Positions 1 to 64,000 of a DNA stretch of 64,000 nucleotides are shown here, piece after piece; within the stretch, counting starts at the first letter, position 1, and every line of letters begins with the position of its first letter. The stretch comes from Methylomarinovum tepidoasis. Its GTDB lineage: Bacteria > Pseudomonadota > Gammaproteobacteria > Methylococcales > Methylothermaceae. Position numbers and translations under genes: made by a program. Below the pieces are notes generated by a model. It saw nothing but the letters and a program-made list of their open reading frames with translations, searched no databases and had not been told where the DNA came from. The stretch covers positions 1,751,001-1,815,000 of the forward strand of contig NZ_AP024718.1 of assembly GCF_030294985.1 (NCBI RefSeq), in the 5' to 3' direction.

Positions 1-329
1 TGGCCAATCTGCCGAAACATCCCGAGAGCGTGCCCATCAATTTGCTGGTCCAGGTGGAGGGAACCCCGCTGCACGGCCGGGAAGCCCTCGATCCCATCGA
101 ATTCGTGCGCACCGTCGCCGTGGCCCGCATCCTCATGCCTGCATCGCGGGTGCGGCTGTCGGCCGGACGCGGCGACATGAGCGACGAGATGCAGGCGCTG
201 TGCTTCCTCGCCGGGGCCAATTCGGTGTTCTACGGCGAGAAGCTGCTGACCACCGACAATCCCGAGGCCGACGCCGACCGCCGCCTGTTCGAACGTCTGG
301 GGTTGAAATTCTCCGGTGCGTGTCACTGA
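1..329 (+). CDS. bioB: Biotin synthase BioB, C-terminal part (5' end outside window)
   Basis: The open frame enters from the left edge (first full codon at base 3) and ends at 329, giving the last 108 residues. They match the C-terminal part of the radical-SAM enzyme that inserts sulfur into dethiobiotin: [11 protein letters not shown], the strand ending in [11 protein letters not shown] and the [11 protein letters not shown] segment. The CxxxCxxC iron-sulfur motif lies upstream of the window and cannot be checked. The stop overlaps the bioF start by 14 bases and bioF, bioH and bioC follow, so this is the first visible gene of a biotin operon. Confidence 0.93.
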
Positions 330-1467
330 GCTGAGCGCCGCCCTGGCGGCGCGCCGTGCCGCCGGACTTTACCGTCACCGCCATGTGCTCGACAGCCCCC
401 AGGGGGCGGAGGTGGTGGTGGACGGCCGCCGGGTGGTCAACTTCTGCAGCAACGATTATCTGGGTCTGGCCAACCATCCCAAGGTGGTCGCCGCCTGGCG
501 GCGGGGGGCGGAAGTCTATGGTGTCGGCAGCGGCGCTTCCCATCTAGTCTGTGGTCACCTGCGTCCCCATCACGCCCTGGAGGAGGAGTTGGCGGCCTTC
601 ACCGGCCGTGACCGCGCTCTGCTGTTTTCCACCGGCTATCAGGCCAACCTCGGCGTCATCGGTGCGTTGGTGGCGCGCGGCGGGCGGGTGTTCGAGGACC
701 GTCTCAATCACGCCTCGCTGCTGGACGGTGCCCGTCTCGCCGGAGCACGGCTGCGCCGCTATCCTCACGGGGATCTTAAGGTGCTGGAACGCTGGCTGGC
801 GCGGGGGGAGGAAGCGCTGATCGCCACCGACGCGGTTTTCAGCATGGACGGCGATCTGGCGCCCTTGCCACAGCTGGCGGAACTGGCCCGCCGCCACGAT
901 GCCTGGTTCCACGTGGACGACGCCCACGGCTTCGGGGTTCTGGGGAAGACGGGGGCCGGAACCCTGTCCCATTTCGGCCTGGGGCAGAAACAGGTGCCCA
1001 TTCTGATGGCGACCCTGGGAAAGGCCCTGGGGGTGTTCGGCGCTTTCGTCGCCGGCAGCGGCGATCTGATCGAATGGCTGCTCCAGAGCGCCCGCACCTA
1101 CATTTACACCACCGCCCTGCCGCCGGCCCTGGCGGAGGCGGCGCGGGCGGCCCTGCGGCTGGTGCGGGACGAGGATTGGCGCCGTCGGCATCTGCAAGCC
1201 CTGATCGCCCGTTTCCGCCGCGGCGCAGAGCAGCTCGGTCTGCCGCTGCTGACGTCGCCGACTCCGATCCAGCCGCTCGTCGTCGGCGACAACGAGCGGG
1301 CGCTGCGCTGGAGCCGGTGGCTGCTGGAACGGGGATACTGGGTGGCGCCAATCCGCCCGCCCACGGTGCCGGCCGGGAGCGCACGGCTGCGGATTACCCT
1401 CAGCGCCGCCCACAGCGAGGAACAGGTGGACGGTCTGCTGGCGGCCCTGGCTGAACTGGCGGCGTGA
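316..1467 (+). CDS. bioF: 8-amino-7-oxononanoate synthase BioF
   Basis: 383 residues, the usual length for this PLP-dependent alpha-oxoamine synthase, which condenses pimeloyl-ACP with alanine in biotin synthesis. Visible family features are [14 protein letters not shown] near residue 43, the [11 protein letters not shown] glycine-rich loop, [12 protein letters not shown] (Asp for the PLP pyridine nitrogen) and the TLGKALG segment carrying the Schiff-base lysine. The start is GTG at 316, inside the end of bioB; this gives the normal N-terminus and indicates translational coupling. The stop overlaps the bioH start (GTGA). Confidence 0.95.
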
Positions 1468-2189
1468 TCCGGCTGGCGGTCAGGCGGGTGGGCTGCGGCC
1501 CGCCGCTGGTGTTGCTTCCCGGCTGGGCCATGCACAGTGGCGTCTGGGGCGCGCTGGTCGAGGATTTGGCCCCTCATTTCCAGCTGCTGCTGGTGGATCT
1601 TCCGCCGATTTATCGCGCCGACGCTGCGCCGGCATTGATCGCCGCCTTGGCGGAACAGGTCCCGGCGGCGGGCTGGCTGGGGTGGTCCCTGGGGGGGCAG
1701 CTGGCGCTCCAGGTGGCGCGCCGCCATCCCGAGCGGGTCACCGGCCTGGTGCTGGTGGCCAGCAATCCCCGCTTTCTGGCCGCGCCCGACTGGCCGGGCA
1801 TGGCGGCGGTTGCACTCTCCGACCTGGAGCGGCGGGTCCGGGAGGACCCGGTGCGCGCCCTGCGCCGCTTCCTGGCCCTGGTGGCGAAGGGCGGCCCTGC
1901 GGCCCGCTCCCTGACGCAATTGTGGCGGCAGCGGCCGCCACCGCCTCTGGAAACGCTGCTGGCCGGCCTGTCCTGGCTGCGGGAATGGGATTTGCGCGCC
2001 GCGCTACCGCAGCTTTCCTGTCCCACCCTGTGGCTCGGGAGTGGGGATGACGCCCTGGTGCCGGCGGCGGCGATGCGGGCGGCGGCTCGCCTCAGCGGCG
2101 GCCGCTGGCTGGAAGTGAACGGCGGCCATGCGCCTTTTCTCGCCGACCCTGCGCCGATGGCCGCAGCGATTCGGGACGTCTTGACATGA
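1464..2189 (+). CDS. bioH: Pimeloyl-ACP methyl ester carboxylesterase BioH
   Basis: 241-residue alpha/beta hydrolase that releases pimeloyl-ACP from its methyl ester, the step that ends the BioC-initiated disguised fatty-acid cycle. The nucleophile elbow GWSLGGQLA is near residue 73 and the catalytic His is in the C-terminal [10 protein letters not shown] motif; [13 protein letters not shown] near the N-terminus is the oxyanion-hole strand. The GTG start overlaps the bioF stop and the gene ends in an ATGA overlap with bioC. Position between bioF and bioC makes BioH much more likely than another esterase. Confidence 0.93.
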
Positions 2190-2953
2190 GTTGGGACAAG
2201 CGCCTGGTGCGCCGCGCCTTTTCCGCCGCCGCCCCGGGCTACGATCGCCACGCGGTGCTGCAGCGGCAGATCGGCCAGCGCCTGCTGGCTGCCTGTGTCG
2301 AAGAGCTGCCACCGGGTTGGTGGGTGGACATCGGAACCGGCACCGGCTGGTGTGCGCAGCGGTTGGCGGCATGGCGACCACCGGCTCTGCTGTTGGTGGA
2401 TCTGGCCGAAGGGATGCTCCACCAGGCGCGGGCCCGGCTGGGACCGGCCGGGTGTTATCTGACCGCCGATGCCGAACGCCTGCCGCTGGCGACGGGTAGT
2501 GCCGCCCTGGTGGTCAGCAATCTGGCCTTGCAGTGGTGTCTCGATCCAGCCCGGGCTCTGGCGGAGATGGCTCGGATTCTGAAGCCCGGCGGCCGCCTGC
2601 TGCTGTCCACTTTCACGGCCGGCACTCTGGAGACGCTGCGCCGGGCCTGGGCGGCGGTGGACGACTACAGCCACGTCAACACCTTTCCGGATCCGGCGGA
2701 TCTGGAAGCGGCGGTCGCCGCCGCCGGCTTCCGCCGCTGGCGGCAGCGCACTGAAACCCTGTCGCTGGTCTATCCGGACCTCAAGGCCCTGCTGCGTTCC
2801 CTGAAGGAGATCGGGGCCCACAACGTCACGAGCGGCCGTCCCCGTCATCTGCTGGGAAAAGGGGTCTGGCAGCGCCTGGAGGCGGCCTATCCCCGCCGTC
2901 AGGGGCAGGTGGTCGCCACCTATGTGGCGACTTACGTGACCGCGCTCAGGTGA
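2186..2953 (+). CDS. bioC: Malonyl-ACP O-methyltransferase BioC
   Basis: 255-residue class I SAM methyltransferase that methylates malonyl-ACP so that fatty-acid synthase can build the pimelate chain. Features: the family N-terminus (VRRAFSAAAPGYDRHA), SAM motif I WVDIGTGTGW near residue 47, the acidic DLAEGML strand and the SNLALQW post-motif. It starts in an ATGA overlap with bioH. The 3' end overlaps the convergent cytochrome-oxidase assembly gene by 22 bases (2932-2953), so both C-termini share DNA and no terminator separates the two units. Confidence 0.94.
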   Translation: MSWDKRLVRRAFSAAAPGYDRHAVLQRQIGQRLLAACVEELPPGWWVDIGTGTGWCAQRLAAWRPPALLLVDLAEGMLHQARARLGPAGCYLTADAERLPLATGSAALVVSNLALQWCLDPARALAEMARILKPGGRLLLSTFTAGTLETLRRAWAAVDDYSHVNTFPDPADLEAAVAAAGFRRWRQRTETLSLVYPDLKALLRSLKEIGAHNVTSGRPRHLLGKGVWQRLEAAYPRRQGQVVATYVATYVTALR

Positions 2954-3864
2954 GGGCCGGCGGACCGTTTCCTTTCCGCCCGGATCCAGATCAGGAACAC
3001 CACCCCGGTGCCGATCACTCCCATCATCGCGCCGGGCCCCCAGATGAGGATGCCGCCGATCTGCTGGTCCATCAGCCGATCGATCCCCCAGCGGCCGGCG
3101 AGGACGTCATAGACCTGGTAGAGCGGCTGCCTGCTCAGGGTGATGCCGGCCCCCAGGAGGGTGTTGGGAATTGTCACCGCCCACAGGACGATCAGACGCA
3201 GCCCGTAGGGGAGCCGGGCCTGGGTGCCGCGGGGGTCGGCGATCAACCACCAGAAGAAAAAACCGGTGACGATCATGCTCAAGTGCATCAGATCGTGAAG
3301 CAGGGGGTCCTGCACCGCCTGGTCGTGCAGAGCGGGGATCTGCCACACCACCAAAGTGGCGACGAACAGGATCGGTGCGGCCAAAGGATGGCTGAAAAAG
3401 CCGTAGAGCCTGCGGGCCAGGCGGCTTCTGACCAGGGGCGTCAGCAGGGAATGGCGGGCCCGACGGGGAAGCCCCTGGATCAGCGGCGCCAGGGGCATGG
3501 CCAGGATCATGAGCAGGGGGGCGAAGACCCGCAGCAGCAGGTGTTCGATCTGGTGGACGAACAGGAAATGGTCCGAGAGCGGTTCGATGGGGGATTGCAA
3601 CGCGATGAAGAAACACAGAATTCCCAGATAGAAAGCGGTGATCCGCCCGGCCGGCACCGGGCGGTGCTGGCGGTAGCGCCGCCAGCAGCCCCGGGCGTAG
3701 ACCGCCCCCGTCAGCAGCAGCGGCGCCAGGATTTCCGGGGTGAAGACCCAAGCCCGCCAGCTATCGCCTTCCAGGCCGCCGTGGCTCCAGGCCGGCAGCG
3801 GCGACAGCAGTAGGACCAGCCAGGGGATCGGAGGTTTTTTTGCGTATGTCAAAGGGATGCGCAT
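2932..3864 (-). CDS. ctaG: CtaG-type (caa3 family) cytochrome c oxidase assembly protein
   Basis: 310 residues with about seven hydrophobic helices, matching the Caa3_CtaG family rather than Cox11. Supporting segments are HQIEHLLLRVFAPLL around residue 103, LLHDLMHLSMIVTGFFFWW around 189 and the basic C-terminal tail. In Bacillus this family is needed for caa3 oxidase maturation. Here it is transcribed away from DUF2244 and coxBAC. No Cox11 (the usual CuB chaperone of proteobacterial aa3 oxidases) is found in the cluster, so this protein may take that role; that is inference. Confidence 0.88.
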   Translation of the reverse strand: MRIPLTYAKKPPIPWLVLLLSPLPAWSHGGLEGDSWRAWVFTPEILAPLLLTGAVYARGCWRRYRQHRPVPAGRITAFYLGILCFFIALQSPIEPLSDHFLFVHQIEHLLLRVFAPLLMILAMPLAPLIQGLPRRARHSLLTPLVRSRLARRLYGFFSHPLAAPILFVATLVVWQIPALHDQAVQDPLLHDLMHLSMIVTGFFFWWLIADPRGTQARLPYGLRLIVLWAVTIPNTLLGAGITLSRQPLYQVYDVLAGRWGIDRLMDQQIGGILIWGPGAMMGVIGTGVVFLIWIRAERKRSAGPHLSAVT

Positions 3865-3930
3865 AATGCTCTTGAGTGTCAGCGGCTTATCGGCTACATT
3901 AAACCAGATTTAGCACATGCTTATTACCAA

Positions 3931-4401
3931 ATGATCGAACGGCACCGCGGCACCGGCGATGATGCTTTTCGTCTGGTTCTGCGCCCCAATGCATCCCTGA
4001 CGCCGTCCCAGGCCCGCCTGCTGATCGGCATGGTGGGTTTGATGATGGGGGCGATCGGTCTGGGGTTCGCCGCCGTGGGGGCATGGCTGGTGCTGCCGTT
4101 CTCCGGAGGCGAGCTGCTGTTGCTCGGCTACGCCCTGAGCTATAGTATGCGGCAGAGCGCGGTACGGGAAACCATCAGCGTCTCTCGGGAGACGATCCGA
4201 ATCGAACACATGGGGCCAGACCGGAAAGACCGGCGGGAGTTCCTGCGGGCTTGGTTCCAGGTCGAATGGCAGCCGGGGCCGACACCGCGGTTGCGGATCG
4301 GATCTCACGGGAAGTGGGTGGAAGTCGGCGCTTTTCTGGCGGAAGAAGAAAAAATGCGTCTGGCGGGGATGCTGCGGCAGCTCCGCACCCAGGCGTTTTA
4401 G
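3931..4401 (+). CDS. DUF2244 membrane protein
   Basis: 156 residues. Two adjacent hydrophobic segments (about residues 30-70) are followed by a soluble C-terminal domain with the family pattern VSRETIRIE and RAWFQVEW. DUF2244 proteins have no established function but often sit beside cytochrome c oxidase operons, as here, 51 bases ahead of coxB on the same strand. A role in oxidase assembly or membrane insertion is inferred only from that position. The start at 3931 leaves a 66-base divergent intergenic region shared with ctaG. Confidence 0.8.
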   Translation: MIERHRGTGDDAFRLVLRPNASLTPSQARLLIGMVGLMMGAIGLGFAAVGAWLVLPFSGGELLLLGYALSYSMRQSAVRETISVSRETIRIEHMGPDRKDRREFLRAWFQVEWQPGPTPRLRIGSHGKWVEVGAFLAEEEKMRLAGMLRQLRTQAF

Positions 4402-4452
4402 AGATCGTCAAAGATCGGTTTTCGTGGTTGCAAAACTTGAGGGGAGTGTTCC

Positions 4453-5583
4453 GTGAATTTGAATAAACTCGAGCGCTTGTTCGTCGCAGCGATCCTGGCT
4501 TTGGTGGGGGAGGTCGCCTGGGCCGATTATCAACTCAACATTCCGGTCGGTCCGACCGAAACCAGTCGCGTCATCTACGACTTCCACATGTATGCCATCT
4601 GGGTCTGCGTGGGCATCGCGGTGGTGGTCTTCGGGGTGATGTTCTATTCCATCATCAACCATCGCAAGTCCAGGCACCCGGTGCCGGCCAAGTTCCATGA
4701 GAACATGACGCTGGAAGTGGTCTGGACCGTGATTCCGGTGCTGATCCTCATCGGCCTGGCGGTGCCTTCCACCAAGGCGCTGATCGAAATTGAGGATACC
4801 AGCGGCGCCGAGATGGACATCAAGATCACCGGTTACCAGTGGAAGTGGCACTACGAATATCCCCAGGAAGGCATCGCCTTCTTCAGCAGCCTGGACGAGG
4901 CCAGCAACCGGGCCCGTCAGCTCGATTCCGGCATCGATCCCAGGACTGTTCCCAACTATCTGCTCAACGTCGATCATCCGCTGGTGGTGCCGGTCAACAC
5001 CAAGATCCGCTTTCTCATCACCGGCGCCGATGTGATCCATGCCTGGTGGGTGCCGGCCTTCGGCTGGAAGAAGGACGCCATTCCTGGTTTCGTCACCACC
5101 GCTTGGGTGGAGGTCGAAAAACCCGGGGTCTACCGCGGCCAGTGTGCCGAGTTGTGCGGACGCGACCACGGCTACATGCCCATCGTGGTCAAGGCGGTGA
5201 CCAAGGAGGAATACCGGGACTGGGTGGCTGAGCAGAAGCAAAAACTGGCCGGCAGCCAGGCCGCAGCCCAGGAATGGAATCTGCAGGTGGCGATGGAACG
5301 CGGGCGCGAGGCCTACAATGCCCATTGCGCCAGCTGCCATCAGGCCGACGGCAGCGGCGTCCCGGGCACCTTCCCGGCGCTGGCAGGCAGCCCCGTGGCC
5401 ACCGGCGACGTGGATGCGATGATCGAGATCGTCCTTGAGGGCAAGGGCGCGATGCCGGCCTTCGGCAGGGACGAGAACATCCGTAACGAGGATCTAGCCG
5501 CCGTCATCACCTACGTCCGCAATGCCTTCGGCAACGACATCGGAGATGTGGTGACGCCGGAAGACATCGCCGACGCGCGCTGA
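4453..5583 (+). CDS. coxB: Cytochrome c oxidase subunit II with fused C-terminal cytochrome c domain
   Basis: 376 residues. A signal peptide (cleavage near VAWA-DY) precedes two transmembrane helices, about residues 40-65 and 85-110. The CuA domain contains the ligand motif CAELCGRDHGYM around residue 231 and an upstream HAWWVPAFG. A class I cytochrome c domain follows, with CASCH near residue 292 and a Met-ligand region GAMPAFGRD. This two-part layout is typical of oxidases that take electrons from soluble c-type cytochromes. SD-like GGGGAG lies just before the start, and coxA follows after 34 bases. Confidence 0.96.
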   Translation: MNLNKLERLFVAAILALVGEVAWADYQLNIPVGPTETSRVIYDFHMYAIWVCVGIAVVVFGVMFYSIINHRKSRHPVPAKFHENMTLEVVWTVIPVLILIGLAVPSTKALIEIEDTSGAEMDIKITGYQWKWHYEYPQEGIAFFSSLDEASNRARQLDSGIDPRTVPNYLLNVDHPLVVPVNTKIRFLITGADVIHAWWVPAFGWKKDAIPGFVTTAWVEVEKPGVYRGQCAELCGRDHGYMPIVVKAVTKEEYRDWVAEQKQKLAGSQAAAQEWNLQVAMERGREAYNAHCASCHQADGSGVPGTFPALAGSPVATGDVDAMIEIVLEGKGAMPAFGRDENIRNEDLAAVITYVRNAFGNDIGDVVTPEDIADAR

Positions 5584-5617
5584 CAGATTTGGCTATTCAA
5601 CGAAGAGGTAGACGCAA

Positions 5618-7225
5618 ATGGCAACGGTAGCAGATACCCATACCGCAGAGCATGAACACGGCCCGGCAAAGGGCATCATGCGCTGGATTACCACCACCAA
5701 CCATAAGGACATCGGTACCTTGTACCTGACCTTCGCCATGGCCATGTTCCTGGTGGGCGGGGCGATGGCGCTCATCATCCGCGCCGAGCTGTATCAGCCT
5801 GGCCTGCAGCTGGTGGACCCGCATTTCTTCAACCAGATGACCACCCTGCACGCCCTGATCATGGTGTTCGGGGCGGTGATGCCGGCTTTCGCCGGATTCG
5901 CCAACTGGATGATTCCGCCGATGATCGGGGCGCCGGACATGGCCCTGCCGCGGATGAACAACTGGAGTTTCTGGGTGCTACCGTTCGCCGCCGCCATGCT
6001 GAGCGCCACGCTGTTCATGGACGGCGGGGCGGTGGCCTCGGGATGGACCCTCTATCCGCCGCTGGTGCTGCAGTTCGGCAACGCCCTGCCGTTCACCATC
6101 TTCAGCGTCCACCTGCTGGGCCTGTCGTCGATCATGGCGGCGATCAACATCATCGTCACCATTTTCAACCTGCGCGCGCCGGGCATGACGATGATGAAGA
6201 TGCCGATGTTCTGCTGGGCCTGGCTCATCACCGCCTTCCTGCTGATCCTGGTGATGCCGGTGCTCGCAGGCGCGGTCACCATGCTGCTGACCGACAAGTT
6301 CTTCGACACCAGCTTCTTCGACGCCGCCGGCGGCGGTGACCCGGTGCTGTTCCAGCATCTGTTCTGGTTCTTCGGCCATCCCGAGGTGTACATCATCATC
6401 CTGCCGGCCTTCGGCATCATCTCCCAGGTCGTCCCGACCTTCTCCCGCAAGCCGCTGTTCGGCAAGAATTCGATGGTGTTCGCCACCGCGGTGATCGGCT
6501 TCCTGTCCTTCATCGTCTGGGCTCACCATCAGTTCACCGTCGGCATGCCGGTGCCGGCGGAGCTGTACTTCATGTACGCCACCATGCTGATCGCCGTGCC
6601 CACCGGGGTGAAGGTGTTCAACTGGCTCGCCACCATGTGGAAGGGCTCTTTGACCTTCGAGACGCCGATGTTGCACGCCCTCGGTTTCATCGTGCTGTTC
6701 GTGTTCGGCGGCTTTACCGGCATCATGATGTCCCAGGCGCCGGTGGATCTTTACTATCACGACAACTACTTCATCGTCGCCCATTTCCATTACACCCTCG
6801 TGGGCGGCGGGGTGTTCGGTATCTTCGCCGGCCTGTTCTACTGGCTGCCCAAGTGGACCGGCACCATGTACGACGAGAAGCTGGGCAAGCTGCACTTCTG
6901 GCTCTCGTTCCTCGGCTTCAACCTGCTGTTCATGCCCCAGCACTTCCTGGGACTGGCAGGGATGCCGCGGCGGATCCCCGACTACGCGGTGCAGTTCACC
7001 GAGTTCAACCAGATGTCCACCGTCGGGGCCTTCATCTTCGGATTCACCCAGCTGTTGCTGATCTACATCGTCTACAAGTGCGTCAAGGGTGAGGGCGAAA
7101 AGGTCGGCGACGAGGTCTGGGAGGGGGCCAAGTCCCACGGACTGGAATGGAACCTGCCTTCGCCGATGCCGTACCATCATTCCTTCGAGGGTATCGACAT
7201 CCACAAGGCGGTCGCCGACGAATGA
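5618..7225 (+). CDS. coxA: Cytochrome c oxidase subunit I (aa3 type)
   Basis: 535 residues with twelve expected transmembrane helices. Family features: TTNHKDIGTLYL at the N-terminus, FGHPEVYI (CuB His and cross-linked Tyr of the K-channel type), WAHHQFTVG (CuB His pair) and the heme-ligand region VAHFHYTLVGG. It forms the heme a/a3-CuB core that reduces oxygen to water in the cytoplasmic membrane. Next to coxB, coxC, surf1 and the heme A synthase domain it belongs to the A-type heme-copper oxidases. The 3' end is followed at once by a strong GC hairpin. Confidence 0.97.
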   Translation: MATVADTHTAEHEHGPAKGIMRWITTTNHKDIGTLYLTFAMAMFLVGGAMALIIRAELYQPGLQLVDPHFFNQMTTLHALIMVFGAVMPAFAGFANWMIPPMIGAPDMALPRMNNWSFWVLPFAAAMLSATLFMDGGAVASGWTLYPPLVLQFGNALPFTIFSVHLLGLSSIMAAINIIVTIFNLRAPGMTMMKMPMFCWAWLITAFLLILVMPVLAGAVTMLLTDKFFDTSFFDAAGGGDPVLFQHLFWFFGHPEVYIIILPAFGIISQVVPTFSRKPLFGKNSMVFATAVIGFLSFIVWAHHQFTVGMPVPAELYFMYATMLIAVPTGVKVFNWLATMWKGSLTFETPMLHALGFIVLFVFGGFTGIMMSQAPVDLYYHDNYFIVAHFHYTLVGGGVFGIFAGLFYWLPKWTGTMYDEKLGKLHFWLSFLGFNLLFMPQHFLGLAGMPRRIPDYAVQFTEFNQMSTVGAFIFGFTQLLLIYIVYKCVKGEGEKVGDEVWEGAKSHGLEWNLPSPMPYHHSFEGIDIHKAVADE

Positions 7226-7231
7226 TGGATC

Positions 7232-7255
7232 CGGCCCCGCCTTCGGGCGGGGCCG
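7232..7255 (+). promoter_or_regulatory. Perfect TTCG-tetraloop hairpin between coxA and the 38-aa gene
   Basis: A 10-bp perfect stem (7232-7241 with 7246-7255) closes on a TTCG tetraloop at 7242-7245, starting seven bases after the coxA stop. No T-run follows, so it does not look like an intrinsic terminator. It could be an mRNA-processing or 3'-stabilising element that sets coxA levels relative to coxC. Confidence 0.7.
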
Positions 7256-7272
7256 ACCTTCATGGAACGCGC

Positions 7273-7389
7273 ATGGATATCCGCAAGAAAAATCTCATTC
7301 TGGCCGCTTTGCTGGGATTGGTGGCCTTGGTTTTCTATCTGCTCGCGCTGTACAACGTATTCGGTCTGCCGGCGGGCGGAACAAAATAA
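7273..7389 (+). CDS. 38-aa single-helix membrane protein in the cox operon
   Basis: Small frame starting with ATG at 7273 (MDIRKKNLIL...) and ending at 7389. A basic N-terminus is followed by one hydrophobic helix (about residues 9-30) and a short Gly-rich tail. The frame stays open upstream to an ATG overlapping the coxA stop, but that extension would be coded by the GC hairpin and is unlikely. It occupies the coxA-coxC interval where cox11 or small oxidase-associated proteins usually lie. It may be a small assembly or subunit IV-like protein; I cannot assign a family. Confidence 0.6.
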   Translation: MDIRKKNLILAALLGLVALVFYLLALYNVFGLPAGGTK

Positions 7390-7414
7390 GACAGTAACGA
7401 CATAGGGGAGAGTT

Positions 7415-8284
7415 ATGGCATCTGCAAGCGGTTATTATCTGCCACACCAGGCCCGATGGCCGATCATCGGCTCCATCGGTCTGACCCTGTTCCTGGGTGG
7501 CTTCGGGGCGACGCTGATCGGCTCCGGCGCCGGGCCCGTCTTCATGGTGTTGGGGCTTTTGACCGTCGTCGGCATGATGGCGGGCTGGTTCGGTGAGGTC
7601 ATCAACGAGGGACTCAACGGCCTTTACGATGCCCAGGTGGAGCGTTCCTTCCGCTGGGGCATGATCTGGTTCATCGCCTCGGAGGTGATGTTCTTCGCCG
7701 CCTTCTTCGGCAGCCTGTTCTACGTGCGCATGTACGCCGTTCCCTGGCTGGGCGGGGAAGGCACCACCGGCGTGGGTGCTTTCACCCATCTGCTGTGGCC
7801 GGATTACGCGCCGGAGTGGCCCACCAACGGGCCGGCCAGGATCGGCGGCGAGTTCGAACCCATGGAACCGTGGGGAATTCCGGCGCTCAACACCCTGATC
7901 CTGCTTTCCAGCGGCGCCACGGTCACCTGGGCGCACTGGGGCTTGCTCAAGAACGACCGGAGCCAGTTCGTCAAGGGGCTGATCGCCACCATCGCCCTGG
8001 GTTTCACCTTCGTCGGCTTCCAGGCGTACGAGTACTATCACGCCTACACCGAAATGGGCCTGACCCTGGGAGCCGGGATCTATGGTTCCACCTTCTTCAT
8101 GCTCACCGGCTTCCACGGTTTCCACGTGACCATCGGCGCGATCTTCCTGACCGTGGTGCTGCTCCGCGCCCTGCGGGGCCATTTCGACGCCGAACACCAC
8201 TTCGCCTTCGAAGCGGCGGCGTGGTACTGGCACTTCGTGGACGTGGTCTGGCTGGGCTTGTTCATCTTCGTGTACTGGCTCTGA
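7415..8284 (+). CDS. coxC: Cytochrome c oxidase subunit III
   Basis: 289 residues, seven predicted transmembrane helices. Characteristic stretches are RWGMIWFIASEVMFF around residue 79, FTFVGFQAYEYYHAY around residue 195 and FHGFHVTIGAIFL in the second half, ending in WYWHFVDVVWLGLF. It is the third core subunit of the A-type oxidase. SD-like GGGGAG lies at about 7407. The operon ends with an intrinsic terminator at 8309-8337. Confidence 0.96.
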   Translation: MASASGYYLPHQARWPIIGSIGLTLFLGGFGATLIGSGAGPVFMVLGLLTVVGMMAGWFGEVINEGLNGLYDAQVERSFRWGMIWFIASEVMFFAAFFGSLFYVRMYAVPWLGGEGTTGVGAFTHLLWPDYAPEWPTNGPARIGGEFEPMEPWGIPALNTLILLSSGATVTWAHWGLLKNDRSQFVKGLIATIALGFTFVGFQAYEYYHAYTEMGLTLGAGIYGSTFFMLTGFHGFHVTIGAIFLTVVLLRALRGHFDAEHHFAFEAAAWYWHFVDVVWLGLFIFVYWL

Positions 8285-8308
8285 GCGGTCCCGCCCGGCC
8301 AGCCAAGG

Positions 8309-8337
8309 GGCGCTGCTTTCAGGGCAGCGCCTTTTTT
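8309..8337 (+). terminator. Intrinsic terminator of the cox operon
   Basis: 8-bp stem (8309-8316 pairs with 8324-8331), 7-base loop and six T residues at 8332-8337, starting 25 bases after the coxC stop. It overlaps the last codons of the convergent DUF2909 gene. Confidence 0.85.
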
Positions 8338-8558
8338 GTTGCCTGGGGCAGGGGGCGGATGCCGTGGGGCTTGATCCAGCCTTTGAAACCGGCGAACAGC
8401 AGGAAGAAGAACAGGACCAGCGACAGGGAGATGCGGGTGGTCAGCGCCTTGGCGGTGCGCGGTGAGCGGCTCGGATCGTTGAGGAGGTAATAGAGGGCGG
8501 AGCCGAGGCTGATGACGATGCCGACGAACGCGGCGAGGATGATCAGTCTAATGAGCAT
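8319..8558 (-). CDS. DUF2909 twin-transmembrane protein
   Basis: 79 residues from the ATG at 8558 (MLIRLIILAAFVG...); six more in-frame codons upstream are open but less likely. Two hydrophobic helices (about 2-24 and 41-62) flank a short polar loop, the layout of the DUF2909/twin transmembrane family found beside cox and surf1 genes in gammaproteobacteria. Function is unknown; a small oxidase-assembly partner is suggested by position. Its 3' codons lie inside the coxC terminator, and it starts back-to-back with surf1, leaving under 30 bases between the divergent starts. Confidence 0.78.
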   Translation of the reverse strand: MLIRLIILAAFVGIVISLGSALYYLLNDPSRSPRTAKALTTRISLSLVLFFFLLFAGFKGWIKPHGIRPLPQATKKALP

Positions 8559-8584
8559 GATGAAACACCGCTGCAAAATCGGTC

Positions 8585-9316
8585 ATGGTAAAGCGCCGTA
8601 AAATCCTTTTCAAACCCAGTCTCCTGATGACGCTTTTGACGCTGGTCGCCGTGGTTGCGTTCCTGAACCTAGGGAACTGGCAGCTGCGGCGGGCGGCGGA
8701 GAAACAGGCGCTGCTGGATCTGCAGACCCGGCGCTGGCAGCAGCCGCCGCTGGCTTTGGACGGAGAGGAAACCCTGGCACAGCTGGGGCGCTACCGCCAC
8801 GTCCAGGTGACAGGCGTCTGGGACGGCAGGCGCCAGTTTCTGCTCGACGGGCGCATATACCAGGGACGGGCCGGTTACGAAGTCCTGACGCCGCTGGTGC
8901 TCGCCAGCGGCCGGATCGTGCTGGTCAACCGCGGTTGGGTGCCGGCCGCCGCCGACCGCCGTACGCTGCCGGACGTCTCCCTGGATGACCATGCGGTGAC
9001 GGTGCCGGGACGGGTCGATGCCTTTCCCCGGGCCGGCATGGACCTGCCGGGGATGCGCCGTCTGTCACCGGGCTGGCCCAGCGTGGTCCAGGTGCTGGAA
9101 CCGGAAGCGGCCGCGGCGCGGCTCGGCCGGCCGGTGGCCGATTTCCAGCTCAAGCTGGATCCCGAGGCGGAGGAGGGCTACGTGCGGGCCTGGAAGCTGA
9201 CGCACCTTCGCCCGGAGCGCAGCCGGGGATATGCCTTACAATGGTTCAGTTTTGCCGCCATCGCCGTGGGGCTTTGGTTGTGGCACGGATGGAAACGGGC
9301 GAGGAGACGGACTTGA
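8585..9316 (+). CDS. surf1: SURF1 family cytochrome oxidase biogenesis protein
   Basis: 243 residues with the SURF1 plan: an N-terminal helix (about residues 13-30) ending in the family motif LGNWQLRRAAEK, a periplasmic domain with the VLVNRGWVP stretch, and a C-terminal helix beginning at YALQWFSFAAIAVG. SURF1 helps heme a insertion into subunit I. It opens a transcription unit that runs through the SCO-like gene into ctaA-ftsY, and its stop overlaps the next gene's likely TTG start. Confidence 0.93.
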   Translation: MVKRRKILFKPSLLMTLLTLVAVVAFLNLGNWQLRRAAEKQALLDLQTRRWQQPPLALDGEETLAQLGRYRHVQVTGVWDGRRQFLLDGRIYQGRAGYEVLTPLVLASGRIVLVNRGWVPAAADRRTLPDVSLDDHAVTVPGRVDAFPRAGMDLPGMRRLSPGWPSVVQVLEPEAAAARLGRPVADFQLKLDPEAEEGYVRAWKLTHLRPERSRGYALQWFSFAAIAVGLWLWHGWKRARRRT

Positions 9317-9909
9317 GACGACAACGCAAACGCCACGGTCTGTGGATATTCTGGCTGATCGTCCTGATCGGCGCGGCGCCGTGGCTGGGGGCCTGGTATC
9401 TGGTCAAGCATCCGGGGCTGTGGGGGAAGCCGGGAAATCACGGTCAGTTGCTTCAGCCGCCCCAGCCGCTCTCTTACGAGCTGTTCCAGTCGGTTCCCGG
9501 CGCCAAAAAGGATCTGAAGCAAATCCGGGGGCGCTGGGTCATGATTCACGTGATCGTCCCTGGCGACGAACCTGCCTGTCGCCAAGTGTTGGACAACACC
9601 CGGCGGCTGCATCCGCTGTTCAGCAAGGACATCCCCAGGGTGCGGCGGCTGGCGATCTGGCCCGAGGATCGGCCGCCTGTGGCGGAATTGCGGCCGCATC
9701 TGTTCGAAGACCGCGATCTGTATCTGGCGCGCGTGCCGGCGGATTTCGCGGCCCGGCTGACCGGCTGGATCGGCGGGCCGCTGCGCTGCGGCCAACTGTT
9801 TCTGATGGATCCGCTGGGAAATTTGATGATGTGGTATGATGCCGGGTTCGACCCCTACGGGCTCTACCGGGATTTGAAACGCCTGCTCAAAGCCTCGCGA
9901 ATCGGCTGA
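9313..9909 (+). CDS. Membrane-anchored SCO/thioredoxin-like protein of the oxidase cluster
   Basis: 198 residues from the TTG at 9313, which overlaps the surf1 stop (TTGA) and has GAGGAG six bases upstream; an ATG at 9289 is an alternative. One N-terminal helix anchors a periplasmic domain resembling the SCO1/thioredoxin-fold proteins placed between surf1 and ctaA in gammaproteobacteria. The copper/redox CxxxC motif is absent: the matching place reads VPGDEPACRQV, with one Cys. It is therefore probably not a standard copper chaperone. Family assignment rests on context and secondary-structure pattern, so it is tentative. Confidence 0.6.
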   Translation: MRRQRKRHGLWIFWLIVLIGAAPWLGAWYLVKHPGLWGKPGNHGQLLQPPQPLSYELFQSVPGAKKDLKQIRGRWVMIHVIVPGDEPACRQVLDNTRRLHPLFSKDIPRVRRLAIWPEDRPPVAELRPHLFEDRDLYLARVPADFAARLTGWIGGPLRCGQLFLMDPLGNLMMWYDAGFDPYGLYRDLKRLLKASRIG

Positions 9910-9923
9910 AACGCGCTGCGATC

Positions 9924-11945
9924 ATGTACAGAAAATTCGTTCTTTTGACCCTGTTCTTTCTCGTCGTCACCTTCGCCCTCGGCGTTTACGTGCGTGCCAC
10001 CGGCGCCGGCACCGCCTGCCCCGACGCGCCGGCGTGCTTCGGTCAGTGGTGGCCCCCGGAAGACCTGCCGCCCGAGACATTGCAGCGCTATCCCGGTATC
10101 TTCTACGATGCCGCCGCCGCACGCCTGCACATGCTCCACCGTCTGGCGGCGGGCGCGGCAGGGGTGCTGCTGTTGGGGCTCCTGGTGACCGCAGTGCGCC
10201 ACCCCCGCCGCCGCACCGCCCTGATCGGCAGCTGGAGTCTGGCCTTGTTGTACGGGCTGCAGGCGGGACTGGGCGCGGCCCTGGTGGCCAGCCGCATGAT
10301 GCCGGCGCTGGTCGCCTTCCACTGGTTGACCGGTACGGTGATGATCCTGGTGGCCTTCGGCTGGTATCTGCGCCTCGCTCCGGTATCCTGGGAACGCTAT
10401 ACCCACACCCACGGATTGCGGCGTCTGGCCCTGACCGCCCTGGGCGTCGCCCTGCTCCAAGGCTGGCTCGGGGCCTTGGTGGGGGCCAATTACGCCGATC
10501 TGGTCTGCCCGGATTTCCCCACCTGTCAGGGGCGCTGGTGGCCCGAAAGCCTCGACTGGCACGCCCTGGCCTTCTGGGAACAGTGGCGCTACGGGCTGAG
10601 TGGATGGAGCCTGCCCGATGCCGACGGCCGCATCACCCTGCACTGGCTTCACCGCCTCGGGGCGCTGGTGGGGTTCGTGGTGCTGTTCCTGCTGGGGCTG
10701 TCGATCAGTTCCAATCCCAAGGCGCCCCACCTGAGCAAAGTCGGGGTGCTGCTCAATTTCCTGCTGCTGGTGGTGATCGCCTTCGGCATGTCGGTGGTCA
10801 TCAAGGGCGCGCCGGCCTATCTGGTGGTGGGCCATTCGCTGGCGGCGCTGGCGATTCTGGTCACGGGCTACGGGGTGGCCTTCTTCCTCCGCTACGGTCC
10901 GCCGCTGCCCCGGGCGCGAGCGGCCGAAGCCATCGGAGAAGCACCGCCTCCCGAGGTTCCGGTCCCGCCGCCGGTGGAGGTGCCGCCCGCGCCGGAAACC
11001 CTGTTCGAGCGGCTCAAAAGCGGCCTGGGCAAGACCCGCAAAGGGCTGACCGGTTTCCTCGCTTCCCTGCCCCTGGCCGGACGCGAGCTGGATGAGGAGC
11101 TGCTGGAGGAGATCGAAACCCACCTGCTCATGGCCGACGTCGGCGTGGAAGCCACCGAGGCGATCATCGACCGCCTCAAGGCCTGCCTGTCGCGTCAGCA
11201 GCTCAAGGATCAGGAAACGGTGATGCAGGCCCTCCACGACGTGCTGCTGGAGATCCTCGAACCCTGCAGCCGGCCCCTCAGGATCGATCCCGCCCACAAA
11301 CCCTTCGTGATCCTGGTGGTCGGGGTCAACGGCGTCGGCAAGACCACCACCATCGGCAAGCTGGCCAAGCGCCTACAGCGCCAGGGGCACAGCGTCATGC
11401 TCGCCGCCGGCGACACCTTCCGCGCTGCCGCCGTCGAACAGCTCAAGGTCTGGGGGGAACGCAACCAGGTGCCGGTCGTCGCCCAGCACACCGGCGCCGA
11501 TTCCGCCTCGGTCATCTACGATGCCCTCCAGGCCGCCAAGGCGCGTGGCATCGACGTGCTCATCGCCGACACCGCCGGCCGTCTCCACACCAAGTCCAAT
11601 TTGATGGAGGAGCTGGCCAAGATCAAACGCATCATGGCCAAGCTCGATCCCACCGCCCCCCACGAGGTGCTGCTGGTGCTGGATGCCACCACGGGGCAGA
11701 ACGCCATCTCCCAGGCCGAGCAGTTCAACCAAGCGGTGGGGGTGACCGGCATCGCCCTGACCAAGCTCGACGGCACCGCCAAAGGTGGGGTGATCTTCGC
11801 TCTGGCCAAGCGCTTCGGTATCCCGATCCGCTTCATCGGCATCGGAGAGGGCATCGACGACCTACAGGATTTCGACGCCAGGGCGTTCGTCGACGCCTTG
11901 TTCGCCGAACAGCCCCGGGAGGCGCCGGCTCCGGTCCTGCACTGA
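9924..11945 (+). CDS. Fusion protein: heme A synthase (CtaA/COX15) + signal recognition particle receptor FtsY
   Basis: One uninterrupted 673-codon frame. Residues 1 to about 330 are a complete heme A synthase: eight predicted helices, conserved His in ARLHMLHRL (His69/His72), [15 protein letters not shown] and VGHSLAAL, and Cys pairs CPDAPAC and CPDFPTC. A Pro-rich linker (about 330-362) leads into a full FtsY NG GTPase: N domain from about 363, G1 [10 protein letters not shown] near 467, DTAGR near 549, [10 protein letters not shown] near 612. The acidic A domain of enterobacterial FtsY is missing; the heme A synthase takes its place. No ATG and no SD precede the FtsY part. The next genes are ftsE and ftsX, the usual ftsY partners, while surf1 upstream is the usual ctaA neighbour, so both halves are in their expected places. 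Confidence 0.88.
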
Positions 11946-11949
11946 GGCC

Positions 11950-12615
11950 ATGCTGCGTTTTCAGGGGGTCGGCAAGCGCTATCCGGGCAGCGGCGAGATT
12001 CTGAAAGGACTCGATCTGACGGTCGGACGCGGTGACATGGCCTTCGTCACCGGCCATTCCGGAGCCGGCAAGAGCACGCTTCTCAAGCTGGCGGCCCTCA
12101 TCGAACGGCCCAGCCGCGGCCGCATCTTCCTCAACGACCGCGATCTGACCCGGCTGCCGCCCCGGAGCGTGCCCTACCTGCGCCGCCGCCTCGGGCTGAT
12201 CTTCCAGGACTACCGCCTGCTTTACGACCGCAGCGTGTTCGACAACGTCGCCCTGCCGCTTCAGATCGCCGGATACGCGCCGGAAGAGGTCGAGCGCCGC
12301 ACCCGGGCGGCCCTGGCCAAGGTGGGTCTGGCCGGCTGGGAACGGCGCCGGCCGGTCACCCTCTCCGGGGGCGAACAACAGCGGGTCGGCATCGCCCGGG
12401 CCATCGTCACCCGCCCCCCCTTGATCCTGGCCGACGAGCCGACCGGCAATCTGGACCCGGACCTGTCCCAGGAGATCTTCGCCATGTTCCGCGATTTCAA
12501 CCGGGTCGGGGTGACTTTTCTGATCGCCAGTCACGACCAGGCGCTGGTGGAACGCTTCGCCAGCCGCTGGTTCCACCTCGAGCAGGGCCGTGTCGTCGAA
12601 GTGGGAGGGAGGTGA
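11950..12615 (+). CDS. ftsE: Cell division ATP-binding protein FtsE
   Basis: 221-residue ABC ATPase with Walker [10 protein letters not shown] near residue 35, Q-loop LIFQDYRLL, signature LSGGEQQR near 138, Walker [12 protein letters not shown] and a His switch ASHDQ. Length and sequence fit FtsE, which works with FtsX at the septum to activate peptidoglycan hydrolases. It starts four bases after the ctaA-ftsY stop, so it is translated from the same mRNA. Confidence 0.95.
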
Positions 12616-12619
12616 GGCG

Positions 12620-13540
12620 GTGGCGCTGAAGACTTACCTGCGTCTGCACCGCCAGGCCTTGCTTTCCAGTCTGGAGGACTTGTGGCGGGCGCCGTGGATG
12701 ACGGCGGTCACGATCGGCGTCATCGCGGTTACCCTGGTGCTGCCTTTGAGCTTCCATCTCACCTTGTCCCAGGCGCAGCGTTTGGGTGGCGCTTTCGGTT
12801 CCGGCCGGCAGGTGACGCTGTATCTGCAGCCGGATCTGCCCGCGGAGAAGGCGCAAAGTCTGGCGGCGCGTCTGCGGCAGGAGGCGGCGGTGGCGGAAGT
12901 CCACTTGATCGGCAAGGACGAGGCCCTGGCCCAGTTGCGCGAGGCGGGCGATTTCGCCGCGGCCCTGGACTGGCTGCCCGACAACCCGCTGCCGGCGGTC
13001 ATCGAGGTGACGCCGAAGCCGGCCTGGAGCGAGGAGGCCCGCCTTGCCGGGCTGATCCAGCGCTGGCGCCGGTGGCCCGGCGTCGAGCAGATCCAATGGA
13101 ATCAGTCCTGGTTGCGGCGTTTCCGGGCCTGGCTGACCCTGACCCGGCACGCTGCGCTGGCGCTGGGGGCGGTTCTGTCGTTGGCGGTGGTGCTGGTGGT
13201 GGGCAACACTGTCCGCCTGGAATTGGAAGAACATCATGAAGCGATCGAGGTGATGGGCCTGCTGGGAGCCACTCCCGGTTTCATCCGCCGCCCGTTCCTG
13301 TATTCCGGGTTCTGGCTCGGTTTCCTCGGCGGCGGTGCGGCGCTCGCTGGCGTTTTCCTACTGTATCGGTTGCTGTATCCCTATGTCGTCGAACTGGCGC
13401 GCCTCTACGGCAGCCGCTTCGAGCCGCACTTCTTCTCCTTGGGTGAAATCCTCGGGATCTGGCTGGCCGTGTGCCTGCTGACGACGGCCGCCGCCGCGCT
13501 GGTGGTCAGCCGTCATCTGTGGCGGCTGTTTCGCCGATAA
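12620..13540 (+). CDS. ftsX: Cell division protein FtsX
   Basis: 306 residues from GTG 12620, chosen because a strong SD (GGGAGGGAGGTG, 12603-12613) precedes it; the frame is open for ten more codons inside ftsE. Topology fits FtsX: cytoplasmic N-terminus, helix 1 about residues 27-50, a large periplasmic loop, then three helices in the C-terminal half. NTVRLELEEHHEAIEVMGLLGA is the family segment before helix 3 (quoted in two parts: NTVRLELEEHHEAI and EVMGLLGA). It completes the ftsY-ftsE-ftsX order known from enterobacteria. Confidence 0.93.
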   Translation: MALKTYLRLHRQALLSSLEDLWRAPWMTAVTIGVIAVTLVLPLSFHLTLSQAQRLGGAFGSGRQVTLYLQPDLPAEKAQSLAARLRQEAAVAEVHLIGKDEALAQLREAGDFAAALDWLPDNPLPAVIEVTPKPAWSEEARLAGLIQRWRRWPGVEQIQWNQSWLRRFRAWLTLTRHAALALGAVLSLAVVLVVGNTVRLELEEHHEAIEVMGLLGATPGFIRRPFLYSGFWLGFLGGGAALAGVFLLYRLLYPYVVELARLYGSRFEPHFFSLGEILGIWLAVCLLTTAAAALVVSRHLWRLFRR

Positions 13541-13628
13541 ATCCCGCACCTTTAGTGGTTTAATATCGCAACAGTTTGAATTTCAAATAGTTTTGTGGCG
13601 ATATATAACCATAGAAAATGTATTGTTT

Positions 13629-13670
13629 TTGATCTAGGTCAAAAAAACCCAATAACGGATGGGGTAATCT
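13629..13670 (+). promoter_or_regulatory. FNR/Anr-like box with class II promoter ahead of pmoC
   Basis: TTGATCTAGGTCAA at 13629-13642 matches the FNR/Anr consensus TTGAT-N4-ATCAA at nine of ten positions. A -10-like TAATCT follows at 13665-13670. A start site seven bases further on (13677) would put the box centre exactly at -41.5, the class II activator position. The region 13541-13713 is otherwise AT-rich and holds no gene. Confidence 0.6.
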
Positions 13671-13713
13671 TCGTTCCGCCTGTCATAACAACGAAACGTT
13701 AAGGAGGTTACTG

Positions 13714-14550
13714 ATGGCAGCTACATCTGCTGGTGTCTCCGCACAAGCGGAAGCACCTTTGTTGAATACCCGATGGCTTGCGTTCGCCTTCGCGATCTAC
13801 ACCATCCTGTATTCCTGGGTGGTGTGGTACGAGAGGGTTTACGGGTGGCAAGCCGGCCTGGACTCTTTTGCACCAGAGTTCGAAACTTATTGGATGAACT
13901 TCCTCTACACCGAGATCGTGGTGGAGGTTGTCATCGCCTCTCTGCTGTGGGGCTACCTGTGGCGTACCCGTCCCCGTGATCTGGACAAGATCGCCGGCAC
14001 TCGGGAGGAGCTGCGCCGCAACTTCACCCATCTTGTCTGGCTGTTCGCCTATGCCTACTCCATCTACTGGGGTGCGAGCTTCTTCACCGAACAGGACGGC
14101 ACCTGGCATCAGACCATCGTGCGGGACACCGACTTCACGCCGAGCCATATCATCGAGTTCTATGGTTCGTATCCGGTGTACATCATCACGGGTTTCGGCG
14201 CCTTCATCTATGCCCATACCCGGTTGCCCTACTTTGACTATACGAAGAAGGGGCTGTCGCTGCCGTACCTGATCTCGGTGGTGGGTCCGTTCATGATCGT
14301 TCCCAACGTCGGTCTGAACGAGTGGGGTCATACCTTCTGGTTCATGGAAGAGCTGTTCGTCGCTCCGCTGCACTATGGTTTCGTCTTCTTCGGTTGGTTC
14401 GCTCTGGGAATCCTGGGAGTCTGGCTGCAGACCCTCGCCAGCATTCTGAACCTGATCGGCAAACCGCTGTGCGGCGAGATCTACGACGCGGCTGTCGCCC
14501 GCATCGGAGCTGACCAGGCTCAGTGGGCGGATGACGTCCTGGAGGATTGA
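13714..14550 (+). CDS. pmoC: Particulate methane monooxygenase subunit C (stand-alone copy)
   Basis: 278 residues, full length, closely matching type I methanotroph PmoC in WMNFLYTEIVVE, RRNFTHLVWLFAYA, TPSHIIEFY and VGLNEWGHTFWFMEELF. The metal site is kept: Asp128, His132 and His145 have the spacing of the Methylococcus ligands (D-x3-H-x12-H). PmoC is one of three membrane subunits that oxidise methane to methanol. The strong SD AAGGAGG sits nine bases before the ATG. Neither pmoA nor pmoB is adjacent; the neighbours are ftsX and rpoH, so this is an orphan pmoC. It has its own regulatory region and terminator, suggesting independent expression. Confidence 0.96.
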   Translation: MAATSAGVSAQAEAPLLNTRWLAFAFAIYTILYSWVVWYERVYGWQAGLDSFAPEFETYWMNFLYTEIVVEVVIASLLWGYLWRTRPRDLDKIAGTREELRRNFTHLVWLFAYAYSIYWGASFFTEQDGTWHQTIVRDTDFTPSHIIEFYGSYPVYIITGFGAFIYAHTRLPYFDYTKKGLSLPYLISVVGPFMIVPNVGLNEWGHTFWFMEELFVAPLHYGFVFFGWFALGILGVWLQTLASILNLIGKPLCGEIYDAAVARIGADQAQWADDVLED

Positions 14551-14580
14551 TCGTCCTGCTCTTCATGTTTTTCTCGATTT

Positions 14581-14629
14581 TCCCCCACAGGGAGGTGGGG
14601 GATCCAGGAAAAGTGATTGCGCTTTTCCT
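14581..14629 (+). repeat. Two tandem hairpins in the pmoC 3' region
   Basis: First hairpin: 8-bp stem 14581-14588/14595-14602 with loop AGGGAG. Second: 8-bp stem 14606-14613/14622-14629. Neither is followed by a T-run. With the terminator at 14665 they make three successive stems after the pmoC stop, a layout that often protects mRNA 3' ends. Confidence 0.6.
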
Positions 14630-14664
14630 CCTTACGTAGCCATTGAATTGCCTCTTTTTTGGGG

Positions 14665-14689
14665 ACCGCCCTTCGGGGCGGTTTTTTTT
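14665..14689 (+). terminator. Intrinsic terminator after pmoC
   Basis: Perfect 7-bp stem (14665-14671 with 14676-14682) on a TTCG tetraloop, followed by seven T residues at 14683-14689. Confidence 0.9.
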
Positions 14690-14702
14690 GCTTTGCGTCA
14701 AG

Positions 14703-14730
14703 GAACTTTCCAAAAAGCTAGCACTCTCTC
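14703..14730 (+). promoter_or_regulatory. sigmaE-like promoter upstream of rpoH
   Basis: GAACTT at 14703-14708, a 16-base spacer, then TCTCTC at 14725-14730. This resembles the sigmaE promoter of E. coli rpoH (GAACTT-N16-TCTGAT). The -10 match is partial, so the call is tentative. The element overlaps the CIRCE operator. Confidence 0.4.
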
Positions 14731-14744
14731 TTTGGGAGTGCTAA
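14718..14744 (+). promoter_or_regulatory. CIRCE operator (HrcA-binding site) upstream of rpoH
   Basis: CTAGCACTC-N9-GAGTGCTAA matches the CIRCE consensus TTAGCACTC-N9-GAGTGCTAA at 17 of 18 arm positions with the canonical 9-base spacer. It ends 49 bases before the rpoH ATG. CIRCE is the operator of the heat-shock repressor HrcA, usually found at groESL or dnaK. Confidence 0.88.
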
Positions 14745-14793
14745 AGTGACTTGCGGCTTTGCAACAACAACAAACCAACAGGGGGATAGCAGG

Positions 14794-15657
<864 letters not shown>

Positions 15658-15681
15658 GCGCCGGCCTGTTGCAAAGCCCGG

Positions 15682-15716
15682 CGGGCGTCTCCAAAAACGG
15701 GGGCGCCCGTTTTTTT
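15682..15716 (+). terminator. Intrinsic terminator after rpoH
   Basis: An 11-bp stem including two G-T pairs (15682-15692 with 15699-15709), loop AAAAAC, then seven T residues at 15710-15716. The T-run touches the end of convergent ctaB. Confidence 0.85.
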
Positions 15717-16623
15717 ATGGATGAAAATACCAGTAATGATCCACCAGCAGGGCGGCGAACAGGATCATGAGGTAAACGATGGAGTAGGCGAAGGTCCGCA
15801 TCGCCAGGCGCTTGTCGTCCGGCCGCAGGCGCAGCTGCCAGGCCAGATAGAGGAAGACGGCGTCCAGGATGACGGTGACGCCCAGGTAGATCAGGCCGCT
15901 CATGCGGGTGAGGTAGGGCATCACGCTGATGACGCTGAGGAGGATGGTGTAGAGGAACACCTGCAGGCCGGTGAACTCGACCCCGTGGGTCACCGGCAGC
16001 ATGGGAATGTCCACCTTGGCGTACTCGTCGCGTTTGGCGATGGCCAGGGCCCAGAAGTGGGGCGGGGTCCACAGGAAGATGATGAGGAACAGCAGCACCG
16101 TGTTGGGGTGGATCTGCCCCAGCACCGCGCACGATCCCAGGATCGGCGGCACCGCCCCGGCCGCCCCGCCGATGACGATGTTCTGGGGGGTGGCCCGTTT
16201 CAGATAGACGGTGTAAACGACCGCATAGCCGATCAGCGACAGGAAGGTCAGGATCGCCGTCAGCCAGTTGACCCAGACCACCAGGATGACCATCGAGGCT
16301 AGCCCCAAAACCGAGGCGAACACCAGCACCTTCCAGGGCTCCAGTTCCCCCTGGGGCAGGGGACGGTGGCGGGTGCGGCCCATCTGGGCGTCGGCGTGGC
16401 GGTCGAGATAGTGGTTGAAGGCGGCCGCCGAGGCCGCCGCCAGGGCGATGCCCAGGGAGCCGAAAACGAGCGCCCGCAAAGGCACCATGCCGGGAACCGA
16501 CAGGAACATGCCGACGATGGCGGTGAAGACGATCAGCGCCACCACCCGGGGTTTGCACAGCTCGAAATAGGCGCGCCAGCCGGCGGGGGAGGGGATGGGA
16601 TCGGCAACCGTCTTCGCTTTCAT
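15715..16623 (-). CDS. ctaB: Protoheme IX farnesyltransferase (heme O synthase) CtaB
   Basis: 302 residues from ATG 16623 (a TTG six codons upstream is also open). UbiA-family prenyltransferase with about nine helices. The first Asp-rich motif is [20 protein letters not shown] near residue 73 and the second region is [14 protein letters not shown] near 205. It converts heme B to heme O, the substrate of the heme A synthase domain encoded at 9924. Its separation from the cox operon by ftsEX, pmoC and rpoH is unusual for this pathway. Confidence 0.95.
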
Positions 16624-16700
16624 GGGCACCTGGTAATACAATAGAGCGGAAACGCGTTATTTTATACCAATTTCCTTGGAATTTAGGGGGCGGACACGCG

Positions 16701-18089
16701 ATGATCCGAAGGTTCCTCAGTTTTTTCTGGCTGCTGTGTTGGCTTCCACTGGCCGCCTGCGCCGTCGATCCCAAGGTCCACGAGTACAAGCTCGACAACG
16801 GCCTCAAGGTGGTGGTGAAGGAAGATCACCGCGCGCCGGTGGCGGTCTCCCAGGTGTGGTACAAGGTCGGCTCGAGCTACGAGCACGACGGCATCACCGG
16901 CATCTCCCATATGCTCGAACACATGATGTTCAAAGGAACCGAAAAACACGGGCCGGGTGAATTCTCCCGCATCATCGCCGAGCTGGGCGGACGCGAGAAC
17001 GCCTTCACCGGCACCGATTACACCGCCTATTTCGAAACCCTGGAAAAGTCCCGGCTGCCGGTGGCCTTCGAACTGGAGGCGGACCGCATGCGCCACCTCA
17101 AACTGGACGAAAAGGAATTCGCCAAGGAAAAGCAGGTGGTGCTGGAGGAGCGCCGCATGCGCACCGACGACCAGCCCCGGGCCAAGACCTACGAACACTT
17201 CATGGCCGTCGCCTTCACCAACGGCCCGTACCGGAACCCGGTGATCGGCTGGCCGGCGGACATCGAGGCCTTGACCGTCGCCGACCTGCGCCAGTGGTAC
17301 CGGCAGTGGTACGCCCCCAACAACGCCACCCTGGTGGTGGTCGGAGACGTGGCGCCGGAGCGGATCCTGACGTGGGCGAAAAAGTGGTTCGGCCCGCTCG
17401 AACCCGGTGAGATTCCGCCGCCCAAGCCCCGCACCGAGGTCGAGCAGCGGGGGGAACGCCGCCTGACGGTGAAGGTGCCGGCTAAGCTGCCCTATCTGCT
17501 CATGGGGTACAAGGTGCCGGTATTGGCGAGCCTGCCCGAGGACCGGCAGTGGGAAGCCTACGCTCTTACGGTGCTGGCTGGCGTTCTCGACGGCGGCGAG
17601 AGCGCCCGGCTGGCCACCCGCCTGGTGCGGGGCAGACAGATCGCCGCCGCCGCGGGCGCCGGTTACGACCTCTACGACCGCCTGCCGACGCTGTTCCTGT
17701 TCAACGGCACCCCCGCCCAGGGCCACGACCTGGACGAACTGGAACAGGCCCTGCGCCAGGAGGTCAGGCGGTTGCAGGAAGAACCGGTGTCCGCCGCGGA
17801 GCTGGAACGGGTCAAGACCCAGGTGACCGCCGAAGCCGTCTATGAACGGGATTCCATGTTCTACCAGGCCATGCAGATCGGCCTGCTGGAAACCAACGGG
17901 CTGGGCTGGCGCCGCCTGGACGAGTACGTCGACCGCATTCAGCGGATCACCGCCGCCCAGGTGCAGGAGGTGGCGCGCAAGTATCTGATCGCCGATCATC
18001 TTACCGTCGCCCGGCTGCAGCCGCTGCCGATCAAGGCCGGTCAGCGGCCGCCCGCACCGGCAGGTTTAGGAGGTAATCATGTCCGTTAA
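16701..18089 (+). CDS. M16 family zinc peptidase, catalytic subunit (exported, likely lipoprotein)
   Basis: 462 residues. The N-terminus is a signal peptide with a lipobox-like LAAC, so probable membrane anchoring after Cys. The inverted zinc motif HMLEH is in SHMLEHMMFKGTEKH near residue 73, with the distal Glu expected in the LGGRENAFTGTDYTA region; the second M16 domain follows. Such proteins pair with an inactive homologue to form a heterodimeric periplasmic peptidase resembling the mitochondrial processing peptidase. Its partner is the next gene, overlapping by 11 bases. Confidence 0.92.
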   Translation: MIRRFLSFFWLLCWLPLAACAVDPKVHEYKLDNGLKVVVKEDHRAPVAVSQVWYKVGSSYEHDGITGISHMLEHMMFKGTEKHGPGEFSRIIAELGGRENAFTGTDYTAYFETLEKSRLPVAFELEADRMRHLKLDEKEFAKEKQVVLEERRMRTDDQPRAKTYEHFMAVAFTNGPYRNPVIGWPADIEALTVADLRQWYRQWYAPNNATLVVVGDVAPERILTWAKKWFGPLEPGEIPPPKPRTEVEQRGERRLTVKVPAKLPYLLMGYKVPVLASLPEDRQWEAYALTVLAGVLDGGESARLATRLVRGRQIAAAAGAGYDLYDRLPTLFLFNGTPAQGHDLDELEQALRQEVRRLQEEPVSAAELERVKTQVTAEAVYERDSMFYQAMQIGLLETNGLGWRRLDEYVDRIQRITAAQVQEVARKYLIADHLTVARLQPLPIKAGQRPPAPAGLGGNHVR

Positions 18090-19393
18090 AGCTTGTCTCG
18101 CGCTCTTTCTGGGGCTGGTGCTGGCCTTCGATGCCGGGGCCGGACCCAGAATCCAGTCCTGGCGGACCGAAAACGGGGTCAAGGTCTATTACGTCCACAC
18201 GCCGGAATTGCCGCTGGTGGACGTGCAGGTGGTGTTCGCCGCCGGCAGCGCCTGGGACGGGGATCGCTTCGGTCTCGCCCATCTGACCTCGGCGCTGCTG
18301 GATACCGGCGCCGGCCGCTGGGACGCCGACGCCATCGCCCGGCGCCTGGAGAACGTGGGCGCGCAGCTGAGCACCGGGGTGTCGCGCGATTCCGCCTGGC
18401 TCGATCTGCGCAGCCTCACCGCCGCCGACAAACTGGACGTCGCCCTGGAAACCGCCGCTGAGATCCTGGCTCACCCCCGCTTCGCCCGGGCCGATTTCGA
18501 GCGGGAAAGGAAACGCCTGCTGCTGGCCCTGAAGCAGCGGGAGGAATCGCCCGGGCAGCTGGCGGCGATGCGTTTCTACAAGATGATCTACGGCGACCAC
18601 CCCTACGCCCATCCCAGCGAGGGGGAGATCGACACCGTCAGGGCGATCCGGCGCCGGGATCTTGAGGATTTCCACCGCCGCTATTACGTCGCCGGCAACG
18701 CCCTGGTGGTGGTGGTCGGGGCCGTGAGCCGCACCGGGGCCGACCGCATCGCCCGCCGCCTCACCGACGCGCTGCCGCAGGGGGAGCCGGCCGCGCCGAT
18801 TCCGCCGGTCCCGGCGCCGCAGCGCGCCCGTACCGAGCGCAAACCCTTCCCCTCGGCCCAGACCCACATCTACACTGGCATGCCGGTGATCAGACGGGGC
18901 GATCCCGATTACTACGCCCTCTACGTCGGTAACCACGTCCTTGGCGGAGGCGGCTTCACCTCGCGCATCGTCAAGGAGGTGCGGGAGAAGCGGGGGTTGT
19001 CCTACAGCGCCTACAGTTACTTCGTGCCGTTGAAGGAGAAGGGGCCGTTCGTCGCCGGCCTGCAGACCCGCAACGATGCGGCGGAGTCCGCCCTCGAGGT
19101 GCTGCGCCAGACCATCGACCGCTATCTGGCCGAGGGCCCGACCGAGGCGGAGCTGGAGGCGGCCAAAAAGAACATCACCGGCGGTTTCGTGCTGCGTTAC
19201 GACAGCAACGCCAAGCTGGCCGACTACGTCGCCATGATCGGTTTCTACGGTCTGCCGCTGGACTATCTCGACCGCTTCCCCCGCGAGGTGGCCCGGGTCG
19301 ACCGCACGGCGGTCGTCGAAGCCTTCCGGCGTCATCTGGATCCCGGCCGTTTTCAGACCGTGTTGGTGGGCGGGGGCGCCGTTTCCAAGGGCG

Positions 19394-19410
<17 letters not shown>
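18079..19410 (+). CDS. M16 family peptidase-like protein, non-catalytic partner
   Basis: 443 residues with a signal peptide (cleavage near DAGAG). It aligns in outline with the preceding gene, but the zinc motif is lost: the matching position reads FGLAHLTSALLDTGAG instead of HxxEH. The C-terminal domain keeps the M16 stretch GGGGFTSRIVKEVREKRGLSY. It is the usual inactive subunit of a two-gene M16 pair. An SD (TTAGGAGG) lies at 18066-18073 inside the upstream gene. It overlaps rsmD by 17 bases. Confidence 0.9.
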
Positions 19411-22392
<2,982 letters not shown>

Positions 22393-22476
22393 GTGCCATT
22401 GGAAAGTTTTGTTACCCTACGATCCGGTGGCAAGGGGAGCCATCGATCATTTCCATGACTTTTGTGGGTAACAGTT

Positions 22477-22998
22477 ATGCAAACAATCAGACAAATCAGC
22501 CTGGTTCTCGCCCTGGGAGCAACCATCTCCGCAGCGGGCGCTTTGGAATGCGACGATGGGGTGCCGGTCACGGTCAGCGGCACGATCGATACGATCAACC
22601 TTTCCCAAACCATTCAGGTGGGGCAAATCCACATGGTGCTGACGGATTTGGGGGGAAGTGAAGTGTTTGCGGGCACTGGCGGTATCATGGGCCAGATTAG
22701 AGGTATCAAGCCGGACGGTACGGTGCTGCTCAATCACTATATTTGTTTCGATAGCAGTGACTGCCTGATGACTCGCAAAGATCGGGCGACCCTGATGCCA
22801 GCGGCGAATCCGCTTTGCGTCGATGGCAGTGTGGGCCGCTTCGAGGTCGTGGAAATCGTCTCCCGGACCAAGGGAAAGGGATTTTTCAAAGGAATTGAAG
22901 CGGCTATCGAGGCGAACGGAACCGTCAGTTATTGCCCCGAGAACAACGGCAATCATTTCGTCCTGACAGGTGAAGCTTGCGTCGCTTCGCTAGACTGA
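22477..22998 (+). CDS. Small exported protein of unknown function
   Basis: 173 residues from ATG 22477 (MQTIRQISLVLALGATISAAGA, shown in parts: MQTIRQISL, VLALGATISAAGA); five upstream codons are also open. A clear signal peptide ends near AGA-LECDDG. The mature part has six cysteines (LECDD, HYICFDSSDCLM, NPLCVDG, SYCPE, GEACVA), which fits disulfide bonds in the periplasm or outside. No recognised motif. Not obviously linked to its neighbours; 84 bases separate it from ggt. Confidence 0.75.
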   Translation: MQTIRQISLVLALGATISAAGALECDDGVPVTVSGTIDTINLSQTIQVGQIHMVLTDLGGSEVFAGTGGIMGQIRGIKPDGTVLLNHYICFDSSDCLMTRKDRATLMPAANPLCVDGSVGRFEVVEIVSRTKGKGFFKGIEAAIEANGTVSYCPENNGNHFVLTGEACVASLD

Positions 22999-23011
22999 CG
23001 CAGCAATTTTC

Positions 23012-23713
23012 ATGCTCTCCTTGCTGCCGCTGGACAATGAAATCCGCGTCTGGCATCTGTCTCTGGATTTGCCTCCGAATCTGCTGGCGCGCTGTGAGGC
23101 GGTGCTCGCCGAAGACGAACGCTGCAGGATAAGCCGTCTGCAACGGCCCGGTCATCGCCGCCGGGCTGTCGCCGCCCGGGGGCAGCTGCGCTGGCTGCTG
23201 GCGCGCGGGCTTGGGGTGACGCCGCAGGCGCTGGTCTTCGGCCGGGAGCCTCACGGCAAACCCTACTTGCTGGATCATCCGCTCCGCTTCAATCTCTCCC
23301 ACAGCAAGGACTGTCTGCTGGTCGCCCTGGCCTGGGACGGCCGCTTGGGCGTGGACGTGGAATCGGTTCGCGCCTTGCCGCGGATGGCGGTGCTGGCCCA
23401 GCGCTGCTTCGCCTCCCAGGAATATCAGGTCTGGCAGGCTGCTGGCGCCAGGGCGGACGATTTTTTCCGCCTTTGGACCTTGAAGGAAGCCTTCGTCAAG
23501 GCGGACGGCCGGGGACTGGCTTTGGGGCTCGATCGCTGCCGCTTCGATCTGCATCCGCCGCGCCTCGTGGCGGCGCCGCCGGAGTGTGGCCGGGTTGCGG
23601 CCTGGCAGGCGCATGCCTGGTCCCCGGCGCCAGGCTGGCAGGCGGCCTTGTGCGTGCGCGGCGGCGGTGGACGGCTGGTGACGGGCACGCTGGCGCCCGG
23701 GCGGCTGTTCTGA
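23012..23713 (+). CDS. 4'-phosphopantetheinyl transferase, Sfp/AcpT type
   Basis: 233 residues with both Sfp-family motifs: GVDVESV near residue 110 (Mg-binding Asp/Glu) and WTLKEAFVKADGRGL near 154, plus the upstream FNLSHSKD. It transfers phosphopantetheine from CoA to carrier-protein serines. The two-domain length fits the Sfp type rather than the short AcpS type. No PKS or NRPS gene lies in the window, so the carrier substrate is unknown. The transposase remnant follows after 164 bases. Confidence 0.9.
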   Translation: MLSLLPLDNEIRVWHLSLDLPPNLLARCEAVLAEDERCRISRLQRPGHRRRAVAARGQLRWLLARGLGVTPQALVFGREPHGKPYLLDHPLRFNLSHSKDCLLVALAWDGRLGVDVESVRALPRMAVLAQRCFASQEYQVWQAAGARADDFFRLWTLKEAFVKADGRGLALGLDRCRFDLHPPRLVAAPPECGRVAAWQAHAWSPAPGWQAALCVRGGGGRLVTGTLAPGRLF

Positions 23714-23877
23714 ACCTCCCAACGCCTAAAGCCAGGGGCCTGTGTGACGCAATTCGGTGGCTTGTCCCTGTATCCTGCCCTCAGGATGCTTCCATGTCGT
23801 TTCAGCAGATCGAGCGGCGCTGCCAAAATATTAACCCGGCAGAATTTTTTCGTACAAATTGGGTCCAACTCTGCGTT

Positions 23878-24744
23878 ATGAAGAGAGAACGAATTGATGC
23901 CCGGAAATTGGATCCTGCGGCGCGGGAACAACTGCGTAAGGTTGTTATTCGGCTGTATGAGAGAGGTTACCGTCCCACGCAGATTGCCAAGGATCTTGGA
24001 CTTCGTCGGCCGACGGTGTCGGAATGGATTGCCAGAGTGAAAGCCGGTCAGGGCACGGGCGAGAAGAAGCGAGGGAGACGGGTGGGAAGCGGTCGCAGAT
24101 TGACCCCGGCTCAGGAGGCGAGAATTTATCAGGAGATCGTGGCAAAGACGCCGGACCGGTTGGGCTTGCCCTATGCACTTTGGAATGCCCAGGCAGTGCG
24201 GATGCTGATTCGGCGATCTTTTGGCATCGATCTGCCCAAGCGCACGGTTCGCCTGTATCTGCAACGCTGGGGGATGACTCCGCAACGGCCCGTCAAACGC
24301 GCCTATGAACGCGATTCTGCGGCGGTGAAACAATGGCTGGAAGCAACCTATCCTCGAATCCAGGCACGGGCGCGGCAGGAACAGGCCGAAATTCACTGGG
24401 GCGATGAGACAGGGGTGGTGACGGTGGAACATGCTCCCAGAGGCTATGCCCCGAGAGGGAAACCGCCCGTCCTGGCCCAATCCAAGCGCGAACGCATGAA
24501 CTTGATCGCCTCGATCACCGCCCAAGGCAAAGTCCGTTTCATGCTCTACCCCGACACCCTGAAGGCCGCCATCCTGATCGAATTTCTCCGCCGCCTGATC
24601 CAAGACACCGAGCGCAAGGTGTTTTTGATCCTCGACAACCATAGGGTCCATCACAGCAGTGGAGTTACCCCGCTTCAGTGGACAGTTCCACATTTTGGGT
24701 CTGAATCCCGCCCTTGCGCTGGGTATGCTGACGCTCGAAGTTGA
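23878..24744 (+). pseudogene. IS630 family transposase, truncated by an IS3 insertion
   Basis: From ATG 23878 the frame encodes an IS630-type transposase: HTH region YRPTQIAKDLGLRRPTVSEW, first catalytic Asp in HWGDETGVV, second in LILDNHRVHH. At 24660 it runs into the inverted repeat of an IS3 element, so the third catalytic residue (Glu of the usual SPELNPIE motif) is missing and the last 27 codons come from IS3 DNA. It must be inactive. I could not identify the IS630 left inverted repeat in 23714-23877, which otherwise holds no gene. Confidence 0.88.
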
Positions 24745-25558
24745 TCGGCGACAGATAGCCCAGCGCTGAATGCCGACGATGCGGATTGTACCAACCCTCG
24801 ATGAACTCGAAGATGGCACGCTCCGCCTCGGCACGTGTACGGAATGTGCTCCGGTCCAGCAACTCACATTCCAGCGTGGCGAAAAAGCTCTCCGCCATGG
24901 CATTGTCGAAGCAGTCTCCGACGCTGCCCATCGACGGCCGTACACCGGCCTCCTCACAGTATCGGCTGAAGGCCAGCGACGTGTACTGGCACCCCTGGTC
25001 CGAGTGATGAACGACTTCCTCGGGCTGGCGTTGCCACAGCGCCATGTTGAGCGCCGAGAGCACCAGTTCGGTCCGCAGGTGCGCCGCCATGGCCCAGCCC
25101 ACGATACGCCGGCTGAACACATCCAGCACCACCGCCAGATACAGGAACCCCTCCCAGGTCGGCACGTAGGTAATATCCGCCACCCACAGCCGGTCCGGGG
25201 CCTCGGCGACAAATTCCCGCTCCACCAGGTCCGGCGCCGGCCGGGCAGCTTCGTCGCGCGATGTCGTGCACCAACCCCTGCGGCGGCTGGCGCCCACCAA
25301 GCCTCTGGCCTTCATCATCCGCGCCACCCGCTTGCGGCTGACCTGCTCGCCCTCAACACGCAGTTCGGCATGAATGCGAGGGGCGCCGTAGGTCCCGCGA
25401 GAGCGCTTGTGGATCGCCTCGACCTTGTCGGCCAGCTCGGCATCCCGTCGCGCCCTGGCCGACTCAGGACGCTTCAGCCACGCATAAAACCCGCTCGTGG
25501 AGACACCGAGCAGCCGGCACATCGTGGCAACAGGGTAATCGGCCCGATTCACCTTCAC
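24665..25558 (-). CDS. IS3 transposase OrfB (DDE integrase domain)
   Basis: 297 residues from a GTG that overlaps the orfA stop (GTGA). N-terminal HTH_21-like part YPVATMCRLLGVSTSGFYAW, then an rve integrase core with DDE residues in WVADITYVPTWEG, HHSDQGCQYTS and ESFFATLECELL. All catalytic residues are present. In many IS3 elements OrfA and OrfB are joined by -1 frameshifting, and the orfB frame is open upstream into orfA. Confidence 0.92.
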   Translation of the reverse strand: MKVNRADYPVATMCRLLGVSTSGFYAWLKRPESARARRDAELADKVEAIHKRSRGTYGAPRIHAELRVEGEQVSRKRVARMMKARGLVGASRRRGWCTTSRDEAARPAPDLVEREFVAEAPDRLWVADITYVPTWEGFLYLAVVLDVFSRRIVGWAMAAHLRTELVLSALNMALWQRQPEEVVHHSDQGCQYTSLAFSRYCEEAGVRPSMGSVGDCFDNAMAESFFATLECELLDRSTFRTRAEAERAIFEFIEGWYNPHRRHSALGYLSPINFERQHTQRKGGIQTQNVELSTEAG

Positions 25559-25872
25559 GAACTCGAAGACTTCGGCGGCACCGAGTCGGTCTCCCGAGCG
25601 AACCAGGCCGCGGCTTTTGCCAGGATCTCCCGTTCAATCTTCAGCTGGCGGTTCTCACGCCGCAGGCGGCGGCGCAGCTCCTCTCTCTCCGGGCTTGTCA
25701 GGCCATCCTCACGACGTCCCTCGTCACGGTCGGCCTGCTTGACCCAGTTGCGGATGCTCTCCGCCGTCGGCTCGAACTCCCGAGCCAGCGACTCCGGCGT
25801 CCGTCCAGCCCGAACCAACTCGACCATCTGTCGCCGGAACTCCGGCGGATACGGTTTTCTCGTCTTTCCCAT
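25555..25872 (-). CDS. IS3 transposase OrfA (helix-turn-helix)
   Basis: 105 residues. HTH_Tnp_1 protein with YPPEFRRQMVELVRAGRT at the N-terminus, ESIRNWVKQADRD and a Leu-rich coiled-coil segment ERE-ELRRRLRRENRQLK. Binds the IS ends and supports OrfB. It lies 54 bases inside the right inverted repeat. Confidence 0.9.
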   Translation of the reverse strand: MGKTRKPYPPEFRRQMVELVRAGRTPESLAREFEPTAESIRNWVKQADRDEGRREDGLTSPEREELRRRLRRENRQLKIEREILAKAAAWFARETDSVPPKSSSS

Positions 25873-25917
25873 TTCCAGACACCTCCTCTCAAATCATCAG
25901 GTGTCCACAAAAACGGG

Positions 25918-27279
25918 TCAACTCCATACCTTGTTTTTGAACCTGCGGGCCATCCGTGAAATCGGATTGTCCAATAGCAGGGCGGCGGCCCTTTCCGCCT
26001 TTTTCATTTTTTCTTCCAGGGTGGTGACCTTCTGACCCAGATAACCTGTTTCCATAGCTCCCTGGAGCAGCAGGTCTATCACATAGTTTCCGGGAGAAGG
26101 AGCAGGAGAGGAAAGGATTTCTTCATACACGTCCATCAGTTTCTGCACCGAATGGCGCACGTCGAATTCGCCGCAGGTCAATACGAATTCCCGTCCTTGC
26201 TTTGTGATTTGCTGTCTCAGTTCGGGGTTTCGCAGCAATTCCCGTAGTGCATCCGCTGTCGATTTGGGATCGCCGTACTCCACCAAGAAGCCTGTCTGGC
26301 CGGGGCGAACGACGTACTCGACGAATCCGCCGCAGCGGCTGGCCACGCAGGCGCAGCCACAGGCCATCGCCTCGAGCAGCACATAGGGCCCACCTTCCGA
26401 GCGCGAGGTCAACAGGAAAACGTCCGACTGGGTAAGGATGGTGGGGATGTCCTGGCGAAAGCCCAAAAAATGAAAGCACCGATCGATCCCCAACGCCTGA
26501 ACCCGTGCTTTCAGCTGGTCCTGGTAATCTGGGGAATCGGTGCTCCCCACGATGGCGAAATGGGCCTCGGGAAATTCCCGGGCCACTTCGGCAGCAGCCT
26601 CCACGAAGTATTCAAACCCCTTGTCCGGATGGAGGCGGCCGACGCCGGTGATCAGGGGGGCATTCCGGGGTATGCCAAGTTCCTGTCGGATACTTGGCTG
26701 CTCAAACTGGCGCAAGTTTTGAAAACGTTCTAGCTCAATCCCATTGTGAATGACCCGGATTTTTTCCCGCGGAATGGGTGGGGAGAGCGAACGGGCGACC
26801 GGTTCAGCCACGGCGATGATGCGGGTGGAAAGATCGCCGATCAGTTCGGCGAAGCTGTGTGGATCGAGGGGGAAACGCTGGTAGATGGGGAGATTGCTCT
26901 GGAAGGGGATGTGCACCACAATGAGGTGGTGGATGCCCGCCAGCCTGGCCGCCAGTGCCCCTTCTAGAATTTGATTGGAGTTGGTATGGACGAGCGCGAC
27001 CTGTTCTTTTTCGATCAAGTGGACGAGATTGCGCACCCGTTGCGGCAGATCCGCCAGAAAGGAGTACCAGGGCAGGGGCGGCTTGAGCCAGCCGTAATTG
27101 ACTTCCTGGATTACCCATTCGATACCCATCTCGTCGAGAAGGGCACGAAACGCGCCGTCGCCGGGCAGGACTACCAAAGGGCGAAAGTGGGAGCGAGCCA
27201 TATGCTGGAACACATCCCTTAGGTAGATTTCCCCCCCCGCGATGTCGGAGCGGCTGGCGATGTAGAGGATGGTGTTCAT
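25918..27279 (-). CDS. GT4 family glycosyltransferase, 3' end formed by the IS3 inverted repeat
   Basis: 453 residues, GT-B fold. N-terminal acceptor domain begins NTILYIASRSDIAGGEIYLRD (quoted as NTILYIASRSD and IAGGEIYLRD); the C-terminal domain has GVGRLHPDKGFEYFVEAA near residue 210 and the nucleotide-sugar motif SRSEGGPYVLLEAMACG near 292. The last codons TGG-AGT-TGA lie within the IS3 terminal repeat (25918-25926), so the native C-terminus was cut, probably by only a few residues because the catalytic domains are complete. Starts in an overlap with the GT2 gene. Confidence 0.88.
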   Translation of the reverse strand: MNTILYIASRSDIAGGEIYLRDVFQHMARSHFRPLVVLPGDGAFRALLDEMGIEWVIQEVNYGWLKPPLPWYSFLADLPQRVRNLVHLIEKEQVALVHTNSNQILEGALAARLAGIHHLIVVHIPFQSNLPIYQRFPLDPHSFAELIGDLSTRIIAVAEPVARSLSPPIPREKIRVIHNGIELERFQNLRQFEQPSIRQELGIPRNAPLITGVGRLHPDKGFEYFVEAAAEVAREFPEAHFAIVGSTDSPDYQDQLKARVQALGIDRCFHFLGFRQDIPTILTQSDVFLLTSRSEGGPYVLLEAMACGCACVASRCGGFVEYVVRPGQTGFLVEYGDPKSTADALRELLRNPELRQQITKQGREFVLTCGEFDVRHSVQKLMDVYEEILSSPAPSPGNYVIDLLLQGAMETGYLGQKVTTLEEKMKKAERAAALLLDNPISRMARRFKNKVWS

Positions 27280-28241
27280 GATGAGACTCTTATCGGACGC
27301 AATCTAATGGCCTCGCGCAGACTTTGGAGAATGAATCCCAGTTTCGCCATGTGCCAGGAACGGGCGTAAAAAGGCAATTCACGGATGTGCCAAAAAATTT
27401 TTCTGGGATTCCAGGAAGGTCCTTTAACCCTGTGGAACAAATCGTACGTTTCTCTGGCTGCTTGGGATACCAGGGACCCCCGACTCAAGGGAGAATCGAT
27501 TTGCTGGTGAACAACATCTGAAATCCCTTGCCAGTAGCTGCGCCTGAGTACCCAGGATTTTTCGGTGCGCGCTGCCGGAATCCGGTGCCAAAGCACGGCA
27601 AAAGGAGTATAGAGGACTTTATAGCCTGCAGCGTACACCCGCTTGAAAAAGTCGGCCTCTTCGCCGGAAAGCAATGATTTGCCAATCCTGCCCAGCCTAG
27701 GATCAAACAACCCGACTCGCTCAAAGAGATGCCGACGAAAAGCCATATTTACCCCGTAAGGATGTTTGGGAGGTTCAAACCAGCAGATCGCATCTCCCGA
27801 ATTGGTGACGCCATACATATAGAGCAGGTGCTCATGTAGCCAAAGCGGTTCGCCACTTTCGAACAGGGGAATGGTCTTGCCGCCCACGCAACCTGCGTCT
27901 GGATGGGTACAAAACGCTTCGGCCAAGGCTTTTAGCCAGGAGCTGTCAAAAAAAACGTCGTCGTCGGCGAACGCCAGGATGTCACCACGCGCTTCCTGGA
28001 TGCCGCGGTTTCTCGCATAGGACAGTCCGGTTTCGGGTTCAAACACATAGCGCGCCCATGCATGGTCGGCAGCAAAACATTTGCCAATTTCCCCGGTCGA
28101 GTCGCTTGAATGATTGTCAATGAGGATCAGTTCCACTGCAACGCCGTTTGCCTCTGCTTCTCCCACGGCAGGCACTAGGCTTGCCAGTGTATCGCCTAGA
28201 ATATCTCCGCGGTTGTGGGTGCAGATGATCACACTGATCAT
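27276..28241 (-). CDS. GT2 family glycosyltransferase
   Basis: 321 residues, GT-A fold. N-terminal VIICTHNRGDILGDTLASL, acidic LILIDNHSSDSTG and the DXD-type ADDDVFF near residue 93; NMAFRRHLFERVGLFDPRLG and LSGEEADFFKRV in the second half are typical of this family. It overlaps both neighbours by four bases, so the four-gene group to 30609 looks like one operon. Clearly paralogous to the gene at 31808. Confidence 0.9.
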   Translation of the reverse strand: MISVIICTHNRGDILGDTLASLVPAVGEAEANGVAVELILIDNHSSDSTGEIGKCFAADHAWARYVFEPETGLSYARNRGIQEARGDILAFADDDVFFDSSWLKALAEAFCTHPDAGCVGGKTIPLFESGEPLWLHEHLLYMYGVTNSGDAICWFEPPKHPYGVNMAFRRHLFERVGLFDPRLGRIGKSLLSGEEADFFKRVYAAGYKVLYTPFAVLWHRIPAARTEKSWVLRRSYWQGISDVVHQQIDSPLSRGSLVSQAARETYDLFHRVKGPSWNPRKIFWHIRELPFYARSWHMAKLGFILQSLREAIRLRPIRVSS

Positions 28242-29023
28242 GCTTTGTACTCAGCGATGACCTGGAGTGCTTCCTCCCGGCTCAAGTGGGGGATTGCCGC
28301 AAGGAAGGATTCCATTTCCCGAAACGCCGCATCTTCACTGTAGGCTTTGGCCGGCGGGCGCAGCGAATGTCGTACCGGGGTGCAATCGATAATGCCAAGG
28401 CGCATCCCCTGTTCTTCCAAAATCACTGGCCAGACGAAATCCAGTCCCCACCCCATTGGACTGATCTCGGGAAAAGGCAAGAGCCAGGGAAAGGCATCCT
28501 GCCGGATACTGAATAGTGGGCCGATTTCCACGAACCGGGTCTGCCTGGCGATCATGCCCGGAACCTGGCGGACGATGGCGTGGTCAAGGTGGCTGTTGGG
28601 GGTACGGGCCGGCTGAGCAAGGGCAAAGTCGTAGCGCTGCTGGAGGGAGAGAAATTCGTCCAAGAATTCGGCAGGAAGCTGGATGTCGTCGTCGCATACC
28701 AGCACGAACGCATACCTTTCCAGGGGGATGCCGGCCAGCAGGCGGTTAAGCAACTGGAATTTCGGAATTTTCCGGTCTGTTCTGAAGGCAGTCGCCCTGG
28801 CCACATGCGGTGCGGGGGGGGGGCCGCCGACGGCGGCCCAGCGCTGGGTGACCCGGAACAGGCGGCTTTCGCCCAACTCCTGCACGATGTGGCGGATAAG
28901 GTTTTTCCGGTCGGCAAGATAGATCCCGATGACAAGCACTCTGGGAAAACCTAGTCGCGCAGGATTGGCACGCCGGAGGAGGCAGCTGATTTTACGCCGG
29001 ATTCTTGCGGTAAGATCGTTCAT
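28238..29023 (-). CDS. DUF707-like putative glycosyltransferase
   Basis: 261 residues from ATG 29023, which overlaps the stop of the upstream gene (ATGA). Family-like features are LVCDDDIQLP near residue 112, DFALAQPARTP, RFVEIGPLFSI, SPMGWGLDFVWP and GIIDCTPVRHS. This series matches the conserved line-up of DUF707, a group of putative glycosyltransferases better known in plants and some bacteria. Sugar and acceptor are unknown; the cluster implies polysaccharide synthesis. Confidence 0.72.
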   Translation of the reverse strand: MNDLTARIRRKISCLLRRANPARLGFPRVLVIGIYLADRKNLIRHIVQELGESRLFRVTQRWAAVGGPPPAPHVARATAFRTDRKIPKFQLLNRLLAGIPLERYAFVLVCDDDIQLPAEFLDEFLSLQQRYDFALAQPARTPNSHLDHAIVRQVPGMIARQTRFVEIGPLFSIRQDAFPWLLPFPEISPMGWGLDFVWPVILEEQGMRLGIIDCTPVRHSLRPPAKAYSEDAAFREMESFLAAIPHLSREEALQVIAEYKA

Positions 29024-30609
29024 CGAACTTTTTCTAGCACCAACAGCCAGTCGGAGCCGGCAGGCCTTGCCGGCAGGGTGAGGTATCCCCCGCTGGTGGG
29101 GGAGAATGCCTTCGGCAGAGAGGTGAACACCCCCCGGCGCGGATCGAACCATTTGCCGGTATAGACGCCCTGAGGCATCCGCTGCAACCGGACTACGTGG
29201 TTGGCATCCAGATAGCGGGGGAAATAAATCGCCCACCATCGGTCGTCATCACCTTTCAGCAGCACACGCCTTTTGTCATCATCGCCGATGTTATCGATCA
29301 CCTGCTTCGGTCGGGGAGCCATATTCCACCACGGCAGGGCTTCATAGAACCGGCGCAGATGCCCCATCTGCTCTGCACCTGGGCGTTTGAGGGCCTGCCA
29401 CCAGGGCAATGCCTTCCCCCATGCTTCCAATGAAGGGATTTTCTCACCTGGATACAGCAGCGGCAGCCATAAGCCGTGACTGCCGTAAGTATAGCCGAAG
29501 CTTCCGGCCTGGATGGCCCGGTAGGCGGCGTGGCGCACATCGTCCGGTCCGGCGTTGAAGATTCCCTCGTAGCGGGCTTCGGTCTCCAAAAAAGGTTTGG
29601 CAGGAGAACGGTTAAAGATCGAAAGGTAATATTTTATCGGCGGTGGATAGCCATGGCCTCCCTGAATCATGATGAAGTCGTACCAGGGTCTATCCCAGAG
29701 CTGGTGCTTTTCCTTGGTGTAAAGCCACGGGTGAACGCTCAACGCCCGTTTGTAGGGATCGAGCTTTTTGATGTACTCTCCAAGTTCATCGACCTTGGCG
29801 ATGCGCCGGCTGTCGTTTTGAAAATTGTATTCCCCCACGATCAGCCAGCCGACTGCATATGCGCTGTAGCGGGCGATGAGATAGCGCCACAACAATTTCA
29901 GCTGGGATAAGGGAACCTTGTCCAGGGCTTTGTGAAAGCCAGTGCCCAAAACCGGAATCAGCCCTTTTTGATTGGCATAGGAAATATAAGAGTCAACCAA
30001 GTACCAATTGCGCAGATAGCTTGCATTCCACTGGTCTGGGTACAGGAATGTGGGACTGTGGCCGGCAAAAAGCATCAGCGCCGTCGTATATCCCTGCTTT
30101 GCCCGCACATCCACCATGTGCTTGTACATGGAACCAATTTTGGGATTTGATGATCGATTGAGCGGGCATCGGCGACCCGGGCAGAACCACCATGTGTCGC
30201 CCAACCAGAAAAAAGGGGTCCCGTCGGTAAAGGTAAGATAGCGACGGTTTGCCGAGACCTGGAGAAAACCGCCATGTCGGAACAAGGGATTGGTGGAGTG
30301 GGATGCCTCCACCTTGAAGGTTCCCTCTTTCCCCTTGAGACTGGCTTCCGAGGCATAGGTCCGATAGGTCCAGATTCCGGCCGAGGGGGGGGCAAAGCGG
30401 ATCTTGAAAGTTCGGCCGCCATCCCAGAATCCGGGAACGGTCAGCCGGGATTGCTCCGGCCCTCGGAAAACTGCGCCGAATTTGACGCCTAGCGGGTGTG
30501 GGAGGGATCGGTTAGCTTCAAACTGGAGTTCGGTGGGGTGCCATTGGATAGCAGTGCGTGCTTCAGCGTCAGCAATAATGACGAGCAGAAAAAACAGCAA
30601 TCTAATCAT
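29020..30609 (-). CDS. Exported DUF5060/DUF4038 glycoside-hydrolase-like protein
   Basis: 529 residues with a short signal peptide (LLFFLLVIIADAEA). A beta-sandwich N-terminal domain (DUF5060-like, WDGGRTFKIRFAPPSAGIW) is followed by a TIM-barrel DUF4038 region beginning FTDGTPFFWLGDTWWF near residue 125, with WLIVGEYNF and KPFLETEARYEG holding likely catalytic acids. The end resembles a Collagen-bind_2 domain. Relatives include GH140 apiosidases. Encoded inside a glycosyltransferase operon, it may trim or process the exported glycan; substrate unknown. Confidence 0.78.
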   Translation of the reverse strand: MIRLLFFLLVIIADAEARTAIQWHPTELQFEANRSLPHPLGVKFGAVFRGPEQSRLTVPGFWDGGRTFKIRFAPPSAGIWTYRTYASEASLKGKEGTFKVEASHSTNPLFRHGGFLQVSANRRYLTFTDGTPFFWLGDTWWFCPGRRCPLNRSSNPKIGSMYKHMVDVRAKQGYTTALMLFAGHSPTFLYPDQWNASYLRNWYLVDSYISYANQKGLIPVLGTGFHKALDKVPLSQLKLLWRYLIARYSAYAVGWLIVGEYNFQNDSRRIAKVDELGEYIKKLDPYKRALSVHPWLYTKEKHQLWDRPWYDFIMIQGGHGYPPPIKYYLSIFNRSPAKPFLETEARYEGIFNAGPDDVRHAAYRAIQAGSFGYTYGSHGLWLPLLYPGEKIPSLEAWGKALPWWQALKRPGAEQMGHLRRFYEALPWWNMAPRPKQVIDNIGDDDKRRVLLKGDDDRWWAIYFPRYLDANHVVRLQRMPQGVYTGKWFDPRRGVFTSLPKAFSPTSGGYLTLPARPAGSDWLLVLEKVR

Positions 30610-31805
30610 GTCCTAAAGCGCCATGCCAAGTGGCGCTCGTATTCGATTTGTAGAGATTTGGTCAGGCGTTCCCGCCAAGGCAAAGGCTTTGGTTGGCTGG
30701 CTAAGATACTTTCAAAAGTCTTTATCACCTGAGGGCGCAAGGATTCTTCAGAATAACGTTTGCGGATGAAGTTCCAGCCGGCAAGTCGGATTGTTTCGTG
30801 GAGGATCGGGTCTTTATACAAGTTGACGATGTGCTTGGCAAAGACTTCAGGCGTATCGCCGATCAAAATATGCTTACCTGGAGTGAATCCGAAGCCTTCT
30901 GCGCCAACGGACGTGGTAACCACTGGGAGACCTGCGGCCATAGCCTCACCGATCTTACCTTTCATCCCGGCGCCGTAACGCAAAGGAGCGATAGATATAT
31001 GGCTGCGCTTTAGATAGGGGAGGGTATCTTCAACATGTCCAGTGACGATGATCGTGTCGCTGTGGAGATTACAAATTTCCGGGGGAGGGTTGGAGCCAAT
31101 TATGTAAGTCTCGACAGGAATTCTGAGTGCGATTCTGGGAAGGATCTCGCGGCAGAAATACAGTACTGCGTCAATATTTGGGCTGTGTTGAAAACCTCCT
31201 ACGAATACCAGGCGGCAGGTGTTTTCCGGGGGCTTGAGATCCGGTGAATGGATTCGGTGAATATTGGGAACAAGGGCTATTTTTGCTTTTGGAAGATAAT
31301 GGTTGATGTGCTTTTGATCCGCTTCCGTGACGGCAAGGATAAAATCGGCGCGATTGTAAGCTAAAACCTCTTCTTTACGGGTTTTTTCAGCTTGCTCAAA
31401 GTCCTTTCGGTTGCCGGTGATTTTGGCCTTTTCATGCAGGCGCTTGAAATGGACATCAACAGAATCTATAACAAGCTTGGCCTGGGGGTTATGATATCTG
31501 GCTTCGATGATCCATTCGGGCCGGGCGGTATGGTAGAACTCGAACGCGATGATTTCCCAATTTCCTTGGCGTAAGAGAGCAGGTATATGTCCCAAGTGGA
31601 GATGGATTCCATGCTTAGAAAGCAGCGATTGGTAATGATTGAATTTTGTTTCTTTGAGCTTTGCTTTTTGTGCGGGCCAGCCAAAAATAGAAAGATGGAC
31701 CTGGCTGATTGCTGTTAGAATTTTTAGCAGGGAGAAAAACCTGAGGTCACCGGAGGCGTGGTCGGGTAGGGGGAGCTTTTCAGAAACAAAGAGCAGCCTT
31801 GACAC
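30606..31805 (-). CDS. GT4-like family glycosyltransferase
   Basis: 399 residues from GTG 31805, two bases after the upstream stop; the frame is open further but inside that gene. N-terminal LLFVSEKLPLPDHASGDLRF is the dinucleotide-like loop; the C-terminal domain shows VFVGGFQHSPNIDAVLYF near residue 220, SIAPLRYGAGMKGKIGEAMA (Gly-Lys-Ile-x-Glu) near 300 and the following LPVVTTSVGAEGF. Overlaps the DUF4038 gene start by four bases. More AT-rich than the genes to its left. Confidence 0.87.
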   Translation of the reverse strand: MSRLLFVSEKLPLPDHASGDLRFFSLLKILTAISQVHLSIFGWPAQKAKLKETKFNHYQSLLSKHGIHLHLGHIPALLRQGNWEIIAFEFYHTARPEWIIEARYHNPQAKLVIDSVDVHFKRLHEKAKITGNRKDFEQAEKTRKEEVLAYNRADFILAVTEADQKHINHYLPKAKIALVPNIHRIHSPDLKPPENTCRLVFVGGFQHSPNIDAVLYFCREILPRIALRIPVETYIIGSNPPPEICNLHSDTIIVTGHVEDTLPYLKRSHISIAPLRYGAGMKGKIGEAMAAGLPVVTTSVGAEGFGFTPGKHILIGDTPEVFAKHIVNLYKDPILHETIRLAGWNFIRKRYSEESLRPQVIKTFESILASQPKPLPWRERLTKSLQIEYERHLAWRFRT

Positions 31806-31807
31806 AA

Positions 31808-32755
31808 TCAGTTTCCTCTCGGATAAAACATTTCGACAAGGAATTGATGAAAATATCCCACTAAGGAATAGAGTAAGATTTTCTGATGCATGGGGATATT
31901 TATCAATTGCCAATAAGCCCTTTTGGGGTGTGCCCAAGAAATCCCTTTTAAAGTAGGTCTTAGAGTAGTGAAAAATTTATCTGTAAATTTGCTTAATATT
32001 TGGAGGCGGGAGTGCTTATACACGATCCTATCCATTACTGCTTCGGAACGGCCTTGCCAATAGTATCTTCGGAGGACCCACTCCGGGGTAGATCGTTCTT
32101 TGGGAATTCTGTGGTAGATAATAGCATTGGGATTGTAGGCCACCTTTAGGCCGGCGCAGTGGATACGCCAGAACAACTCAGATTCCTCGTTGGAGAGAAG
32201 ATTACTGCCTTTTCTTCCCAGATTGGGGTTAAACAGACCAACTGTTTCAAATACCTCCCTACGGAAAGCCATGTTGAGCCCAAAAGGATGCTCTGGATAA
32301 TGCATTAGTTTAGGTAAATCGCCGGAGCGCGTAGATCCATAAATGGAAAGAATGTCCTCTGTCAGCCAAGGAAGTTCCCCAGCATCGAACAGTGGGATGG
32401 ACTTGCCTCCCATGCAGGCAATATTAGGATCATTGAAGGTTTCTTCCAGCTCGACTAACCAGTTTTGGGAAAAATAGACGTCGTCGTCGACGAAGGCGAT
32501 GACTTTCCCCTGGGCGCATCTAATGCCTCGGTTTCTTGCGTGAGAGAGGCCTTGCATGGATTCCCAAATATAACTGATTGTCGATTCCCGACTACTGAAC
32601 TGCTCCACCACCTTGCTGGTGTTATCCTGAGAATTATTATCCACCACAAGAAGCTCATGATCGATTCCAGAGCGTTTACAGGCAAGAAAGCTTTCGATCG
32701 TATCTGCTAGGATATTTGCGCGGTTGTAGGTGCATAAAATGATCGAAACTTTCAT
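31808..32755 (-). CDS. GT2 family glycosyltransferase
   Basis: 315 residues with VSIILCTYNRANILADTIES, LLVVDNNSQDNTS and FVDDDVYF (DXD) near residue 90, plus NMAFRREVFETVGLFNPNLG. Nearly every block can be matched to the gene at 27276 (for example LRRYYWQGRSE versus LRRSYWQGISD), but base composition is much more AT-rich, so the two paralogues had different histories. It overlaps the next gene by four bases. Confidence 0.9.
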   Translation of the reverse strand: MKVSIILCTYNRANILADTIESFLACKRSGIDHELLVVDNNSQDNTSKVVEQFSSRESTISYIWESMQGLSHARNRGIRCAQGKVIAFVDDDVYFSQNWLVELEETFNDPNIACMGGKSIPLFDAGELPWLTEDILSIYGSTRSGDLPKLMHYPEHPFGLNMAFRREVFETVGLFNPNLGRKGSNLLSNEESELFWRIHCAGLKVAYNPNAIIYHRIPKERSTPEWVLRRYYWQGRSEAVMDRIVYKHSRLQILSKFTDKFFTTLRPTLKGISWAHPKRAYWQLINIPMHQKILLYSLVGYFHQFLVEMFYPRGN

Positions 32756-33771
32756 TGTGCCTTAATTTTGTTTATGCGCCAGAGTAGATGTTTTTCCAGA
32801 GAGGATTGGGCATACTTCTTGAGAAAAAATGACATTTCTCTAAGCCATAAGCTGTCAGTTGGGTGTAATTTGGCTAGTTCCAAGGAGAAAAAGAGGCCTT
32901 TTTCCCAATCATGGCTCTCTTTTGCTTCGTATAAAAAGGATATATATTTTTTGTTGCGCAACTCTTCAAAGAATGGAACGTGTTCTGGATAGGTTTTTTT
33001 TAGGTATGCGCAAAACTTAGATTCTGGCATTTCGTTGTAACGATCAGATCCTGTAGTTTTTCGTTGTTTATAGTAAACATAGGCGAGGACATGCTGTGCC
33101 AGTTGTTCATTTAAATGGCTAACAGAAGTACTATGCTTATGTCTTCTAACCTTTCCGAGATATTCAGGTAAATTATGGGTATTGAATTTCTCAATAACTC
33201 GCAGCCATAGATCTAGGTCCTCAGAGTATTTGAACTTATCTCGATACTTACCAATATCCTTGATCGCCCGCTTATTGAAAATAACCGTGCTATGACAAAA
33301 TGGGTTTTCCCATTTTATTTTTTTTAAAATGTCTTTGTGGCTTTCTGGAACATCCCAATATGCAAAAGTTCGCAGTTCTTCGTCAACAAATTCAGCTCTG
33401 GTTCCTAGAAGTACAATTTCCGGATTTTTCAAAATATAGTTGTACTGTAGTTCTAAACGATTAGGGTAAGAAATATCATCATCATCTTGTCGAGCTATCC
33501 AATGGCCACAAGCCAAATCTATAGCACGATTAAGAGATGCTGGAAGACCTAAATTATTTTTGTTTCTCAATAACCTGATCTTGGGATGGTTTCTATATCT
33601 TTTTAAAATACGTGGCGTATCATCTGTGGATGCATCATCTACAATAATAAACTCAAAATTTTGAAATGTTTGGGAAAGTATAGAATCAATAGATTCCTCT
33701 AAATATCGCTCGCCATTATAGGTGGCCATCACTATGCTTATAGTTGGATTAATTGCTTTGCTTGATACCAT
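32752..33771 (-). CDS. GT2 family glycosyltransferase with C-terminal extension
   Basis: 339 residues. SIVMATYNGERYLEESIDSI at the N-terminus, FIIVDDASTDDTP, the DXD region ARQDDDDISYPNRLE near residue 96 and the acceptor-site EDLDLWLRV near 186. The last 110 residues are charged and helical without a known motif. Strongly AT-rich codon use compared with the flanking core genome. The start lies inside the end of the sulfotransferase gene (34-base overlap). Confidence 0.88.
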   Translation of the reverse strand: MVSSKAINPTISIVMATYNGERYLEESIDSILSQTFQNFEFIIVDDASTDDTPRILKRYRNHPKIRLLRNKNNLGLPASLNRAIDLACGHWIARQDDDDISYPNRLELQYNYILKNPEIVLLGTRAEFVDEELRTFAYWDVPESHKDILKKIKWENPFCHSTVIFNKRAIKDIGKYRDKFKYSEDLDLWLRVIEKFNTHNLPEYLGKVRRHKHSTSVSHLNEQLAQHVLAYVYYKQRKTTGSDRYNEMPESKFCAYLKKTYPEHVPFFEELRNKKYISFLYEAKESHDWEKGLFFSLELAKLHPTDSLWLREMSFFLKKYAQSSLEKHLLWRINKIKAQ

Positions 33772-35030
33772 AAGTCAATTACTGTTTTAGTTTTTTCGGT
33801 TTTTGTTTTCCGCCAAGCCGGTGAAAAAGGGATTTTTTTGTCAAATATCCATGTAATGAACGTGCTGACATGATTATTGTTGTTGGTTTTTAAGAGTATA
33901 ATACGACAATTATTTTTTATTTTTAGCCGGATTAAATTCTTAATTAACCATATTAGTTCCCTGTAATTGCTTCCAATTTGATAATCTGGAATCACTACAA
34001 TAGAATGCGCAGAAATACAATCAGGAAAATCTTGCCAGGTAAATGATTCAACCGCATACCCATATTTATCCAGTTGCTCTATCATGGCAGACGAAGCAAA
34101 TTTGGAGTAATTGTCTCTAGAATAATCGAAAAACAGGGATTTGTGACATGATAATATTATCTTATTATTAGGGTTCTTTATATCTAAACTATAATTGTGG
34201 GACAATAAATCATGCTTAAAGAGGGTAGTTGCCAGTCTTCCAATTCCTTCATTGATTCCTGTTTTCCATTTTTTCTTATTGTTCGGATCTATTTCTAGAA
34301 ATATCTTCTGCTTATGTTTTGACTGCCTCTCTGCTAGGTGGTGTTCCGAATTATCTGGTATGAGCATGCTTGGAAAGTATTCTATATCGAGAAATGCACA
34401 TAACTCTTTTATGACAGATGGCGGGTCAGAAATAAGGTTTTCATATTTGATTCGATGACAAGATTGTGCCTTTTTCAGAGACTTTTCTTTTTCTATATAT
34501 TTGGACCATAAAAGCATGTTATCTAAGAAGTCATCAGTGATCCATGGCCAGCCTGTCTTACATAAAGAAAGCGCCACATCCCGGCCATCCCTATATATAT
34601 AAATGAATCTTGCATCAGGATGCTGGATTAGTATTCTATCTATAAACCGCAAGTGGTCAGGGGTTTTTTCTATCCACAGGTTTTTGTTTTTGTCTTTAGC
34701 ATATCTGTTGACTAAGTGAATAAAAAAGTATCCCTCATTCTTAGGGGGATGCGGTAGATCATGTATCAATTCTTCAGGGCGGTAATCAGTCCAATAATAC
34801 TCAGTTATTGGTGCGAGAAATTGTAATGCATTTTGTGGCCAGTTCGCTTTTACCCATTCCCATCCTCCCTTGAAGTGCTCATGCATATAACGATAGAAAT
34901 GGCTTTCAGGAGGAACGCAGACCTGAGGATGTCGGTTCAAAATAGCTGCAAGCAGGGTAGTCCCGCTTCTTGGACATCCCACAATAAAAGTCGGCGGCCA
35001 CTTTGACTTTTTATGCAATTTAATTAACAT
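33738..35030 (-). CDS. Sulfotransferase family protein with an extra C-terminal domain
   Basis: 430 residues. PAPS-binding 5'-phosphosulfate loop FIVGCPRSGTTLLAAIL at residues 15-31 and the 3'-phosphate motif IYRDGRDVALSL near 145; GGWEWVKANWP and EKTPDHLRF are also typical of Sulfotransfer_3 proteins. These features place it among PAPS-dependent sulfotransferases, which would sulfate the glycan made by the cluster. Residues after about 280 form a roughly 150-aa tail not expected in the family. This is the most AT-rich gene of the window. Confidence 0.85.
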   Translation of the reverse strand: MLIKLHKKSKWPPTFIVGCPRSGTTLLAAILNRHPQVCVPPESHFYRYMHEHFKGGWEWVKANWPQNALQFLAPITEYYWTDYRPEELIHDLPHPPKNEGYFFIHLVNRYAKDKNKNLWIEKTPDHLRFIDRILIQHPDARFIYIYRDGRDVALSLCKTGWPWITDDFLDNMLLWSKYIEKEKSLKKAQSCHRIKYENLISDPPSVIKELCAFLDIEYFPSMLIPDNSEHHLAERQSKHKQKIFLEIDPNNKKKWKTGINEGIGRLATTLFKHDLLSHNYSLDIKNPNNKIILSCHKSLFFDYSRDNYSKFASSAMIEQLDKYGYAVESFTWQDFPDCISAHSIVVIPDYQIGSNYRELIWLIKNLIRLKIKNNCRIILLKTNNNNHVSTFITWIFDKKIPFSPAWRKTKTEKTKTVIDLWYQAKQLIQL

Positions 35031-35033
35031 TGA

Positions 35034-36266
35034 TTATTTTCGATTATTTTTGATTTGAAGATGCTCGCCTTGACTCCACTCGCATTCCAGCTTTACGAAA
35101 CCCTCGCTGGCATGAATTTTATTTGCTTTTGGATTGACGACATGAAAATGTTTGAGATTCTCACCATAAAAGACAGTGCGTCCATAGTCTTCGGCATCTA
35201 TGCTTAATCTTAATGAGTATCCTTTAGGGAGGAGTGGAAAATTTTTTATTTTGCATTGAACCGTATGAGTTCCGGCTGCTAACACTGGGGCAACTTGGTC
35301 TCCATGAGTCGCTAAATATAAAAAATCTGTTGTATGTATTCCTATGCTGAATAACGGTTTTTTTAGTATTGTGAATGCTTTTAACTTAATTTTTATGATT
35401 ATGTCTTGCTGAAACTGTATATCTTCCGTGAATTCTCCTTCCGGAGTGAAAAACGATATGTCAATTATTTCGACTTCGCCACTTGATTGTATTCTTGAAC
35501 TTGTAAGTGCTTTCTGTATTAATTTTTCGCTTATTTCATAAAAGGCATTGCAAACTGTTACGCCATCTCCGTCTTGAATGATCTTTCCATGATCCAATAA
35601 AATCACGCGATCGCATAATCTCTGTATTTGCCTGAGGTTATGGCTTACTACTAAAACAGTTTTCCCCTGCCGCTTGATCAATTCCTCCATCCGGTCGAAA
35701 CACTTCCTCTGAAACGCTAGGTCCCCTACCGCCAGCACCTCGTCGATAATCAAAATCTCCGCATCCAAGCTGGTGGCGATGGCAAAACCTAACTTTACTT
35801 GCATCCCGGAGCTATAGCGCTTGACCGGGGTGTCGATGAACTGCTCCAGCTCCGAGAACTCGATGATCTCGTCGATCTTGCGGCGGATGACTTTCTTGGG
35901 GATGCCAAGGATCGAGGCGTTGAGGTAGATGTTCTCGCGGCCGGTCAGCTCCGGATTGATGCCGGCGCCGACCTCAATCAGGGGAGCGACCGAGCCGCCC
36001 ACGTACACCCGGCCCCTGGTGGGGGTGGTGACCTTGGCCAGAATCTTGAGCAGGGTGGACTTGCCGGCGCCGTTGTGGCCGATGATACCAACCACCTCGC
36101 CCTCCTCGACGCTGAAGCTGACGTCGTCTAGAGCCTTGAAGCGTTCGCGCTCGACGGGCGGGCGGCCGGTCAGGCGGCGGCCCAGGTTGGTGAGGCTGTC
36201 CTTGAGGCTGGTGAGGGTTCCCAGCCGGTATTCCTTGGTGAGGTGTTCGACTTCGATGATGGGCAT
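35034..36266 (-). CDS. Wzt-type ABC transporter ATPase for polysaccharide export
   Basis: 410 residues from ATG 36266. The N-terminal ATPase has Walker [13 protein letters not shown] near residue 63, signature YSSGMQVKLGFAIA near 153, Walker B ILIIDEVLAVGD and the switch VVSHNL. A C-terminal domain (about 260-410) resembles Wzt_C, which recognises the modified non-reducing end of the glycan. The ATPase part is GC-rich like the host; after about base 35690 toward the 3' end the gene turns AT-rich. The partner permease Wzm is not in the window, so either it is elsewhere or the system is incomplete. Confidence 0.88.
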   Translation of the reverse strand: MPIIEVEHLTKEYRLGTLTSLKDSLTNLGRRLTGRPPVERERFKALDDVSFSVEEGEVVGIIGHNGAGKSTLLKILAKVTTPTRGRVYVGGSVAPLIEVGAGINPELTGRENIYLNASILGIPKKVIRRKIDEIIEFSELEQFIDTPVKRYSSGMQVKLGFAIATSLDAEILIIDEVLAVGDLAFQRKCFDRMEELIKRQGKTVLVVSHNLRQIQRLCDRVILLDHGKIIQDGDGVTVCNAFYEISEKLIQKALTSSRIQSSGEVEIIDISFFTPEGEFTEDIQFQQDIIIKIKLKAFTILKKPLFSIGIHTTDFLYLATHGDQVAPVLAAGTHTVQCKIKNFPLLPKGYSLRLSIDAEDYGRTVFYGENLKHFHVVNPKANKIHASEGFVKLECEWSQGEHLQIKNNRK

Positions 36267-36273
36267 GACCGCT

Positions 36274-36653
36274 TCAAATTTCCACGTTTCTGAGTTGGGT
36301 AGACAGTTGCCGCATGGCCTGAAAGGCCGGCAGCTGTTCGTAGGTGGCCGGGGCGTTTTCGGCGTGGTAAGTGTGGGAGATGCGGTTTCTGGGCGCCAGC
36401 ATTTCCAACCAAAGCTCCTCGTCGTCGATCCAGCCCTGCTGGAAAGCAAGTTTCAGACAGGCCCTGGGCGAATTGTATTCCAGGCCGAGCTTGGTGGCCA
36501 CAGCCTTGATTGCCTTCCAGGCCGTTCGAAGTAGAATTCGAAGTACTGGATACGACCGGCTTTGATGAGGTCAGTATCTGTTGGCGTTTCCAGGGCTGCA
36601 GCAAATTGGCCGAGTACACGCTCGAAATTATCCAGAATTCTTTCAGGCTTCAT
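36274..36653 (-). pseudogene. HI0074-type HEPN (nucleotidyltransferase partner) gene, frameshifted
   Basis: From ATG 36653 one frame encodes KPERILDNFERVLGQF...RIQYFEFYFE; the protein then continues in another frame as AWKAIKAVATKLGLEYNSPR and ELWLEMLAPRNRISHTYH to the stop at 36274. Joined, the two halves make a normal HEPN antitoxin/toxin-type substrate-binding protein of about 126 residues with the RNxxxH motif (RNRISH). One missing base near 36526 breaks it. It lies directly upstream of the Wzt gene. Confidence 0.75.
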
Positions 36654-36713
36654 GAATGAGCTGGCCTTTCTTCAGGGCTTCTTCTTTCAGTATAGCCAAT
36701 GCGCGGTTCAAGT
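36643..36713 (-). pseudogene. Remnant 3' end of the gene upstream of the HEPN gene (probable MNT nucleotidyltransferase)
   Basis: About 23 codons in frame (DLNRALAILKEEALKKG, then QLIHEA and stop) overlap the HEPN start, the arrangement seen in MNT/HEPN toxin-antitoxin pairs. The gene is cut off at 36714 by the IS4-type element. Identity as MNT is inferred only from position. Confidence 0.4.
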
Positions 36714-38170
36714 CACCCTTTTACCCACATCTTCCTCCTGTTCATTAGGAATCAATGCCTTATCCGTTTTCTCTTCGGGAACTTGATCTCGGCCGTCTGG
36801 ATGGCAGTCACGGCCTCCACGTAGGCGCTCAGTTTGGTCATGCCCTGCCACAAGGCTTTGGGGCCGGGCGGGGGATCGTTCTTGCGTCCCAGCCAGCCGC
36901 CAAAGCCAGCTACGAGACGGACGATCGTGCCCAAATCCGGCGGCTTCGAGGGTGGTGGGGTGCGATGGTGGATGGCCCAGGCGGTCTGCCATTCTTCGAC
37001 AGAAAATACCACTTCACAACACCACTCGGGATGTTCCCGCCCGAGCGTCATCAGCATCAGGATGCGCCAGGCGACGATCAGATACAGCACCAAAGCCCGT
37101 TCCAGGCGTTCCCGGGTGCGAAGTTGCAAGGCTTCGATGCGGCAGCCGCTTTTGAGAATACGGAAGTAGACTTCGATCCACCAGCGTTTGCGGTACCATT
37201 CGATGCGCGCTCTGGCCTGTTCCAGGGTGGTGATTGGCTCATTGGTGATCAGACACCATTCGACCGCTTCCCGTCCTTCGGGGGGCGCCTCTTCCCAGGC
37301 CAGGATGACGGTGACTTTTGGACCTGGGCCGTTTCGGGTTTTCAGTTCGAGCCGGGCGACTCGGAGCGTCTGTGTGACCTGCCGGGCCGGGCGGTTGCCG
37401 TTGGCCGGAAGGTCGAAGGCGATCGTCCCCAGCACCGGCTGGGCTTCGACCGCGGCCCGCAGTTTGCCATCCAGGGGGTCGTTGAGCTTGCGGTCGTGTC
37501 GTACCCGGATCAGGTAATCGGCGGCAAAGCCCAGTTGTTCGGCCCGGTCGATCAGGGCCCGAAGGTCGCCTTCCCGGTCGGCGACATACACCAGCCGGGT
37601 CTCAGGCGCCAGGGCGGCCAGCTCGGCCACCCGCTCATAGCCTTCCACCCAGCGCAGGCTTTCGGCCAGGTCCGGTTCTCCCTTGGGCAAACGCGCCCAG
37701 TGCCAGCAGTCGGCCACCCCCAGGGCCACGCCCGCCTCACTGATCGCCAGCGTCGGATGCAGATATAGCCCCTGACGTTGCTCGTAGTTCAGCCGCCCAA
37801 GACCCACCATCGACGGCCGCCCGGAATAATCCAGCTCGGTGGTATCCTGCAGGCACAGCACCCGCGACTGCTGCCGAATCCGTTCCAGGATGGGCACACT
37901 GTGGGCCCGCAACACCTCCCGAAAATCCAGCCTGTCATTGTCCAACAACCGGTAGGCCGCCTTGGTCTCCGCCCAACCACCCCCGCAGACGTTGGGAATG
38001 CTCGCCATCGGGTCGCTTGCCATCGCTTCTATCACCTGGCACAGCCGCCGGTTCAGGCGGGCATCGCCCAGCGCCAGGTAAAAAATTCTTGTTCAGCCCA
38101 GCTCATGTCAACGCTTATCCAGAAAAATCAACACCTTACTACAGGGGTGGGAGATGTGGGTAATAGGGTG
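36714..38170 (-). mobile_element. IS4 family (Tn5-like) insertion sequence, about 1457 bp
   Basis: Terminal inverted repeats agree at 18 of 19 bases (CACCCTWTTACCCACATCT, read inward from 36714 and from 38170). It contains one transposase gene on the minus strand. No target-site duplication is obvious in the immediate flanks. A third, degenerate copy of the end sequence lies at 38212-38230. Confidence 0.82.
36752..38106 (-). CDS. IS4/Tn5-type transposase with a -1 frameshift near its start
   Basis: The main frame (GTG at 38035 onward, 427 residues) has the Tn5-family catalytic residues: QDTTELDYSG, VYVADREGDLRAL and the YREK-type YRKRWWIEVYFRILKSG. The usual N-terminus MSWAEQEF (ATG 38106) lies in another frame. 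It joins FYLALGDARLNRRLCQVIEAM after a -1 shift at the run of six T residues around 38085 (minus-strand GAATTTTTTACC; residues quoted as FYLALGDARLNRRL and CQVIEAM). Either the copy is broken or frameshifting at the T-run is needed. Confidence 0.8.
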
Positions 38171-38211
38171 GTCGTTGCCATTATTATTATAAATCATTGA
38201 TTTGCATCGGA

Positions 38212-38230
38212 AGATATGGGTAATAGGATG
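38212..38230 (+). repeat. Solo copy of the IS4 element end
   Basis: AGATATGGGTAATAGGATG differs at two of 19 positions from the right end of the neighbouring IS4 element at 38152-38170 and has the same orientation. It sits between that element and the DUF1820 promoter. Confidence 0.6.
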
Positions 38231-38247
38231 GGCCTGAAGCGGGTTTC

Positions 38248-38256
38248 TGCTACAAT
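38248..38256 (+). promoter_or_regulatory. Extended -10 promoter element of the DUF1820 gene
   Basis: TGCTACAAT (38248-38256) is an extended -10 (TGN plus TACAAT) 30 bases before the start codon. The expected -35 area overlaps the solo IS end at 38212-38230 and shows no good hexamer. Confidence 0.4.
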
Positions 38257-38285
38257 GCGCCCCCTGTCCTTTCGGGAGAGCATCC

Positions 38286-38603
38286 ATGCCCAGCCAAACC
38301 TTGTTCAGGGTGTCGTTCGTGAATCAGAATCAGATTTACGAGGTTTACGCCCGCCGGGTCTATCAGGCAGATCTGTACGGTTTCGTGGTGGTGGAGGAGT
38401 TCGTGTTCGGGGAGAGCAGCGCCATCGTCGTCGACCCTTCCGAAGAGAAACTCAAGGCCGAATTCGAGAACGTGCAGCGCAGCTTCATCCCCATGCATGC
38501 CGTGATCCGCATCGATGAAGTGGAACAGCGGGGAACGGCCAAGATCCTGCCCATGAAAGAAAGCGGCGCCAAGGTGACGCCGCTTTATCCCCCCAAAGGT
38601 TGA
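38286..38603 (+). CDS. DUF1820 family protein
   Basis: 105 residues, no signal peptide or membrane helix. The sequence fits DUF1820: FRVSFVNQNQIYEVYARRVY at the N-terminus, VVEEFVFGESSAIVVDPSEEKL in the middle (quoted as VVEEFVFGESS and AIVVDPSEEKL) and HAVIRIDEVEQRGTAKI near the end. Function unknown; the family is common in gammaproteobacteria. It is convergent with sspB, four bases apart. Confidence 0.85.
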   Translation: MPSQTLFRVSFVNQNQIYEVYARRVYQADLYGFVVVEEFVFGESSAIVVDPSEEKLKAEFENVQRSFIPMHAVIRIDEVEQRGTAKILPMKESGAKVTPLYPPKG

Positions 38604-38607
38604 GGGG

Positions 38608-39015
38608 TCATTTGACGACCTTCAGCGCCGGCCGCTTAGATTTCGCTTTGGGTTTTTCGCCGCGCGGCTCGGAGGGCCCGGAAGGGGGCGGCGTCTCGTC
38701 GCCGTCCATTTCCTCGTCGAAGACCATGCCCTTGCCGGTTTCCTGGGCGTAGATCGCCAGAATCGCGCGCACGGGCAGATAGACCTGCATCGGCGTTCCC
38801 CTGAAACGGGCCTGGAAGCTGACCGCCTCGTTGTCCATTTCCAGTCCGACCACAGCATTGGGGGAGAGGTTGAGCACGATACGGCCGTCCTGGACGTACT
38901 GGCGGGGGACTTGTACGTCGTCGCGTTCGGCGTCCACCAGCACGTAGGGCGTTAGGTCGTTGTCCACGATCCACTCGTAGATGGCGCGGATCAGATAAGG
39001 GCGCAGGGACGTCAT
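38608..39015 (-). CDS. sspB: ClpXP protease specificity-enhancing factor SspB
   Basis: 135 residues from ATG 39015 (a GTG three codons earlier, overlapping sspA, is possible). RPYLIRAIYEWIVDNDLTPYVLVD and NLSPNAVVGLEMDNEAVSFQARF (each longer than can be quoted whole; key parts YEWIVDNDLTPY and FQARFRG) are SspB hallmarks. An acidic/Pro linker and a basic C-terminal tail (RPALKVVK) match the ClpX-docking tail. SspB delivers ssrA-tagged proteins to ClpXP. It is cotranscribed after sspA as in E. coli. Confidence 0.92.
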   Translation of the reverse strand: MTSLRPYLIRAIYEWIVDNDLTPYVLVDAERDDVQVPRQYVQDGRIVLNLSPNAVVGLEMDNEAVSFQARFRGTPMQVYLPVRAILAIYAQETGKGMVFDEEMDGDETPPPSGPSEPRGEKPKAKSKRPALKVVK

Positions 39016-39016
39016 T

Positions 39017-39637
39017 TCAGGCACTCAGCGGCAGTTGCGCCATTTCCCGTTCCGCTTCGCTCAGACTGCTCTGGAAGGCTTCGCGGGCGAAGATCCGTTG
39101 GGCGTAGGCCCGGATCGGCGCGGCTTCCCGGGACAGGTCGATCCCCACCGAGGGCAGGCGCCACAGCAGCGGGGCCAGGGCGCAGTCCACCAGCGAGAAC
39201 TCTTCACTGAGGAAGTAGGGCTTGGCGGCGAACAGGGGGGTGGCGACGATCAGATCCTCACGCAGGGTTTTGCGGGCCCGGGCAGCCTTCTTCTCGCCGG
39301 AATTCTGGATTTCATCGAGCAGCCGGTACCAGTCGTGGTCGATGCGGTGGATCAGCATCCGTGCCTGGGCCCGCGCGACCGGCTCCATGGGATGAAGCGG
39401 AGGATGGGGAAAGCGCTCGTCCAGATATTCCATGATGATCCTGTGATCGTAAAGGACCAGGTCACGATCGACCAATGTGGTGAACACGCTTTCGTGATAA
39501 GGGTTGAGATCGATGACATCCGCCGGCGGGTTTTCCGGATCGATGTAATGGATGTCCGCCTGCACGCCCTTTTCGTGCCAGACGAAGCGAACCTGATGAC
39601 TGTAAGGGCAAGTGGGAGAACAGTACAGCGACATCAC
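39017..39637 (-). CDS. sspA: Stringent starvation protein A (GST-fold)
   Basis: 206 residues, glutathione-S-transferase fold without the catalytic residue. N-terminal SPTCPYSHQVRFVWHEKGV, then DLNPYHESVFTTLVDRDLVLYDH and IIMEYLDERFPHPPLHP, the surface shown in E. coli SspA to contact RNA polymerase. It precedes sspB and follows petABC on the same strand, a common gammaproteobacterial order. A hairpin (39668-39695) lies between petC and sspA. Confidence 0.93.
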   Translation of the reverse strand: MMSLYCSPTCPYSHQVRFVWHEKGVQADIHYIDPENPPADVIDLNPYHESVFTTLVDRDLVLYDHRIIMEYLDERFPHPPLHPMEPVARAQARMLIHRIDHDWYRLLDEIQNSGEKKAARARKTLREDLIVATPLFAAKPYFLSEEFSLVDCALAPLLWRLPSVGIDLSREAAPIRAYAQRIFAREAFQSSLSEAEREMAQLPLSA

Positions 39638-39667
39638 TGCCTTGGCGTTGCGGTTTGGGTGGAAGTG

Positions 39668-39695
39668 GGCGCCGGTTCGCGGTTAAACCGGCGCC
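39668..39695 (-). repeat. 10-bp inverted repeat between petC and sspA
   Basis: GGCGCCGGTT at 39668-39677 pairs fully with AACCGGCGCC at 39686-39695 around an 8-base loop. No T-run follows on either strand. A TACAAT hexamer just upstream on the minus strand (about 39700-39705) could be an sspA -10 element, which would place the hairpin in the sspA 5' leader. Confidence 0.5.
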
Positions 39696-39713
39696 GGTAT
39701 TGTACCACGGACC

Positions 39714-40430
39714 TCAATGCACGTCTTGCCAGTAGGCCTTCTTCAGGCGCCAGCTGACGAAGGCCAGGAGCAGCAAAAAGAGGATCACGTACTTGCCGAT
39801 CTTGACCCGCTCCAGCTGGGCCGGTTCGGCGGCATAGGCCATGAAATTGACCAGGTCGGCGACCAGGCGGTTGAATTCCTGGGGCGAAAGTTCCCCCGGC
39901 TTGACCAATTCCAGCTTCTGGATGACCGGGTTGCCGCCCGTCTCCACGATCACCGGCGCCTGCTCGCCCTGCAGGTCCCACAACACGTGGGGCATGGCCA
40001 CGTCCTTGAAGACCCAGTTGTTGACTCCGAAGGGACGTTTGTCGTCCTTGTAGAAGGTGCGCAGATAGGTATAGAGCCAGTCGCTTCCCAGCGCCCGTAC
40101 CCGTTCCGACAGATCCGGGGTGGCGACGCCGAACCAGGCCTTGGCGTCCTTGTCGTCCATAGCGGTGGTCATGGTGCCGATGATGCGTTCCAAATGGGGG
40201 AACAGCGCCTTCATTTCCGCGTCGCTGAGCGCCAGATCCTGCTGCAGGCGCCGGTAACGCAGGTGCTTGAGGGAATGGCAGCCCAGACAGCGGTCCACGT
40301 AGGTCTTCAGGCCGCGGCGCAGGGATTGTTTGTCGAAGACGTCGATGTCGGGTTGCTGCAGCGGCGCCCCCAATTCCGCCGCCGCCCACACCGGACACAG
40401 GAGCAGGAAAGCCAGAATGAGTTTTTTCAT
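39714..40430 (-). CDS. petC: Ubiquinol-cytochrome c reductase cytochrome c1 subunit
   Basis: 238 residues from ATG 40430 with a signal peptide (KKLILAFLLLCPVWAAA). Heme c site CLGCHSLKHLRY near residue 49, the Met-ligand region FKDVAMPHVLWDLQG near 142, and a C-terminal membrane anchor (YVILFLLLLAFVSWRL). It carries electrons from the Rieske protein to soluble cytochromes. The ATG overlaps the petB stop (ATGA). Confidence 0.95.
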   Translation of the reverse strand: MKKLILAFLLLCPVWAAAELGAPLQQPDIDVFDKQSLRRGLKTYVDRCLGCHSLKHLRYRRLQQDLALSDAEMKALFPHLERIIGTMTTAMDDKDAKAWFGVATPDLSERVRALGSDWLYTYLRTFYKDDKRPFGVNNWVFKDVAMPHVLWDLQGEQAPVIVETGGNPVIQKLELVKPGELSPQEFNRLVADLVNFMAYAAEPAQLERVKIGKYVILFLLLLAFVSWRLKKAYWQDVH

Positions 40431-41821
40431 AGGAAGTGTCTCAAATATTTGTTGTTTTCCATGAAAGTGCGGACTTTCAACCACTGGGCTTCGATCACGC
40501 GAAACCAGGGCGCTTTGCGCACACATCCCACTGTTTTCCTGAGCTGGTCGTAGAACCACCCTTCCCGTTCCAGAATGGGTTTGGGCATCGTGACCCGCTG
40601 CGGAACCGGCTTGGTGATCTCCATTCGGGTGTAGATCGGCATCAGCACGAAGAAGCCGAAATACACGGTGGTGAACAGGGCGCTGAAGAAGGCCGAGGTC
40701 GGCGTCGGCGCCTGGGTGCCCAGGTAACCCAGGCCCACGAAGCTGATGACCATCAGCGCTAAGGCGATTTTGTAGAGGTTGCCGCGGTAACGGATCGACT
40801 TGACCGGACAGCGGTCGAGCCAGGGCAGCACGAACAGGACGAGGATGGCGGCGAACATCAGCACCATGCCGCCGAATTTGCTCGGAACCGCCCGCAGGAT
40901 CGAATAGAACGGCGTGAAGTACCATACCGGGGCGATGTGTTCCGGGGTCTTCATTGGATCGGCGGGAATGAAGTTGGGCTTCTCCAGAAAATAGCCGCCA
41001 AATTCCGGGGCGTAGAACACGATCCAGGCGCAGACGGCCAGAAACACCGTGGCCCCGAACAGATCCTTGACGGTGTAGTAGGGGTGGAAGGGAATCCCGT
41101 CCAGGGGCACGCCGTTTGCGTCCTTATATTGCTTGATCTCGACGCCGTCGGGATTGTTGGAGCCCACCTTGTGGAGGGCGACGATGTGCAGGAATACCAG
41201 AAACACGATTACCAGCGGCACCGCGATCACGTGGAAGGAGAAGAAGCGGTTGAGGGTAACGTCGGAGATCAGAAAATCCCCCCGCAGCCAGGTGGCGATG
41301 TCCTCGCCAATCACCGGAATGGCGCCGAACAGGGACACGATCACGTTAGCGCCCCAATAGGACATCTGCCCCCACGGCAGCAGATAGCCCATGAAGGCCT
41401 CGGCCATCAGGGCGATGAACAGACTCACCCCCAGAATCCAGACCAGCTCCCGCGGTTTCTTGTAGGAGCCGTACAGCATGCCGCGGAAGATGTGGAGATA
41501 GACGACGATGAAGAACATCGACGCTCCGGTCGAATGCAGGTAGCGGATCAGCCAGCCCCAGTTGAAGTCGCGCATGATGGCCTCGACCGAATCGAAGGCC
41601 AGCTGGGCGGCGGGTTTGTAGTTCATCGTCAGCCAGATGCCGGTGAGGATCTGGTTGACGAGCACGATGAAGGCGAAGGAACCGAAGAAGTACCAGAAGT
41701 TCAGGTTCTTCGGTGCGTAGTATTTGGCCAGGTGTTCGTTCCAGACCTTGGTCAGAGGAAAGCGCTCATCGATCCAGGCGATGAGCCTGGAGCCACAGCG
41801 GTTGTTGTTGACTTCTTGCAT
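40427..41821 (-). CDS. petB: Ubiquinol-cytochrome c reductase cytochrome b
   Basis: 464 residues from ATG 41821 (an upstream extension in frame lies inside petA). Heme-ligand His pairs are in RYLHSTGASMFFIVVYLHIFR near residue 94 (key part YLHSTGASMFFI) and FFSFHVIAVPLVIVFLVFLH (ends HVIAV and FLH); the Qo motif appears as PVWYF rather than PEWYF. After the last helix a tail of about 55 residues (from PKPILEREGWFYDQLRK) is longer than in many bacterial cytochromes b. Middle gene of petABC. Confidence 0.95.
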   Translation of the reverse strand: MQEVNNNRCGSRLIAWIDERFPLTKVWNEHLAKYYAPKNLNFWYFFGSFAFIVLVNQILTGIWLTMNYKPAAQLAFDSVEAIMRDFNWGWLIRYLHSTGASMFFIVVYLHIFRGMLYGSYKKPRELVWILGVSLFIALMAEAFMGYLLPWGQMSYWGANVIVSLFGAIPVIGEDIATWLRGDFLISDVTLNRFFSFHVIAVPLVIVFLVFLHIVALHKVGSNNPDGVEIKQYKDANGVPLDGIPFHPYYTVKDLFGATVFLAVCAWIVFYAPEFGGYFLEKPNFIPADPMKTPEHIAPVWYFTPFYSILRAVPSKFGGMVLMFAAILVLFVLPWLDRCPVKSIRYRGNLYKIALALMVISFVGLGYLGTQAPTPTSAFFSALFTTVYFGFFVLMPIYTRMEITKPVPQRVTMPKPILEREGWFYDQLRKTVGCVRKAPWFRVIEAQWLKVRTFMENNKYLRHFL

Positions 41822-41822
41822 G

Positions 41823-42422
41823 TCAGGCGGCCTCCTGCTGCTGATCTTCACCGACGACGATGTGGGTGTCGGTCACGTAACGGTAAGGGGGTACCACCAG
41901 GTTCTTGGGCGCCGGCACCTTCTTGAAGACACGACCGGCCAGATCGAAGCCGGAACCGTGACAGGGGCAGAAGAATCCCCCCAGCCAGTCTTTGCCCAGA
42001 TCCGGCGGGGCCACTTCCGGGCGGTAGGTGGGCGAACAGCCAAGATGGGTGCAGATCCCCACGGCGACGAAGATCTCCGGTTTGATGGAACGGTACCGGT
42101 TTTTGCAGTAGGGGGGCTGCACCGATTTGTCGGAATTGGGGTCGCGCAGCCGCGGTTCGATTTTCTCCAGGCTGGCGAGCATCTCCTCGGTGCGGTTGAG
42201 GACCCACACCGGCTGGCCGCGCCATTCCACCCGGATCAGCTGTCCCGGCTCCAGCTTGCTGATGTCCACGTCGATGGGAGCAGCCGCCTCCAGGGCCCCG
42301 GCGCCGGGGTTCATGTAGCTGATGAACGGTGTGGCGGCAAGGCCGGCGCCGACGGCTCCCAAAGCCACGGTGGTTTGGGTCAGGAAGCGGCGTTTTTCCA
42401 GATCGATGTCATTCGTGCTCAT
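41823..42422 (-). CDS. petA: Ubiquinol-cytochrome c reductase Rieske iron-sulfur subunit
   Basis: 199 residues. A Tat-type signal anchor (EKRRFLTQTTVALGAVGAG) is followed by the Rieske domain with both cluster motifs, CTHLGCSP near residue 129 and CPCHGSGFDLAGR near 151. It moves electrons from ubiquinol to cytochrome c1. SD TAAGGAGGAGG lies 7-17 bases before the start. Promoter elements are visible at 42486-42514. Confidence 0.96.
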   Translation of the reverse strand: MSTNDIDLEKRRFLTQTTVALGAVGAGLAATPFISYMNPGAGALEAAAPIDVDISKLEPGQLIRVEWRGQPVWVLNRTEEMLASLEKIEPRLRDPNSDKSVQPPYCKNRYRSIKPEIFVAVGICTHLGCSPTYRPEVAPPDLGKDWLGGFFCPCHGSGFDLAGRVFKKVPAPKNLVVPPYRYVTDTHIVVGEDQQQEAA

Positions 42423-42485
42423 GCGAGATATTCCTCCTCCTTAAACGCGGGCTTTCTGGTTTGTGGGTTCCCGCGGCACGCCCTG

Positions 42486-42514
42486 ATTTTGACCGTAACG
42501 GCCTGGCGGGTCAA
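42486..42514 (-). promoter_or_regulatory. sigma70-type promoter of petABC
   Basis: On the minus strand TTGACC (42514-42509) and CAAAAT (42491-42486) are separated by 17 bases. The start would be near 42479, giving a leader of about 57 bases. IS481 inserted upstream of it leaves these elements intact. Confidence 0.5.
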
Positions 42515-42578
42515 CGTTGGATCAGTTATTTCCCCGATTTTCAAAGGGTAGCGTCTGGTTGAATGTGCTAGTCTTCGC

Positions 42579-42584
42579 CATAGC
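42579..42584 (+). repeat. Target-site duplication, left copy (IS481)
   Basis: CATAGC directly before the IS481 left end; the same six bases follow the right end at 43701-43706. Confidence 0.85.
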
Positions 42585-43700
42585 TGTTGGGTCCCGTGTG
42601 ATCATATCCCCAAAAGGAGCTATCCTTTGTTCCGTGCCTGGGATGTTCTGAACGAGCTGATGGCAGAGGCTCAGGCCGGAAAGAAGGTTCAAGTTTGACG
42701 GAGAAGGAGGAAGCCATGGTCATCCGTCTTCACAAGAAAGCCCGCACCACCCCTGAGATCCGCCGGGAGATCCAGAATTCCGATCTGCCGGCCACGGTCC
42801 TGGCCAAGAAATACGGCGTTCATCGTCACACCATCCGCAAGTGGCGCCAGCGCGATTCGGTCGAGGACGCCTCGCACCGGCCCCATCGCATCCATGCCAC
42901 CCTGACCCCGCAGCAGGAAGCGATCGTCGTCTGTCTGCGCGAAACCCTGCTGTTGCCCCTGGATGACCTGCTGGCGGTCGTTCATCGCTTCATCTATCCC
43001 GAGATGTCCCGCTCGGCTCTGGACCGGCTGCTGCGCCGCCATGGGGTCTCCAATCTCAAGGCCCTGATCGCCGCCCGGGAAGGGGAAGATGCCCCCTCCA
43101 AGGGCAAAAAGAAGGGTTTCAAGGACTACGAGCCCGGGTTTGTCCACATCGACATCAAGTACCTGCCCAAGATGCCCGATGAGAGCCGGGGCCGTTACCT
43201 CTTCGTCGCCATCGACCGGGCCAGTCGTTGGGTCTACCTGGAGATCCATCCCACCAAGGAAGCCAAGGTCGCTGCCGGCTTCCTGAACCGCCTGATCGCC
43301 AAGGCTCCCTTCAAAATCACCAAGGTCCTGACCGACAACGGCAAAGAGTTCACCGACCGCTTCTGCGCCACCGGGGAGCGCGAACCGACCGGCCGTCACC
43401 TTTTCGACCAGGGCTGCCAACGCCATGGCATCGAGCACCGCCTCATCCCACCCAAACGCCCGCAGACCAACGGCATGGTCGAACGTTTCAACGGTCGGAT
43501 CGCCGAGATCCTCAAAACCACCCGCTTCCAAAGCAGCCAGGATCTGGAACGGACCTTGATGCAGTATGCCAGTGTCTACAACCATCAGATCCCCCAGAAG
43601 GCCCTGGGACACATCTCACCAGTACAGGCCCTCAAAGACTGGCAGAAGAAACGACCGGAACTCTTCAAAAAACGTGTACATAATCTCACGGGGCTTGACA
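42585..43700 (+). mobile_element. IS481 family insertion sequence, 1116 bp, with intact 6-bp target duplication
   Basis: Ends read inward as TGTTGGGTCCCGTGTGATC (left) and TGTCAAGCCCCGTGAGATT (right), an imperfect repeat beginning with TGT as is usual for IS481. The direct repeat CATAGC on both sides shows an undisturbed, recent insertion. It lies between petA and the gene at 43842. Confidence 0.88.
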
Positions 43701-43705
43701 CATAG
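42695..43705 (+). CDS. IS481 family transposase
   Basis: 336 residues: HTH region ATVLAKKYGVHRHTIRKW near residue 30, then the rve core with DDE residues in FVHIDIKYLPKM, VLTDNGKEF and NGMVERFNGRI. All catalytic residues are present. The stop codon TAG (43703-43705) is not in the element: it comes from the duplicated target CATAGC, so protein length depends on the insertion site. Confidence 0.93.
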   Translation: MTEKEEAMVIRLHKKARTTPEIRREIQNSDLPATVLAKKYGVHRHTIRKWRQRDSVEDASHRPHRIHATLTPQQEAIVVCLRETLLLPLDDLLAVVHRFIYPEMSRSALDRLLRRHGVSNLKALIAAREGEDAPSKGKKKGFKDYEPGFVHIDIKYLPKMPDESRGRYLFVAIDRASRWVYLEIHPTKEAKVAAGFLNRLIAKAPFKITKVLTDNGKEFTDRFCATGEREPTGRHLFDQGCQRHGIEHRLIPPKRPQTNGMVERFNGRIAEILKTTRFQSSQDLERTLMQYASVYNHQIPQKALGHISPVQALKDWQKKRPELFKKRVHNLTGLDT

Positions 43706-43706
43706 C
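43701..43706 (+). repeat. Target-site duplication, right copy (IS481)
   Basis: CATAGC, identical to 42579-42584; it supplies the transposase stop codon. Confidence 0.85.
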
Positions 43707-43841
43707 GAAGCTGCCCGTGTCGATCGCCCCCAAAGCCTTCGAAACTCGATCGATTCGTGTTCGGGACAGGCCAGAGATGTATGGGTCTGATACAGTGGAT
43801 TCTCCCACACTGGATCGGGGAATCATTCGGGAGTCGATGAA

Positions 43842-45188
43842 ATGCTGCAATTGCCTGAACTAGCCCGGGAGACGGTGGACGCCTTGACCGGGGAAGCATT
43901 ACAGCGGTGTCTGCGACAGCCGGTGGATGAAGCCAGTCTGCCGCGTTGGCTCGAAGTGCTGACGGCCTGGCCCGCCTCCCGGGACCACGAACGCGCGCTT
44001 GCACAGACCCTGCAATGCTTCGAAGCGTTGCAGGACCGGTGGCCGTTGCCGCAGGGGTTCCCCCTGGACGAAACGGAATACGCGCGTCATCTCAATATGA
44101 GCCGGCTTTGGTTGGAAGCAGCACGCGGGTACACGCGGATCTATCTGGGACGACCAGCGCAATTCCGGTATTTGGCGCAGCTGTTCGACTGTCTCCGCCG
44201 CTCCCTGGTGACGGCGGCCCTGGCGCATCAGCCTTGGCCGACGGCGTTGTGGCCGGAGATCCACCGCCTCTATTTCGATGCCAGGATGCGGGCCGGTCGC
44301 CGTGACCGGGCGTTTTCCCAGACGGCGCGGAACTACCAGCGTCTGTTGCTATTGGGTCTGGCAGACCTACCCGGCCTCCATCCCCGGGAAGTGGCGATGC
44401 TCGACGCCCTGAGCGAAAAATGGGCGCCTCTGCTTGCGGTCGAGGAAAGTCAGGTGGCGGGCTGGCGGATCGATACCGAGGTGCCGCTTCCGGCTCGCTG
44501 GCAGGCGGCCGGTGACCGTGGCTGGCGGGTGAATCTGCAAGGGTTGTTCGACATGCTGATGGCGCACCGGGATCTGGCGGCCGGCCAGGGGCGGTACGAG
44601 GCTCTCCGCCAGCCTTCGGAAACCATCAGCCGTGACTGGCTTGAAGCCCTGCTGGAACGCTGGCAGGGACGGACGGCCGAATTTGCGCCGGTCGCCGCCG
44701 AATCCGTGGAATTGGTGACCGGACTGGTGTCGATTTTCGATTGTTTGCGGGGGGAGGCGGTTCGGCAGGAGACGGCGATCCGGAAGCAATTCCACTGGGA
44801 GGTGAAAGGCGGCGCCTGGCAGCCGGGGGAGCTGGTGGGCGTGTTCGAAGCTGGAAACCGCTGCCTGCTGCAGCTCGGGGTCGTCACCCATTTGCATCAG
44901 CCGGCCCCGGACCGGGTGGAACTGAACTGGCATCCCCTGGCAGGAGAGGTGACGGCCGTCGGCCTGCAGCCGGCCCACCTGCCGGGCGGGAGCCGCTATC
45001 AGCGGGCCCTGCTGGTGCATGACGAGGAACCTCCCCGCCTGCTGCTGGCATCCCAGCCGCTGGACGCCGAGCAAGTGGTGGTGCTGGTCACCGGCGCGCG
45101 GCGCTATGCGGTCAGGCTGGCCGAATGCCGCAATCCGGCGCTGGGGGTGCTCGATTGCCGTTGCCTGCCAGTCCGGTTTCAGAAGTAA
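43842..45188 (+). CDS. Uncharacterised 448-aa cytoplasmic protein
   Basis: 448 residues, no signal peptide or membrane helix. The first 220 residues are helical, rich in Leu and Arg; the last 150 are beta-rich with a PilZ-like look (WEVKGGAWQPGELVGVFE, VELNWHPLAGEVTAVGL). The layout recalls gammaproteobacterial proteins with a degenerate c-di-GMP PilZ domain (Filp-like), but the RxxxR and DxSxxG motifs are not evident, so this is a weak guess. The IS481 right end is 141 bases upstream and may separate the gene from its promoter. It overlaps the convergent barrel gene by ten bases. Confidence 0.65.
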   Translation: MLQLPELARETVDALTGEALQRCLRQPVDEASLPRWLEVLTAWPASRDHERALAQTLQCFEALQDRWPLPQGFPLDETEYARHLNMSRLWLEAARGYTRIYLGRPAQFRYLAQLFDCLRRSLVTAALAHQPWPTALWPEIHRLYFDARMRAGRRDRAFSQTARNYQRLLLLGLADLPGLHPREVAMLDALSEKWAPLLAVEESQVAGWRIDTEVPLPARWQAAGDRGWRVNLQGLFDMLMAHRDLAAGQGRYEALRQPSETISRDWLEALLERWQGRTAEFAPVAAESVELVTGLVSIFDCLRGEAVRQETAIRKQFHWEVKGGAWQPGELVGVFEAGNRCLLQLGVVTHLHQPAPDRVELNWHPLAGEVTAVGLQPAHLPGGSRYQRALLVHDEEPPRLLLASQPLDAEQVVVLVTGARRYAVRLAECRNPALGVLDCRCLPVRFQK

Positions 45189-46522
45189 TACTGCAGTTCC
45201 GCCTGGAGATAGTTTTCCTTGCGGAACACATAGCCGGCGTCCTTCGGGTCGGTGTTGACGAAACCGCGCATCTCCAGATACACCTTCCAATGCTCGCCGA
45301 AGCGGCGGCTGGCTTCGATGTTGTAGGAAGTGGTGCCGGTGTCGAAATCCATGATGGCGCCGGCGAGCAGTTCGGTGCTCTGGACGTCGTTGAGGGCCAG
45401 ACGGGTGCCGACGAAGATGTCCTTTTCGAACGGCACGAAATTGAGCAGCGGCAGCTGGTTTTCGCGGTTGTCGTAAAGGAATTCCATCAGGAAGCCCCAG
45501 TCGGCCCCGGTGCCGAACACGCCGCTGAAGGTGTATTCGAAGCCGGCGGTCAGCTGCTGGAAGGTCGTGCCCTGGCCGGCGCGGTGGAAGCCCTCGAACT
45601 TCCAGAGCCAGTTGCCGGTGACGCCCTGGACGTCGAGGCTGACCTGGTCGATGACTTCGTACACCGGCCGCAGGCTGACCGGACGGAAGAATTCGTCGAA
45701 CTGGAGCCGGAAGCGGGGGCGGCGGGTGACGCCGTGGAAGTAGGTCAGGCCCACGTCCCAGTAGCCGAAGGTTCTGGCCCAGCGCAGGGCGAAATCCGGG
45801 TGGGTGGGATCGGCGTTGCCGTCGTGATCGACGGAAGCGGTGATGGGCAGCGGCGGGCGCAGGCGGCCGTGCTTGCCGGGATAGGTGCGCTTGCGCGACA
45901 CTGGCAGATAGAAGGCGCTGACCGTGCCCCAGCGCAGGTCGCTGTAGTCGATGCGCAGCATCGGCTGGCCCAGTTTGTCTTCGGTGTCGGTGTTTTCGAT
46001 CAGGTCGGTCTGATTGATGATGTCCACGGTGTGACGGGATTCGGTCACCCCCCAGAAGACCTTGTCGATGCCGGCGTGCACGGTCCATTTGTCCCAGCTT
46101 CCCTGCCAGACCAGTTCGCGGATGTCGAAGTGGGTGCGGCGGCTGTCGTGCTGGTCGTAGCGCCAGAAGGGTTTGAAGCGAAACCGGTGGCGTCCGCTGC
46201 GGTAGCTGAATTCCGGCTGTAGATAGAAGGAGAAATTGTGATGGTAGTCCATGCCCGAATCGAGGCCGTGGTCATGGAAGAAGCGGTATTCCAGCCCCAC
46301 ATCCCCGCCCAATTTCACCGGAAACGGTGCCGGCGTAGGTGAGGAAGTTTCCTCCACCTCCCCGAAGAGGTCTGCCCCCTCGGCTTCACCGCCCGGTTCC
46401 AGGGTTTCTTCGCCGGAATCGAGCTCGATGGTGGTTTCGTCATCCGCGAACAGATCCGTCTCGCCAGCCATCGCTGCCCCCATCCCCATCAGCAATGCCG
46501 CAAGCCACCCCGCTGGTTTCAT
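45179..46522 (-). CDS. Outer-membrane beta-barrel protein
   Basis: 447 residues with a signal peptide (cleavage near AMA-GETD). An acidic linker (about residues 20-65) leads into a barrel of alternating strands, for example GLEYRFFHDHG, NFSFYLQPEFSYRS and YNIEASRRFGEHWKVYLEM, and the protein ends in ...AELQYYF, the terminal aromatic expected for BAM insertion. No transport family recognised. The acidic N-terminal linker is unusual for a porin. It may be a channel or porin-like protein; substrate unknown. Confidence 0.75.
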   Translation of the reverse strand: MKPAGWLAALLMGMGAAMAGETDLFADDETTIELDSGEETLEPGGEAEGADLFGEVEETSSPTPAPFPVKLGGDVGLEYRFFHDHGLDSGMDYHHNFSFYLQPEFSYRSGRHRFRFKPFWRYDQHDSRRTHFDIRELVWQGSWDKWTVHAGIDKVFWGVTESRHTVDIINQTDLIENTDTEDKLGQPMLRIDYSDLRWGTVSAFYLPVSRKRTYPGKHGRLRPPLPITASVDHDGNADPTHPDFALRWARTFGYWDVGLTYFHGVTRRPRFRLQFDEFFRPVSLRPVYEVIDQVSLDVQGVTGNWLWKFEGFHRAGQGTTFQQLTAGFEYTFSGVFGTGADWGFLMEFLYDNRENQLPLLNFVPFEKDIFVGTRLALNDVQSTELLAGAIMDFDTGTTSYNIEASRRFGEHWKVYLEMRGFVNTDPKDAGYVFRKENYLQAELQYYF

Positions 46523-46595
46523 GTCGCGCTCCGTGTATCTTTCCCGTTTTTTAGCATAGTCGGTTTTCGCCTCGGTCCGAGGCTGGCGGTTGCGC

Positions 46596-46601
46596 TATAA
46601 T
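46596..46601 (+). promoter_or_regulatory. -10 element of prmB-aroC
   Basis: A consensus TATAAT 23 bases before the prmB ATG. No good -35 hexamer is visible at 16-18 bases upstream. Confidence 0.5.
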
Positions 46602-46624
46602 GCCGATTTTTCCGGATTTCCCCC

Positions 46625-47539
46625 ATGAGCGCCGCATTCGATCACCTCCACACCATCCGGGACTTCATCCGTTGGGGGGCGAGCCGCTTCAACGCCGTCG
46701 GCCTGCACTTCGGACACGGGACCGACAACGCCCTGGACGAGGCCGCCGCCCTGGTGCTCCACAGTCTGCACCTGCCCTACGATCTGCCGGACTTCTATCT
46801 CGAGGCCCGTCTCACCCCGGAGGAGAAACGCCAGCTGGCGGACATTCTCGACCGCCGCATCGAAACCCGCAAGCCCGCCGCCTATCTCACTCACGAAGCC
46901 CTGTTTTGCGGTCTATCCTTCTACGTGGACGAGCGGGTGCTGGTGCCGCGCTCACCCATCGCGGAGCTGATCGAACAGCACTTCTCTCCGTGGCTCGACG
47001 GCGTCGGGGTGGATCGCGTCCTTGATCTGTGCACCGGATCCGGATGCATCGCCATCGCCTGTGCCTACGCCTTTCCCGAAGCCCGCGTGGATGCGGTGGA
47101 TCTGTCCGCCGACGCCCTGGAGGTGGCGCGCATCAACGTCCGCCGTCATCATCTGGCGGAGCGGGTCGAGCTGCTCGCTGGCGATCTGTTCGAGCCGCTG
47201 GCAGGGCGCCGTTACCAGCTCATCGTCAGCAATCCCCCTTACGTGGGCCGGGAAGAATGGCGGCAGCTGCCACCGGAATATCACGCCGAACCGAGAATGG
47301 GGCTGGAAAGCGGCCCCGAAGGGCTGGACTGCGTGCTGCGGATTCTGGCCGGGGCCGGGGACCACCTCGCCGACGACGGTATTCTGGTGGTGGAGGTGGG
47401 CGCCAGCGCCGAGGCGCTGCGGCGCCGCTGCCCGCAGGTGCCGTTCCTTTGGATCGAGTTCGAGCGCGGCGGGGAGGGGGTGTTTCTTCTCAGCGCCGAG
47501 CAGGTGCGCCGCCACCGCGACGATTTCAGCAGCGATTGA
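46625..47539 (+). CDS. prmB: 50S ribosomal protein L3 glutamine methyltransferase PrmB
   Basis: 304 residues of the HemK/PrmB family: N-terminal helical domain with [23 protein letters not shown] motif [16 protein letters not shown] near residue 135 and the catalytic [10 protein letters not shown] near 205. FGHGT and the following chorismate synthase gene support PrmB rather than PrmC. It N5-methylates a glutamine of ribosomal protein L3. prmB-aroC is the common gammaproteobacterial order. Confidence 0.93.
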
Positions 47540-47550
47540 GGATCGAATCC

Positions 47551-48645
47551 ATGTCGGGAAACACTTTTGGCAGACTGTTCACCGTCACCACCTTCGGCGA
47601 AAGCCACGGCCCGGCCCTGGGAGCCATCGTCGACGGTTGCCCGCCGGGGCTGGAACTGACGGAAGCCGACCTGCAGCGGGAGCTCGACCGTCGCCGTCCG
47701 GGCCAGTCGCGCTTTACCACCCAGCGGCGCGAGCCGGACCGGGTCCGGATTCTTTCCGGGGTGTTCGAGGGGCGCACCACCGGCACGCCCATCGGGCTGT
47801 TGATCGAGAATGTGGATCAGCGCTCCAAGGATTATTCCAACATCGCCGACCGCTTCCGTCCCGGCCACGCCGATTACGTCTATACCCAGAAATACGGTTT
47901 CCGCGACTACCGCGGCGGCGGCCGCGCCAGCGCCCGGGAGACAGCGATGCGAGTGGCGGCTGGGGCCATCGCCAAAAAGTATCTGCGCCTGCGCCTGGGG
48001 GTGGAGATCCGCGGCTGTCTGTCCCAGCTTGGTCCCATCGAGCTGGAGCTGGTATCGTGGGAGGCGGTGTCCCAGAATCCCTTCTTCTGCCCGGATCCGG
48101 ACAAGGTCCCGGAACTGGAGCACTTCATGAAGTCCCTCAAGGGGGATTCGGTGGGGGCGAAGGTGACGGTGGTGGCCACCGGCGTGCCGCCGGGGCTGGG
48201 GGAGCCGGTTTTCGACCGCCTCGATGCCGAGCTGGCCCACGCCCTGATGAGCATCAACGCGGTCAAGGGGGTGGAGATCGGCGCCGGTTTCAAGTGTGTC
48301 GATGCCCGCGGCACCGAGTTCCGCGACGAGATGACCCCGGAAGGCTTTCTGAGCAACCACGCCGGCGGCATCCTTGGCGGTATCTCCAGCGGTCAGGACA
48401 TCGTCGCTCACATCGCCCTCAAACCCACCTCCAGCCTGCCGATTCCAGGGCGCGGCATCGACGTTCACGGCCGGCCGGTGGAAGTGGTCACCAAGGGGCG
48501 GCACGATCCCTGTGTCGGCATCCGCGCCGTTCCCATCGCCGAGGCCATGACGGCCATCGTGCTGATGGACCATTATTTGCGCCACCGGGCCCAGAATCTC
48601 GACGTGACCCCGCCGCTGGCGCCGATTCCGGGAGCGGCCGACTGA
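47551..48645 (+). CDS. aroC: Chorismate synthase AroC
   Basis: 364 residues from ATG 47551, eleven bases after prmB. Signature motifs: [18 protein letters not shown] at the N-terminus, [20 protein letters not shown] near residue 103 (key part RPGHADYTYxxKYG with Val for Thr), GGRASARET and the FMN-site [11 protein letters not shown] near 271. It makes chorismate from EPSP, the last common step of aromatic synthesis. Confidence 0.96.
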
Positions 48646-48723
48646 TTTCCCGTCCGAAGATGCGGCTGCCGGGTATGCCCCGGAACCCGTATCCGTCAGC
48701 CACCGGCGCATGAGGTCCGTCTG

Positions 48724-49875
48724 GTGCGAAAGGATTCCAGGAGCGCTGCGGTTCCCTATGCCCGGCTGGCGGCGTTCTACTTCTTCTATTTCGCCTCCCT
48801 GGGGGCGCTTCTGCCCTACTGGAGCCTGTATCTGCGCGATCTGGGCCTGAAGCCGCTGCAGATCGGTACGGTCATGGCGTTGCTGTCGGCTACCAAGGTC
48901 GCCGCCCCCAATTTTCTGGGTTGGATCGCCGACCATACCGGGCGGCGGATTCCCTGGGTGCGGGTGGCCTGTCTGCTGGCGGCGACGTTCTTCCTGCCGT
49001 TCCTGTATCTGCGCGACTATCCGAAGTTGCTGGCGGCGACGCTGGCCTTCGGCTTTTGCTGGAGTGCGGCGTTGTCCCAGTTCGAGGCGGTGACCTTGGC
49101 GCATCTGCACGACCGCATCGACCGCTATCCGTGGGTACGGTTGTGGGGGTCGGTGGGGTTCATCGTCGCTGTCCTGGCGCTGGGGATGGTGCTGGACCGC
49201 TACGGCACCGGGCTGCTGCCCCGGGTGGTGGCGGGGATTCTGGGACTGATCTGGCTCAGCACCCAGGTGGTGCCGGAACCGCCGCCCCCGCTCCAGGCCC
49301 ACCACGAGCCCTGGGGGCGGTTGCTGTGGCGCCTTAAGGTGCTGGCGTTTCTGGTGGTGATCTTCCTGGTCCAGGTCGCCCACGGTCCCTATTACGTCTT
49401 TTATTCCCTCCATCTTCAGGCCCACGGCTATTCGGGCGCCCTGATCGGTGGGCTGTGGACCCTGGGGGTGGTGGCGGAAATCGCCCTGTTCCTGATCTTT
49501 CCCTGGCTGCTGCGCTGGTTGCCGCTGCGCGGGTTGTGGCTGGCGAGCATCGCCCTGGGAGCGCTGCGCTGGCACCTGATCGGACACTATCCCCAGGATC
49601 TTGTCGTTCTGGCTGTGGCCCAGACGCTGCATGCGGCCACCTTCGCCGTCAACCATGCGGTGGCGATGCAGCTGTTGCGCCGGTTCTTCGGTCCCCGGCA
49701 TCAGGGCAAGGGGCAGGCGCTCTACAGCAGCCTCAGCTTCGGCCTCGGCAGCATGACCGGCAGCTATCTGGCCGGGTTGTACTGGCAGTCTTGGGGGGCG
49801 GCATGGGTGTTCGACGCCGCCGCCGGGGTCAGCCTGTTGGCCTGCCTGATCGCCCTGCCGGTCAGGACCCGTTGA
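48724..49875 (+). CDS. MFS transporter, MFS_1-like / HcaT-type
   Basis: 383 residues from GTG 48724 with about twelve hydrophobic helices. N-terminal FYFFYFASLGALLPYWSLYL and the loop FLGWIADHTGRR are those of the MFS_1-like/3-phenylpropionate permease (HcaT) group. Substrate not deducible; no catabolic genes sit alongside. 78 bases separate it from aroC. The 3' end overlaps nhaD by 14 bases (convergent). Confidence 0.85.
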   Translation: MRKDSRSAAVPYARLAAFYFFYFASLGALLPYWSLYLRDLGLKPLQIGTVMALLSATKVAAPNFLGWIADHTGRRIPWVRVACLLAATFFLPFLYLRDYPKLLAATLAFGFCWSAALSQFEAVTLAHLHDRIDRYPWVRLWGSVGFIVAVLALGMVLDRYGTGLLPRVVAGILGLIWLSTQVVPEPPPPLQAHHEPWGRLLWRLKVLAFLVVIFLVQVAHGPYYVFYSLHLQAHGYSGALIGGLWTLGVVAEIALFLIFPWLLRWLPLRGLWLASIALGALRWHLIGHYPQDLVVLAVAQTLHAATFAVNHAVAMQLLRRFFGPRHQGKGQALYSSLSFGLGSMTGSYLAGLYWQSWGAAWVFDAAAGVSLLACLIALPVRTR

Positions 49876-51220
49876 GCAGGTAGTGCGCCACGATACTGGC
49901 GGCGTAGCCCAGCGCGATCACCGGACTCCAGCGCAGATGCAGCAGGGAGGTGTAGTAGGCGCGCGCCTGCCCCAGCATCGCCACCCCTGCGGCCGAGCCC
50001 ACCGCCAGCATCGAACCGCCGACCCCGGCGGTCAGCGTCACCAGTTGCCACTGGAACACGTCCATCTCAGGCTCCATCTGCAGCACCGCCAGCATCACCG
50101 GAACGTTGTCCACCACCGCCGACAGGAAGCCTACCAGAATGTTGGCGATGCCGGGGCCCAGGTCGGTATAGATCTTTTCCGAAGCCAGGGCCAGGTAGCC
50201 GAGATACCGCAGGCCGCCGACCGCGAACACCACCCCGAAGAAGAACAACAAGGTGTCCCATTCCACCGTGCGCATTTGATGGAAGATGTCGAAGCTCTTG
50301 TCCGGATGGCGCCGTTCCATGTGATAAGCGTAGAACATCAGCAACGCCAGGCCCGCCATCATGCCCAGGTAAGGGGGCAGCTCGAACACCTGCTCGAATA
50401 CCACGGCGATGAGGATGGTCGTGAAGAACAAGGTCAGGATGATCCAGGTGCCCCGTTTGGTGCCCAGTTCGCACACTTCCGGGTAAGGGGGGATCCCTCT
50501 GGGGATGGCCCAGTGGAGGCACAGCGCCGGTACCAGAAAATTCATCAGCGCCGGCAGGAACAGGGGAAAGAACTGGACGAAGTCCAGTTTGTCCTGCTGC
50601 CACACCATCAGGGTGGTGATGTCGCCGAAGGGGCTGAAAGCGCCGCCGGCGTTGGAGGCGATCACCGCGCTCAGGCAGGTGAGGGCGATGAAGCGGGGGT
50701 TGTCGCGGCCGATCATCAAGGTCACGGTGGCGACGATCAGGGCTGTGGTCAGGTTGTTGACCACGGTGGAGAGCAGGAAGCTGATCCAGCCGAGCATCCA
50801 GAACAGGCTGCGGTAATCGATCCGGCGCGAGGCGATGCGGCAGCACAGCATTTTGAACAGGCCGCGTTCGTCCAGCAGGTTGACGTAAACGGTGGCCACC
50901 AGCAGGAACAGGAACAGCTCGGCGTATTCCACCAGCTCGGCGCGCAGGACGTACTTGGCCCGGTCCGGCAGAATCCCCAGATGCCTGTCGAGCAGGGAGA
51001 TAAGCACCCAGATGACCGCCGCCGCCAGCAGGATGGGCTTGGATTTGCGCAGTTCCAGCACGTCCTCGAGCATGACCAGGACGTAGGCGAGCACGAAGAC
51101 GCCGACGCAGGCCAGGGCGACTGGATGGTCCACTAGCGGCGTTTTCAGGGGAGGCATGTCATGGGTGGCCCAGGCCAGGGAGGGAATGCACAGCGACAGC
51201 AGGAGGGAAAAACGCGACAT
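49862..51220 (-). CDS. nhaD: Sodium:proton antiporter NhaD
   Basis: 452 residues: signal-like first helix, then about twelve helices of the ion-transporter superfamily. NhaD features are LSTVVNNLTTALIVATVTLM, IASNAGGAFSPFGDITTLMVW and the second repeat FLSAVVDNVPVMLAVLQM. It exchanges cytoplasmic Na+ or Li+ for protons, useful in saline or alkaline habitats. Transcribed divergently from slt across an 82-base gap. Confidence 0.92.
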   Translation of the reverse strand: MSRFSLLLSLCIPSLAWATHDMPPLKTPLVDHPVALACVGVFVLAYVLVMLEDVLELRKSKPILLAAAVIWVLISLLDRHLGILPDRAKYVLRAELVEYAELFLFLLVATVYVNLLDERGLFKMLCCRIASRRIDYRSLFWMLGWISFLLSTVVNNLTTALIVATVTLMIGRDNPRFIALTCLSAVIASNAGGAFSPFGDITTLMVWQQDKLDFVQFFPLFLPALMNFLVPALCLHWAIPRGIPPYPEVCELGTKRGTWIILTLFFTTILIAVVFEQVFELPPYLGMMAGLALLMFYAYHMERRHPDKSFDIFHQMRTVEWDTLLFFFGVVFAVGGLRYLGYLALASEKIYTDLGPGIANILVGFLSAVVDNVPVMLAVLQMEPEMDVFQWQLVTLTAGVGGSMLAVGSAAGVAMLGQARAYYTSLLHLRWSPVIALGYAASIVAHYLLNGS

Positions 51221-51302
51221 CGGATGAACTCCTGATTGTTATTGACGACATTCCTGGCGGAGATTGCCCTATATTATATGAAGTGGATAGGGGATAACGG
51301 CG

Positions 51303-53243
51303 ATGCGTATTTTGATCGTCTGGCTGCTGGCCGGCGTGGTGGGCGTAGCGGTGGCGGCTACGGCGCCGGATCCCCGGCGTGCCCGTTTCCTTCAGGCGGA
51401 AAAAGCCCTGGCGGGCGGGAAGATCGAGCGATTCCGTCAGATCATGTCCCAGCTGGCGGATTATCCCCTGGTCCCTTATCTGTGGGCCCGCCATTACCGC
51501 CGCAGCCCCGAACCTGTGGCCGAGGTCGAAGATTTCCTGCAACGTTACCGCCAGACGCCTTACGCCCGGCCGGTGCGCATCGCCCTGCTGAAACACCTGG
51601 CCGAAGCAGGACGGTGGGGTGACTTTTTGCGTCTTTACCGCGATCCGGGCGTTCCGGCCCTGGCGTGCCACAGGGCCTGGGCCCTGTATCGGGTGGGGAA
51701 AGCCGATGCTGCCTGGAAAGCGGCGCGTGCGCTCTGGCTGGCGGGGCGTTCCCAGCCCAGGGCTTGCGACCGGGTGTTCGCCCTGTGGCGCGGCAAGGGC
51801 AAAATCACGCCAACGTTGATCGAACAGCGTTTTCGCCTGGCGCTGACGGAAAACCATCCGCAGCTGGCCGCTTATCTGGCGCGGCAATTGCCCGGAAAGC
51901 GGCGGCGACGGGCCGAATTCTGGTTCCAGGTCCACCGGGATCCGGCCCGCTTCGTCTGCCGGCCGTGGCCCAAAGTCTGGCGCCGGGATGGGGAAATCTT
52001 CGTCCACGGCCTCAAGCGTCTGGCAAGACGCGATCTGCCCCAGGCCCTGGCGTGGTGGCGGGAAGCGGGAGAGATGTTCCCCCTGACCGCCGCCCAGCGT
52101 CACGAGGTGATGCGTGTCTTGGGATTGCGTCTGGCTTGGCGTCACGATCCCCGTGCCTGGAAGTGGCTGGCGGCGTTGCCCGATACCGCCAGCGATGCCG
52201 ACGTGGCCGCCTGGCGGGTACGCAGCGCCTTGCGGCATCAACGTTGGCGGCAGGTGGCGGAGGCCTTGAAGCGCCTGCCGCAGGCGTTGCGGGTGACGCC
52301 GCACTGGCGCTACTGGGAGGCGCGGGTGCAGGAACGGGTCCAGAGCAAAGAAGCCGCCGTGCCGCTCTATCGCACCACCGCCCAGTCGGCCGACTTCTAC
52401 GGCTTTCTCGCCGCCGACCGCCTGGGACGGGACTATGCCATCGATCATCGTCCCATCGCCCCTTCCGAAGCGGCGTTGGCGACACTGCGACGCAGCCGTT
52501 CGCTGGCGGCGGTGCGGGAATTTCTCGCCCTCGACCGCTATTGGGACGCGCGGCGGGAGTGGTGGTACCTGCTCCGGTACGCCGATCACGATACCTTGCT
52601 GGCGGCCGCCCGGGTGGCGCAGGAAATGGGATGGTCGCAGATGGCGATCGTCGCCGCCGCCCGGGCCGACCACTGGGACGACCTGGAGATCCGCTTTCCC
52701 CTCCGATTCCTGGCGCAGGTACGCCGTTACGCCGGCACGCAACGGCTCGATCCGGCCTACGTCTACGGCATCATCCGTCGGGAAAGCGCCTTCGACGTCC
52801 GGGCCCGCTCGGGTGCAGGAGCGCGCGGCCTGATGCAGCTGATGCCGGCGACCGCGCGGCGGGTCGCCAGGCGTCTCGATGAGCGGCTGCCTTCCCTGCG
52901 GCGTCTGGAGCGGCCCGAAACCAACATCCGTTACGGTACCGCCTATTTCCGCAGCCTGCTGGAACGCTTCGGGGGGCATTTCGTGCTTGCCACCGCCGCC
53001 TACAACGCCGGTCCCCACCGGGTCGAGCGCTGGTTGCCGGTGCGAACGCTGCCCGCCGACATCTGGATCGAGACCCTCTCTTTCCGCGAGACCCGCCGTT
53101 ACGTCCGCGCCGTGCTCGCCTACGCGATGATCTATCAGAAACGCCTGGGCGAAAACCGGCGCCGTCTCAGCGATTACGCGACGCCGGTCCCGGGCCGTCC
53201 CCGGCCGGAGGCGCCGCCTCCAGCGCGCTGCCCTGCCGATTAG
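51303..53243 (+). CDS. slt: Soluble lytic murein transglycosylase (Slt70-like)
   Basis: 646 residues with a signal peptide (RILIVWLLAGVVGVAVAATA). A long superhelical domain (about 25-460) of Slt-type repeats precedes the catalytic lysozyme-like domain: IIRRESAFDVRARSGAGARGL (catalytic Glu in RRESAF near residue 494), LMQLMPATAR and TAAYNAGPHRV. It cleaves peptidoglycan to anhydromuropeptides in the periplasm. Length and order match E. coli Slt70. Confidence 0.94.
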   Translation: MRILIVWLLAGVVGVAVAATAPDPRRARFLQAEKALAGGKIERFRQIMSQLADYPLVPYLWARHYRRSPEPVAEVEDFLQRYRQTPYARPVRIALLKHLAEAGRWGDFLRLYRDPGVPALACHRAWALYRVGKADAAWKAARALWLAGRSQPRACDRVFALWRGKGKITPTLIEQRFRLALTENHPQLAAYLARQLPGKRRRRAEFWFQVHRDPARFVCRPWPKVWRRDGEIFVHGLKRLARRDLPQALAWWREAGEMFPLTAAQRHEVMRVLGLRLAWRHDPRAWKWLAALPDTASDADVAAWRVRSALRHQRWRQVAEALKRLPQALRVTPHWRYWEARVQERVQSKEAAVPLYRTTAQSADFYGFLAADRLGRDYAIDHRPIAPSEAALATLRRSRSLAAVREFLALDRYWDARREWWYLLRYADHDTLLAAARVAQEMGWSQMAIVAAARADHWDDLEIRFPLRFLAQVRRYAGTQRLDPAYVYGIIRRESAFDVRARSGAGARGLMQLMPATARRVARRLDERLPSLRRLERPETNIRYGTAYFRSLLERFGGHFVLATAAYNAGPHRVERWLPVRTLPADIWIETLSFRETRRYVRAVLAYAMIYQKRLGENRRRLSDYATPVPGRPRPEAPPPARCPAD

Positions 53244-53304
53244 AATTTATCCGCCATCTGTTGGATAATAGCGGGCCGTATTTTTCATGGACTGGCCTGG
53301 TTTC

Positions 53305-53823
53305 ATGCAGCAAAAACAAAGCCGTTACGATTACGAGGATCTGATCCGCTGTGGGCACGGCGAACTGTTCGGCCCCGGCAACGCCCGCCTGCCGTTGCCG
53401 CCGATGTTGATGTTCGACCGTATCACCCATATCAGCGACGAGGGGGGAAGGTTCGGCAAGGGGGAGATCGTGGCCGAACTCGACATCAAACCCGATCTGT
53501 GGTTCTTTCAATGCCATTTCGAATCCGACCCGGTGATGCCCGGGTGTCTGGGGCTCGACGCCATGTGGCAGCTGGTGGGTTTTTTCCTCGGCTGGATGGG
53601 GGCCCCGGGACGCGGCCGCGCCCTGGGCGCCGGCGAGGTCAAGTTCCGCGGCCAGGTATTGCCCCACCACAAGCAAGTGATCTACCGCATCGACCTCAAG
53701 CGGGTCGTGCTGCGCAAGCTGGTGATGGGCATCGCGGACGCTACCCTGGAATGCGACGGCAGGACCTTGTACGAGGCCAGCGATCTTCGGGTTGGACTGT
53801 TCACATCGACGGAGGGGTTTTGA
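53305..53823 (+). CDS. fabA: 3-hydroxydecanoyl-ACP dehydratase/isomerase FabA
   Basis: 172 residues from ATG 53305, matching the E. coli N-terminus ([19 protein letters not shown]); an ATG six codons upstream is possible. Active-site His in [15 protein letters not shown] and Asp in CLGLDAMWQ, plus [17 protein letters not shown]. It dehydrates and isomerises the C10 intermediate, the branch point to unsaturated fatty acids. fabB follows after two bases, so an operon. Confidence 0.96.
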
Positions 53824-53825
53824 GC

Positions 53826-55043
53826 ATGAGACGGGTGGTCGTTACCGGTTTTGGCATCGTTTCCAGCATTGGCAACAACAAGGACGAGGTGCTCGCCTCC
53901 CTGCGCGAAGGTCGCAGTGGAATCGAGTTTTCCGAGGAATACCGGGATCTGGGGTTGCGCAGCCACGTCTACGGCCCGATCCGGCTCGATCCAGCCGAGC
54001 ATATCGACCGCAAGATCCTGCGTTTCATGGGAGAGGGGGCGGCTTACAACTACATCGCCATGCAGGAGGCCATCGCCGACGCCGGCCTGGAAGCGGGCGA
54101 GGTTTCCAACGAACGCACCGGTTTGGTCATGGGTTCCGGGGGGCCTTCCACCAAGGACATCGTCGAGGCGGCCGACATCCTGCGGGAGAAGGGCATCAAG
54201 CGGGTCGGCCCCTATCGGGTGCCGCGGGTGATGTCGAGCACCCATTCCGCCTGCCTGGCCACGCCGTTCAGGATCAAGGGCGTCAACTACTCCATCAGTT
54301 CCGCCTGTTCCACCAGCGCCCACTGCATCGGTCACGGGGTGGAACTGATCCAGATGGGCAAGCAGGACCGGGTTTTCGCCGGTGGCGGCGAAATGATCCA
54401 CTGGACCTTGACCCTGACCTTCGACGCCATGGGGGCGCTGTCCACCAAGTACAACGACCGGCCCCAGACCGCTTCCCGTCCCTACGACGTCAATCGCGAC
54501 GGTTTCGTGATCTCCGGCGGTGCCGGGGTGGTGGTGCTGGAGGATCTGGAAGTGGCCAAAGCCCGCGGTGCCAGGATCTATGCCGAGGTGGTCGGTTATG
54601 GGGCCACTTCCGACGGTTACGACATGGTCCAGCCTTCCGGCGAGGGGGCGATCCGCTGCATGCGTCAGGCTCTGGCCACCACCGAAGGGAAAATCGATTA
54701 CATCAACGCCCACGGTACTTCCACCCCCGTAGGGGACATCAAGGAGCTGGAGGCGCTGCGCGAAGTCTTCGGTGATGCGGTGCCGCCGGTCAGTTCCACC
54801 AAATCCCTCACCGGCCATGCACTGGGCGGGGCCGGGGTGATGGAGGCGATCTACAGCCTGCTGATGATGGAAAACGGTTTCATCGCTGCTTCCGCCAACA
54901 TCGAAAATCTCGATCCGGGCGCCGAGGGGATTCCCATCGTCCGCGAGCGTATCGACGGGGTGGCGCTGAACACGGTGATGTCCAACAGCTTCGGTTTCGG
55001 TGGCACCAACGCCACCCTGATCCTGCAACGCTATCGGGATTGA
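53826..55043 (+). CDS. fabB: 3-oxoacyl-ACP synthase I FabB
   Basis: 405 residues from ATG 53826. Catalytic triad: Cys in [14 protein letters not shown] near residue 163, His in [12 protein letters not shown] near 298 and His in [12 protein letters not shown] near 333; GFGFGGTN appears as [13 protein letters not shown] at the end. It elongates cis-3-decenoyl-ACP made by FabA. The stop overlaps the ttcA ATG. Confidence 0.96.
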
Positions 55044-55921
55044 TGCAGGCCGCGCGCAATCCGGCCGATGCCCTGACGGGAAAGCGGCGCTACGAATTCA
55101 ACAAGCTGCAAAAGCGCCTGCGCCGCCAGGTGGGTCAGGCCATCGCCGATTACGCCATGATCCAGGACGGCGACAAGGTGATGGTCTGCGTCTCCGGCGG
55201 TAAGGATTCCTTCACCCTGCTGGAAATTCTCCTCAATCTGCAGCACACCGCGCCGGTTTCCTTCGAGGTTCACGCGGTCAATCTGGATCAAAAGCAGCCC
55301 GGTTTCCCCGCCGACGTTTTGCCGGACTATTTCGAGCGGCGGGGCGTGCCCTATCACATCATCGAGCGCGACACCTACAGCGTGGTCAAGGAAATCGTCC
55401 CCGAGGGCAAGACCACCTGCGGCCTGTGTTCGCGCCTGCGCCGCGGCATTCTTTACGGCTTTGCCGAAGCGCACGGTTTCACCAAAATCGCCCTCGGCCA
55501 CCACCGCGACGACATCCTGGAAACCTTCTTCCTCAACCTGTTCTACGGCGGCCGCCTCAAAGCCATGCCGCCCAAGCTGCTCAGCGACGACAAGAAGCAC
55601 ATCGTCATCCGCCCCCTGGCCTATTGCCGGGAAAGCGACATCGCCGCCTACGCCGAGGCGATGGGGTTCCCCGTCATCCCCTGCAACCTGTGCGGCTCCC
55701 AGGACCACCTGCAGCGTCAGGCCATGAAGGCCATGCTACAGGCCTGGGAGCAGCGCCATCCCGGCCGCCTGGAGACCATCTTCCGGGCGCTGCAGCACGT
55801 CTCCCCCTCGCAGCTGGCCGACCGCGCGCTGTTCGACTTCGTCGGCCTGGAACAGCGGCGTTTAGGCGCCGCTGCGCCCGCAGGGGCGGACGACGCACCG
55901 CTGGACTGGGCCGAATTCTAA
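55043..55921 (+). CDS. ttcA: tRNA 2-thiocytidine biosynthesis protein TtcA
   Basis: 292 residues from ATG 55043 (a TTG one codon earlier would also fit). PP-loop [17 protein letters not shown] near residue 52 binds [16 protein letters not shown] near 130 and CNLCGSQ near 220 supply cysteines for the [4Fe-4S] cluster; [19 protein letters not shown] is family-specific. It thiolates C32 of certain tRNAs. It ends four bases inside the convergent gene. Confidence 0.95.
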
Positions 55922-56229
55922 TCGGCTCCGGCGACCATGAATTGTTGCACCCGGTTGACCTTTTCCTCGAAAGGCTTTTCTCCGTCGCCGGCGCTGACGA
56001 TTTTGAGCACCCCGTACAGACGCGGCCGGCCGGCCTGATGCAGGGTCTGGTGGCAGGCGCGGATGGCTGTCATCACCGTGTCCCAGTCGCCTTCGATGTT
56101 GGTGCCCATGGCATGCAGTTCCACGTGCAGGCCGTGTTCGAGGAGGATCTGCTGACAGCGGGCGATGTCGCGGGCCAGATGCGGATCGCCGCCGATGGGG
56201 ACGATGGAAAATTCCACTTGGATTTGCAT
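55918..56229 (-). CDS. MTH1187/YkoF family thiamine-binding-type protein
   Basis: 103 residues with the small ferredoxin-like fold of family PF01910: [39 protein letters not shown] and KFEEKVNRV-like end ([15 protein letters not shown]). Members bind thiamine or hydroxymethylpyrimidine and often accompany thiamine transporters; none is present here, so the role is open. Divergent from the SAM hydroxide adenosyltransferase gene (70 bases between starts). Confidence 0.85.
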
Positions 56230-56299
56230 GGGGCGTCTCCATGAATGGGATCGTCGCTATCATAATCCCCTCACCCACGGAAAGACAGGAACGCACGCC

Positions 56300-57028
56300 A
56301 TGATCGTGATGTTCACCGATTTCGGCTGCCACGGTCCCTATCTGGGCCAGATGGAGGCCGTGCTGCGGCGTCAGGCCCCCGGCATCGACGTCATCGACCT
56401 GGTCAATGACGCCCCGTGCACCGACCCCAGACACAGCGCCTATCTGCTCGCCGCCCTGGCGCGCTGGTGGCCCGCAGGGACGGTATTCCTGGCCGTGGTC
56501 GATCCCGGCGTCGGGGGCAGGCGCCGCCCGGTGGTGCTGGAGGCCGACGGCAGATGGTTCGTCGGGCCGGACAACGGGTTGTTCAACACCGTGGCGGTGC
56601 AGCATAGCGAGCCTGTGAACTGGTTCGAGATCGTCTGGCGTCCGCCACAGCTGTCGGCCAGTTTTCACGGTCGCGATCTGTTCGCCCCGGTGGCTGCGGC
56701 TCTTGCCTGCGGCAAAGCGGAAGGGATGCTGCGACCCTGGCAGGGACCGGATCTGAGCGCCTGGCCGGTGGACCTGGCGGAGGTCGTCTATCTCGATCAT
56801 TACGGCAACGCCTTCACCGGCCTGACCTTCCGCCACGACTGGGAGGGACGCGTCCTGCGGGTGGGCGGCCGCCAAATCCCCCAGGCCGGGACCTTCAGCG
56901 AGGTTCCCGAAGGGGAGGCCTTCTGGTACTGCAATTCCATGGGATTGGTGGAGATCGCCGTCAACCGCGGTAGCGCCGCCCAAGCACTGGGACTGGCCAT
57001 CGGCACGCCGGTCGCCCTGACTGCCTGA
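56300..57028 (+). CDS. SAM hydroxide adenosyltransferase (DUF62 family)
   Basis: 242 residues from ATG 56300. FTDFGCHGPYLGQMEAVL at the N-terminus, VFLAVVDPGVGGRRRPVVLE near residue 66, FVGPDNGLFN near 88, SFHGRDLFAPVAAALA near 119 and a C-terminal beta domain with YLDHYGNAFTGL. This is the DUF62/duf-62 SAM:hydroxide adenosyltransferase family that splits SAM to adenosine and methionine. Physiological reason unclear in most bacteria. Confidence 0.9.
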   Translation: MIVMFTDFGCHGPYLGQMEAVLRRQAPGIDVIDLVNDAPCTDPRHSAYLLAALARWWPAGTVFLAVVDPGVGGRRRPVVLEADGRWFVGPDNGLFNTVAVQHSEPVNWFEIVWRPPQLSASFHGRDLFAPVAAALACGKAEGMLRPWQGPDLSAWPVDLAEVVYLDHYGNAFTGLTFRHDWEGRVLRVGGRQIPQAGTFSEVPEGEAFWYCNSMGLVEIAVNRGSAAQALGLAIGTPVALTA

Positions 57029-57040
57029 CAAAACTTATCT

Positions 57041-57349
57041 TCATGTTTTCATACCAAGGCATTGAAAGAATTGGGGATACAGAAGCGGAACCACTGCGGC
57101 AACGCATCCCCAACGGGAACGATTCCTGGTGGTCAGGACGGGGTCTGGGTCCTCCGTGACAGGCAGGAAGATCCGGTCCAGCAATGCTTCTTCACGCCCT
57201 AGGGCATGAAGCGTCCAATGCCAGCCGATGCGGGCATAACTTAAACCCTGCCGCCAATGGGGATCGACCCGTCGGCGCAGGCCGGCCTCATGGACTTTGA
57301 CCCCCTGGCAAATCAGGATCCAGGTGGCCACGGCCATCACGAAGCACAA
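57041..57349 (-). pseudogene. Transposase relic, C-terminal part (IS4-like)
   Basis: The readable stretch MAVATWILICQGVKVHEAGLRRRVDPHW (key parts TWILICQGVKV and GLRRRVDPHW) followed by RGLSYARIGWHWTLH-like sequence and LPVTEDPDPVLTTRNRS resembles the C-terminal end of IS4-group transposases. Upstream, in another frame, a short start MHNTPAKMHDMVIALLKQAG (57362-57421 area) may be the other end of the same gene after an internal deletion. No catalytic residues remain. The rest of 57029-57520 holds no gene I can support. Confidence 0.5.
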
Positions 57350-57520
57350 CCGTAAAAATTCCCGCTTGCTTCAACAGTGCAATCACCATATCGTGCATCT
57401 TTGCGGGGGTGTTGTGCATGGCGCCTCACCGTTTGATCGGTCTCAAACTATGAGGAGCCTACAGCACCTCTGCTCACTCTGTGAGTTTTGTCAAGCAGTC
57501 AGGGGTCGTGGGTGTGCAAC

Positions 57521-59107
57521 ATGATAAAAATATGTGAACGATGGCAATGGATACGGCTGTTGTTATGGGGAATCATGGGTTTTTTTCCCATCGCCCTGGG
57601 GATGTGGATATATCCGTCGGAAAAAGATCCATACTACGAGACAGATATCACGCAGCTATCCTCTTCCTTATCGATCCCGACATCATTATCCTGTCTCATC
57701 CGATTCCTCTCGCAGCTTCCCTCCTCGTTTCAGTTCCTTACCGCTTGTATTCTTCTCTTCTTGGGCGGTCGGATCCTTCTGCGTCTGTATATGTGGCAGG
57801 GGATGTACAGGCGTGGATCAGCCAACCAAATCGGGTTGAAAAACGAAAGTAAAGTTATGCTCCTGCCTGGGCAGGAGGACTTTATCGATCGAATGAAGCG
57901 ACGCCTCAGCAATTTTTCCCTGCTCCATCCCGGGCCGCTGTGGGCGATCAGGGGTGACTGGGGCAGCGGTAAGAGTTATCTCATGGGTGAACTGCAGCGC
58001 CGCCTCGAGGCACAGGAGAAAGTGGCGGTGGTCTCTGTTCACATCTGGCGGGAGCAGAGCGAGGTGGATCTGCATCAGACCATCGTCGATGCCATTCTCA
58101 GCCATCCAAAGGTGATGCGTGCCTGCTTCCCCTGCTATCCCACCCGCATCCTGTTGCGCCGCATGGGGCAGGGGTTCCTGCGCATTCTGCCGCGGGGACT
58201 GCGCTTGTCGAACGGGTATATCGATGCGAAGTTCAGCCCGGACAGATTGATGCCCCTGATCGCCCAGCGCGATCTCGAGTGGGTCGTTGCCTGCGCCAGG
58301 GCGTGTGGTCTGCGGATCGTGCTCATTCTCGACGAGGTGGATCGCGCCATCGTTCCGGTGGCCCAGGCCGCCATCGTGCTCACCCGCCGCGCGTTGAACC
58401 TACCGGGGCTGGCGGTCATTCTGCCGTATGTGGGGGCACAGTTGCAGCTGAAAGTGTTCAATCCCCTGCACGACTATTCACCGGATCTGCATCAGACGCT
58501 GCTGACTCATCTCGAATCGCGATATCCGCCACCGGCGCAAAAGGGGGCGGATGGCGAATCGTTGGTATTGAAACTCGCCTTCGATTCCCAGCAGGCAGGC
58601 AGGGCGGAGGACAGGGACGCTCCGGACAAGGCCCGTGACCACCTCACCCACCTCATTCTGCGCCGGGACCTGCGTGAGGAGACTTTGGTGCGCCATTACG
58701 CCACCCTGACCAAAGACCAGCAACAGATCTTGATCGAACAGGCCGAGGAGAAATACCTGAGCCTGCGGGACAACATCCCGGAACTGGGAGCTCGGGATAT
58801 TCCCGGGGTGCTCCAGTTCGAAACCATCAAGCCATTGCTCAGGCCTGAATGGCAAAATGTTGTGGAAGAGAAGACGGATGCCTTGGGGCATGCCGTGCTC
58901 AACTGTGGCAGCTTGCTTACCCTGGATCCGCCCCGGCCACCGGTGATCCGGCATTTTGAAGGTCACTTGGCGGAATATTTCGCCCGGGTGGATGAGTTTG
59001 CCGATATCGTGAGCGACGACGAGTTGCTGGTGCTCTGGATTACCACCCTGGCCTGGCGTCGGGCGCAACTCATTCGCGGACTTGAAGGAGAGAGGAATGC
59101 AGGATAA
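57521..59107 (+). CDS. Membrane-anchored KAP-like P-loop NTPase
   Basis: 528 residues from ATG 57521 (a GTG eleven codons upstream is also open). Two N-terminal helices (WIRLLLWGIMGFFPIALGMW at about 8-28 and FQFLTACILLFLGG at about 72-90) are followed by an AAA-like STAND/KAP domain: Walker A IRGDWGSGKSYL near residue 146, Walker B RIVLILDEVDRA near 268, and a sensor-like VILPYVGAQLQL. KAP NTPases occur in defence and membrane-associated signalling systems. The next gene overlaps by 11 bases, so the two are coupled. A transposase relic lies upstream. No defence effector domain was recognised in the C-terminal 230 residues. Confidence 0.72.
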   Translation: MIKICERWQWIRLLLWGIMGFFPIALGMWIYPSEKDPYYETDITQLSSSLSIPTSLSCLIRFLSQLPSSFQFLTACILLFLGGRILLRLYMWQGMYRRGSANQIGLKNESKVMLLPGQEDFIDRMKRRLSNFSLLHPGPLWAIRGDWGSGKSYLMGELQRRLEAQEKVAVVSVHIWREQSEVDLHQTIVDAILSHPKVMRACFPCYPTRILLRRMGQGFLRILPRGLRLSNGYIDAKFSPDRLMPLIAQRDLEWVVACARACGLRIVLILDEVDRAIVPVAQAAIVLTRRALNLPGLAVILPYVGAQLQLKVFNPLHDYSPDLHQTLLTHLESRYPPPAQKGADGESLVLKLAFDSQQAGRAEDRDAPDKARDHLTHLILRRDLREETLVRHYATLTKDQQQILIEQAEEKYLSLRDNIPELGARDIPGVLQFETIKPLLRPEWQNVVEEKTDALGHAVLNCGSLLTLDPPRPPVIRHFEGHLAEYFARVDEFADIVSDDELLVLWITTLAWRRAQLIRGLEGERNAG

Positions 59108-61169
59108 AGATCAGGAAGTATCGGTAAAGGATGAAACTACGAAGGATACACTCTACGTTTCCGGTCAGGACAACATCGGTGTTCCCAAGATCGAAACAGA
59201 TCAGAAAACCGAAGAACACCAGAGCATCGAAGAGGAAGTACCCAAGGAAGATCCCCAAATTCTTACCGAGCTGTTCGAAAGACTGTTGCGCGGTGCCAGT
59301 GAAGCCTACTATGCGAGACTGGGAAAAACCCAACCCGATAACCTAGCGGAGAAGATCAAGTCCTTTGCCGAGCGGGCTGCCGGTCATCCGGTCATTGGCC
59401 AGTTCTTCCTCAGCCTGGAACAGCCTAACATCCGATCCGCAGAACTGCGGGACAAGCAGACCGACGCCATCGTGCAAAAACACGGTCTCGATAGCGGTCG
59501 CGGAGGGGCTTATGCAAAGGGGTTGCCTGAAAGGCTCTCCGGCAGTTTCCAAGAGGTGGCCCTGCAGGCCACGCTGTTGTTGCGACAGCATCAGGGCGAT
59601 GCCCGCTTTGCCCTGGCCTTGACCTGCGGGCCGCTTGCGGATGCCCTGGAATCCATGGAAAGAACCGGCCTGTCCCGGGAGCGCCAGGTGGATCTCATGA
59701 TCCATTTGTTCGCGGGGGAGCCGGTCTATGAAGGGGGCGGCACCCGCCCGCCCTGCAACCCGAAGTTTCGCGAGTTTCTTGCCCGGCTCAGCGCTCTGGT
59801 GCTCAGCGAAGCCGCAGAGCGGCCAACGCCCGGCCGGTTCCAGACCCTTGTCAGCCTCGCCACCTGGTATGGGTCGGCAAGGGAGCCGGCTTGTATCGCA
59901 TGCGGTGCTGCATTGGGGCTCGAGATCCTGCCATATGGGTATGAGATCGGAGATGCCCCACAGGAGGTGGCCAAGGCATTGTCCCAGCTGGCCAACAACC
60001 TCGCAGGGTGGTTGAGCAGATTGCTGGGGTTCGGAGCAGATGAGGATGCCATGCACAGCAAGCCCGAGCAGGCCGGACAACTCAACGCCGTTCATGCCTT
60101 TGGTTGTGTGGCTTTCCTGCAGATGACGTCGTGGTGGTCGTGGAACGAGGGGGCTGCTGAGGTTTTCGGCTGTCTGAAGGTCGAGATGGCGAAAGAGAAG
60201 GCCGGCGGACTGGCCCGCGCCTTTTTGTTCATGGCTAACGTTCCCCCTGCTTGGCGTATCCTGAATAAAAGCTTGTTCGCATCGGAAGACCAGATGTTCG
60301 GCCCGGCCGCCCGCCGGCTGCGCACCGCCGTCTTGTCGCTCATTTCGGCACTGATGCGCGCCCGTTTCAACGAGCCCAAGGATCATGATGAGATTGCCCA
60401 AGCCCTGTTCAACCTGGGGGTTGATCTCAATATCCATTCCAAGAGCTCGGGTGACCCCGCGACATACCTGCCGCCGCGCCTGCTGGCCAATGCCCTGGGA
60501 TTGTGGTGGGCCCTGATGAAGGCGGGCGACGAGACCCAGGCCATCGGCCCTTTCAATGGCGGTGACTGCGCGGTCAATCTTTTTGGCGCCCTTACAGAAC
60601 CTTCATTGGCCGAGTTTCGCAGGCAACATGCGGAGGCGATCCGTGCTTTGGGTGATGCCCTTCGTACCCAGATGAAGCAAATGAATTTGGAATTGGATGA
60701 GTCGCGCCTGAGTGCGTCTTATAACGAAATGTTTGGTCAGAAACCTGAACATGCGCCCCTGGAACGTGAAAAGGCCGCCACCACGCTTGCCGGGCTGATC
60801 CAGGCCTATCTGGATGCGAATGGATTCGAAGCCAAGCCGGTTGAAGCTGATTTGCACACTTGGCTGGGGGCTGCCTTCGAGACCGCTGCAGCCGAGATCA
60901 TGCGCTGGGCGTTTTCCCAGATCGAAGAAGGACCGTCCGTTTTCGACAACTGCCTGCAAGGTTGGGTGGCGGTGGCCGGCAAGTTGGTGCAACTCGCTGA
61001 AGAACCCGGCTATACCGCGTTCAGAGGAGAAATCCCTAGCTCCCTGCAAGACTTCGGCATTACAGGATACCAATGCGACCGTCCCGATATCCCGAAGGCT
61101 GACACCCATTATCTCAGTCGCACCCTGCGGGACGTGGAATTGATGTGCGGCGTATTCGGTCTCTCGTGA
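59097..61169 (+). CDS. Unrecognised 690-aa protein coupled to the KAP NTPase
   Basis: 690 residues from ATG 59097, with SD GGAGAGAGG just before it and an 11-base overlap with the NTPase gene. Residues 1-50 are acidic and disordered-looking. The rest is soluble, mostly helical, with repeated Ala/Leu-rich helices (LSGSFQEVALQATLLLRQH, FREFLARLSALVLSEAAER, LANALGLWWALMKAGDE) and no signal peptide or membrane helix. No nuclease, protease, NTPase or DNA-binding motif was found. It could be a large effector or scaffold of the same system; function unknown. Confidence 0.7.
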   Translation: MQDKDQEVSVKDETTKDTLYVSGQDNIGVPKIETDQKTEEHQSIEEEVPKEDPQILTELFERLLRGASEAYYARLGKTQPDNLAEKIKSFAERAAGHPVIGQFFLSLEQPNIRSAELRDKQTDAIVQKHGLDSGRGGAYAKGLPERLSGSFQEVALQATLLLRQHQGDARFALALTCGPLADALESMERTGLSRERQVDLMIHLFAGEPVYEGGGTRPPCNPKFREFLARLSALVLSEAAERPTPGRFQTLVSLATWYGSAREPACIACGAALGLEILPYGYEIGDAPQEVAKALSQLANNLAGWLSRLLGFGADEDAMHSKPEQAGQLNAVHAFGCVAFLQMTSWWSWNEGAAEVFGCLKVEMAKEKAGGLARAFLFMANVPPAWRILNKSLFASEDQMFGPAARRLRTAVLSLISALMRARFNEPKDHDEIAQALFNLGVDLNIHSKSSGDPATYLPPRLLANALGLWWALMKAGDETQAIGPFNGGDCAVNLFGALTEPSLAEFRRQHAEAIRALGDALRTQMKQMNLELDESRLSASYNEMFGQKPEHAPLEREKAATTLAGLIQAYLDANGFEAKPVEADLHTWLGAAFETAAAEIMRWAFSQIEEGPSVFDNCLQGWVAVAGKLVQLAEEPGYTAFRGEIPSSLQDFGITGYQCDRPDIPKADTHYLSRTLRDVELMCGVFGLS

Positions 61170-61212
61170 ATACTGCCCGGCATGGGGGCGCCCAGTCTTG
61201 CAGTGCCTCCGT

Positions 61213-61242
61213 TTGGCCGCCTGCTGCCGCCTGCGCTATACT
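61213..61242 (+). promoter_or_regulatory. sigma70-type promoter of acnA
   Basis: TTGGCC (61213-61218), 18-base spacer, TATACT (61237-61242); the start would be near 61249, a leader of about 24 bases before the ATG. Confidence 0.5.
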
Positions 61243-61272
61243 TTCCGGCTCGATTCAGCCTAGGGAGTCACC

Positions 61273-63960
<2,688 letters not shown>

Positions 63961-64000
63961 TGGGGCAGGGAGGCCGTTTCCCCGCAGCCTCAAGCATGTG

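Follow-up and report, generated by a model that had tools for sequence, protein, structure and literature searches.

The window analyzed here, a stretch of 64,000 nucleotides from Methylomarinovum tepidoasis, carries on its forward strand a single 673-codon frame (positions 9924 to 11945) that joins a full COX15/CtaA domain, through a proline-rich linker of roughly 35 residues, to a full FtsY NG GTPase. An earlier reading made without database searches (the sequence-only reading) had placed a complete CtaA and a complete FtsY NG domain in this one frame, and both the exact frame and the profile scores bear this out. The COX15-CtaA Pfam model scored 131.5 bits against a cut-off of 29.9 (residues 4 to 313), the SRP54_N and SRP54 models matched residues 386 to 660 well over their cut-offs (264 bits for SRP54), and the NCBIfam ftsY equivalog model (TIGR00064) reached 373.7 bits against a cut-off of 260.7. 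A hydropathy scan of the fused protein resolved eight hydrophobic segments, with the Cys pairs on the long TM1-TM2 and TM5-TM6 loops, and the FtsY half contains all of the GTPase motifs G1, DTAGR, and TKLDG. Structure prediction on a thin alignment (7 rows) gave a pLDDT of 61, was good for the FtsY half only, and was used for secondary structure only; with the predicted model, Foldseek matched E. coli FtsY-NG structures. A phmmer search of the CtaA half against solved structures returned one weak relative, 8aw5.

Alignment to B. subtilis CtaA showed that H72, H133, H243, and H304 of the window protein correspond to H60, H123, H216, and H278, and that both Cys pairs (C32/C38 and C195/C201) are present, as had been noted from the sequence. 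What had gone unnoticed is that His69 occupies the position of the catalytic Glu (B. subtilis E57), such that TM2 reads HxxHR instead of ExxHR; the description of the CtaA half as “complete” holds for the His and Cys residues but not for this Glu. Judged by score and motifs, the protein belongs to the FtsY family while missing its N-terminal targeting region, and the CtaA half falls within the CtaA sequence family but, on the catalytic Glu, outside the heme A synthase class.

A search for SRP54-family genes in the 2.44-Mb genome (99.9% complete, 2 contigs) returned three, namely, the fusion, Ffh, and FlhF, and no second ftsY, which settles the question of an intact copy elsewhere. Because it encodes the only FtsY of the genome, the fusion must carry all SRP-dependent targeting. 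A second, stand-alone ctaA is present far from the fusion (G000:C1:2381810-2382700; L004, L156), near sdh-like genes and with no cox genes beside it within the 13 kb examined.

Table 1. Features of the ctaA-ftsY locus, in window coordinates
Feature	Position	Strand	Remark
surf1 and small conserved gene upstream of ctaA	8585..9909	+	Ancestral cox-operon neighbors
ctaA-ftsY fusion gene, 673 aa	9924..11945	+	The genome's only ftsY
COX15/CtaA domain, Pfam residues 4-313	9933..10862	+	Pfam; eight hydrophobic segments; eight helices in low-confidence AF2 model
N bundle, TM1-4, substrate-heme half	9924..10376	+	Fast-evolving
Cys32/Cys38	Within 9924..10376	+	N bundle; kept
His69	10128-10130	+	N bundle; in place of catalytic Glu
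His72	10137-10139	+	N bundle; kept
His133	10320-10322	+	N bundle; kept
C bundle, TM5-8, heme b cofactor half	10410..10895	+	
Cys195	10506-10508	+	C bundle; invariant in 45/45 fused proteins
Cys201	10524-10526	+	C bundle; invariant in 45/45 fused proteins
His243	10650-10652	+	C bundle; invariant in 45/45 fused proteins
His304	10833-10835	+	C bundle; invariant in 45/45 fused proteins
Pro/Glu-rich linker	10896..11000	+	Predicted disordered; holds junction (inversion breakpoint)
NG+1 amphipathic helix of FtsY	11001..11063	+	Retained from unfused FtsY
FtsY N and G domains	11079..11903	+	Including G1
ftsE-ftsX	11950..13540	+	Inside inverted segment
rpoH	14746..15657	+	Inside inverted segment
cyoE/ctaB (heme O synthase)	15715..16641	-	Far end of inverted segment; directly after ctaA in unfused relatives
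M16 peptidase open frame	16602..18086	+	Likely start near 16692; marks second inversion breakpoint

Distribution of the fusion and its origin by inversion

In the sample of 61 genomes drawn from the order, every one of the 45 members of six families (f1 to f5 and f8) carries the fused frame, at 47 to 95% identity, whereas ctaA and ftsY are separate in the remaining two, f6 and f7. Stop-to-stop frames across the junction span 635 to 878 codons in the 45 extracted fused relatives; in-frame stops flagged in some order-wide matches leave the fusion whole, since each open frame, once extracted, proved to be full-length. This excludes the missed stop or indel at the junction that the sequence-only reading had raised as a concern. 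The search of related methanotroph genomes that it had suggested shows the fusion throughout the six families and, in nearly all fused genomes, a separate ctaA as well. Outside the order, the fusion was found in 0 of 365 sampled gammaproteobacteria; the class-wide draw of 369 genomes that included them gave full-length matches in three members of the fused families only. A wider draw of 251 genomes of the order gave the same picture, with long frames in all of the best 150 or so matches listed. Inspection of 13 genomes with a weak match or none revealed contig-edge pieces, very divergent fusions, and genes missing in drafts, with two exceptions, both MAGs: one (G441, L245) has a frame-broken fusion without the TKLDG motif, and the other (G455, L244) has an unfused ctaA, its ftsY not being found. 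Both are probably binning or assembly faults. While these two doubtful MAGs could be cited in favor of a sequencing or assembly artifact or a chance read-through, such an explanation is refuted by independent genomes, several of them complete, in which the frame is open throughout and the position of the linker conserved. A recent or strain-specific fusion is ruled out by the spread over six families and by a tree with a single origin (see below). AMO/pmoA family genes occur in 50 of the 61 order genomes, in line with an assignment of the order to Methylococcales, the methanotrophs of the Gammaproteobacteria; because members of f6 and f7 carry AMO-family genes as well, the fusion is not put forward here as a marker of methane oxidation per se.

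Gene order in relatives was mapped by tblastn with the window genes. In f6, f7, and the outgroup families (G061, G075, and G079), coxB-coxA-coxC-surf1-hyp-ctaA-cyoE> converges on <rpoH<ftsX<ftsE<ftsY, and where the contig extends that far, a divergent block, M16-M16-rsmD-coaD>, lies after this, upstream of ftsY (the names rsmD and coaD rest on sequence and place); in G061, no hyp was detected. The window and its genus have the order coxB-coxA-coxC-surf1-hyp-(ctaA::ftsY)-ftsE-ftsX-rpoH> <cyoE, followed by M16-M16-rsmD-coaD>. A single inversion of the cyoE-to-ftsY segment explains both breakpoints: the end of ctaA was joined to the start of ftsY because the segment cyoE...rpoH-ftsX-ftsE-ftsY was inverted. 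The junction of two neighbors that the sequence-only reading had recognized (surf1-ctaA and ftsY-ftsE-ftsX) can thus be traced to one event. The cox operon still lies upstream of the fusion in several families, and cyoE and the cox genes were relocated later in f4 and f8. A lone pmoC-like gene, named from its sequence, sits between ftsX and rpoH in the window (13714 to 14550); tblastn found no pmoC at the matching place of a related locus (L152).

An N-terminal amphipathic sequence or A region of FtsY is common in proteobacteria but not universal. In the nearest unfused relatives, FtsY begins with MFGFGKKK, followed by 15 to 35 mostly polar residues and then the NG+1 helix, and unfused CtaA ends about 10 residues or less after TM8. 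The fusion has a complete TM8, has lost MFGFGKKK, and reaches the conserved NG+1 helix through a low-complexity stretch of variable length; eight helices have therefore taken the place of the segment that targets FtsY to the membrane, in agreement with the eight-helix anchor proposed earlier. The accompanying claim that the acidic A domain is absent is correct in comparison with the long acidic type of E. coli, but the A region of the nearest unfused relatives is already short (about 25 to 40 residues).

In a CtaA tree of 115 sequences (a quick search without bootstrap, with SH-aLRT supports), the 45 fused domains form one group (98) with f6 CtaA as its sister (98), the earliest fused branch being G013 of family f5, and group with gammaproteobacterial type 1.1. 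This suggests that the fusion arose once, in the stem of the six families, and has been inherited vertically since. Recruitment by duplication of ctaA was rejected: tree and synteny both identify the fused copy as orthologous to the one ctaA that f6 has, and the stand-alone copy belongs to a different CtaA type.

Fate of the two CtaA bundles

CtaA holds heme b in its C bundle and heme o in its N bundle, and for its activity the catalytic Glu has been proposed and H1/H2 shown to be required (PMC7327177, PMC12808453); natural Glu substitutions have been recorded in other CtaA types (PMC8239418). In B. subtilis numbering, E57 is kept in 12 of the 45 fused proteins (lost in 33), H60 in 32, and H123 in 34. 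All three residues are kept in 10 proteins, at least one of them is lost in the other 35, and 14 have lost one or both of the substrate-heme His residues. The heme b ligands H216 and H278 and both residues of the second Cys pair are present in 45/45. All ten proteins of the window genus have His or Gln at the E57 position. By parsimony, the full triad must have changed no fewer than five times over fused and unfused CtaA, and it was therefore lost several times.

Evolutionary rates follow the same division. The ratio of N bundle to C bundle, from terminal branches summed on one fixed topology, is 0.57 in unfused CtaA, 0.68 in fused proteins with an intact triad, 1.40 where Glu alone is replaced, and 2.02 where His is lost, and the ratio of C bundle to FtsY stays steady at 2.4 to 3.1. 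As the rate classes are set by N-bundle residues, a small share of the effect arises by construction; however, three columns of 160 cannot yield a threefold rate shift, and the class definition has no bearing on how steady the C bundle is. In the His-lost group, only 1 of 39 ancestrally invariant N-bundle columns is still invariant, compared to 7 of 26 in the C bundle, including the two heme ligands and both Cys residues. These patterns suggest that the substrate half is under relaxed constraint and has decayed repeatedly, with the C bundle keeping the constraint of active enzymes even where the substrate half has decayed.

A stand-alone CtaA is found in every fused genome except G013 and G023, the latter 85% complete. 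These proteins form a well-supported group of their own in the CtaA tree (100), perhaps of horizontal origin, and feature a single Cys pair and an Asn where H60 would be, which matches the H60N CtaA of type 1.3/1C (PMC8239418, PMC12808453). This variant is common in type 1C and presumed to be active, and heme A supply in the window organism is most simply assigned to the stand-alone CtaA. One stand-alone protein (G001, L188) lacks H123 in addition to H60, both being replaced by Asn. The CtaA half of the window protein, in turn, most likely serves as an anchor with heme b still bound and not as the main heme A synthase; with four His residues it may bind two hemes, and some residual heme A activity is conceivable, given these residues, both Cys pairs, and the natural Glu substitutions of other CtaA types.

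A probable membrane-anchored SRP receptor

Taken together, we consider it likely that the fusion is a naturally occurring SRP receptor, passed on by vertical descent and anchored covalently in the membrane, whose CtaA part serves as the anchor and probably retains heme b. The protein is the sole FtsY, is linked covalently to CtaA in the gene, has lost the FtsY targeting piece, and preserves the GTPase motifs. From this we infer a product that would stay in one piece, with the GTPase inside the cell, as an always membrane-bound SRP receptor; because both CtaA termini should be cytoplasmic by homology, the NG GTPase would lie on the correct side to face SRP-ribosome complexes. FtsY is mostly membrane bound in vivo, and its N-terminal targeting region is dispensable if the protein is anchored otherwise (PMC2780400); the same account also cites a direct precedent for such anchoring, in which E. 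coli functioned with FtsY derivatives held at the membrane for good by a transmembrane domain (Zelazny 1997, as cited there). A polytopic receptor may depend on its own SRP pathway for insertion, a form of bootstrapping.

In the history that we propose, the inversion in the stem of the six families joined the end of ctaA to the start of ftsY, removing the N-terminal amphipathic targeting sequence and substituting eight transmembrane helices. Initially, the fused CtaA part would also have made the cell's heme A. The presence of a second, stand-alone CtaA, different in type, would then have freed the substrate half from this duty, and this half would have decayed repeatedly, with the heme b half that adjoins FtsY staying under normal constraint.

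It is tempting to speculate that the fused CtaA part, in addition to its role as an anchor, senses through heme b the heme, oxygen, or redox state of the membrane and adjusts the SRP receptor accordingly. Within the CtaA part, only the heme b ligands, the second Cys pair on the periplasmic side, and a few Gly, Pro, Ala, and Arg residues remain invariant, and the constraint on the C bundle outlasts the decay of the substrate half. However, heme b may merely serve the folding of the bundle, and a signal would have to cross a flexible linker. We thus regard as rather improbable both this sensor and the broader idea of a heme-responsive, heme b-binding SRP receptor of gammaproteobacterial methanotrophs that tunes cotranslational insertion and evolved from a decaying heme A synthase.

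Similarly improbable is the active bifunctional device favored by the sequence-only reading, in which heme A synthase would place the SRP-dependent insertion of oxidase subunits beside heme A supply. The retained cox operon of several families and the four His residues and both Cys pairs of the window protein fit this idea, as do the 10 proteins with a full active site. But the inversion suffices to explain the fusion, the window protein has lost the Glu, the fusion persists in the 14 proteins without H60 or H123, nearly all fused genomes have another CtaA, and the rates are those of a substrate half under relaxed constraint; for the window, the proposed coupling is doubtful. It could apply to the minority with an intact active site, most plausibly to the earliest branch: G013 (L021, L127), which gave no pmoA-family match, has a full CtaA active site, and no other CtaA was found in this genome; among living lineages, its CtaA-FtsY is the strongest candidate for a protein active in both roles.

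Alternatively, the fusion might be cut in the linker, or FtsY might also be made from an internal start, yielding ordinary separate CtaA-like and FtsY proteins. The linker is Pro-rich, predicted to be disordered, and flexible, and start-like codons follow an AG-rich motif in some relatives. Yet no candidate start lies at a conserved position, several genomes have none at all in the scanned stretch, and none of the 45 genomes has regained an N-terminal targeting sequence for FtsY, which fits a permanently attached anchor. The internal start that the sequence-only reading had named as a possible objection hence finds candidates in some relatives but no conserved one, and separate products seem improbable. 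We therefore retain the reading of a permanently anchored receptor.

How does this receptor compare with known systems? It resembles typical FtsY (TIGR00064) in its NG GTPase with all motifs, its NG+1 helix, the adjoining ftsE-ftsX, and its single copy, but has an eight-helix CtaA domain in place of the N-terminal amphipathic targeting sequence. A true transmembrane helix occurs in FtsY of some Gram-positive bacteria or archaea (PMC2780400), and S. lividans FtsY has a hydrophobic N terminus (PMC5533587). As in these and in the engineered protein that functions in E. coli, integral segments hold the NG domain at the membrane; however, the known natural cases have a single hydrophobic segment, whereas the anchor described here is polytopic, derives from a heme enzyme, and, unlike the E. 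coli construct, is natural. With CtaA/COX15 of type 1B (1.1) the fused half shares eight helices, four His residues, two Cys pairs, and the cox-operon position, and differs from it by the FtsY fusion and by the loss of the Glu (33/45; His in the window) or of a substrate-heme His (14/45). CtaA is also fused to another protein in CtaA-CtaB, a fusion of heme A synthase and heme O synthase (PMC8239418, PMC9145763), but the partner there is the enzyme that acts just before CtaA in the pathway and not an unrelated targeting GTPase.

We found no description of a CtaA-FtsY protein in the open-access literature, including that on FtsY in methanotrophs and Methylococcus, and this real, conserved, and mechanistically interpretable fusion is apparently undescribed. 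Since membrane-anchored SRP receptors are already known, what is new is the unusual anchor and its clear evolutionary history, an ordered course of inversion, fusion, presence of a second enzyme, active-site decay, and retention of the heme b half. The fusion parallels in nature the 1997 experiment in which the FtsY NG domain was fused to an unrelated membrane protein, and is a case in which an essential gene has taken over a metabolic enzyme for use as its anchor. A whole lineage whose SRP receptor is apparently unable to leave the membrane also bears on the debate about the need for a soluble FtsY stage. On the practical side, annotating the gene as ftsY alone or ctaA alone will misjudge heme A synthesis in methanotrophs.

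The history of the fused protein raises the question of what role bound heme b would play in a CtaA that has probably ceased to produce heme A. Outside the order, three outgroup gammaproteobacteria (G162, L217; G142, L219; G074, L221) have, beside another CtaA, a second one in which the Glu and H123 are replaced and both heme b ligands kept, a parallel case of a decayed substrate half and a retained heme b half.

Follow-up and report, generated by a model that had tools for sequence, protein, structure and literature searches.

The window examined here is a 64,000-nucleotide stretch of the Methylomarinovum tepidoasis chromosome (RefSeq assembly GCF_030294985.1, contig NZ_AP024718.1, positions 1,751,001 to 1,815,000 of the forward strand); feature coordinates below are those of the window unless a contig is named. 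An orphan pmoC encoding 278 amino acids (13714..14550, plus strand; Pfam AmoC, E = 7e-116, 386 bits) lies between ftsX (12590..13540, plus strand; NCBIfam FtsX_Gneg, E = 9e-89) and rpoH, the gene for sigma-32 (14794..15657, plus strand; NCBIfam rpoH_proteo, E = 6.5e-120), and inspection of the downstream region found no pmoA behind it. A terminator-like intrinsic hairpin (14661..14686, plus strand) follows the gene, but shuffled sequence gives 1.5 such hairpins for the one found. Directly before rpoH lies a CIRCE-like inverted repeat, CTAGCACTC-N9-GAGTGCTA (14718..14743), kept in the relatives G001, G005 and G006; this HrcA-type element suggests that HrcA may regulate the heat-shock sigma factor.

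The source genome (G000) consists of a 2,421,873-base chromosome and a 20.5-kb second replicon and carries four pmoC copies: two in operons (C1:579552 and 2353969, both minus strand) and two orphans, one adjoining yacG (904751, minus strand) and the window copy. Strain IN45 has been described as carrying a pair of pmoCAB clusters together with two pmoC orphans (PMC10950024); the sections of that paper bearing on these genes state nothing about pmoC regulation. Membership of the AmoC family plus retention of the conserved motifs was taken as the criterion for a PmoC and was met: aligned with solved PmoC, the window protein retains EQDGTWH, SHIIEFY and NEWGH, which we take to contain the ligands of the CuC and CuD copper sites of pMMO.

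Upstream of the orphan, an FNR-type box, TTGATCTAGGTCAA (13629..13642, plus strand; centre 13635.5), was identified by inspection, scans and alignment, and agrees with the FNR consensus TTGATnnnnATCAA at nine of ten positions. Exactly 22 nt 3' of the box, the distance expected of a class II promoter, the sequence and alignment give a -10-like hexamer, TAATCT (13665..13670, plus strand); this hexamer predicts a transcription start near 13677 (plus strand), which would place the box centre at -41.5. The -35 position reads AAAAAA, meeting the criterion of a weak or absent -35 element, no sigma-70 promoter independent of an activator passed the scan of the region, and a Shine-Dalgarno sequence, AAGGAGG, is present at 13701..13707 (plus strand). 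An earlier note, made from sequence alone, had claimed a nine-of-ten box before an orphan pmoC and class II geometry with TAATCT; the first claim held in full, and the second held as a matter of spacing, the start being unmapped. The geometry fits FNR activation in E. coli, where the site lies at -41.5 +/- 4 in 19 of the 23 FNR-activated promoters that have been mapped (narK at -41.5, fnrS at -42.5; PMC3688515). Beside the box, sequence and alignment also gave an imperfect inverted repeat, ACCAT-N9-ATTGT (13608..13626). The form ACCAT-N9-ATGGT occurs just upstream of the box twice in G005 and once in G006 (L013, L010) and is degenerate in G000; it could conceivably be the site of a second, unidentified regulator.

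One rival reading treats the box as a chance or decayed motif, with pmoC expression being constitutive or driven by a different promoter. In favour of this reading, TTGATC could act as a poor -35 element, and one-mismatch FNR sites in the window are near chance frequency (three seen, 1.3 expected). The stricter pattern TTGATNNNNRTCAA was found at seven places in the 2.44 Mb genome and at none with the reversed control. Conservation was assessed by a best-box scan of the regions upstream of about 135 distinct Methylococcales pmoC copies. Only four boxes combine a score of 9/10 or better with a position at -83 to -85 from the ATG, and each of the four precedes an orphan pmoC from the family Methylothermaceae. 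These are TTGATCTAGGTCAA at -85 in G000, TTGATCTGGGTCAA at -85 in the closest relative, G001 (2.69 Mb), TTGATCCAGATCAA at -84 in G005 and TTGATGTTGATCAA at -83 in G006; two of the four match the consensus perfectly, so that the criterion of a site close to TTGATnnnnATCAA is met at 9/10 here and at 9 to 10/10 in the relatives. In each, a -10-like hexamer (TAATCT, TAGATT, TAGAAT and TACCCT, respectively) lies exactly 22 nt past the box, and the -41.5 geometry thus fits in four species, with the start unmapped. The sequence between and around the two elements has diverged in the alignment. The four encoded proteins form one clade (support 100/99). Because sequence, position and the 22-nt distance to the hexamer are all conserved in four species, the box is unlikely to be chance; together with the family-wide pattern counts given below, this leaves the chance-motif reading very unlikely. 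The weakness of the -10 hexamers (TAATCT here, TACCCT in G006) is a point against an FNR promoter.

No pmoCAB operon in the scan had a box scoring 9/10 or better close to the gene; the operons' three 9/10 matches lie at -221 to -238. None of the Methylococcaceae orphans examined had such a box near -84. In the six other family genomes a box before pmoC was not found; several of these are fragmentary or without that orphan, and its absence there therefore means little. Two Methylococcaceae orphans (L026 and L195) have CTGATnnnnATCAG palindromes ahead of them; these were rejected, being far upstream and without a convincing class II -10-like hexamer. These perfect palindromes, CTGATCTGGATCAG and CTGATCGGGATCAG, precede divergent orphan pmoC genes at about -181 (L026) and about -195 (L195).

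The second orphan pmoC, adjoining yacG, is preceded by a sigma-E-type promoter, GGAACTT-N15/16-GTC, in five genomes (L115, at G000:C1:904679-905500, and L101, L096, L117 and L112); in the tree its protein groups with the operon copies of its own genome. Nitrosomonas europaea has a comparable singleton, amoC3, which encodes a C subunit away from the xmoCAB operon and is regarded as serving special conditions. Reported to be under sigma-E control, amoC3 belongs to the sigma-E stress response; its counterpart here is the sigma-E-type orphan, whereas the window orphan has an FNR box instead. A further rival would make the window orphan a stress subunit like AmoC3, under an envelope-stress or heat-shock sigma factor. 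The gene does adjoin rpoH with its CIRCE-like element, an arrangement found 3' of the FNR-box orphan in all four genomes, and a sigma-E-type promoter is indeed present at the second orphan. Against this, no sigma-E-like sequence was seen at the window orphan, so that the AmoC3-like criterion is not met, and both the CIRCE-like element and the terminator lie downstream of it. We regard this rival as very unlikely, ranking below even the chance-motif reading. The occurrence of FNR-type and sigma-E-type orphans in the same genomes suggests a division of labour in which the PmoC copies are used under different conditions. In Methylococcus capsulatus and other Methylococcaceae, orphan pmoC3 is likewise an extra single pmoC of unsettled role, with activation, neutral duplication or ammonia oxidation proposed (cited in PMC4688376).

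Of the checks offered in the earlier note, two were run: for an fnr/anr gene in this genome and for the same box before the orphan pmoC of relatives. The second was positive at the same place in three relatives, as given above; the first was positive too. An FNR homologue is encoded at C1:1942843-1943550 (minus strand), with CHNCGFSTVC and SYC supplying all four cluster cysteines; its top match among solved structures is the FNR-type regulator of 5cvr/5e44 and related entries, and its best NCBIfam match is PRK11161 Fnr at 204 bits, under the cut-off of 228. FNR was found in all ten family genomes, as a copy without its N-terminus in G004 and as an N-terminal fragment in G006, and the four-cysteine criterion (CxxCx5C plus SYC) was met in the source genome and seven family relatives. 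The nine family FNRs that cover the recognition helix (L127-L135) carry LALATVSR, with VSG in one, placing alanine at the position of E. coli Glu209. The ExxSR criterion is thus not met (A-T-V-S-R), with the serine and arginine retained except for the arginine in that one, while nearly all other aligned Methylococcales FNRs have ETVSR. Glu209 of FNR is a base-contacting residue. Since the PRK11161 score falls under cut-off and ExxSR is not met, the protein is described here as an FNR homologue that works like FNR and not as a certified member. The change of Glu209 to Ala was not foreseen by the earlier note and leaves a real, unexplained uncertainty about binding specificity.

A class II pattern, TTGAYNNNNRTCAA-N20..23-TANNNT, was searched in the ten family genomes with the reversed pattern as control, giving 44 matches against four. 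The matches include the four orphan pmoC, two classic low-oxygen targets, narK (G003, G005, G009) and bacteriohemerythrin (G003, G005, G008, G009), the putative small RNA locus ahead of nqrA in eight genomes, and, in G003 and G008, a short ORF with a superoxide dismutase-like ORF behind it. Taken with the E. coli geometry, the excess over control and the low-oxygen targets speak for a functional pattern tied to FNR in this family, notwithstanding Ala209. A short membrane protein of unknown function (MATQDKEKDYFWHIIAAVV...) also lies behind an FNR-type promoter in G003, G005, G008 and probably G007 (L276, L301, L295, L259). As an FNR target, gnd (6-phosphogluconate dehydrogenase) was rejected: its box is perfect in G000 and G001 but stands 17 nt from a -10-like hexamer, lies within a larger inverted repeat and is not retained in G006, G003 or G008. 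The gnd palindromes are at L126 1501 (G000) and L225 1201 (G001).

The box could instead be read by another Crp/Fnr protein, such as an NO-sensing regulator of the DNR type, the signal then being NO or nitrite and not low oxygen. DNR-type proteins use the same TTGAT-type half-sites. G000 encodes two further Crp/Fnr proteins (L006, L007), strain IN45 makes N2O from nitrate (PMC10950024), and the loss of Glu209 from the family FNR favours a different reader. Against this, a search of G001, a genome with the box, gave only FNR and one distant match and not L006, L007 has a CRP-like SREMAGR helix, and the four-cysteine-type FNR is the only one of these proteins common to all ten family genomes. 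A different reader is accordingly judged unlikely. M. caldicuralii, which we take to be the boxed genome G001, has been described as lacking hemerythrin and denitrification enzymes (PMC10950024), a point against an FNR promoter.

The preferred reading is that 13629-13677 is a class II FNR-dependent promoter and that the orphan pmoC is activated by FNR. The box, its spacing and conservation, the clade, the FNR gene and the regulon pattern are shown, and because the conserved box and spacing coincide with the clade, an FNR homologue and a pattern exceeding its control 44 to 4 with low-oxygen targets, we consider activation likely, in the absence of any transcript, mapped start or binding data. 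FNR binding, activation, the response to oxygen and assembly into pMMO are inferred. In the proposed mechanism, FNR would gain its [4Fe-4S] cluster and dimerise as oxygen falls, the dimer would bind TTGATCTAGGTCAA centred at -41.5 and recruit sigma-70 RNA polymerase to a promoter with a poor -35 element, and the stand-alone pmoC would be switched on. The orphan isoform, which has kept the copper-ligand residues and diverged from the operon copies, would presumably join PmoA and PmoB in an enzyme suited to oxygen-poor conditions. The suggestion in the earlier note that this subunit is made under low oxygen is supported as a strong inference, without measurement. The putative promoter resembles E. 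coli class II FNR promoters (narK, narGHJI, dmsABC, fnrS) in having a box close to TTGATnnnnATCAA, with a predicted centre near -41.5, a weak -35 and a four-cysteine FNR; it differs in that the target is a subunit of the oxygen-consuming methane monooxygenase and that the family FNR has Ala at position 209.

At seven positions (L32, P87, D89, G151, V155, V196 and L241) the four FNR-type orphans show fixed differences from the ten other family copies. G151 and V155 lie just after the copper-ligand histidine of the SH motif, and V196 lies six residues before the asparagine of NEWGH. The operon copies carry leucine at the G151 and V196 positions, and a larger residue is therefore replaced by a smaller one in the FNR-type orphan. 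That this change in size alters oxygen handling is possible and remains speculation.

Some FNR-type promoters are followed by no gene but by a terminator within about 100 nt; these are described as putative small RNAs, no RNA having been detected. Like enterobacterial FnrS (box at -42.5; PMC3688515), they would be short RNAs driven by an FNR box near -42; they are unrelated to it in sequence, and their candidate targets are pmoC genes. Rfam searches of these loci gave nothing above gathering, the only match being L20_leader at 28.6 bits, and the FnrS covariance model criterion was not met. Putative sRNA A lies before nqrA in G001, G002, G003, G005, G006, G007, G008 and G009 (loci L263, L279, L267, L268, L260, L261, L294 and L297). 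Its core, TTTCAGCCATTTATCCTCTGGGAAGGG, is nearly invariant and complementary to the leader of the sigma-E orphan pmoC; a BLAST DNA search did not find it in G000, an uncontrolled negative. Putative sRNA B, about 66 nt with the architecture TTGATCCACATCAA-N21-TATAAT and a terminator, lies beside rplI in both Methylomarinovum genomes (G000:C1:390935, L271 and L308; G001:C1:276427, L254). Both contain CAGCCAT, the complement of AUGGCUG, and the first predicted hairpin of sRNA B has the loop AGCCAUC.

Full-length duplex energies did not separate pmoC from a GC-rich background and were abandoned as a test; pairing was judged by start-region and core-only tests instead. The sRNA A core paired with the start region of the sigma-E orphan at -26 to -32 kcal/mol in G001, G003, G006 and G007, exceeding all 64 background start regions, and more weakly in G002 (-21.6, 3/64); against shuffles it beat nearly all. 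By start-region energy, operon pmoC and the FNR-type orphan were not special targets of sRNA A. For sRNA B, G000 has just four occurrences of the 11-mer ATGGCTGCAAC, at both operon pmoC starts, at the sigma-E orphan start and as antisense in sRNA B; G001 has it at three pmoC starts, in sRNA B and at two further sites. Among 80 other start regions, perfect complementarity to sRNA B reaches 9 nt at most. Contiguous pairing is 6 nt for the FNR-type orphan against 11-13 nt for the other pmoC starts, and pairing energy does not separate this orphan from the operons (-24.3 vs -22.4), so that any selectivity of sRNA B rests on contiguous pairing only. The pairing was noticed post hoc, and these statistics are therefore indicative only. 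Escape of the FNR-type orphan from sRNA B by synonymous recoding (ATGGCAGCT vs ATGGCTGCA) is true of contiguous pairing and fails for energy, and is not claimed.

Since the two putative RNAs behind FNR-type promoters contain stretches antisense to pmoC starts, FNR may, with less certainty than the promoter itself, exchange PmoC isoforms. In this possible extension of the FNR-promoter explanation, which is not exclusive with it, FNR would turn on the orphan pmoC together with small RNAs acting to prevent the sigma-E orphan, and perhaps pmoCAB, from being translated, and the membrane methane monooxygenase would, speculatively, be rebuilt with a low-oxygen C subunit. The sigma-E orphan's ribosome-binding site and start codon are both covered by the conserved segment of A and B, and the pmoCAB start codon also by that of B. 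In support are the pairing of the sRNA A core beyond every background in four genomes and the restriction of ATGGCTGCAAC in G000 to three pmoC starts and sRNA B. A weak parallel comes from N. europaea at low oxygen, where the singleton amoC rose 1.9-fold and the operons fell up to 3.3-fold, changes that were not significant (PMC6967387). Against the extension, no RNA has been detected, sRNA B fails by energy to spare the FNR-type orphan, and sRNA A was not found in G000. The idea in the earlier note of an orphan that remodels PmoC or takes its place is still hypothetical; these observations lend it some new circumstantial support.

The open-access PMC literature searched held nothing joining pmoC, FNR and hypoxia. 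Decades after stand-alone extra pmoC genes were recognised, there is no consensus on what they do; the CuC and CuD copper sites proposed for methane oxidation reside in PmoC. With the conserved FNR-type promoter, low oxygen emerges as a specific condition under which one class of orphan pmoC can be tested, and this likely control is placed in bacteria whose methane oxidation itself needs oxygen. In a deep-sea methanotroph and three relatives, the possibility that the enzyme is rebuilt for low oxygen becomes testable.
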